DNA from: Terriglobia bacterium | Lineage (GTDB): Bacteria; Acidobacteriota; Terriglobia; Acidiferrales; UBA7541 | Length of the DNA: 35,052 nt | Assembly: GCA_020072765.1 (NCBI GenBank) | Contig: JAIQGD010000027.1 | Span: 1 to 35,052, forward strand | Direction of reading: 5' to 3' | Part shown: piece after piece, positions 1 through 35,052 of the stretch | How the letters are laid out: each line of letters starts with the position of its first letter | Numbering within the stretch: position 1 is the first letter of the stretch | Translations under genes and position numbers: made by a program | The notes under the pieces: model-generated | Told to the model about the DNA's origin: nothing | Databases searched by the model: none | Seen by the model: the letters and a program-made list of their open reading frames with translations, nothing else

Positions 1-1
1 G

Positions 2-298
2 CGTACGGCGCAGAAGGCTTGCCAAAAGCAGAGCCACGATAAGGCATTTGTTCAGGAGTTCCTGAACTTCGTGCGGCGGGAGGACGCGAAGGCTCTGCCC
101 ACTGTAGAGGCGCTGATGACGACTGGAACGGGAGGCGAGGCAGCTTATTGGCTGGGGGTCGCCGAACTCGAATTTGACCGCCTGCATACTCGGGTGAGGC
201 ATTTGGCCAGATGCTTCGTGAGCGGTGAGCCAGTGCCGAAGCAGCGGAGACCGTACAAAAAGCGCAGAGAGTCTTCAGCGTGCGAACTGGTGGGCTGA
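2..298 (+). CDS. C-terminal end of an unrecognised protein (partial)
   Basis: The reading frame is open from the window edge to the TGA at 296-298, giving the last 98 residues of a protein whose start lies outside. I do not recognise the family. The visible part is mixed alpha-helical in character and ends in a strongly basic stretch (PKQRRPYKKRRE), which would suit nucleic-acid contact but proves nothing. An internal GTG at 71 could start a 75-residue product, but the open frame upstream argues for a longer gene. It lies beside a broken tRNA and integrase-type repeats, so it is probably cargo of an integrated element. Confidence 0.4.
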   Translation, partial: RTAQKACQKQSHDKAFVQEFLNFVRREDAKALPTVEALMTTGTGGEAAYWLGVAELEFDRLHTRVRHLARCFVSGEPVPKQRRPYKKRRESSACELVG

Positions 299-316
299 AG
301 ACCTCGGGAAGAAATG

Positions 317-353
317 TCCCAAGCACTGGATCACAACAGTTCAGTGCTTGGGA
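317..353. repeat. Perfect 12-bp inverted repeat, 13-nt loop
   Basis: TCCCAAGCACTG at 317-328 is matched by its exact reverse complement at 342-353. No T-run follows on either strand, so it is not a typical intrinsic terminator, although it sits just after the stop of the upstream partial gene. It may be a rho-independent-like end of that gene or part of the element's end structure. Confidence 0.6.
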
Positions 354-430
354 ATTCTAGCTGTGCGATTCCGACCTCTCACGACCACGCCGATCTACTT
401 GCATTGTTCTTGTATTGAACCGTAGGAAAA

Positions 431-460
431 CGTGGGCAACTGTGGGCAATCGTTGGCAGC
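431..460. repeat. Three tandem 10-mers, probable integrase arm-type sites
   Basis: Three adjacent ten-base units (CGTGGGCAAC, TGTGGGCAAT, CGTTGGCAGC) share the core GTGGGCAA. They lie about 50 bp from a palindromic core in a truncated tRNA gene. Short direct repeats at this distance from a core are typical of arm-binding sites of tyrosine recombinases. The role is inferred; no integrase gene is in the window. Confidence 0.5.
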
Positions 461-506
461 TAAGCTATTGAAACTACAAAAAACGCCAGTGTTTATGCAG
501 GTCAGA

Positions 507-548
507 AGCGATTACGAATCGGCTGCTCTACCACTGAGCTACCTCGGC
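507..548 (-). pseudogene. tRNA-Thr(CGU), 5' half only, broken at the anticodon stem-loop
   Basis: Read on the minus strand from 548, this gives an acceptor 5' strand (GCCGAGG), T8-A9, a D-arm (GCTC, loop AGTGGTA, GAGC), and an anticodon stem GCCGA with loop TTCGTAA, so the anticodon is CGT (Thr). The 3' side of the anticodon stem pairs for only three bases, and no variable loop, T-arm (GGTTCGAATCC type) or acceptor 3' strand follows. The anticodon loop lies in the palindrome GATTCGTAATC (510-520), the kind of symmetric core used by tRNA-targeting integrases. The sequence at lower coordinates is therefore probably foreign DNA joined at this site. Confidence 0.65.
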
Positions 549-721
549 GCACCATCGACTGTAGCATCGCTGCCAAAAACCTGTCAAACCAGCCGCCGAT
601 CTCCCTGTGCCGTCCGGCGCCGGATCGTCGGCGCCGCGTGAGCCTGATCTCCCGCCGCCTCCTTCAAGGAGCACACAATCAGAGGAATTTCCGAGTAAGC
701 GTGGGCTTGAAGTGCGTGCTG

Positions 722-1891
722 TTAGGCCGAGCTGCCGTTTCCGTTCCCGCTGTTGTGGAGGATCGTGTCGAGAATCTCGGGGATTTCGAACACCGCGCGG
801 TTATTGAGCTTGCACACATTGCGGCGGTATTGGGCAAACACATCCGGCTCAATCAGTTTTCGCACCGCCGGGACAATGTCGCGAAAGCTGGGCAGCGCCA
901 TGCCCACGCCTTCGGACTCGATCCATTCCGCGTTATAGCGTTCCTGAGGCAGCGTCCACGCGTTCGTTTCGACGATGACGGGCAGCTTCATGGCCAGCGC
1001 TTCGGAGATGGCGCCGGGCCCCGGCTTGCCAATCAGAAAATCGGAGGCGGCCATGAATTCGTTCACGCGCGGCGTGAAACCCTCTACGTGCACCGGCACT
1101 TGCCAGTCCGACCCGCGGAAGGCGGAGACGAGGCGTTCGTTCCGGCCGCAAATGGCAATGAGCTGCACGGGCAGGCGGGACGCGTTGAGAAGGCGGGCGA
1201 CGCTCAGCATGGATCTCGAGCCGTAGCCTCCAAACAGAAGCAGCGCCGTCGGAAGGTCTGGCTTCAGGCCGAGAGCCAGCCGCATTTCACGGAAATCCAA
1301 ACTAGGCTGCTCATAGAACCGGGGGTTCAGGATCATGCCGGAAGTGCGAAATAGGCAGTCGTCCCGATGGCCCAAGGCTTTGGCCTGATCAACCGCGCGC
1401 GGGGTGCCGCAAACGAGGTATTGCGGCTGAGCCTCGATCCAGAAGCGAGGTGGGTAATCGGCCAGATCGGTGAGGATGGTCACAAAGGGCCGTTCCGGGA
1501 AGACCGCGTAGTAACTTTCTCGAATGGCCCGGTTGAAATGGGGGATTACGGAGACCACCAGGAGAGGGTCGTTTTCCCGCCAATAGTTTTGCAGGAGCTT
1601 TACCGTGGGGGCGTGTTGGAGCCGGATCGCCGCCTGCAGAACGCGCAACAAGTACGGCGAGCCGAGCGTCCAGCCGTTGCGCAGCAGCAGGTTGTAGCCC
1701 TCCTGAATACGGATGCCGGTGAAGTGCCGGAGAATATCCAGCGGGTCGAGCAGTTCCTGGAGATTGACCAGCTGCACCTCCCAGGGCTTGTTCTTCTGTT
1801 GCACAGCCGACTGCAGGGCCGTGGCCGCATTGCGGTGCCCACCCCCTGCATCATGAAAGAGTATGTCGATGCGGGCCTTTAAGTTCTTCAC
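722..1891 (-). CDS. MGDG-synthase-like glycosyltransferase (GT28 family)
   Basis: A 389-residue protein resembling monogalactosyldiacylglycerol synthase and processive diacylglycerol glucosyltransferases, which move a sugar from a nucleotide-sugar to diacylglycerol at the inner membrane face. The N-terminus carries HDAGGGH (residues 13-19), the family's lipid-side glycine loop. A second Rossmann half has a glycine-rich loop (LLFGGYGS) and the nucleotide-sugar site GKPGPGAISEAL with a following conserved Glu-rich stretch. Length fits the family. The start is a GTG at 1891; the good AGGAGGA is about 20 nt upstream, so the start is not certain. It is divergent from a PHP protein and a PAP2 phosphatase, which suggests glycolipid metabolism. 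The exact sugar and acceptor cannot be read from the sequence. Confidence 0.8.
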   Translation of the reverse strand: MKNLKARIDILFHDAGGGHRNAATALQSAVQQKNKPWEVQLVNLQELLDPLDILRHFTGIRIQEGYNLLLRNGWTLGSPYLLRVLQAAIRLQHAPTVKLLQNYWRENDPLLVVSVIPHFNRAIRESYYAVFPERPFVTILTDLADYPPRFWIEAQPQYLVCGTPRAVDQAKALGHRDDCLFRTSGMILNPRFYEQPSLDFREMRLALGLKPDLPTALLLFGGYGSRSMLSVARLLNASRLPVQLIAICGRNERLVSAFRGSDWQVPVHVEGFTPRVNEFMAASDFLIGKPGPGAISEALAMKLPVIVETNAWTLPQERYNAEWIESEGVGMALPSFRDIVPAVRKLIEPDVFAQYRRNVCKLNNRAVFEIPEILDTILHNSGNGNGSSA

Positions 1892-2020
1892 GGAGTGGGA
1901 GATAGACGTCCTCCTGGCTAGTGCGCCTCAGTCTTCCGTGTGAACTATAAGTAACATGATGTCGCAGGTTTTTTACAGCCATGTCAAAGCTGTGTAATTT
2001 TCCACAGGCAGCATGGGACC

Positions 2021-2875
2021 ATGCGATGCGACCTGCACGTCCACACGAGGCACTCGGGAATGTGTACCGTGCCGCTGCTGAACCGCATTTGCCGGGAGTC
2101 TTACACCGAACCGGAGGCACTCTATGCGGTGATGAAGCAGCGTGGCATGGACCTGGTAACCATTACAGACCACGATTCGATTGATGCCGCGGAATCTCTG
2201 CGCCAACACCGGGACTTTTTTGTGAGCGAGGAAGTGACCTGCTATATGCCCAGCGAAACGGAGATCCACGTGGGCGTATACGCGATCAGCGAGCGGGAAC
2301 ACATCGAGATCCAGCGAAGGCGCAAGGACATCGGATGCCTGCTGGCGTATCTTTCTGAGCGCTCGATCCTGTTCAGCGTTAATCACCTGTTCTCCGGCCT
2401 CACCGGCCGGCGTGCGGAGGAGGATTTCGTCTGGTTTCACGCGCACTTTCCCGCGTATGAAATTAAGAACGGGCAGATGCCCTGGGAGCAAAACCTCCGG
2501 TCGCAGGAGGTGGCGCGCGCGCAAGAGAAGGCGTCTTGGGGAGGAAGTGACGCGCACACCCTCGCGTCAGCGGGCACAACCTACACGGAAGTGCGCGGCG
2601 CGCGCGATTCCGCTGAGTTTCTGGCAGGACTGCGAGCAGGAAGAGGGAGCGTCCGGGGCGAAGACGGAAGCTACGTCAAGTTGACGCGGGACGTGGCGCT
2701 GATCGCCCTGGCCATGTTTCAGGAAAAGCCTTGGCTCGCGCCCTTGATGCCTCTGCTGGCCCTCGTTCCCTTGGTGACGGCGGCTCACTGGAAGGGGGAG
2801 AGGCAATTCTTGCGGCGCTGGGGCCGCACGCCCGTGGCGATGCCGGCCTACCGCGAACTGGGGGTGATCACGTGA
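2021..2875 (+). CDS. PHP-domain phosphoesterase
   Basis: A 284-residue metal-dependent phosphoesterase of the PHP superfamily. The metal-binding signatures are in order: HVHT near residue 6, TDHDS near residue 48, and GSDAHT near residue 177, with further His in between (NHLF). About the last 70 residues include a hydrophobic stretch (residues ~240-260) that could anchor the protein to the membrane, which is unusual for a plain PHP protein. The stop overlaps the GTG start of the following PAP2 gene by four bases, so the two are co-translated. The substrate is unknown; a nucleotide, sugar-phosphate or lipid-phosphate ester are all possible. The divergent glycosyltransferase and PAP2 partner favour an envelope lipid role, by inference only. 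Confidence 0.75.
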   Translation: MRCDLHVHTRHSGMCTVPLLNRICRESYTEPEALYAVMKQRGMDLVTITDHDSIDAAESLRQHRDFFVSEEVTCYMPSETEIHVGVYAISEREHIEIQRRRKDIGCLLAYLSERSILFSVNHLFSGLTGRRAEEDFVWFHAHFPAYEIKNGQMPWEQNLRSQEVARAQEKASWGGSDAHTLASAGTTYTEVRGARDSAEFLAGLRAGRGSVRGEDGSYVKLTRDVALIALAMFQEKPWLAPLMPLLALVPLVTAAHWKGERQFLRRWGRTPVAMPAYRELGVIT

Positions 2876-3408
2876 GCGTCGCCCGCGCGGCATGGCACTT
2901 CATCGAAGAGGGCGATCAGCGGCTGATGCGGCGGGTTCACCGTTGGCGCGCTCCGCGTTATATTCGTGTATGGATGATCCTGGCCACGCGCCTGGGCGAT
3001 GGCTGGATCTGGTATTTGCTGGGTGTTGTGTTACTGGTGTTCGGCGGGCCGCAGCGATACGCCGCGGTTGGTTCGGCGACGGCTGCGGCCGTCGCCGGAA
3101 TTATGCTGTTTTCGGTGATCAAGAAGGCCAGCCGGCGCCAGAGGCCTTGCGAGATCGAACGCCACTGCTGGTCCCGTATCCTGCCACCGGATCAATTTTC
3201 CTTTCCCTCAGGCCACTCCATCGTCGCCTTTGCGGTAGCCGTTTCGGTCGCTCGCTTCTATCCCTCCTTGGGAGGACCATTGCTGTTCATGGCTGTCAGT
3301 GTCGCCGTTTCCCGGGTCATACTCGGAATGCACTTCCTCAGCGACGTTCTCGTCGGATCCATGATTGGTGTGGTCTTGGCGTGCACTTTCTTCTGCGTGT
3401 TTCGGTAG
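2872..3408 (+). CDS. PAP2-family membrane phosphatase
   Basis: A 178-residue integral membrane protein with the full PAP2 signature: KX6RP (residues 84-92), PSGHS (about 112-116) and SRX5HX3D (about 143-154), the three blocks that build the phosphohistidine active site. About four to five membrane segments are visible. The family removes phosphate from phosphatidic acid, phosphatidylglycerophosphate or undecaprenyl diphosphate. The GTG at 2872 is chosen because it overlaps the upstream PHP stop (GTGA) and gives a normal N-terminus. If it makes diacylglycerol it could feed the neighbouring glycosyltransferase; undecaprenyl-diphosphate recycling is the main alternative. Confidence 0.85.
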
Positions 3409-3514
3409 ACCCACTTTCGAGCTGGAAGAGAAACTCCTGTGTGGCGCGACACCTGGAAGCGCTGTCAGTTGGGTGCCGGGCATCGGCTGTCTCGGAAAGC
3501 GCGCGAAGCGTCCC

Positions 3515-3543
3515 TTGACACGACTGGACAGTTCGCGTAGGTT
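3515..3543 (+). promoter_or_regulatory. Sigma-70-type promoter for iorAB
   Basis: TTGACA (3515-3520), a 17-nt spacer, and TAGGTT (3538-3543). The -35 is perfect and the -10 weak. It lies about 70 bp upstream of the iorA start, in the 205-bp gap after the PAP2 gene. Confidence 0.5.
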
Positions 3544-3613
3544 GGGCGCGAAGAGAGCGCGAAGGTATACGTGTCAAGTTTGTAGCGGTGATTCGCGATC
3601 CCGGGAGGCTTGG

Positions 3614-4147
3614 ATGGTTATTCGCTTTACCTTGAACGGCAAATCCCAGTCCGTGGATGTAAATCCCAGCATGCCATTGCTGTGGGTTCTGCGCGACACG
3701 CTCAACATGACCGGCACAAAATTCGGCTGTGGCATGGCGCTGTGCGGCTGCTGCACGGTGCACATCAATGGCGAAGCCATGCGTTCCTGTGTCATGCCCA
3801 TCTCGGCGGTGGGGGGCAAGAAAGTCACCACCATCGAAGGGCTTTCGGCCGACCACGGCCATCCGGTCCAGCAGGCCTGGATCGAGATGGATGTTCCGCA
3901 GTGCGGCTATTGCCAGTCGGGCCAGATTATGTCGGCCGCCGGACTTCTCGCCAAAGAGCCCAACCCGACCGATGACGACATTGACGACGCCATGCAGAAC
4001 ATTTGCCGCTGCGGCACCTACCAGAATATCCGCAAGGCCATTCATCGTGCCGCGGAGTTGCAAGCCGCGGCCCCGGCGCCCGGCGCCGGTGGAAATACCG
4101 AAGCCTCGCCGAGCGCGTCCGGCACGGTCACGGGAGGCGCGGAATGA
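3614..4147 (+). CDS. iorA: Xanthine-dehydrogenase-family 2Fe-2S subunit (IorA-like)
   Basis: A 177-residue small subunit of a molybdenum hydroxylase, like the alpha subunit of isoquinoline 1-oxidoreductase. Two [2Fe-2S] clusters are fully conserved: a plant-ferredoxin type with Cys39, Cys44, Cys47 and Cys59, and an all-helical type with Cys97, Cys100, Cys131 and Cys133 (CGYC and CRC motifs). It passes electrons from the molybdenum site in the large subunit to an outside acceptor. The core ends near residue 150 and is followed by an Ala/Pro/Gly-rich tail. The ATG at 3614 follows GGGAGG at good spacing; the frame is open further upstream but without family similarity. The stop overlaps the next gene (ATGA). 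Confidence 0.85.
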
Positions 4148-6174
4148 GCTCCTCCACAACGCAAGTCGACCGCCGTGTTTTTCTCAAGACCGGCCTGGCC
4201 GGAGCCACGGGCCTGGTGCTGGGCTTCTATCTGCCCGGCGCGTCTACAGCGCTGGCCGACGCCACAGCAGCCCCCGCCGCGGCGGCGGTGCTCAACGCGT
4301 GGGTCCGCGTCGCGCCGGACGACATCGTGACCATCATCATCAGCAAGTCCGAGATGGGGCAGGGCGTGATGACGTCGCTTTCCATGCTCGCGGTCGAAGA
4401 GCTGGAATGCGACTGGAAAAACGTCCGCACCGAATTTGCCCCGGCCGATAAAGTCTATATCGATCCCGTCTTCGGCATGCAGGGCACGGGCGGCAGCCAG
4501 AGCATCCACTCGGGCTGGGAGCCCATGCGCAGGGCCGGCGCGACGGCTCGGGAGATGCTCATCGCGGCCGCCGCGCAGAAGTGGGGCGTCGCCGCATCGG
4601 AATGCCATGCGGAAAATGGGGCAGTTCTTCACGCCGCCACGAACCGCCGCGCCACGTTCGGAAGTCTCGCCGAAGCCGCGTCCAAGCTCCCGGTGCCTGC
4701 CGACGTCAAGCTCAAGGACCCCAGCCAGTTCCGCCTGATCGGCAAGCCGACCCAGCGGCTCGACACGCCCATTAAGGTGAATGGCCGCGCAGGCTTCGGC
4801 ATCGATGTGCGGCGTCCCGGGATGCTGCACGCGGTCGTGCTGCGCTGCCCCGTGTTTGGAGGCAAAGTGGCGAGCTTCGACGCCACCAAGGCCAAGGCCG
4901 TTCCGGGCGTGAAGGACGTTGTGCAGATTTCCAGCGGCATCGCCGTCGTCGCGGACAACACCTGGAATGCCATGCAAGGCCGCAACGCCCTGGCAGTGAA
5001 GTGGGACGAAGGGCCGAATGCCGCCCTCAGCAGTGACACCATCCGCAAGCAGTTCGGGCGCAAGGTGAAGGCCGCCGACCTGAACGTCAACGCGGTGAAG
5101 GCGGGACGCGATTATGCCGCCGCCACGCTGGTCAAGGCCGACCCGTTTGCCATCGAGCGCATGGACAAGAACCAGGGCAAGATCATCATCGACGGCAACT
5201 CCGCATTTGGCCGGCGGGGCGTGTCGGACTTTGTCGGCGACGCGGTAGAGACCTCCAAGGCCATGAAAGCGCCGGTGCAGGTGACGTGGTCGCGGGAAGA
5301 CGACATGCAGCACGATTACTATCGTCCCACGTCGTATATTCACCTGTCGGCCGGCCTGGGTGCCGACGGATGGCCGGTGGCCTTCACCGCGCGGATCGCG
5401 TGCGACTCGGTGATGAGCTGGTTCTTCCCGGGCACAATAACCAACGGCCTGGACACCAGCAGCACCGAAGGCGTCTCGGATATTGCCTACGATATCCCCA
5501 ACATCCTGGTGGACTACCAATTGGTCAAGAGTCCGATCCCGCTGGGCTTCTGGCGGTCGGTGGGCGCGTCACAGAACGGCTTCTTCAGCGAGTCGTTCAT
5601 TGACGAGCTTGCGGCGGCGGCCAAGAAAGACCCTTACGAATTCCGCCGGCATTTGCTGGCGAAATCGCCGCGGCACTTGGCGGTCCTGAACCTGGCCGCG
5701 GAGAAGGCCGGCTGGGGCAATCCTCTTCCGAAGGGCGTTTACCGCGGCATCGCGATGCTGAGGTCGTTTTCGACCTACGTAGCCGAGGTCGCGGAAGTCG
5801 CGGTGGACAGCAGCAAGGGCAGATTGAAAGTCCAGCGCGTGGTCTGCGCCGTGGATTGCGGGCGCCCGGTCAATCCGGCGGTCATCGAGCAGCAGGTGAT
5901 GGGCGCGGTGATCTACGGTCTCACGGCGGGACTCAAGAGCGAGATCACCATCGACAAGGGCCGCGTCGTGCAGACCAACTTCGACGACAATCCGGTCGTG
6001 CGCATGAACGAAGCGCCCGTCGTCGAGGTCCACATCATCCAGAGCACGGAGGGCCCGACCGGCATGGGAGAGCCTGCGGTGCCGCCGGTCACGCCGGCGG
6101 TCTGCAACGCGATCTTTGCCGCCACCGGCAAGCGCATTCGCCGCCTCCCGGTGCGCACGCAGGATTGGACGTAA
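4144..6174 (+). CDS. iorB: Xanthine-dehydrogenase-family molybdopterin subunit (IorB-like), internally shortened
   Basis: A 676-residue large subunit of an aldehyde-oxidase/isoquinoline-oxidoreductase-type enzyme. A twin-arginine signal is clear at the N-terminus (DRRVFLKTG, then a hydrophobic run to about residue 37), so the complex is probably exported folded to the periplasm. Conserved blocks include [29 protein letters not shown] and, near the C-terminus, GMGEPAVPP carrying the catalytic Glu. About 60 residues usually present before the GGGFGRR block are missing: after residue 328 the sequence passes through about 25 unfamiliar residues straight to AFGRRG (from residue 354). Family members are usually about 720-780 residues. 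The missing part normally includes the HATMEP motif near the cofactor. No cytochrome c partner or maturation gene is adjacent. Activity is therefore uncertain. Confidence 0.8.
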
Positions 6175-6208
6175 GCCGAGAAACACCACATTGTCTGTTG
6201 AATGACAC

Positions 6209-6239
6209 AGGGGCGGGGGCCAACCCGCCCCTTTCTTTT
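6209..6239 (+). terminator. Intrinsic terminator after iorB
   Basis: A perfect 9-bp GC-rich stem (AGGGGCGGG at 6209-6217, CCCGCCCCT at 6224-6232) with a 6-nt loop, followed by TTCTTTT. It lies 35 bp past the iorB stop and 20 bp before the end of the convergent minus-strand operon. Confidence 0.85.
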
Positions 6240-6258
6240 CGGGCTTTGCGCCTGGCGG

Positions 6259-6450
6259 CTAGCGCGAGAAGGGGTACATCAGCCAGGCGACGCCCACGCC
6301 GATCACGAGGAACAGCGCGAACGACCAGAGCGCGAACTTGATTCGCCCCGCGAGGGTCTGCCGGCCGAGGCACGCGAGCGCCACCGAGACCAGCAGCGCG
6401 AAGAGAACCATGGCTGCAAAATGGCTCTCCCGGATGGCTGTGGTGGACAC
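6259..6450 (-). CDS. Small two-helix membrane protein, unknown function
   Basis: A 63-residue hydrophobic protein with two predicted membrane helices (about residues 11-28 and 38-57) and a short basic linker. The GTG start directly follows the TGA of the upstream gene, so the two are translationally coupled. I do not recognise a family. It is the last gene of the DUF167-peptidase-membrane protein operon. Its coupling and clean transmembrane pattern support it as a real gene. Confidence 0.6.
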
Positions 6451-6861
6451 TCAGCTTCTCTCCCCACGCGCCGTTGCGTACGCGTCGATCACCGCGAGCA
6501 GGTTCACGATGCCCGCCGCTGCAATGAAACGAGTGCCGTAATCGCCCGCCGCATGAGATAGATCGGGCCGAGCGTTCGTGAGCACGCGCGGAAGAAAATA
6601 GAACACTCCCGAGCAGGCGTCCGCCAGAAAGCCGAGCGTGCCGAAGGGATCGGCCGAGCCCGGCCTGAAAGCCTCGCCGTGCAACGCGTAGCCCGCCAGG
6701 GCCAGTCCGCCGGCCGTTGCAAAGAAACCGAGCGCCCGGACCCAGCGGCGCAGGCAGAGATGCCCTAGCCCCGGCACGATCCACGCGGCGAGGGCGATCA
6801 GCACGGGGAAAACGGGGTTGAGCCTGGAATTCTCTTCCGTCACGAGGGTTTCCACTGTCAT
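6451..6861 (-). CDS. Small multi-spanning membrane protein (DUF6677-like)
   Basis: A 136-residue protein with membrane helices at about residues 18-35, 42-62 and 112-128 and the motif WIVPGLGHL near the first helix, which recalls small TM2-like proteins that carry a PGxGH turn. I believe it matches a conserved acidobacterial family (DUF6677), from memory only. The start at 6861 lies three bases after the peptidase stop, so it belongs to that operon. Function is unknown. Confidence 0.6.
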   Translation of the reverse strand: MTVETLVTEENSRLNPVFPVLIALAAWIVPGLGHLCLRRWVRALGFFATAGGLALAGYALHGEAFRPGSADPFGTLGFLADACSGVFYFLPRVLTNARPDLSHAAGDYGTRFIAAAGIVNLLAVIDAYATARGERS

Positions 6862-6864
6862 CGG

Positions 6865-8043
6865 TCAGGGCAGCAGCGCCAGGATCTCTTCCTGGACGGC
6901 GCCGGTGACGCTGGCTTCGCGCTCGCCAACGTAGACATTCACTTCGCTGCGGATGCCGAATTCGGGGAGGTAGATACCCGGCTCGATGGAAAAGCAGGTG
7001 CGCGGCACGATCTTGCGGTCGTCGCGCGTCTCCAGACCATCCATGTTCGCGCCATTGCCGTGGACTTCCTGGCCGATGCTGTGGCCGGTGCGGTGCACGA
7101 AATATTTGGCGTAGCCGCCCTTGCGGATCACCGCGCGCGCCACGCGGTCCACTTCCCAGCCGTGAATGTCCCGGCCTCGCGCGAGAGAGTCCCGCACGAA
7201 TTCGACGGCGCGGTCCCGCGCCTGGCGCACGATGCGGAAAATCCTGGCATACGCGTCCGGGACGCGCGCGCCCAGATAGCCCATCCAGGTGATGTCGTAA
7301 TAGACGCTGCCCGGGCGTTTCAGCTTTGCCCAGACGTCGAGCAGCAGCAGGTCGCCCGCGCGAAGCGGCGACGACGCGCCCGGCTTCGGCTCGTAGTGCG
7401 GGTTGCCATTGTTCGGCTGCACGGCGGCGATGGGGGGCTCGGCCGTCGTGAGGCCGTTGGCTTGAAACTGATCGAGCATCCACTGCTGTAGCTCGGCTTC
7501 GGTGAGCGGCCGGCCGTCGCGCACGAAGGCCGCCGCGCGCTCGAACGCCGCGCGCACGATCCGGTCCACGATGCGGCCCGCCTCGAGATGCGACTCGAGC
7601 TGCTGAGGCGTCCACGCCGCTTCGAATTTCTGCACCAGGTCGGCCGAGGTCACCACCTTCTTCTTCAGCTTCCGCACCAGCTCGACCGTACCGGCGTCCA
7701 CCAGCCCGATGTAGGGAATGTTGTTCTCCGGCGAGTATTGCATGGCGATTTTGCGGCTTCCCGCGAGGAGTTTGCGGAGGCCTCGGTGCAACTCCTCCCA
7801 GCTCGCGTACAGCTGTTTCGCGCCCGGGAGCGCGTCGAGCGCCCCTGCCTCGATGCGGTGCGCGAGCTTTCTCGGCGCGCCCTTCGCGGGAATGAAATAA
7901 AACCAGCGGCGCGTGGACATGACGGTGGGGTCGAGCCCGAGGATGCGCCCGGCAATCGCGTCGCGATGGTGATGGTCGCAGAAAAGCCAGCCGTCGATTT
8001 TGCCGGCGCGCAGTTCCGCCTGGATGGCTTTTATGTCCGGCAT
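6865..8043 (-). CDS. M24-family metallopeptidase (Xaa-Pro dipeptidase type)
   Basis: A 392-residue creatinase/aminopeptidase-P-fold enzyme that would remove residues before proline from small peptides in the cytoplasm. The N-terminal half is the creatinase-like substrate domain. The C-terminal pita-bread domain shows the five metal ligands in order: Asp in LLLLDVWAK, Asp in YYDITW, His in HRTGHSIG, Glu in SIEPGIYLP and Glu in IRSEVNV. There is no signal peptide. The start overlaps the DUF167 gene by 13 bases, and the membrane-protein gene follows after three bases. Dipeptidase and aminopeptidase P activities cannot be told apart from the sequence. Confidence 0.85.
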   Translation of the reverse strand: MPDIKAIQAELRAGKIDGWLFCDHHHRDAIAGRILGLDPTVMSTRRWFYFIPAKGAPRKLAHRIEAGALDALPGAKQLYASWEELHRGLRKLLAGSRKIAMQYSPENNIPYIGLVDAGTVELVRKLKKKVVTSADLVQKFEAAWTPQQLESHLEAGRIVDRIVRAAFERAAAFVRDGRPLTEAELQQWMLDQFQANGLTTAEPPIAAVQPNNGNPHYEPKPGASSPLRAGDLLLLDVWAKLKRPGSVYYDITWMGYLGARVPDAYARIFRIVRQARDRAVEFVRDSLARGRDIHGWEVDRVARAVIRKGGYAKYFVHRTGHSIGQEVHGNGANMDGLETRDDRKIVPRTCFSIEPGIYLPEFGIRSEVNVYVGEREASVTGAVQEEILALLP

Positions 8044-8324
8044 GAGTCCGCCAGCTCGGTCACGTGTGCCCGGCTCACGCCCGCAATCTCGACGCGCTTC
8101 ATTCGGCTTTTTTCTCCGGCCACGATTCTAACAGCCGACTTGGGCACGTTCAAACGCGCGGCCAGCAGCCGCACCAGCGCTTCGTTGGCCCGGTCTTCCA
8201 CCGGAGGCGCCGTCAGGCGCACCTTCAGCGCGCCCTGGTATTCGCCCTCGATGGCGTCGCGGCTGGCCCGCGGCACCACCCGTACCATGAACACCACCGC
8301 GCCGCCGCTTTCCCGTATCTCCAT
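8031..8324 (-). CDS. DUF167 (YggU-type) family protein
   Basis: A 97-residue protein of the small DUF167/YggU family, recognised by VRVVPRASRDAIEG, the block LKVRLTAPPVEDRANEAL and a C-terminal IVAGEKSRMKRVEI. Length is normal for the family. The molecular function is not established. It is the first gene of a minus-strand operon, overlaps the M24 peptidase start, and is divergent from the MFS transporter gene with a 117-bp gap. Confidence 0.85.
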   Translation of the reverse strand: MEIRESGGAVVFMVRVVPRASRDAIEGEYQGALKVRLTAPPVEDRANEALVRLLAARLNVPKSAVRIVAGEKSRMKRVEIAGVSRAHVTELADSCRT

Positions 8325-8425
8325 CCGAGCGCCGCCTTCCGCATCCCCACCTTACCATCGCCCCGCGTTCCGCGGATATTTTCTCGATGCTCCCGGAAGT
8401 CCTCGCGCATCGCGCGCTTTTGCCG

Positions 8426-8431
8426 TACAAT
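8426..8431 (+). promoter_or_regulatory. Possible -10 (TACAAT) just before the MFS gene
   Basis: TACAAT lies 10 nt before the GTG start at 8442, so a transcript would start within a few bases of the codon. There is no clear -35 and no Shine-Dalgarno sequence. It suggests a leaderless or near-leaderless message. Confidence 0.35.
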
Positions 8432-8441
8432 CTCCGACTTC

Positions 8442-9713
8442 GTGGCATCGCAAGCGACAATTCGGCTCAACCGCAATCAGGTGCGGGGCTTTTGGGCGGC
8501 GTGGGGCGGCTGGGCCCTCGACGGCATGGACTCGTTCATCTACGCGCTGGTGCTGGTGCCGGCGCTGCGCGAGGTTCTGCCCAAGTCGGGGATTCCCGCC
8601 ACGGCCGGCAACGTCGGCTTCTACGGCGGGCTGCTGTTCGCGCTGTTTCTGGTCGGATGGGGAATGGCGCTGGTCTGGGGGCCGATCGCCGACAGGTTTG
8701 GCCGGGTCCGCACGCTGATACTCACGATCCTGTGCTATTCGCTCTTCACTTTTCTGGCCGCCTTTGGACAAAACGTCTGGCAGATTGCCGTCTGCCGGCT
8801 GCTGGCCGGAGTGGGAATCGGCGGCGAATGGGCCATGGGCGGAACGTTTGTGGCCGAGGAATGGCCGGAAGAGCGCCGCAAAATGGGCGCCGGCCTGATG
8901 CACACGGGTTATTATTTTGGATTTTTTCTCGCCGCGCTCGCCAATCACTTCATTGGCGAAAAGCACGGCTGGCGGCCGATGTTCGCCCTCGGCGGCGCTC
9001 CCGCGCTCCTGGTCGGATTCATCCTCTACGGCGTCACCGAGCCGAGCCGCTGGAAGGCCCGTACCGCCGAGGCGCCCAGCCCCTTCGCGGCGCTGTTTGG
9101 GCCGCTATTTCGCCGCCGCACGCTGCTCAATTCGGCGTACGTCCTCGTCTCCATCATCGGCCTGTGGGCGGGCACCGTGTACGTTCCCGCCTCCGTCGCG
9201 GAGATCGGCGCGCGGCAGGGTTTCTCCGCGGTGCGCTCCGCCGGACTTTCCTCCTACGCCACCATGCTGCTCTCGCTGGGGACCATCCTCGGCTGCCTGC
9301 CTCTGCCGTGGATTGCCGAATGGATCGGCCGCCGCAAGACGCTGGCCATCTATTTCCTCATCATGGCGGCTTCGATCGGCTCCAGCTTCGGCCTGGCCTT
9401 TTATCTCCAGCGGAACGCCATGGCCTGGTTCTTCGCCGGCCTGTTTTTTCTAGGGATCGGCGGCGCCAATTTTGCGATGTACACGCTCTGGCTGCCGGAG
9501 CAATATCCGACGACGTGCCGCGGCAGCGCCTTCGCGTTCATCACCTCGGTGGGCCGCTTCGCCGGCGCGGGCTTTACGTTTCTGGTCGGCGCAGGCGTGG
9601 CGCATTACCACACTATCGGCATCCCCGTCGCCATGACGGCGCTGGCCTTCCTCTTCGGCCTCCTACTTGTGCCCTTTGGCCTGGAAACCACGGGCCAGCC
9701 CCTGCCGGACTAG
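8442..9713 (+). CDS. MFS transporter (sugar/aromatic-acid:H+ symporter type)
   Basis: A 423-residue protein with about twelve membrane helices. The loop after helix 2 reads ADRFGRVRTL, the classic MFS signature, and its weaker repeat WIGRRKTL appears in the second half. Helix 1 begins WALDGMDSFIYA, where the Asp resembles the DxxD/GxDxxxY motif of aromatic-acid and sialate symporters. These features suggest an organic acid or sugar as substrate; nothing narrows it further. The GTG at 8442 is chosen because the upstream part of the open frame does not look like protein. It has its own promoter and is followed by a promoter for the next operon. Confidence 0.8.
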   Translation: MASQATIRLNRNQVRGFWAAWGGWALDGMDSFIYALVLVPALREVLPKSGIPATAGNVGFYGGLLFALFLVGWGMALVWGPIADRFGRVRTLILTILCYSLFTFLAAFGQNVWQIAVCRLLAGVGIGGEWAMGGTFVAEEWPEERRKMGAGLMHTGYYFGFFLAALANHFIGEKHGWRPMFALGGAPALLVGFILYGVTEPSRWKARTAEAPSPFAALFGPLFRRRTLLNSAYVLVSIIGLWAGTVYVPASVAEIGARQGFSAVRSAGLSSYATMLLSLGTILGCLPLPWIAEWIGRRKTLAIYFLIMAASIGSSFGLAFYLQRNAMAWFFAGLFFLGIGGANFAMYTLWLPEQYPTTCRGSAFAFITSVGRFAGAGFTFLVGAGVAHYHTIGIPVAMTALAFLFGLLLVPFGLETTGQPLPD

Positions 9714-9723
9714 AAGCTGCACA

Positions 9724-9752
9724 TTGACATCCTGTGGGAATCGCGTTTTTCT
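9724..9752 (+). promoter_or_regulatory. Possible promoter for the ABC operon
   Basis: TTGACA (9724-9729), 17 nt, then TTTTCT (9747-9752). The -35 is perfect and the -10 poor. A second TTGACA at 9794 has no partner -10. It lies in the 126-bp gap after the MFS gene. Confidence 0.35.
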
Positions 9753-9839
9753 AGGGGCGCGTGAAACAATCGGCCTCTGTCGCGCGTAATGAATTGACAG
9801 GAGTATCGGGCTCATTTGCGGCAAGGGAAGGACGGATCC

Positions 9840-10745
9840 GTGGAAGTCATTTCACTGGAAAATGTCACGAAGTCATATGACTCCGTGACCGCCGTCAGCG
9901 GCGTTAATCTTCGGGTTCGCCAGGGCACGATTCTCGGTCTCCTCGGTCTCCTCGGTCCCAACGGCGCCGGCAAGACAACCACGATCCGCATGGTGACGAA
10001 CATCCTCGTCCCCGACGAGGGTTCGATCCACGTCCTTGGCCAGCCGGTCAGTGATGAAACAAAAAAATCAATCGGCTATCTGCCCGAGGAGCGCGGCCTC
10101 TATCCGCGGATGCAAGTGCGCGCCTTGATCGTATTTGTGGCGGCACTGCACGGGCTAGCGGAACCCGAGGCCGATCGCCGCGCCCGTGAATGGCTTGACC
10201 GGTTCGGGTTGGGAGAATGGTCCGAGAAAAAGCTGAACGATCTCTCGAAGGGCATGCAGCAAAAGGTGCAGTTCATCACTGCGGTGATCCACCAGCCGCC
10301 GATTGTAATCTTGGACGAGCCCTTCTCCGGCCTTGACCCGGTGAATGCCGCCACCGTGAAGGACATCATGCTCGAGATGCAACGCCAGGGGACCACGATT
10401 GTCCTCTCGACGCACAGGATGGAGCAGGTCGAGATGATGTGTGATTCCATCTGCCTCATCAACCACGGCCGAAATATCCTCGACGGCGACCTGCGCACCA
10501 TCAAGCAGTCCTACGGCAAGAACACGGTACACATCACATTTACCGGCCCCGACGGGTTCCTCAATCAGCCGTCGATCACCGCCGTCAACCGATTCGGCGC
10601 GGGCGTCGAAGCCAAACTGAAGCCGGGCTCCGATCCACAGGAAATCTTACGCGCTGCCGTGCAAGCAGGCGCACAGATTACCCGGTTTGAGCTGCTCGAA
10701 CCGTCGCTCAATGAGATTTTTATCGAGAGAACAACCCATGCGTAA
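9840..10745 (+). CDS. ABC-2 type exporter ATPase (NatA-like)
   Basis: The 301-residue ATP-binding subunit of an ABC-2 exporter. Walker A is GPNGAGKTT (residues 39-47), the signature is LSKGMQQKVQF, Walker B is IVILDEPFSGLDP and the H-loop His is in LSTHRMEQ. After about residue 215 it carries the extra C-terminal domain (DUF4162-like) seen in NatA and drug-export ATPases. GTG 9840 is preferred to TTG 9816 because AAGGAC lies at correct spacing and family similarity starts there. A 9-bp tandem duplication places an extra Leu-Gly-Leu immediately before Walker A. The stop overlaps the permease start, so the pair forms one exporter. Substrate unknown (Na+, antibiotic or lipid). Confidence 0.85.
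   Translation: MEVISLENVTKSYDSVTAVSGVNLRVRQGTILGLLGLLGPNGAGKTTTIRMVTNILVPDEGSIHVLGQPVSDETKKSIGYLPEERGLYPRMQVRALIVFVAALHGLAEPEADRRAREWLDRFGLGEWSEKKLNDLSKGMQQKVQFITAVIHQPPIVILDEPFSGLDPVNAATVKDIMLEMQRQGTTIVLSTHRMEQVEMMCDSICLINHGRNILDGDLRTIKQSYGKNTVHITFTGPDGFLNQPSITAVNRFGAGVEAKLKPGSDPQEILRAAVQAGAQITRFELLEPSLNEIFIERTTHA
9933..9957 (+). repeat. Tandem 9-bp repeat inside the ABC ATPase gene
   Basis: CTCGGTCTC occurs at 9933-9941 and 9942-9950, followed by a third partial copy (CTCGGTC, 9951-9957). It encodes LGL LGL LG directly before Walker A, where the family normally has a single ILGLLGPNG. Confidence 0.85.
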
Positions 10746-12006
10746 GGTCTGGCTCATCATCAAGCGCGAGTATCTTACCCGCGTCAAAACGAAGGGTTTC
10801 GTCATTGGCACCCTGATCGTCCCGCTCCTCGGCATCGCATTCGGTCTGCTGGTTACTTTTCTCGTGAGCCACCAGCCGATTCAGAATCTTCGCCTCGCCA
10901 TCGTGGACAATTCCGGCGGGCTGGCCGCCTCCGTCACGCGCGGTCTCAACGGGAAGCTCGAAAACGGCAAGCCGGAATTCACGGTCCTCGAGTCGATCGA
11001 ACGCCCGGCCTCGTTGGACAGTGCCGCGGAGGGATTTCGCAATCGAATCAATGCGGGCACGCTCGACGCCTATCTCGTAATTCCAAGCGACCTCAACCGG
11101 CCGGCAGAGCTTCATACGAAGAATCCCGGCAATTTCGCGCTCATCGCCCCTCTTACCGTTGCCGTAAATCAGGCCGTGATCGAGGCGCGCCTGAACGCGC
11201 GAGGTGTCCACCTGGACGACGTGGGCGAGATCGTCCGCAGCGAACGTCTGCAGCTCATTAAGGTCAGTAAGTCCGGCGAGTCCGTCGAGAGGGGGCAGAC
11301 GATTGGCGTCGCCGTCGGTCTGGTCATTCTGCTGTACACCTCGCTGCTGATGTACGGCATCCTCACCATGCGTTCCGTCCTCGAGGAGAAGACAACGCGA
11401 ACGATGGAGGTGCTCATCTCCGCGGTGCGGCCCTTCGAGCTTCTTGCCGGAAAGATCCTCGGCGTGGCGGCAGTGGCTTTCACGCAGTTTCTCATTTGGA
11501 CGGCCTCCCTGGCGCTGCTGCTCTCCTACGGCGCATTCTTGGCTGCCATGGTGAATCCGGGTTCCTCATTCCCGGGAGTCCACCTTCCCGTTTCGTTGCT
11601 GATTTGCGTGCTGGTCTACTTCTGTGGCGGGTACTTCCTCTACTCTGCAATGTTTGCCGCGGTCGGTGCCGCCTGTTCGAGCGAACAGGACGCGGCGCAG
11701 TTGCAATGGCTGGCCATGGCGCCGCTGGTATTCTGCATGGTGATTTACAGCCTGGTGCTCACCAATCCCTCGTCCACGACCTCCGTGGTTCTCTCCGAGA
11801 TACCATTTTTCTCTCCGGTGCTGATGACCCTGCGCATCTCGCTCCAGACGCCGCCGTTCTGGCAGATCGCCCTCTCGATGGGCCTGCTGAGTCTTACGAC
11901 GGTTGGTGTGATCTACGGCTCGGCGAGGATCTATCGTGTAGGTATCCTGATGTACGGCAAGCGCCCCACGCTTCCCGAGCTTTTGCGTTGGCTCCGCTAC
12001 ACGTAG
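10738..12006 (+). CDS. ABC-2 type exporter permease (NatB-like)
   Basis: A 422-residue membrane subunit. The N-terminus (VWLIIKREYLTRVKTKGF) is the typical amphipathic entry of NatB/YhaP permeases, followed by one helix (about residues 21-43), a large outside domain of about 150 residues, and then five or so membrane helices. The motif VLEEKTTRTMEVLISAVRP is the conserved coupling segment of this family. The ATG at 10738 overlaps the ATPase stop by eight bases. Together with the upstream ATPase it forms a complete exporter. It ends 19 bp from the convergent yggS gene. Confidence 0.85.
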   Translation: MRKVWLIIKREYLTRVKTKGFVIGTLIVPLLGIAFGLLVTFLVSHQPIQNLRLAIVDNSGGLAASVTRGLNGKLENGKPEFTVLESIERPASLDSAAEGFRNRINAGTLDAYLVIPSDLNRPAELHTKNPGNFALIAPLTVAVNQAVIEARLNARGVHLDDVGEIVRSERLQLIKVSKSGESVERGQTIGVAVGLVILLYTSLLMYGILTMRSVLEEKTTRTMEVLISAVRPFELLAGKILGVAAVAFTQFLIWTASLALLLSYGAFLAAMVNPGSSFPGVHLPVSLLICVLVYFCGGYFLYSAMFAAVGAACSSEQDAAQLQWLAMAPLVFCMVIYSLVLTNPSSTTSVVLSEIPFFSPVLMTLRISLQTPPFWQIALSMGLLSLTTVGVIYGSARIYRVGILMYGKRPTLPELLRWLRYT

Positions 12007-12025
12007 GCCCAACGCTTCTTGCGCC

Positions 12026-12724
12026 TTACGGACGTTCCCCGAAAAGGGCCGTGCCGATGCGAATCTCCGTCGCGCCTTCTTCGATGGCCACCTCGAAATC
12101 GTGGCTCATTCCCATCGAGAGCACGGGCAACGGCCATTCGAGGCGGCTGCTCAAGGTGTCGCGCAGCTCCCGCAGCTTGCGGAAGTAGGGGCGTACGCGC
12201 GCGAGATCGTCGGAATAGGGCGGAATGGCCATGAGGCCCAGCAATTCCAGATGCGGAAGCGCCACGACGCCCTTGGCGAGCGCCGGTAAATCGGCTTCGG
12301 CGGTGCCGCCCTTCGTCTCCTCGGCGCCCAAATGCACCTCGATCAAGACGGGCAGGCGTTTTGGCTCCGCGGCTGCGGCCGCGTCGAGCTTCTGTGCCAG
12401 CGAAAGGGAATCCACCGAATCGACGCGGCCGAACAAGTGCGCCGCGCGCCGCGCCTTGTTGCTTTGCAGGCGGCCGATGAAGTGCCAGGTCGCGGCGAGG
12501 TCCGCGAGCGCCGCCTGCTTCGCCTCGAATTCCTGGACGCGATTCTCGCCGAAATGGCGCAACCCGGCCTCGTAGGCGGCCCGGACTGCTTCTGCCGGAA
12601 ATGTCTTCGAAACGGCGACAAGGGTGATCTCTTCCGCGCGCCCCCCGGCGCGCGCCGCCGCCCGCGCGATGCGCTCCCGCACGCGTTGAAGATTCGCCGC
12701 GATCGTGCTCGCCCGCGTCGTCAC
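12026..12724 (-). CDS. YggS-type pyridoxal-phosphate homeostasis protein
   Basis: A 232-residue single-domain TIM-barrel PLP protein of the YggS/PROSC family, which buffers pyridoxal phosphate and has no known catalytic role. The PLP lysine is Lys40 in VAVSKTFP; also visible are FGENRVQEF, WHFIGRLQSNK, LGLMAIPP, LSMGMSHDFEVAI and RIGTALFG. The GTG at 12724 gives the normal length. The open frame continues upstream to 12820, but that part translates the intergenic repeat and is not protein-like. An extended -10 lies seven bases before the GTG, so the message may be leaderless. Confidence 0.88.
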   Translation of the reverse strand: MTTRASTIAANLQRVRERIARAAARAGGRAEEITLVAVSKTFPAEAVRAAYEAGLRHFGENRVQEFEAKQAALADLAATWHFIGRLQSNKARRAAHLFGRVDSVDSLSLAQKLDAAAAAEPKRLPVLIEVHLGAEETKGGTAEADLPALAKGVVALPHLELLGLMAIPPYSDDLARVRPYFRKLRELRDTLSSRLEWPLPVLSMGMSHDFEVAIEEGATEIRIGTALFGERP

Positions 12725-12731
12725 GGCTGCG

Positions 12732-12740
12732 ATTTTAGCA
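12732..12740 (-). promoter_or_regulatory. Extended -10 promoter of yggS
   Basis: On the minus strand TGCTAAAAT (TGnTAAAAT) ends seven bases before the GTG start, which places the expected transcription start at or next to the start codon. There is no -35 match and no room for a Shine-Dalgarno sequence. Confidence 0.45.
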
Positions 12741-12753
12741 TGCCGGGGATTAG

Positions 12754-12810
12754 CCACAGAGCCACGGAGGCACAGAGGAAGCACGGAAGCACGGAAGCAG
12801 GGAAGTATGG
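12754..12810. repeat. Purine-rich dispersed repeat, copy 1 left arm
   Basis: A stretch built from units such as CACGGAGGCACAGAGG and GGAAGCACGGAAGC. Similar units recur at 24570, 25350 and 25989. It faces a pyrimidine-rich partner at 12854-12900, giving an imperfect inverted arrangement between yggS and tmk. Confidence 0.65.
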
Positions 12811-12853
12811 AAACCAGCACCAGGGTTCGGAACGAGAAAGCGCCGGCGTCATC

Positions 12854-12900
12854 ACTTCCTCTGCCTCCTTTGCCTCCTCCACCTCCTCTGCTTCCTGTTC
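12854..12900. repeat. Purine-rich dispersed repeat, copy 1 right arm (inverted)
   Basis: CTTCCTCTGCCTCCTTTGCC and the following pyrimidine run are the reverse-complement style of the left arm, with CCTCC and CTTCC units. About 43 bp separates the two arms. Confidence 0.6.
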
Positions 12901-12921
12901 TCCATCCCTGCTACGTTCCTA

Positions 12922-12930
12922 TGCTAGACT
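12922..12930 (+). promoter_or_regulatory. Possible extended -10 before tmk
   Basis: TGCTAGACT ends 12 nt before the tmk ATG; no -35 and no Shine-Dalgarno sequence are visible. The leader would be only about six bases. Confidence 0.3.
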
Positions 12931-12942
12931 GGTCGCAATTCG

Positions 12943-13644
12943 ATGACGCCCCGCGGAAAATTCATCGTTCTGGAAGGAATCGACGGCTCGGGAAAACGCA
13001 CGCAGCTCGACCTGCTGGCGCCCGCGCTGGCGGCCCGCGGCCTGGCGGCGACGCAGATAAGCTTCCCGCACTACGACGGCTTCTTCGGCAAGCTGGTGGC
13101 GCGGTATCTCAACGGTGAATTCGGCTCGCTCGCGGATGTGGACCCGCACTTCTCCGCATTGCTCTACGCCGGTGACCGGCTGGAGGCCAGGGCCCGGATC
13201 GAATCGGCTCTGAGCGCGGGCCGGACCGTTCTGGCCGACCGCTACGTCGGCTCGAACCTCGCGCATCAGGGCGCGCGCGTGCCCCGCGAGAAGCGCGAGG
13301 AATTCCTGGCATGGCTCAAGCAGCTCGAATACGGCATCTACGCGCTGCCGGCCGAGGATCTGGTGATCTATCTGCGCGTGCCGGTGGCCGAGGCGCACCG
13401 CCTGGTCGGCGAGAAGGCGGCGCGCGGCTACACGAAGTTGCAGCGCGACTTGCAGGAATCCGACATCGCGCATTTGGAGGCGGCTGCGGAGGTCTACGAC
13501 GATCTCGCGCGCCAGCCGAACTGGATCAAGATCGAATGCCTCGACGCGGCCACAGGCGCTCTGCGCACGCCCGAGGCGATTCACGGGGACGTTCTCGCTG
13601 CGGTTGAGGCGCGCATCGTTCCCGCACTCCGTGCCCGGGGCTGA
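12943..13644 (+). CDS. tmk: Thymidylate kinase
   Basis: A 233-residue P-loop kinase that phosphorylates dTMP to dTDP. The P-loop is GIDGSGKRT (residues 12-20), with Arg after the Lys in place of the more usual Thr. The nucleotide motif DRYVGSNLAHQGAR follows near residue 92, with a Lys/Arg-rich lid near residue 160. It is slightly longer than most bacterial forms (about 210). The ATG at 12943 has no Shine-Dalgarno sequence. It lies four bases before holB, a very common pairing, and the two are probably one transcript. Confidence 0.9.
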   Translation: MTPRGKFIVLEGIDGSGKRTQLDLLAPALAARGLAATQISFPHYDGFFGKLVARYLNGEFGSLADVDPHFSALLYAGDRLEARARIESALSAGRTVLADRYVGSNLAHQGARVPREKREEFLAWLKQLEYGIYALPAEDLVIYLRVPVAEAHRLVGEKAARGYTKLQRDLQESDIAHLEAAAEVYDDLARQPNWIKIECLDAATGALRTPEAIHGDVLAAVEARIVPALRARG

Positions 13645-13648
13645 GCGA

Positions 13649-14749
13649 ATGGGTTTCAGTGAACTTCTCGGCAACGAACGCATCGTCCGCGCGCTGCGCG
13701 GGATGTTGCGGCGGCAGCGCGTGCCGAGCGCCGTGCTCTTCACCGGGCCGCGCGGCATCGGCAAATTCACGCTGGCGCGAATCTTCGCGCAGGCGGCGAA
13801 TTGCGAGCGCCTGCCGGACGATGCTTGCGGGGAGTGTGATTCCTGCGTGCGCATCGCGCGCCTGGCGGACCCCGCGCCGCTGATCGAGGCCGGTCTGACC
13901 CAGCGCGGCGAAGCTCCCGACGCGGCCGAGGTTGAGCGCACGCCTCTGATCCTGGAGACGCATCCCGATGTCTGGCTCATCGTTCCGGACCCGGTGCGGC
14001 TGCGCAATCCCGTGGCCCGGCCGATGATCCGCGTGGGCCAGTTGCGGGCCGTGCAGCGCGCCGCCTACTTTCAACCGCAGGGCCGCCGGCGAGTGTTCAT
14101 CCTCGACGGCGCCGATACCATGCGTTGGGCCGACGCCGATCTCTTCCTGAAAATCCTCGAGGAGCCCCCCGAATCGGCCACGCTGATTCTGCTGGCCACG
14201 ACGCCGGATGCGGTGCTGCCCACGATCCGTTCGCGCTGTCTGCAATTCCATTTTGCGCCCGTGCCGGCGGGCCAGATCGAGGCGTTCCTGAAAGAGCGCC
14301 GCGGGGGAACGGCCGCGGAACGCACGTTGGCCGCCCAACTCTCCAGCGGGAGTCCGGGAGCGGCGCTTTCGATGGACCTGGAGGAGTCGGCGCGTCTTCG
14401 CAGGGCTGTGCTGCGGCTCCTGGAACAGTCCGTCGCGGGAGAGAAGTACGGCGACATTTTCGCGGCCACCGCACAATTGGCCAAACAGGAGCGGGAGTCG
14501 TTTGAAAATATCCTGGGACTGTTCTATAGTTTTCTCACCGATTTGCTCGAGCTGTCACACAGCTCAAAGAGCAGCCTCCCTCGCAATCCTGACCTGCGCC
14601 GGGAGGTGGAGACCCTGGGCAAGAAGGTGAATTGGGAGTGGGTCTCCCAGGCCACAAGCAGTCTGGATACCCTGGAAGGCCGCTTGCGGCGCAATATCGG
14701 CCGCCAGCTCGGCCTCGACGCTGTGGTTGCCTCACTGAGCGTTCGGTGA
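13649..14749 (+). CDS. holB: DNA polymerase III delta' subunit
   Basis: A 366-residue clamp-loader subunit (AAA+ fold). Visible are the P-loop-like GPRGIGKFT (about 33-41), a four-Cys zinc site (Cys52, Cys60, Cys63, Cys66), the Walker-B-like region VFILDGADTM, LFLKILEEPPESATLIL and the SRC motif in TIRSRCLQF. It works in the cytoplasm to load the sliding clamp with the tau/gamma and delta subunits. The region around residues 75-105 is longer than in many homologues. The ATG at 13649 is four bases after tmk. A strong hairpin covers the stop codon. Confidence 0.88.
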   Translation: MGFSELLGNERIVRALRGMLRRQRVPSAVLFTGPRGIGKFTLARIFAQAANCERLPDDACGECDSCVRIARLADPAPLIEAGLTQRGEAPDAAEVERTPLILETHPDVWLIVPDPVRLRNPVARPMIRVGQLRAVQRAAYFQPQGRRRVFILDGADTMRWADADLFLKILEEPPESATLILLATTPDAVLPTIRSRCLQFHFAPVPAGQIEAFLKERRGGTAAERTLAAQLSSGSPGAALSMDLEESARLRRAVLRLLEQSVAGEKYGDIFAATAQLAKQERESFENILGLFYSFLTDLLELSHSSKSSLPRNPDLRREVETLGKKVNWEWVSQATSSLDTLEGRLRRNIGRQLGLDAVVASLSVR

Positions 14750-14755
14750 GGCAGC
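14726..14755 (+). terminator. Hairpin over the holB stop, possible weak terminator
   Basis: GTTGCCTCAC (14726-14735) pairs with GTGAGGCAGC (14746-14755) with one wobble pair. A run of eight T lies at 14771-14778, about 15 nt further, too far for a classic terminator but possibly enough for partial termination before hfq. Confidence 0.35.
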
Positions 14756-14841
14756 AGGGCTCTTCCTGAAGTTTTTTTTGAAACGCTGCAACCGAACCGG
14801 CCTTCCCGCAGTCTTATGAGGTAGCATACCGAGGAGTTTTC

Positions 14842-15192
14842 ATGGTAAATCGAAAGCTGTTTCGTCCCCCTCTGGCTGAGGCCAAGGAACCATATGGGGG
14901 CCGGCCGTCGCAGCCGGCGCCTCAGTCGGCGGCGCCCCGGAAGAAGCCCGCTCCGCCCGATCAGACGTTCGCTGAGAATTTCTATTACGTGAAGCAGATG
15001 CAGGCGCGCACCCCGGTGGTCGTGGTGCTGAGCGACGGGGAAACGCTGCACGGGATCGTCGAGTGGTACGATCAGGACTGCATCAAGCTGACACGCTTTG
15101 GCAGCCCGAACCTTCTGATCTACAAGCACTGCATCCGCTACGTCTATAAGGAAGGCGATGACGCGGCGCAGGGAGGCACGAACGGACAGTAG
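14842..15192 (+). CDS. hfq: Hfq-like RNA chaperone with N-terminal extension
   Basis: A 116-residue protein whose residues 41-105 form the Sm-like Hfq core. It begins QTFAENFY and shows the Sm1 pattern (VVVVLSDGETLHGIVEWYD) and the Sm2 pattern LIYKHCIRYV, matching the usual YKHAI block. Hfq hexamers pair small RNAs with messages. Normal Hfq starts almost at the core; here a 40-residue Pro/Ala/Lys-rich, probably disordered tail precedes it, and the C-terminal tail is short. The ATG at 14842 follows GAGGAG at good spacing, so the extension is real. It is followed after 74 bp by bshA. Confidence 0.85.
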   Translation: MVNRKLFRPPLAEAKEPYGGRPSQPAPQSAAPRKKPAPPDQTFAENFYYVKQMQARTPVVVVLSDGETLHGIVEWYDQDCIKLTRFGSPNLLIYKHCIRYVYKEGDDAAQGGTNGQ

Positions 15193-15266
15193 TCAAGCGC
15201 CGCTGCCGGGCCTCCCTCTATGGCGCTGTCCCGGCACGGCTTCACCAGCCGCCGGTTGCAACCCGC

Positions 15267-16409
15267 ATGAAAATCGGAATCACATGCTATCCGACGTACG
15301 GCGGCTCCGGGGTCGTCGCCACCGAACTCGGCATCGAGCTGGCCGCGCGGAACCATGAAGTTCATTTCATCAGCTACGCCATGCCGATCCGCCTGGACGG
15401 CGCGAGCGAGCGGATCCGTTTCCATGAAGTAGAGGTCACCACCTACCCGCTATTCGATCATCCGCCGTATGCGTTGGCGCTGGCCACCAAGATGGCGGAG
15501 GTCGCCGAACAGGCCTCGCTCGACCTGCTGCACGTGCACTACGCGATCCCGCATTCGGTGAGCGCTCTGCTCGCCCGCATGATGATGGCACCGAAGCGCT
15601 TGCCCTTCATCACCACGCTGCACGGGACCGACATCACGCTGGTGGGCAGCGACCGCAGCTATCTGCCCATCACGCGCTTTTCGATCGAGCAGAGCGACGG
15701 CGTCACCGCCATCTCGAAATACCTGCGCGACCGCACGGTGAAGGAATTCGAGATCAAGCGGCCCATCGAGGTGATCCCCAACTTCGTCAACTGCGAGCTG
15801 TACAAGCGCATCGAGAATCCGGCGGCCCGCGCCAAGTGGGCGCCCAACGGCGAACCCATCCTCATGCACCTGTCGAACTTCCGCCCCGTCAAGCGCGTCC
15901 TGGATGTCGTGGAGATCTTTGCGCTGGTCCGCGAAAAGATTTCCGCCAAGCTGGTCATGATCGGCGACGGCCCCGACCGCGGCGCCGCCGAGCATCTCGC
16001 GCGGAAGAAGGGCCTCTCCAGGGACATCATGTTCCTGGGCAAGCAGGACCGCGTGTACGAGCAGCTCAGTCTGGCTGATCTGTTCCTGCTGCCGAGCGAG
16101 CTGGAATCGTTTGGGCTGGCGGCGTTGGAGGCGATGGCCTGCGAGGTTCCGGTGGTGGCGACCAACGTGGGCGGGCTTCCCGAGGTCGTCACGCATGGCG
16201 TGGACGGCTATCTCGTCGAGCCGCACGACGTCGCCGGCGCCGCGAAATATGCCCTCGAGATCCTCACGCGGCCCGACCGAGGCCGCGCCATGGGTGAGAT
16301 GGCCCGCGCCAGTGCCAACAGCAAGTATTGTTCGAACGACATCATCCCGCTGTACGAGCGCTACTACGAGAAAGTCCTCAGCGGAGCCGGTTCCACAGCC
16401 TCTGCCTAA
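15267..16409 (+). CDS. bshA: N-acetyl-alpha-D-glucosaminyl L-malate synthase
   Basis: A 380-residue GT4 glycosyltransferase making the first intermediate of bacillithiol from UDP-GlcNAc and L-malate. The start MKIGITCYPTYGGSGVVATE is diagnostic for BshA; further blocks are LHVHYAIPHS, LHGTDITLVG, VIPNFVN, LSNFRPVKR, MIGDGPDR and the nucleotide-sugar site LPSELESFGLAALEAMAC. Length equals the family's. No bshB or bshC is in the window, so the pathway must be completed elsewhere. It follows hfq by 74 bp on the same strand. Confidence 0.93.
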   Translation: MKIGITCYPTYGGSGVVATELGIELAARNHEVHFISYAMPIRLDGASERIRFHEVEVTTYPLFDHPPYALALATKMAEVAEQASLDLLHVHYAIPHSVSALLARMMMAPKRLPFITTLHGTDITLVGSDRSYLPITRFSIEQSDGVTAISKYLRDRTVKEFEIKRPIEVIPNFVNCELYKRIENPAARAKWAPNGEPILMHLSNFRPVKRVLDVVEIFALVREKISAKLVMIGDGPDRGAAEHLARKKGLSRDIMFLGKQDRVYEQLSLADLFLLPSELESFGLAALEAMACEVPVVATNVGGLPEVVTHGVDGYLVEPHDVAGAAKYALEILTRPDRGRAMGEMARASANSKYCSNDIIPLYERYYEKVLSGAGSTASA

Positions 16410-16497
16410 GTAGGCTAGACGGTTCCCTTCAATCGCCGGGAATGCCCCTGCGCGTTAGTCCTCTCTGCTCGCGCGGATGTAACTGTAGGTGAAAAGT

Positions 16498-17313
16498 CTA
16501 ACGTTCCAGGATCGGGATCATCTGGAGCGACTGGACGACGGTGAGGATCGCGTCTTGCGTGATCTGGGCGTTGGAGGCGGCGGCCACGGTGAAAAAGAAG
16601 CGGAACTGCCGGTCCTGACCGTCGAACACGCGCACGGCGACCGGCCGCGCGCCCGCCGGGTTGCCGAACTGGAATCCCCGATTCCTTCCGAAGTCGAAAG
16701 AATAGATTCCCGGCTGGTCGAAGCCAAACGAAAGCTTCCAGAGCAGGAGCACATTGATTCGCTGCGCGGCGTCAGAGGAGAGAAAGGGAGATGCCTGTGC
16801 CGGCGTTGCTCCATAGATCGCCTGGTACAGCGCATAGTTCGATTCGATGGGCTGTTCGCGGAACACTCTTTGAAACTTCTGGTACTCGGCGGGGGCCGAA
16901 GACTTCAAAGCCCGCAGGGTGTCCAACTGGGTCTCGGGATCGAAGAACACGACCACCTGTCCGGAAGTAAACCGGAACTCCGTGCCGATCTGCAATGGCG
17001 TGGCGCGCGATTGGCCCGTCCAGGGCACGGTGAATTCGTAATCGTAGGCACGCAGTTGGGTGGCCTTGGGTGGCGCCACTTTGCCGGGGGGCGGCGGGCG
17101 GAGTGGGGCGGTTGCAACTTTGCCTGGCAGCGGCATGGGAACATCGTTGAGCCACGGATTTAGGGTGGCCCACCGCTGCGCTTGGATCCAGACCAGCGTT
17201 TGCAAACCGTAGGCCATGCTGTACGCGCCGATCAGGACGATGATCGCCATCAGGATCATCGCCGATAGCGTGCCGCTGTTCTCCGTGTTCCGGCTCTCGC
17301 GCTCGCCTGGCAT
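16498..17313 (-). CDS. Single-pass membrane-anchored protein, unknown function
   Basis: A 271-residue protein with one membrane helix (about residues 18-43) after a short polar N-terminus, then a Pro-rich linker (PLRPPPPGKVAPPK) and an outside domain of about 190 residues with many aromatic residues. I recognise no family. The start at 17313 is preceded by GGAGGGG very close to the ATG. It is convergent with bshA, and a terminator lies upstream between it and the cell-wall operon, so it has its own transcript. Confidence 0.6.
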   Translation of the reverse strand: MPGERESRNTENSGTLSAMILMAIIVLIGAYSMAYGLQTLVWIQAQRWATLNPWLNDVPMPLPGKVATAPLRPPPPGKVAPPKATQLRAYDYEFTVPWTGQSRATPLQIGTEFRFTSGQVVVFFDPETQLDTLRALKSSAPAEYQKFQRVFREQPIESNYALYQAIYGATPAQASPFLSSDAAQRINVLLLWKLSFGFDQPGIYSFDFGRNRGFQFGNPAGARPVAVRVFDGQDRQFRFFFTVAAASNAQITQDAILTVVQSLQMIPILER

Positions 17314-17401
17314 GGCCCCTCCGTTCGCGTCGCCATTCTACGCCCAGGGGAGTTCGCGGCGTAGCTAAACCACGATGGCTGCGGTCAGGGGAGGGGTAAG
17401 G

Positions 17402-17501
17402 GTTGCCGCGGCGCTCTGTGCGTCCTCACCTGTTCGGTGAGGCGTTAGGCCTGTTGGTGTGGCAAGAAGGCGGCGGTCGCTGAGAAGCGGCAAAGGGCAA
17501 C
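17402..17501. other. Possible structured RNA region in a 370-bp gap
   Basis: The gap 17314-17683 has no convincing gene. Within it CCTCACC-TGTTC-GGTGAGG (17424-17442) forms a strong hairpin, and GTTGCC (17402-17407) can pair with GGCAAC (17496-17501) to close about 100 nt. Strand and function are unknown. No motif of 6S, SRP, RNase P or tmRNA could be identified. Confidence 0.25.
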
Positions 17502-17519
17502 TGTAGGCGGAAGAGGCTT

Positions 17520-17554
17520 CAAAAAGCAGAAGGCCCGCCTTGCAGCGGGCCTTC
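17520..17554 (-). terminator. Intrinsic terminator of the cell-wall operon
   Basis: A perfect 10-bp stem (GAAGGCCCGC / GCGGGCCTTC, 17529-17538 and 17545-17554) with a 6-nt loop. On the minus strand it is followed by TGCTTTTTG. It lies 130 bp past the stop of the gene ending at 17684. Confidence 0.7.
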
Positions 17555-17683
17555 GAGGGGAGAAAGCTCAACGGCCAATGCGCGGATGGCCATGGAACCT
17601 TTTCCTCGAGGGCAGTCTAGTGGGCGATTTGCGGGAAGTCAAGCGCGAAAGAAGGGCGGCAATTCTACGCAACCCATGTGTTT

Positions 17684-18862
17684 TCAGCGGAATAGGCGGA
17701 GTGCAACGCGGTCGGGGAGATCCTTGTCCACTTTGCTTCCCGGTGTAAGCATGTCGGCAGTGCCGTAGAAGTCCTCTGCATTGATGGGCTTACTGGAAAG
17801 CCCGAGTTGCAGAACCTGGAGATGCGTGCCGCGGTCGAACACCTTGTTGGGCAAAATGCGCTTGACCAGCAGGCGCAGGCCGCCAAAAGCCAGGCCGGCA
17901 ACCAGCGCGAAGACACAAATGGCTCCCGTCCCGATAATAATCCCGACGATCATGACCTCGATGCGAGGTTCCTTGAACTGAAAGGTGGGCTCATCCCAGG
18001 TCAGTGCCGTGCCCGAATGAACCTGATCGAGCAGGGGAGCCGCTTCTTGTTGCGTGGACGGCCCGGATACGATCGCCAGCAGCGTGAGCGCGCGCTTGGC
18101 AAACAACGCCGGCGACGCAGCGTCCGGCTTCGATCCGTTCACGTTGAATTTCTTGCGCAGGTCCGCCAGGCCTTGCTTGGCCAGTTGCGGGGTCGGAAAA
18201 TCCGCGAGCAGCAGCACCGTTTCGCGGCCGCCGGAGCGGTATCGGGCCAATTCCGCTTCCGCTCCGGTGGAAACGCCCAGCGAATCGCCCAAGGCGACGG
18301 GGAAAAGCTGATTCAGTGTCTGCGGCCCAAGAACATAGCGGTCGGTTCCCTCGACCAGGCCCTTGGTGGGCAAGAGTTGCCAGAGCGTGGGCAGCGGGCC
18401 TGCTTGTGCATGGGGTTGAAGCGCGCCCACGAGACTCTTCAGATCCGGGCCGGCTTTCGACAGATCGCGGCCGCGCACTTCGATCACCAGATTGCCCAGC
18501 AGAATCAAGGCGCGTTCCCGCGACACAGAGGCGTGCTCAGTCAGGTCCGAGCGCGCCATGCCCGGCGCTCGCAGGTAGGAGTAAAGACCGTAGCCGCCGG
18601 TCGGATCCTTCATCCGGAAGACGGTGGCTTGCACGGCACCCGCCGCATCGCCGCCCGCGCGTGCGTAGCTGCCGGATTCGGAGGAGACCAATCCGTACTC
18701 GGCCAGGATAGCCGGCGATACCTCCGGCGAAGGCGCGGTGGCGGGCGCGTTGCCGGGCGCCGCGGCGCCCCAGCGGCCAAACGAATGCGGAAGAATCTGC
18801 TGCGCCTTCGCGGGGAGCGCGGGCACGAACAACACGATTAGCAGCAGAAGGGAGCGCCACAT
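17684..18862 (-). CDS. Secreted/anchored protein of unknown function (DUF6599-like)
   Basis: A 392-residue protein with a signal peptide (hydrophobic core then PAKAQQ), an extracellular region of about 280 residues and a C-terminal membrane helix (about residues 300-325) with a basic cytoplasmic tail. It resembles a conserved acidobacterial family (DUF6599, from memory). The start at 18862 is preferred over the ATG at 18874 because GGAG lies seven bases before it. It follows the amidase by 26 bases, so it is the third gene of the transglycosylase-amidase operon; an envelope role is inferred from that alone. Confidence 0.65.
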   Translation of the reverse strand: MWRSLLLLIVLFVPALPAKAQQILPHSFGRWGAAAPGNAPATAPSPEVSPAILAEYGLVSSESGSYARAGGDAAGAVQATVFRMKDPTGGYGLYSYLRAPGMARSDLTEHASVSRERALILLGNLVIEVRGRDLSKAGPDLKSLVGALQPHAQAGPLPTLWQLLPTKGLVEGTDRYVLGPQTLNQLFPVALGDSLGVSTGAEAELARYRSGGRETVLLLADFPTPQLAKQGLADLRKKFNVNGSKPDAASPALFAKRALTLLAIVSGPSTQQEAAPLLDQVHSGTALTWDEPTFQFKEPRIEVMIVGIIIGTGAICVFALVAGLAFGGLRLLVKRILPNKVFDRGTHLQVLQLGLSSKPINAEDFYGTADMLTPGSKVDKDLPDRVALRLFR

Positions 18863-18888
18863 AGATAACTCCATTATACGCGGGAATC

Positions 18889-20904
18889 TTACTTCGAGGC
18901 GCTCGTCACGATGCTTTCGGCTTCCAGGCGGTCGCCGGAGATGTGATTGTCCGAGACGAGCTTCTGCTTGTTGTAGGAGAGGCTGTTCAGGTTGTCGAGA
19001 TAGGTGGCGATGCCGCGGTAGAGTCCGTCGGCGATCCTCTGGCGCTGCTGGGCATTGCGGAGCAACCGCTCATCGTTCGGATTGCTGACGAAGGAAATCT
19101 CCGACAGCACCGAGGGCATATTGGCCCCGATCAGGACGATGAACGGCGCTTTCTTCACGCCGCGGTTCTTCTCGCGGTGACTCACCAAGCGCAACCGCTC
19201 GGTCAGCGTGCCCTGGATGTCCCCAGCCAATTCCTTCGATTCCTCGATCTTCTCGTTGCGCGCGATCTTCTTGATCAGGTCCTGGAGATCGTGCAGCGAT
19301 TCCTGCGAATTCGAATTTTCGCGCGCGGCCACCGCCATGGCGTCGTCCGACGCGGTGAAGTTCAAATAATAGGTCTCCACGCCGCGGGCCGCCGGATCGC
19401 GGCTGGAATTGGCGTGAATGGAGATGAACAGATCGGCCTTGGCACTGTTGGCGATGGCGGTCCGCTGCTCCAGGGGAATAAACGTATCGTCCTTGCGCGT
19501 GTAGATGACTTCCGCGCCGGGCAACTTCTTCTCGATCAAGCCTCCCAGCCGCAGCGCCACGTCCAGGCACAGGTCCTTCTCCATCAAGCCGCGCGGACCG
19601 ATGGTGCCCGTGTCGTGGCCGCCGTGGCCCGGGTCGATCACGATGCGGCTGATTTTCAGCCCGAGTGCGCGCGTCAGGGAGCGCTGGCCATCGCGCGTGG
19701 GTTTGGGTACCGAGGGCGGCGCCAGCGCAGCGGTTTTGCCGTCGTTGGTCTTGGAATCCACTGCTGCCGTCTTCCCGCCGCCTTTGATGCTGGGCTTCCG
19801 AGCCGGTTCAGGCGCCGGCGCGGCCTTTGCGGATTTCGCCGGGGCCGCCTCGGCAGTACGATCGGAAGAATTCTGGGCGGTGTTGACGGCGACGGTCTTG
19901 GCCGGTGCAGCCTGCGCAGCCGCGGAGCCGGAAACTTCCCGGCGTATCTTGACCGGGTGGGCCGCAACATCAATCACCAGCCGGTAGGGATTCGCGAGAA
20001 GAACCGCGGAGTAATCCTTCGCGCCGTCCACATTGAGGACCAGCCGGACCACCCCTTGCTTGTTTTGTCCCACCCGCGCCGATTTCAGCAGGCCATCGTG
20101 CACATCGAGCGACGCCTTGGCCAGGTCGTGGCTGAGCCGGGCTTTGTAAAGATCGAAATAGATGCGGTCGGGCGAGGCAATGCGCGCGGCCTCATAGCGC
20201 ACAGTATCCTCGAGCGTCACGACGACTCGAGTTGCTTCCGGCGTGTTCCACGTGTGGATGTCGGTGACGCGCGGGATGTTTCCGCTGGCCTCGCGGGGCT
20301 CCACGCGCTGTCCCTGGATTTCGGGCAGGGGATCGGTGACCTGTTCCGGAGCGCGCTGGCCGGCAATTTCCTTCAGAGCGGCGCGGACATCGTCGGCCTT
20401 ATCCGAGCGCGGGAAACGCTTCAAATATTCCTTGTAAGTGGCTTCCGCGGCATCCGGTTTTTGCAGCTGATCGTTCTGGATGCGGGCGATCGCCAGCAAC
20501 GCTTCGCTGCGGTAGCGGCTGCGCGGATATTGCTTGAGCAAAAATCGATAGGTATCGACGGCCGACTGAAAATACTTGGCATCGAACAGGCGGGCCATCT
20601 CCTGGTAGAGTTCGGCCTCGGCAATCAGGGAAGGCGTTACTTCCTCGGCCTGCGGCGCGATCAGGTAGACCTTGTGGTAGGCGGCGATGGTCTGCTTGTA
20701 ATCGGAGACGGCGCGGTCTTTTTCCAGATAGCCTTCCAGCATCGTGCGCATTTTCACGGCGAGCTCGAACTGTTCGCGGGCGTCGGATTGTTTGTCGGCG
20801 CGGGCTGGCGCGGCCAGGCAGACCCCTAGGCTTATGGCGATCCCCAGGGCGAACAGGACCTTTGTGGCGGAAGACCGTGTTGGAGAAAAAATTCGAGCTC
20901 TCAT
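18889..20904 (-). CDS. N-acetylmuramoyl-L-alanine amidase with TPR and AMIN domains
   Basis: A 671-residue secreted peptidoglycan hydrolase. Domains in order: signal peptide (to about residue 36), helical TPR-like repeats (about 40-190) resembling outer-membrane assembly adaptors, an AMIN domain (about 215-325) that directs binding to peptidoglycan, an Ala/Lys/Pro-rich linker, and the amidase_3 domain (about 425-650). Zinc ligands are His in IDPGHGG, Glu in LMEKDL and His in ISIHAN; the catalytic Glu is in LSEISFVSN. It cleaves the bond between MurNAc and the stem peptide, usually during cell separation. The TPR front end is uncommon in AmiC-type enzymes. The start overlaps the transglycosylase stop (ATGA). 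Confidence 0.88.
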   Translation of the reverse strand: MRARIFSPTRSSATKVLFALGIAISLGVCLAAPARADKQSDAREQFELAVKMRTMLEGYLEKDRAVSDYKQTIAAYHKVYLIAPQAEEVTPSLIAEAELYQEMARLFDAKYFQSAVDTYRFLLKQYPRSRYRSEALLAIARIQNDQLQKPDAAEATYKEYLKRFPRSDKADDVRAALKEIAGQRAPEQVTDPLPEIQGQRVEPREASGNIPRVTDIHTWNTPEATRVVVTLEDTVRYEAARIASPDRIYFDLYKARLSHDLAKASLDVHDGLLKSARVGQNKQGVVRLVLNVDGAKDYSAVLLANPYRLVIDVAAHPVKIRREVSGSAAAQAAPAKTVAVNTAQNSSDRTAEAAPAKSAKAAPAPEPARKPSIKGGGKTAAVDSKTNDGKTAALAPPSVPKPTRDGQRSLTRALGLKISRIVIDPGHGGHDTGTIGPRGLMEKDLCLDVALRLGGLIEKKLPGAEVIYTRKDDTFIPLEQRTAIANSAKADLFISIHANSSRDPAARGVETYYLNFTASDDAMAVAARENSNSQESLHDLQDLIKKIARNEKIEESKELAGDIQGTLTERLRLVSHREKNRGVKKAPFIVLIGANMPSVLSEISFVSNPNDERLLRNAQQRQRIADGLYRGIATYLDNLNSLSYNKQKLVSDNHISGDRLEAESIVTSASK

Positions 20905-21608
20905 TCGTTCGTAAAAACCACCCGGCCCTTCGAATTCACTTCCCGCCGCACGGAAGTCCTTCGCGGAGATCCATGCGCCGGGCTGCTATCCGAGCCAGGC
21001 TGGAAGTATGCGTCGGTTACCTTTTGCACGTACCTGCGCGTTTCCCGAATCGCCGGAACGCCCCGGCTCTCGTCCACGGCGCGCTCGCCGGCGTTATAAG
21101 CTGCCAGCGACCTCGTCAAATCGCCGTTATAACGGTCCAGGAGCGCTCTCAGGTACGTCGTCCCGCCCTCCACGTTCTGGGCTGGATCGTAGGGATTGCC
21201 GACACCGTAGCGTTGTGCCGTACCGGGAATTAATTGCATTAGCCCGATGGCCCCCTTGCGTGACACCGCCCGGGGGTTCCACCCGGATTCGGTGCGGATC
21301 ACGGCCTTGACCAGCGCCGGATCCAAACTGTGCCGCTCGGCCGCTTCGCGCACGATGCGATCCAGGCGATCCTCGGAATCACCGGAGGGCAACTCGGGCG
21401 ATGCAGCCGCCAAGTCAGGTGCAGCAGGCCGTTTGCCCGGCGTAGGACTAATAGTACTCCCACGATGGTGCCCCGGGGAATCCCCGTTTACGTATACGAG
21501 CTTACCCCGCTCGTTGACGTAGGGGGCAATCTGGGCCTGGGTTAACGTGGGCAGCGATACCCACGTGCCAGCGACCAGCATTGCTACGGTTATGCCGATC
21601 CTGTGCAT
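20901..21608 (-). CDS. Lytic transglycosylase (SLT domain)
   Basis: A 235-residue secreted lytic transglycosylase with a signal peptide (about residues 1-26) and an SLT domain (about 85-195). The catalytic Glu107 sits in ESGW; GLMQLIPGTA and AYNAGE complete the fold. It cuts the glycan strand to leave anhydro-MurNAc ends. A short motif GKLVYVN occurs after the signal peptide and a near copy, GRVVFTN, ends the protein, like two halves of a DUF4124-type element. ATG 21608 is chosen over TTG 21626 because it starts a clean signal peptide. It is the first gene of the operon with the amidase. Confidence 0.85.
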   Translation of the reverse strand: MHRIGITVAMLVAGTWVSLPTLTQAQIAPYVNERGKLVYVNGDSPGHHRGSTISPTPGKRPAAPDLAAASPELPSGDSEDRLDRIVREAAERHSLDPALVKAVIRTESGWNPRAVSRKGAIGLMQLIPGTAQRYGVGNPYDPAQNVEGGTTYLRALLDRYNGDLTRSLAAYNAGERAVDESRGVPAIRETRRYVQKVTDAYFQPGSDSSPAHGSPRRTSVRREVNSKGRVVFTNE

Positions 21609-21672
21609 GGCTCTAGGGGAAGGCAAAACGCCTTACTTCCGAACGAACAAGACGCCGCTCAAAAGCAAACGT

Positions 21673-21705
21673 TTACGTCCGGGCGCAACGGCCTTCCCGG
21701 CGTAA
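21673..21705 (-). other. Leader hairpin or alaS terminator
   Basis: TTACG-CCGGG on the minus strand pairs with CCCGG-A-CGTAA (10 bp, one bulge, 12-nt loop), followed by ACGTTTGCTTTTGAG. The T-rich tail fits a terminator for alaS, but a promoter lies upstream, so it could equally be an attenuator in the transglycosylase leader. Confidence 0.5.
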
Positions 21706-21724
21706 GTTTCTGGCGCGATTGCAA

Positions 21725-24439
<2,715 letters not shown>

Positions 24440-24472
24440 GTGATCCTCGGACTGGGCGGGTCAAATTGCGCT

Positions 24473-24484
24473 CGTGAATTCACG
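24473..24484. promoter_or_regulatory. 12-bp perfect palindrome in the alaS leader
   Basis: CGTGAATTCACG lies about 6-17 bases downstream of the expected alaS transcription start. The position suits an operator; E. coli AlaRS is known to repress its own gene through a palindrome near the start site. Confidence 0.4.
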
Positions 24485-24496
24485 CCCGCTCTTGCC

Positions 24497-24525
24497 ATAT
24501 TAGGGAGAGACATCGCCGAGTGCAA
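24497..24525 (-). promoter_or_regulatory. Promoter of alaS
   Basis: On the minus strand TTGCAC (24525-24520), a 17-nt spacer and TAATAT (24502-24497). Both hexamers are moderate matches at ideal spacing. Confidence 0.55.
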
Positions 24526-24569
24526 GGGATCGTCGCTGTGAGGATTGCGGGGAGAGATTAGAACAGAAT

Positions 24570-24617
24570 TCACCGCGAAGACACGGAGGGCGCGGAGAAG
24601 AGACAGGAAGCGGCGGC
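24570..24617. repeat. Purine-rich dispersed repeat, copy 2
   Basis: Contains CACGGAGGGCGCGGAGAAGA followed by GACAGGAAG, close to the copy at 25350. It lies in the gap between alaS and the DinB-like gene. Confidence 0.6.
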
Positions 24618-24657
24618 GAAGCGCACCGGGCTCCGCCGCCGGAAGCAGGGATCGGAC

Positions 24658-25266
24658 TTAGTCTTGCGGCGGGCGCGGAGCCGTCTGCTGGCTCTGCTGC
24701 CGCGCGGCGGTCCAGGGCGGGACGACGCCGTTGGTGCGCGCGTAGGCGATCGACTGGCCCAGATGCTCATGCGCGTGCGTGACGATGTGCACGATCATGT
24801 CGCCGACGGTGCTCTGGTCCTGAAACTTCAAGGGCTTCAGCATGTCGGCATCGGACATCTTCTCGATGCTGGCGCGGGCGTATTCGAACGACTGGTTGAG
24901 CTGTTCGACGACCTTGGCCTTGTCCGTGGTCGATTTTTCGTAGCCTTGAAATTTGAATCCCGGCGAGGGCGTCGCGCCGGCCAGCGCCGTGAGCCCGAAG
25001 TTGGCGGCAGCCACGTGGAGATAAACTTCGCTGACCGACCGCACCCCTTCCATGGGGCGCCAGGTGTATTTCTCGGCCGGAACGGCTTGCGCGAGGCTGA
25101 CGAGTTCCGTTTGGACGTTCTTCAGTTCCACCAGCGCGCGCTCTCGGAAACTGTAAGCGGCCGACGCAGCGGTGGCGGCGGCTGGCGCGGCTTGCGCAAA
25201 CGCCGGAGTGATGGCTGCGGTCAATGCCAGAGCGAGCGTCAAAAGCGATAGGCACAGCTTCTTCAT
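24658..25266 (-). CDS. Secreted DinB-like family protein
   Basis: A 202-residue protein with a signal peptide (about residues 1-25, ending in PAFAQA) and a DinB/YfiT-like four-helix bundle. Conserved features are WRPMEGVRSVSEVYLHVA and the metal-type HIVTHAHEHLGQ, giving the usual His triad. The family has a role in thiol or damage metabolism in some bacteria, but most members are uncharacterised. The export signal is unusual for the family though common in Acidobacteriota. The ATG is preceded by AGGAGGA. Dispersed repeats lie on both sides. Confidence 0.75.
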   Translation of the reverse strand: MKKLCLSLLTLALALTAAITPAFAQAAPAAATAASAAYSFRERALVELKNVQTELVSLAQAVPAEKYTWRPMEGVRSVSEVYLHVAAANFGLTALAGATPSPGFKFQGYEKSTTDKAKVVEQLNQSFEYARASIEKMSDADMLKPLKFQDQSTVGDMIVHIVTHAHEHLGQSIAYARTNGVVPPWTAARQQSQQTAPRPPQD

Positions 25267-25349
25267 TTCTCGTTCCTCCTATTCGCGACAAAGTGATCAG
25301 CGGGGGAAACTTTACCCTTTTTGCCGGCGGAAAGCGACTCCCAACCGCG

Positions 25350-25394
25350 CGGGCCACCGAGGCACGGAGGCACAGAGAAGAGACAGGGAAGACA
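25350..25394. repeat. Purine-rich dispersed repeat, copy 3
   Basis: CACGGAGGCACAGAGAAGAG then ACAGGGAAG, nearly the same as copy 2 and sharing CACGGAGGCACAGAG with copy 1. It lies between the RecX and DinB-like genes. Confidence 0.65.
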
Positions 25395-25457
25395 GTGCCG
25401 CGCGACGGCCGGCAAGCGCGGGTTCTCTCCAGTGGCCACGCTCGACGGGCCGAGGAA

Positions 25458-25988
25458 TCATTCCTCGATGGCCGCGGCATCGGGCAGGTCGGGCAGGTCC
25501 CCGCCGGTAAGGCCGCGCAGCTCCGCGCGGATGACGTCGGAGGAAAAACCGGCGGCCAGGAGGCTGCGATAGAGCGAGGCGCGCTTGCGATCGTCGAGCG
25601 GGGCGCGCCATTGCGCGAGCTTGCGGCGCAGGCGCGCGCGGACCAGCGCGGCTTCGTCGGTTTCGGCAAAGACGGCGTCGAGCGCGGCTTCAATGTAACG
25701 GTCCGGAATGCCGCGCGCGCGCAGTTCGCGGGCGATGCGAAAGCGTCCCTGGTGGCGGGAGTTCGCGTGCTGGCGGGCGTACTGCAGGGCGTAGCGGGCG
25801 TCGTCGAGATAGTCCTGTTCGCGCAGCCGGGCGATGACGCGGGAAACCATCTTCGGGTCTTCGGCGCGGCGCTCCAAATACTCGCGCATTTCGTGGATGG
25901 AGTGCGCGCGGCGCATCAGGGCGCGGATCGACGCGGTGTAGAGCTCCTGCTCGGAGGAAAGCTTGCGTGGCGAGGAACGGGAGCGCAT
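25458..25988 (-). CDS. recX: RecX-family regulatory protein
   Basis: A 176-residue all-helical protein of the RecX family, which binds RecA filaments and limits recombination. Diagnostic parts are ALMRRAHSIHEMREYLERR, ARLREQDYLDDARYALQYAR and ARELRARGIPDRYIEAAL, the three repeated helical motifs. The ATG at 25988 is preferred over 26009 because the earlier part is repeat-derived. No recA is adjacent. Its C-terminus is Asp/Pro/Ala-rich. Confidence 0.85.
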   Translation of the reverse strand: MRSRSSPRKLSSEQELYTASIRALMRRAHSIHEMREYLERRAEDPKMVSRVIARLREQDYLDDARYALQYARQHANSRHQGRFRIARELRARGIPDRYIEAALDAVFAETDEAALVRARLRRKLAQWRAPLDDRKRASLYRSLLAAGFSSDVIRAELRGLTGGDLPDLPDAAAIEE

Positions 25989-26040
25989 GGCAGGGAAGCA
26001 TAGAGGCAAGGAAGCAAGGATGCAAGGAGGCAGGGGGAGG
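25989..26040. repeat. Purine-rich dispersed repeat, copy 4
   Basis: Units such as GGAAGCATAGAGGCAAGGAA and GCAAGGAGGCAGGGGGAGG lie immediately upstream of recX. It joins directly to the left arm of the 18-bp inverted repeat. Confidence 0.55.
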
Positions 26041-26043
26041 GGA

Positions 26044-26228
26044 TAGGGTGTAGGGGGTAGGTCAAGACCGTGCGATGTTGGTCCGCAGGTTGCTGCGGGC
26101 AGTCTGGTGCGTGCAAAAGAGCACGAGAAGTGCGGATTCCTTGCTGGGAAAGACTACGCGGCGGACTATGGCGGGAGGCGAACCACAGGCCACGAAGCTG
26201 CAAACTAGGCCCTACTCCCTACACCCTA
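26044..26228. repeat. 18-bp inverted repeat enclosing about 150 bp
   Basis: TAGGGTGTAGGGGGTAGG (26044-26061) and CCTACTCCCTACACCCTA (26211-26228) are reverse complements with one mismatch. The 149 bp between them have no gene or motif I recognise. The layout is like a small non-autonomous element, but no target-site duplication is obvious. Confidence 0.65.
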
Positions 26229-26246
26229 CGCCCTGCCCCCTCGCTC

Positions 26247-27392
26247 CTACTTTCGCCCGGTGGTCTCGAACTCGTTCATGGCGCGTTCCATGTCCTCGCG
26301 GGCGGAGTCGGCCGAGGAGCGGATGCCCTGGGTACGCAGACGGAACTCGTCCGGGTTGGAGGCGCGCGCGATGGCTTCGTCGAATGTGATCAGCTCGCGC
26401 GTATAGAGATCGAACAGCGATTGGTCAAAGGTCTGCATGCCGTACTGGCTGGTGCCGGCGGCGATGGCGTCGCGGATCATGCGGGTTTTATCCGCGTTGA
26501 TGATGCAGTCGCGGATGTAACCGGTCGAGACCATGACTTCGACGGCGGGCACGCGGCCCTGCCCGTCGGCGCGGCGGACCAGCCGCTGGCTGACCACGGC
26601 CTTGAGCGTCGATGCGAGTTGCAGACGAATCTGCTTCTGCTCGGGCGGTGGGAAGACGGCGATAATGCGCTGAATCGTTTCGGTCGCGTCGAGAGTGTGC
26701 AGGGTCGAGAGCACCAGGTGGCCGGTTTCGGCGGCCAGCAGGGCGGTGGAAATGGTTTCCAGGTCGCGCATTTCGCCGACCAGGATGACGTCGGGGTCTT
26801 GCCGCAGAGCGGCGCGCAGGGCGCTGGAGAACGACGACGTATCCACCTCGACTTCGCGCTGGTTGATGAATCCTTTTTTGTCGCGGTGCAGATATTCGAT
26901 CGGGTCCTCAATGGTGATGATGTGCTCGGAGCGGAGCGAGTTGATGCGGTCGATCATCGAGGCCAGCGTCGTGGATTTGCCGGAACCGGTGGTGCCGGTG
27001 GTGAGGATCAGGCCGCGCTGCTCCTCGCAGATCGTCCCGATGACCGCCGGGAGATCGAGTTCCTCGATGGTGCGGATCTTGGTCGGAATCACGCGGAGGA
27101 CAATGCCGACGTTGCCGCGCTGCTGGAAGACGTTCACGCGGAAACGCCCCAGGCCCGCCACGCCGTAGGCCATGTCGAGCTCCGCCGTCTCCTTGAACTT
27201 TTGTTTCTGCCGGTTGGTCATCATGCTGAAGGCCATGGACAGCATTTCTTCCGGCGTGATGCGGGAAACTTCCGTGATGGCGCTGAGCGCGCCGTCCACG
27301 CGGAGATAGGGATGATTGCCGACCTTCAGGTGAAGGTCCGACGCCCGGCTCTCCACCGCGCGGCGCAACAGATCGTCGATATTCGTGGCCAT
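26247..27392 (-). CDS. pilT: Type IV pilus retraction ATPase
   Basis: A 381-residue hexameric ATPase that depolymerises type IV pili for twitching motility. It shows the N-terminal PAS-like region (ASDLHLKVG), Walker A GTTGSGKST, the Asp-box region IEDPIEYLH, Walker B ILVGEMRDLET and the His box TGHLVLSTLHT, then the AIRAG-like region (DAIAAGTSQYGMQTFDQSL). Length is slightly over the usual 345-375. ATG 27392 is preferred to 27410 because GGGGGA precedes it. No other pilus gene is in the window. Confidence 0.93.
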   Translation of the reverse strand: MATNIDDLLRRAVESRASDLHLKVGNHPYLRVDGALSAITEVSRITPEEMLSMAFSMMTNRQKQKFKETAELDMAYGVAGLGRFRVNVFQQRGNVGIVLRVIPTKIRTIEELDLPAVIGTICEEQRGLILTTGTTGSGKSTTLASMIDRINSLRSEHIITIEDPIEYLHRDKKGFINQREVEVDTSSFSSALRAALRQDPDVILVGEMRDLETISTALLAAETGHLVLSTLHTLDATETIQRIIAVFPPPEQKQIRLQLASTLKAVVSQRLVRRADGQGRVPAVEVMVSTGYIRDCIINADKTRMIRDAIAAGTSQYGMQTFDQSLFDLYTRELITFDEAIARASNPDEFRLRTQGIRSSADSAREDMERAMNEFETTGRK

Positions 27393-27548
27393 CGCAAAAT
27401 CCCCCGTCACAGATGATCAAGTCACGCTAGCATGCGGTCCCAGGCGGGGCAAGAAACGCGGGGTTGCCGATTTCTCAAGACGCAACCTGTCCGTTGGAAC
27501 AGGGTGGGTGCGCGGGGGCCAATGGACCGTGCGCGGCGGCCGCGACCG

Positions 27549-28253
27549 TTACAACGCGGCGGGCCGCTCGCGCAGGTACAGGCGGTCGTGCAGAACCCCG
27601 GCCAGGCATGCGCCGAACAGCGGGCCCAGCCAGTAGACGCCGTGATTCTGCCAGTGATGCGCGACGAGCGCGGGACCGAAGACGCGAGCAGGATTCATCG
27701 CCGCGCCGGTGAACGGAACCCCCACGAGGCTGCACGCCGCGACGGTGAGGCCGATGGCGAAGGCCGCGACTTGATGGGAGAGGCCCCTGGCATCCATCGG
27801 CTTCGCAAACGCCACGAGCACCACGACGAAGGTCAAAACGCCTTCCAGCAGCATGCCGTGCGCCCGCGTGAAATCGGTGGTGAGGTTCGGAGTTCCCAGG
27901 CCCACGGGGCGCCACAGGGTGTCCGGAAGGATTGCGGCGAGCAGAGCGGCCCCGGCCAGAGCGCCGGCCAGTTGCGCGGCGCAGTAACACAGGCCGGTCC
28001 AGGTTCCCATCCGCCGGCTCACCCACTGGGCCACGGTGATGGCCGGGTTGAGGTGCGCGCCGGAGATGTGTGCAAAGGCGCTGGTCATCAGGGCGACCGC
28101 CAGGCCGTACGCCAGCGCGCAGCCGAGCGGGCCGAGTGGCGCGGAGCCGGCCGCGCGTTGGTATTGGTCGGCGCAAATCGCGCCGGTGGCCACGAACACC
28201 ACCCCGCAGGTGCCGATCAGTTCCGCGAAGAGTTTTTGCGGCAGAGTGTACAA
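27549..28253 (-). CDS. Aquaporin (MIP family, AqpZ-like)
   Basis: A 234-residue six-helix channel with both NPA boxes: HISGAHLNPAIT after helix 2 and TGAAMNPARVFGP after helix 5. The residue after NPAR is not Asp, unlike glycerol facilitators, which favours water over glycerol. The start is TTG at 28253, five bases after GGAGG; an out-of-frame ATG overlaps it. The mode of regulation is not visible. It is flanked by pilT and ilvE with gaps of 156 and 92 bp. Confidence 0.88.
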   Translation of the reverse strand: MYTLPQKLFAELIGTCGVVFVATGAICADQYQRAAGSAPLGPLGCALAYGLAVALMTSAFAHISGAHLNPAITVAQWVSRRMGTWTGLCYCAAQLAGALAGAALLAAILPDTLWRPVGLGTPNLTTDFTRAHGMLLEGVLTFVVVLVAFAKPMDARGLSHQVAAFAIGLTVAACSLVGVPFTGAAMNPARVFGPALVAHHWQNHGVYWLGPLFGACLAGVLHDRLYLRERPAAL

Positions 28254-28345
28254 GCATTCCTCCGTGCCACGCAGCGTGCGGCGTCGAGCGCGGGGATTTT
28301 ACTGGATTGGCGCGGTCGAGTCAAAACCACGGGACGGCGCCAGCA

Positions 28346-29296
28346 TTAACGGACGCTGGCGCTGCTCGGGACGCCCGCGACGGGCGAAAGCCAGCCGTGG
28401 CGGTCGGGCTTCTTGCCGCTGGTGATGCCGAAGAATTCCTCCTGGATGCGCTTGGTGATGGGGCCGCGAGCGCCCGCGCCCACCTGGATGCGATCGACCG
28501 AGCGAACCGGAGTGATTTCGGCGGCCGTGCCGGTGAAGAAGATTTCGTCCGCGATGTAAAGCATCTCACGGGGAATCATCTGCTCGGCGACGGGAATGCC
28601 GAACTCGCGGCAAATCGTCATGACGGAGTCGCGCGTGATGCCGGGCAGGGCTGAATTCGCGAACGGCGGGGTGATGAGGGCCCCGTTCATCACGGCGAAC
28701 ACGTTTTCGCCCGAGCCCTCGCTGATGTAACCGTTCACATCCAGGGCGATGCCTTCTTCGTAGCCGTTGGCCTTCGCCTCCATGCGGATGAGCTGGGAGT
28801 TCATGTAATTGGCCGCGGCCTTGGACATCTGCGGCAGCGTGTTGGGCGCCGGGCGGTTCCACGAGCTGATGCAGACGTCGACGCCGTTGCGCATCGCTTC
28901 CTCGCCCAGATACGTTCCCCATTCCCAGCACGCGAAATAGACTTCGATCGGGCAGTTGCGCGGGTCCACGCCCACGTCGCCATAGCCGCGCAGCACGATG
29001 GGCCGGACGTAGCAGGCGCTCATCTTGTTGGCGCGCACCAGCTCCAGGCTCGCCTGGCAGAGCGCGTCGAGCGTGAACGGAACTTCCATGCGGTAGATGT
29101 GCGCCGAGTGCAACAGCCGCTGCATGTGCTCGCGCAGGCGGAAGATCGCCGGCCCCTGCTCGGTCTGATAGCAGCGGACCCCTTCAAACACCGCCGAGCC
29201 GTAGCTGACCACGTGAGACAGCACGTGGATCTTGGCGTCGTCCCAGTTGATGAATTTTCCGTTGTGCCAGATCTTTTCGGTTTTGACCAGGCTCAT
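28346..29296 (-). CDS. ilvE: Branched-chain amino acid aminotransferase
   Basis: A 316-residue fold-type IV PLP enzyme, giving the last step of valine, leucine and isoleucine synthesis. Recognised by KIWHNGKFINWDDAKIHVL, GSAVFEGVRCY, the PLP lysine in QMSKAAANYMNS, EGSGENVFAV and the phosphate-binding FFTGTAAEITPV. ATG 29296 gives the typical N-terminus; the longer open frame upstream crosses the promoter and is not coding. A perfect -10 lies 50 bp upstream. Confidence 0.92.
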   Translation of the reverse strand: MSLVKTEKIWHNGKFINWDDAKIHVLSHVVSYGSAVFEGVRCYQTEQGPAIFRLREHMQRLLHSAHIYRMEVPFTLDALCQASLELVRANKMSACYVRPIVLRGYGDVGVDPRNCPIEVYFACWEWGTYLGEEAMRNGVDVCISSWNRPAPNTLPQMSKAAANYMNSQLIRMEAKANGYEEGIALDVNGYISEGSGENVFAVMNGALITPPFANSALPGITRDSVMTICREFGIPVAEQMIPREMLYIADEIFFTGTAAEITPVRSVDRIQVGAGARGPITKRIQEEFFGITSGKKPDRHGWLSPVAGVPSSASVR

Positions 29297-29345
29297 CGCA
29301 GCACCCCAGCGCGCATAAAACATCTTTATAGCGCGAACAGTGAAA

Positions 29346-29354
29346 ATTATAGCA
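29346..29354 (-). promoter_or_regulatory. Extended -10 promoter of ilvE
   Basis: TGCTATAAT on the minus strand, a perfect extended -10, about 50 bp before the ilvE ATG. It lies in the gap after the channel gene and gives ilvE its own transcript. Confidence 0.7.
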
Positions 29355-29433
29355 TAGGGTAATTCGGGTACAGGAAGTGCGTGTCGTAAGGAACGGGCGG
29401 ATCGCTGCCAAATTGGCCGCCCGAGGAGGGGCG

Positions 29434-30561
29434 TCAATCGGAGTGGTCGTCCGTTTTCTGGCGAGCCGACGCGGCGAAACCCGTAATGCGACCCCAGGCG
29501 CTGGTGCGCCAATTGTCCGTGACTTCTTTCGCCAGAATCCACGGCGGAAGCTCGATGGAAAAAAAGTGGGCGAGAGCCTGCAAGTAAGGCTCGTACATTT
29601 CGCGGAGTTCCGCGAGCTTCTTGACGGAGGCTTCGCGATCACGAAGCTCGAAGCCGGCGTGCACGAGCAGGGTACGCATGCGGTCGAGATCCGCAGCGGG
29701 CAGGCGATCAACCGGCATGCTCCGCGGCGCCCTGTGGAAGATTTGCGACAGATCCACGACGGTGTGCCGGCACATGGCGAACGTGAGGCGTGCCTGCCGC
29801 AACGAGGCACTTTCGACGCTGGAAATCAGAAGAGCGCTTGAGTCCAGAATCGCGGTGAGTGCGGCGAGCCAGGACTCGTTGTTGTGCTGCGAGCGGAAAT
29901 AGCCCAGCACCGGGTACGACACGTGGCTCTCGAGGATTTCCGCCGACGTGCGCTCCCAGTCGTGCAAGAGCTGCTCAAGCGCCTCGATACCACGTGGGCC
30001 GGTGTGCCGGCGCAGGAGTTCGGAAGCGGTCGGAGGCGAGCCCGCTCGCGCGTCGAGGAGAACGATATTGACCTCGCGCCGAGAGAACGCCTGATAGATG
30101 ACCGGCAAGTAACTCAGCACCAGGGCGAGGAAGCCGAAGCCGAGCCCGCTTTCGGAGACGGCGAGGAAGCGTTCGATCAGCGTCCGCGGTACGACGTCAC
30201 CGAGCCCCAATGTGAACATCGTCGTGCCGCTCAGATAAAGGCAAGTGGCAAGGGTCCGAGGTGTCGTAACTGTGCTCTCCGCACCGTAGTACAACAGTCC
30301 GAATCCCAGAATCAGCGCCAGGGCCCAGAATCCGAAAAGAAACAGGAGCGACAACGGGCCGTAATAACTCAAAAATGTCTCGCGCGCCATTGTCCGCGAG
30401 ATACGCCACGCGATCGTCCTCCAGGGGATCCAGGTCGCTCGATAAAACACCAGGGTAATACGGAAGCGGCGCCTGACCCGGCGCGGCAAAACGACCGTTT
30501 CAAATGCCTCCCAGAGGACGGTCGCAATGATGATTAGACCGATGGCGGCCGGAAGTATCAT
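29434..30561 (-). CDS. Potassium-channel-like membrane protein
   Basis: A 375-residue protein with membrane helices at about residues 4-20, 68-92 and 132-157 and a pore loop before the last one. The filter reads TLGLGD (residues 117-122), the bacterial variant of the potassium filter TVGYGD. The outer helix/pore/inner helix arrangement is of the Ion_trans_2 type. After residue 160 follows a cytoplasmic helical domain of about 215 residues without a recognisable RCK or nucleotide-binding domain. Ion selectivity and gating are not shown by the sequence. Confidence 0.7.
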   Translation of the reverse strand: MILPAAIGLIIIATVLWEAFETVVLPRRVRRRFRITLVFYRATWIPWRTIAWRISRTMARETFLSYYGPLSLLFLFGFWALALILGFGLLYYGAESTVTTPRTLATCLYLSGTTMFTLGLGDVVPRTLIERFLAVSESGLGFGFLALVLSYLPVIYQAFSRREVNIVLLDARAGSPPTASELLRRHTGPRGIEALEQLLHDWERTSAEILESHVSYPVLGYFRSQHNNESWLAALTAILDSSALLISSVESASLRQARLTFAMCRHTVVDLSQIFHRAPRSMPVDRLPAADLDRMRTLLVHAGFELRDREASVKKLAELREMYEPYLQALAHFFSIELPPWILAKEVTDNWRTSAWGRITGFAASARQKTDDHSD

Positions 30562-30628
30562 GCGGCTTGCTCCAAAGTGCGCGTCATCGCGATTCCCGCC
30601 TTATCGAAAGCAACGCCCGCGGGCAAGA

Positions 30629-31591
30629 TTAAGGAATCAAGACAATTTTTCCGTAGGCGCCTGGCTCCATCACAGCGGCGTGCGCACGTGGCGCCTGGGC
30701 GAGAGGGATATCCTGGCCGACAACCGGTCGCAGCGTCCGATTCTCAAGCCCCGCCACCAGCGCGGCGTGGATGGTGACGAGATCGCCGGGCGTGGCGTTC
30801 CACAGGGTCATGCCCAGGATCGCGGCGTCGCGCATCATGGCTTCGCGGGGCAGGATCTCGACCGGGCCTCGTGAGCCGACTACGACGACGCGTCCCCGGG
30901 TGGCAAGAATGGTGAGGTCGCGGGCCAGGTTCACATTGGCCAGCATCTCGAGGATCACGTCGCAGCCGCGCCCGCCGGTGAGCGCCAGCACCTTCTCGAA
31001 GTGATCGGGGGCGGTGTGGTCCACCACCTCATGCGCGCCTTCGGCGGCGACGAGTTTGCGTCCGCGCTCCGATCCCGCCGTGCCGATCACGCGTAGTCCC
31101 GCGGCTCGCGCGATTTGCACCGCCGCGATCCCCACGCCCCCGCTGGCGCCGTGGACCAGCACGGTTTCGCCCGCCCGCACGCGCGCGTGACGATACAGCG
31201 ATTGGTACGCCGTGCCGTACGGCACGTGAATCGCCGCGCCCTGCGCGAACGTTACGTTCGCCGGCAAGGGCACGAGCGTCTGTGCTTCGCACAGCGATTG
31301 TTCCGCGTACGTGCCGCTCAGACTGCCCGTCAAATAGACTCGGTCGCCCACGGCGAAGCGCGTCACCTCCGGGCCCACCGCTGCGACCGTGCCGGCGCCA
31401 TCGGTGCCCGGCGTGTAGGGCAGCGCGGGTTTCCGCGCGTACGTGCCGGTTCGAATATACGAATCGACGGGATTCACGCCGGCCGCTCCGATTCGCACCA
31501 CCACTTGTCCGGCGGCCGGCTTCGGCTCCGGGACTTCTTCGAGGCGCAATACTTCCGGCCCGCCGAACGCATGCACGCGAATCGCCTTCAT
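30629..31591 (-). CDS. NADPH:quinone oxidoreductase (zinc-less MDR family)
   Basis: A 320-residue medium-chain dehydrogenase/reductase of the zeta-crystallin type, reducing quinones or enones with NADPH in the cytoplasm. It shows the N-terminal GroES-like domain (GAAGVNPVDSYIRTGTY, PGTDGAGTVAAVG) and the Rossmann motif VLVHGASGGVG, then the region VVVVGSRGPVEI. The zinc-ligand Cys residues of alcohol dehydrogenases are absent. GGGGGAGG precedes the ATG. Natural substrate unknown. Confidence 0.85.
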   Translation of the reverse strand: MKAIRVHAFGGPEVLRLEEVPEPKPAAGQVVVRIGAAGVNPVDSYIRTGTYARKPALPYTPGTDGAGTVAAVGPEVTRFAVGDRVYLTGSLSGTYAEQSLCEAQTLVPLPANVTFAQGAAIHVPYGTAYQSLYRHARVRAGETVLVHGASGGVGIAAVQIARAAGLRVIGTAGSERGRKLVAAEGAHEVVDHTAPDHFEKVLALTGGRGCDVILEMLANVNLARDLTILATRGRVVVVGSRGPVEILPREAMMRDAAILGMTLWNATPGDLVTIHAALVAGLENRTLRPVVGQDIPLAQAPRAHAAVMEPGAYGKIVLIP

Positions 31592-31719
31592 GGTTTCCTC
31601 CCCCTCCGCCGCCCGAAGCGCCCGCCGCCCGCATCCAATTCTCGAGAGCAGCTGGCGAGGTGACGCCGGAGATTGTCAGGGTCGAAATGGATGCAGCGGG
31701 AGACCCGGCCCGGCAATCC

Positions 31720-32616
31720 TCAATGCGCCGGAGGCGTTTCCACCGGCGCGATGGTGCTGCGCAGCGTTTGAAAATTTGTACTCATGCGGCTCAAGCGGCC
31801 GCCGGCGATATTTTCCCAGGTGCCAAAAACGAGAAAGGGCACCAGGGCCGCCAGCACCCACCACTTGGCGCGGCGCGAAACTTTCGCCTCCGGCTCCCAC
31901 CGGAAAAGCTGGCGGGAGATTTCGAAGGCCACGCACAGGCCGAGCGCCAGCGCGGCCAGATCGGTCACCACTTCGTGGGCGCTGGCAAGATTCGTCGTGG
32001 CGCCTTCCAGCCCGGTGGCCAGATAGGTTGCGGGAACGAACAGTGCGACGCGCTGAATCCACGAGGGCATGGAGGCCAGGGGAATCGTCGCGCCCGAAAG
32101 AACCAGGAAGGCCATCCAGATCAGGTTGTTGATCATCTGGGTTTCCTGCATGGTGTTGGTCACGCTGGCGACGATCAGGCCGAACGCGGCGAAGGCCGCC
32201 GATCCCAGCGTGACCAGCGCGAAGATCGCCCACAGGTTTCCCCACGAGTGCAAATGAAAGGCGTACCGGCAGAGAATCACCTCGAGCACGATCACCGGCA
32301 TGCTGAGAAAATAATTCGACAGAATGCTCGAGACCAGCATGGCCCCGGCGCCGACCGGCGCCAGCCGGAACCGCCGCAGAATGCCTTGCTCTCGAAAGGT
32401 CACCAGTTGGACGCTAAGCCCCCAGAAACTGCCCATCACCGTGAGCGTCAGCACCGCGCCCAGGACGTAGGCGATCCGGCCGCTCGAGCCGCGCGCGAAG
32501 AACGCCACCGCGCCGAACAAGAACACCAAAGGCATTACAAAGCTAAAGAAAAAGAAGGCGCGATTGCGCGTGGCCAGCCGCACCCGCATCTTTGTCAGCG
32601 TCCATGCGTGGTTCAA
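31720..32616 (-). CDS. ABC-2 type exporter permease
   Basis: A 298-residue permease with six membrane helices, the first at about residues 20-40, and the ABC-2 motif region (LVTFREQGILRRFRLAPV) before the third segment. It begins with TTG at 32616, preceded by AGGAG, 16 bp after the ATPase stop. It forms a half-size exporter subunit with the upstream ATPase, probably as a homodimer. Drug, lipid or polysaccharide export are all possible. Confidence 0.82.
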   Translation of the reverse strand: MNHAWTLTKMRVRLATRNRAFFFFSFVMPLVFLFGAVAFFARGSSGRIAYVLGAVLTLTVMGSFWGLSVQLVTFREQGILRRFRLAPVGAGAMLVSSILSNYFLSMPVIVLEVILCRYAFHLHSWGNLWAIFALVTLGSAAFAAFGLIVASVTNTMQETQMINNLIWMAFLVLSGATIPLASMPSWIQRVALFVPATYLATGLEGATTNLASAHEVVTDLAALALGLCVAFEISRQLFRWEPEAKVSRRAKWWVLAALVPFLVFGTWENIAGGRLSRMSTNFQTLRSTIAPVETPPAH

Positions 32617-32632
32617 GGGATTCGCTCCTGGT

Positions 32633-33553
32633 TCATTCCCGCAACCGGCGGCCGGTCAACTCGATGAAGACGTCCTCGAGCGACGGCGAAAACATTTCCA
32701 GGCTTTGCAGTTCGTTGTTCTCGGCCTCGAGCTGCTTGACCAGCGCGACAATGGTCTGCGGCGGCCGCGTGGAATGCAGCACGTACTGCCCGTCGAATTC
32801 GCGGCAGTCGGCCACCCCTTCCAGACGCCCCAGCGCGCCATCGGCGAGCGGCCGGGCCAGCCGCACCTCGATGCGCGTCGTGCCCGCGGAACGCTGCTTG
32901 AGCTCGCGCGGCGTGCCCAGTGCGATCACCCGTCCGTGGTCCACGATGGCCACGCGGTCGCACAATCGCTCGGCCTCCTCGATGTAGTGCGTGGTCAGCA
33001 GCACCGTTTTCTTCTCGCGCTTGAATTGCTCGATGATGTCGTAAATCTCGCGGCGCACCTGCGGATCGAGTCCCGCGGTCGGCTCGTCGAGAAAAATCAC
33101 CTGCGGATCATTGACCATGGCCATGGCCAGCGCCAGCCGCTGCTTCTGCCCGCCGGAAAGCTGGCCATAGAAGGCCTCCCGCTTTTCATCGAGTTGAAAC
33201 CGCCGCAGCAGCGCATTCGTGTCGGCCCGGCGGCGGTAAAACTCCGCGAACAGCTCGATGGCTTCCTGCACGCGCAGCTTGTCGGGCAGGGCAGTGGATT
33301 GCAGAACGGCCCCGATGCGTTCCTTGAATCGCTCGCCGGATGTTTCCGGGTCGAGGCCGCAGACGCGTGCCACCCCGCGATCGCGCGTGCGCAAGCCCTC
33401 CAGGATTTCCACCGTGGATGTTTTGCCGGCCCCATTGGGTCCGAGCAGGCCGAACACTTCGCCCTCCTCCACGGCAAAGCTCACTCCGCGCACCGCTTCC
33501 ACGGCGCCGTAGTTCTTGTAGAGGTTCTCAACCTGTATGATGGGTTCGCCCAC
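32633..33553 (-). CDS. ABC-2 type exporter ATPase
   Basis: A 306-residue ATP-binding subunit with Walker A GPNGAGKTS, signature LSGGQKQRL, Walker B VIFLDEPTAGLDP and H-loop His in LTTHYIEEA. The C-terminal extra domain is like that of drug-resistance ATPases (DrrA/CcmA type). The normal LFGLLGPNGAGKT spacing here contrasts with the duplicated segment in the other ABC ATPase. The start is GTG 33553 with no strong Shine-Dalgarno sequence. It forms an operon with the permease 16 bp downstream. Confidence 0.88.
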   Translation of the reverse strand: MGEPIIQVENLYKNYGAVEAVRGVSFAVEEGEVFGLLGPNGAGKTSTVEILEGLRTRDRGVARVCGLDPETSGERFKERIGAVLQSTALPDKLRVQEAIELFAEFYRRRADTNALLRRFQLDEKREAFYGQLSGGQKQRLALAMAMVNDPQVIFLDEPTAGLDPQVRREIYDIIEQFKREKKTVLLTTHYIEEAERLCDRVAIVDHGRVIALGTPRELKQRSAGTTRIEVRLARPLADGALGRLEGVADCREFDGQYVLHSTRPPQTIVALVKQLEAENNELQSLEMFSPSLEDVFIELTGRRLRE

Positions 33554-33617
33554 GCTGGATGTCTCTGTGATTCTCCCGAAGCATAATTCTATATCACAAT
33601 CGCGGGAACGGCGCGAA

Positions 33618-33959
33618 TCAGCGCGCCCGGGCGCGTCGCCGTTTCGTGCCGCTCACTCCTCTTTTTCGCGGTGACCAGCCGAAGCGGAGCATGTCCGCCC
33701 GGCCTCCTTCCAGCGTCACGCCTTCGGCCCCGAGCAGCCGCCGCTGGAGCGCGGCCTGCGGCTCGGCAATCAGCAGGCGTCCGCCCGCGCCGACCACGCG
33801 ATGCCAGGGGATGCCGTGCCCGCCTGGACATGCCGCCATCGCATACCCGACGGCCCGCGCCCCGCCGCGCAGGCGCAGGGCCCGCGCCAGCTCCCCGTAC
33901 GTCGTGACGCGCCCGCGAGGGATCTTCTTCACCAGGCGATATACGGGGTCCCACGACAT
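33618..33959 (-). CDS. Alkyltransferase-like protein (ATL, MGMT family)
   Basis: A 113-residue protein with the O6-alkylguanine-DNA alkyltransferase C-terminal DNA-binding fold: PVYRLVKKIPRGRVTTYGEL, the Arg finger region GGARAVGYAM and the active-site loop IPWHRVV. The reactive Cys of PCHR is replaced by Trp52, the hallmark of alkyltransferase-like proteins, which bind alkylated guanine without repairing it and hand it to nucleotide excision repair. Start ATG 33959 is chosen because AAGGAGG precedes it. A basic tail (KRRRARAR) ends the protein. Confidence 0.82.
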   Translation of the reverse strand: MSWDPVYRLVKKIPRGRVTTYGELARALRLRGGARAVGYAMAACPGGHGIPWHRVVGAGGRLLIAEPQAALQRRLLGAEGVTLEGGRADMLRFGWSPRKRGVSGTKRRRARAR

Positions 33960-34221
33960 CTCGTGCTGGCCTCCTTGCCGAAAGCGCCCGGCTGCCCGGC
34001 CGGGGCTTGCCTCCTGCCAGAACGATAACACGCCTGTCTTCATCGCCGAACAGCGACTCGGCATCGAGCCATGTCTTGCAGATCCGCAATGGCCATTGGG
34101 CCTGTAGCTTATCCCCAGGACCCGGAACAGGCTCTCCCGACGCCATCGCGTGCCGCGCGCGAGTTCCGCAAGAGTAATAACCGATTCGAACCAATAGCGC
34201 AGAGTTCACTCTCCCGTACCA

Positions 34222-34250
34222 TTGACCGCGTAGTGGACGCCCCATACACT
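34222..34250 (+). promoter_or_regulatory. Promoter for the 34283-35052 operon
   Basis: TTGACC (34222-34227), 17 nt, TACACT (34245-34250). Good hexamers at ideal spacing. It is the main content of the 323-bp divergent gap 33960-34282; nothing else is recognised there. Confidence 0.6.
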
Positions 34251-34282
34251 ACGCCACGTTGCACAGAAGTGAGGAGACGGTC

Positions 34283-34717
34283 GTGGCTTTTGTCCGCCGC
34301 AAGGGCAACGCGTACTACCTGGTGCACAACGTGCGCCGGGCGGGGAAAGTGCAGCAGTTGCACCTGGCGCGGCTTGGGGAGCGGCCCCGCATCACCGACG
34401 AGGTGGTTCGCAAGGTTTCGCGAAACCACCCTTTCCTCGATCTCGACTGGTCGCGCCTGCGCGAGCAGGTGAACAGCCGGATCGAGCTGTTCGACATTCG
34501 GTCGCCGTACGTGCAAAACCTGGTGCATGCGTTACGCACCCTTAACCTGGACCTGGCCGATCTGTCGCCGCTGCTGCTGGTGCTGGCGGACCGTGCCAAT
34601 TCAAGCCGGGAACTGGTCACGCAATTGCGATTGCTGCGCTCGACCCTCGACGTCAAGCTCGATCAGTTCGAGCGGTCCGAGCCGCGCACTTCACAGAGCG
34701 GGAGAAGGTACCGGTAG
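34283..34717 (+). CDS. Unknown 144-residue protein beside a Clp-like ATPase
   Basis: The start is GTG 34283, with GAGGAG six bases before it. The N-terminal 35 residues (AFVRRKGNAYYLVHNVRRAG) look like a small beta-rich nucleic-acid or integrase-arm style module, KGNAYYLV being reminiscent of arm-binding domains. The rest is helical with repeated Leu and Asp (LRTLNLDLADLSPLLLVLAD). I recognise no family. The stop is 12 bp before the AAA+ ATPase start, so they form an operon under a good promoter, and a function linked to the ATPase is likely. Confidence 0.6.
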   Translation: MAFVRRKGNAYYLVHNVRRAGKVQQLHLARLGERPRITDEVVRKVSRNHPFLDLDWSRLREQVNSRIELFDIRSPYVQNLVHALRTLNLDLADLSPLLLVLADRANSSRELVTQLRLLRSTLDVKLDQFERSEPRTSQSGRRYR

Positions 34718-34729
34718 AGGAGCTTGATC

Positions 34730-35052
34730 ATGGGCGCACAAGCCGTACAACTGGATCCCACCCTGCGCAGCGTCGAATCCCGGGATTTTGAGGGGGGGCT
34801 GCGGCGGAAGATTGTGGGGCAGGACGAGGCGGTGCAGGCGGTGGTGGACCTGTACCAAGTGTTCCGCGCGGGGCTGAACTCGCCGGGGCGGCCGGTGGGA
34901 AACCTGCTGTTTCTGGGTCCGACCGGAGCGGGGAAGACGCGGGTGGTGGAGGCGACGGCGGAGGTGTTGTTCGGAGACCCGCGGGCGGTGATCAAGGTGG
35001 ACTGCGCGGAGTTTCAGCACTCGCACGAGATCGCCAAGCTGATCGGGTCGCC
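34730..35052 (+). CDS. Clp-like AAA+ ATPase, N-terminal part (runs off window)
   Basis: The first 107 residues of an AAA+ protein, cut off by the window edge. It begins with a short linker and then GQDEAVQAVVDLYQ, followed by Walker A GPTGAGKTR (about residue 65). The region around VDCAEFQHSHEIAKLIGSP matches the ClpA/B/C second-ATPase-domain core (D2), up to the GSP-P pore-loop start. An N-domain and a first AAA domain are absent, so this is a single-ring-type protein rather than ClpB itself. GAGGAG precedes the ATG. Its length and C-terminal domain cannot be seen. Confidence 0.8.
   Translation, partial: MGAQAVQLDPTLRSVESRDFEGGLRRKIVGQDEAVQAVVDLYQVFRAGLNSPGRPVGNLLFLGPTGAGKTRVVEATAEVLFGDPRAVIKVDCAEFQHSHEIAKLIGS

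Follow-up and report, generated by a model that had tools for sequence, protein, structure and literature searches.

A tRNA-Thr(CGU) gene of a Terriglobia bacterium, probably split by an integrative element carrying the 5′ half of the tRNA

The stretch of DNA analysed here, referred to as the window, is an entire contig (C52) of 35,052 nucleotides from a 3.78-Mb Terriglobia genome that comprises 152 contigs and is 96.6% complete. Close to the contig start, on the minus strand, the window contains the 5′ half of a tRNA-Thr(CGU) gene; positions 548–509 are 100% identical to nucleotides 1–40 of tRNA-Thr(CGT) as it occurs, intact, on another contig of the same genome, C62 (E = 2e-14). The broken gene described in the original prediction is thus real. 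Past nucleotide 40 of the tRNA, just beyond the anticodon loop, the sequence passes into unrelated DNA that continues to the contig start, and neither ARAGORN nor Rfam found a complete tRNA in the window. The break lies one base beyond GATTCGTAATC, a part of the anticodon stem and loop that had been called a palindrome; it does consist of two 4-bp arms flanking CGT, but it is not a full palindrome. The half gene has kept its native promoter, with a −35 element TTGACA (582–587), an 18-bp spacer and a −10 element TACAGT (558–563), and the TTGACA-18-TACAGT arrangement is also located 5′ of the intact tRNA-Thr(CGT) in relatives G001, G009, G018, G023 and G035.

The DNA between the contig start and the half gene (C52:1–508) matches nothing in 19 genus relatives, nor any other part of its own genome. 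Its GC content is 55%, against 60–67% across most of the following 5 kb. It contains an arm-type site pair, a 13-mer, a hairpin, three tandem 10-mers and a partial reading frame (Table 1), for which no family was matched in the family searches. The 10-mers had been interpreted as arm repeats of an integrase. They are present where described, and in shuffled versions of the 508-bp flank a triple of equal quality appeared in 0 of 500 cases with a period of 10 and in 4 of 500 with any period from 8 to 12. The GTGGGCAA of these 10-mers, however, has no copy at the C62 end, with up to one mismatch allowed; the sites common to both ends are the 8-mers at 398–405 and 409–416.

Table 1. Features of the window (C52) and of the corresponding end of contig C62
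Feature	Position	Strand	Remarks
Left end of the putative integrated element, running on past the contig start	1–508		Absence from relatives, GC content
Incomplete ORF of the element (98 aa or more), truncated by the contig start	2–298	+
Perfect 12-bp inverted repeat with a 13-nt loop (hairpin), inside the element end	317–353
Arm-type site pair, CAATGCAAGT (398–405) and CAATACAAGA (409–416), 8-mer cores 11 bp apart	398–416	−
Three tandem 10-mers, GTGGGCAACT, GTGGGCAATC and GTTGGCAGCT	432–461	+	47 bp from the half gene
13-mer AACGCCAGTGTTT	482–494	+	Comparison of the element DNA flanking the two junctions
Orphan 5′ half of tRNA-Thr(CGU), nt 1–40; attachment junction with 40-bp core	509–548	−	100% identity to C62:98529–98603
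Native tRNA promoter, stranded with the half gene	558–587	−
Chromosomal flank: glycosyltransferase-like gene, GT28 C-terminal domain	722–1891	−
Chromosomal flank: genes for a (2Fe-2S) subunit/molybdopterin-type oxidoreductase and an M24-type peptidase	3594–8043		Named from the sequences
Tyrosine-integrase gene, 303 aa, running into the contig end	C62:98648–99556 (L009:8646–9557)	−	Same strand as the tRNA

The only intact tRNA-Thr(CGU) copy in the genome is located on the minus strand of C62 (98529–98603), and the scan for other tRNA-Thr genes, which the original prediction had proposed, also gives tRNA-Thr(UGU) and tRNA-Thr(GGU). A whole-tRNA search of the genome finds two places only, this full copy and the 1–40 half on C52, and no orphan tRNA-Thr 3′ half. 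The genome has ten copies of GATTCGTAATC; in the eight loci that were read, the C62 copy is the only one besides that on C52 to fall within a tRNA, and 8 of the 10 lie outside tRNA genes as far as loci were read. Upstream of the intact tRNA and codirectional with it is an integrase gene, whose stop codon is 41 bp before the tRNA. The encoded protein matches PF00589 (E = 3e-16) and the phrog_1 integrase family (E = 1.5e-40) and has the nucleophile motif FHRYN; the first His of the H-x-x-R motif is replaced by Tyr (YDLRR; HDLRR in relatives), and the Tyr nucleophile is kept, so the enzyme may or may not be active at present. Behind the tRNA there is almost 100 kb of chromosome-like contig. The proposal of integration by a tyrosine recombinase is borne out by this gene; both items that were to be sought, an integrase gene and the missing 3′ half beside a second GATTCGTAATC, are found on C62.

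Beyond the half gene, the window carries chromosomal genes. Those at 3.6–16 kb flank an unbroken tRNA-Thr(CGT) on this same side in about 12 relatives, and the C52 side is therefore the ancestral upstream flank. The glycosyltransferase gene, which adjoins the half tRNA here, is not adjacent to tRNA-Thr(CGT) in the relatives, but the genes further in are. The flank on C62 was not found beside tRNA-Thr(CGT) in the relatives; the downstream side varies among them in any case, as would be expected at an integration hot spot, so this flank is neither confirmed nor excluded by them. A proof by an empty site with both flanks was sought, and no joined empty site was obtained, the upstream side being conserved and the downstream side differing between relatives. 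Other elements have also used this gene. In relative G006 (contig C21), an orphaned 5′ half of tRNA-Thr(CGT) has arisen independently (L141:217–256), with an identical breakpoint and a different element, TTTAGGTAC repeats being found behind it, and in G017 a rebuilt tRNA-Thr is located downstream of a related integrase. In G011 (L149) and G034 (L156), ordinary 3′-half duplications of tRNA-Thr(CGT) lie 10.7 and 14.3 kb away.

The two junctions with the 40-nt repeat are on separate contigs, and their correspondence was assessed on eight elements built alike, one of them a free attP: the arm preceding the rebuilt tRNA was compared with the one that lies past the orphan half. In every one of the eight, each arm holds two 8-mers spaced by about 11 bp, and the motif is particular to the element. 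In the tRNA-Thr island the motif is AATGCAAG, present with equal 11-bp spacing at C62:98658–98678 and in the window at 398–416. A pair common to the C52 and C62 ends arose in 0 of 1000 shuffles, and mismatched pairings of the tRNA-Thr element with the seven other elements gave no shared pair, the match matrix of the eight elements being diagonal. In addition, the 13-mer AACGCCAGTGTTT is inverted across the core (window 482–494 and C62:98615–98627), a match of at least 13 being reached in 2 of 1000 shuffles. Because the arm-site pair and the inverted 13-mer are common to both, C52:1–508 and the C62 end very likely form the two arms of a single attP. The same two features speak against the ends being separate integrations at tRNA-Thr in a tandem array, with the C62 integrase not driving the C52 element. 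Tandem islands are frequent at tRNA genes and the contigs are unjoined, but an array should have produced an additional tRNA copy, half or whole, and none is seen in the genome; this arrangement is judged very unlikely.

A chimeric contig, in which a tRNA fragment is fused to unrelated DNA, might be suspected in a metagenome-type assembly of 152 contigs with a junction 509 bp from a contig end. Such an error would not account for a breakpoint located exactly where independent elements break tRNAs (39–41 nt), for the arm sites on the foreign side that match C62, or for the independent half gene with an identical breakpoint in G006, and it can be given next to no credence.

How the halves are distributed can be seen in elements whose two ends lie on one contig. 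The same genome has a second 5′-half island, in tRNA-Lys(TTT), on contig C78 (13599–19859, L162). The rebuilt tRNA-Lys (19785–19859) is located behind an integrase gene (18540–19751), and an identical 40-nt 5′ half is at 13599–13638; this half lies 6.1 kb upstream of the rebuilt gene, and the island has a few ORFs. Further elements of this kind are found in tRNA-Leu (G030, 39 nt), tRNA-Val (G025, 41 nt), tRNA-Asn (L177, 41 nt) and tRNA-Met (L192, 40 nt). The orphan halves of the one-contig elements are exact, 39–41 nt long, and always run from nucleotide 1 to the anticodon loop. A related element exists as viral contig L269 (IMGVR_UViG_3300005764_002286), which has 110-bp direct terminal repeats and is circular by that sign. 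Here, the integrase gene is followed after 13 bp by the 5′ half of tRNA-Leu only (7773–7820), with no whole tRNA; judging from this arrangement, the site is a free attP of the 5′-half type. In a second viral contig, L279, an orphan half and a rebuilt gene occur together. The one-contig elements and the free attP in L269 indicate that the element supplies the 5′ half and the host the 3′ half. In two loci, L085 (798–1805) and L093 (1120–2457), the integrase frames continue through the adjoining tRNA-Leu gene; the C-terminus of these integrases would be encoded by the tRNA and altered upon integration.

The explanation held with high confidence is that an integrative element with the 5′ half in its attP split the single-copy tRNA-Thr(CGU) gene, the complete tRNA being rebuilt on C62. 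The element, a phage, satellite or island, would have entered the gene at the anticodon loop by means of its tyrosine integrase, its attP bearing nucleotides 1–40 of the tRNA beside the integrase gene. The crossover would have stranded the host promoter and 5′ half at 587–509 of the window, from which they now read into element DNA. At the other end, the 5′ half brought by the element would have been fused with the 3′ half of the host gene to give C62:98529–98603, 41 bp behind the integrase gene. We infer that C52 and C62 are joined by one element. The locus has an integrase gene at the junction, a direct tRNA repeat with one intact tRNA and arm repeats on both sides, as in a tyrosine-recombinase tRNA island; the displaced 5′ part precedes the intact tRNA and points the same way, as in a 5′-fragment island. 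Some details of the original prediction are reversed by this reading. The common core is 40 bp rather than short; the 3′ half, thought to have been left unrestored at the cost of the tRNA, is part of a gene rebuilt from the element's 5′ half and the host's 3′ half; and the element, expected to carry a 3′ half, carries the 5′ half.

The half gene on C52 does look broken and the intact copy adjoins the integrase, which is also the picture given by tRNA-dependent lysogeny, known from phages such as Mycobacterium phage Fionnbharth (PMC10865867). In that case, integration through a short core would have destroyed the host tRNA, and the tRNA on C62 would be the element's own complete gene. This would require an orphan host 3′ half, of which none was found in the genome, and a core of about 10 bp, not 40. 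The distances between the arm sites and the intact tRNA are, moreover, those seen in eight related elements, which makes the C62 tRNA the attachment core itself; the free attP of the 5′-half type has a 5′ half only, and the almost 100 kb behind the C62 tRNA resemble chromosome. Destruction of the host gene with replacement by a phage tRNA is accordingly regarded as extremely unlikely.

With reconstruction of the gene as the preferred explanation, the rebuilt tRNA is presumed to be expressed, either from a promoter of the element or by read-through from the integrase gene. A lack of promoters in front of rebuilt tRNAs was considered; promoter consensus scores of 36 rebuilt and 30 native tRNAs were no different, both being somewhat above shuffles. 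Since the scores upstream of rebuilt tRNAs were no lower than those of native ones, this claim was dropped, and the scores would fit element promoters. A −10-like stretch, TTATAGTT, noticed by eye, is common to L098, L349 and L350 between the integrase stop codon and the tRNA, and may be the element's tRNA promoter.

The frequency of the 5′-half orientation was studied in samples picked by similarity to two integrases, those of C62 and C78, so the counts describe those groups, not the whole phylum. In a tree of 103 integrases from this analysis, the C62 integrase belongs to a supported clade of 13, where 11 genes are codirectional with and upstream of a tRNA, none face it and 2 have no tRNA nearby; orientation on the tree is clustered beyond shuffled labels. 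Named relatives of this integrase are mostly from metagenome genomes of Acidobacteriota, one of them in the same genus. Across 121 relatives, the homologues of the C78 integrase are codirectional in 20 cases and facing in 1, and two of the four tRNA-adjacent integrases of the genome itself are codirectional. Most group members were judged by gene orientation; in those with the two ends in the data, it was the 5′ half that had been stranded. The distribution indicates that the 5′-half orientation is inherited within integrase groups and is not accidental. It is quite possible, if short of probable, that two separate tyrosine-integrase groups, widespread in Acidobacteriota genomes and present in related viral contigs, are specialised in carrying the 5′ halves of many tRNA genes, which would cut the host tRNA off from its native promoter and bring it immediately downstream of the integrase gene (1–70 bp as a rule).

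The apparent loss of a tRNA gene is thus a displacement, which becomes apparent only once both contig ends are found. The island adds a clear bacterial case to the rarer islands that capture a tRNA gene by its 5′ half, on the side of its promoter; the elements described form a set for asking whether a mobile element can take over transcription of an important host tRNA. If the tRNA does depend on transcription from the element, the host would be bound to retain that element end.

Integration into tRNA genes with a displaced 5′ fragment has been described before. In the Islander database (Hudson et al. 2014, PMC4383910), the 5′ fragment is found in 159 of 3919 islands (about 4%) and the 3′ fragment in 3760, whereas the 5′ type is the rule in the two integrase groups considered here. 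The 5′-fragment islands of that set have the same crossover at the anticodon loop, the same tyrosine integrase, and the same intact tRNA at one end with the displaced 5′ fragment at the other. In the passage of a review that cites Williams 2002 (PMC8371274), a rebuilt tRNA severed from its own promoter is described as a rarity in bacteria. The pTN3-type integrases of Thermococcus (Cossu et al. 2017, PMC5495485; review PMC8371274) likewise use an attP with a tRNA 5′ half (41 bp shared), and in both systems the rebuilt tRNA is parted from its original promoter. The pTN3 system is, however, archaeal, and its att site is within the integrase gene, so that integration splits that gene; in the tRNA-Thr island the site lies 41 bp behind the gene, although the frames of L085 and L093 do cross the tRNA. 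In tRNA-dependent lysogeny (Guerrero-Bustamante and Hatfull 2024, PMC10865867), an integrase also disrupts a tRNA gene and the element meets the need for the tRNA, but the gene is not rebuilt; a whole phage tRNA substitutes for it and the core is short (about 10 bp). Classical tRNA islands and prophages, which carry the 3′ half, employ the same enzyme family and class of site, and G011 and G034 are examples for tRNA-Thr(CGT) itself. In such classical elements the rebuilt tRNA keeps the host promoter and 5′ half, and the integrase gene is oriented head-on towards it. Site-specific integration at a tRNA is an ordinary kind of event, and the tRNA-Thr island is a well-supported case of it, with the gene rebuilt and the orientation less usual. 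Splitting a tRNA gene with an element-carried 5′ half is a known but uncommon mode, of which two integrase groups in Acidobacteriota seem to make a habit.
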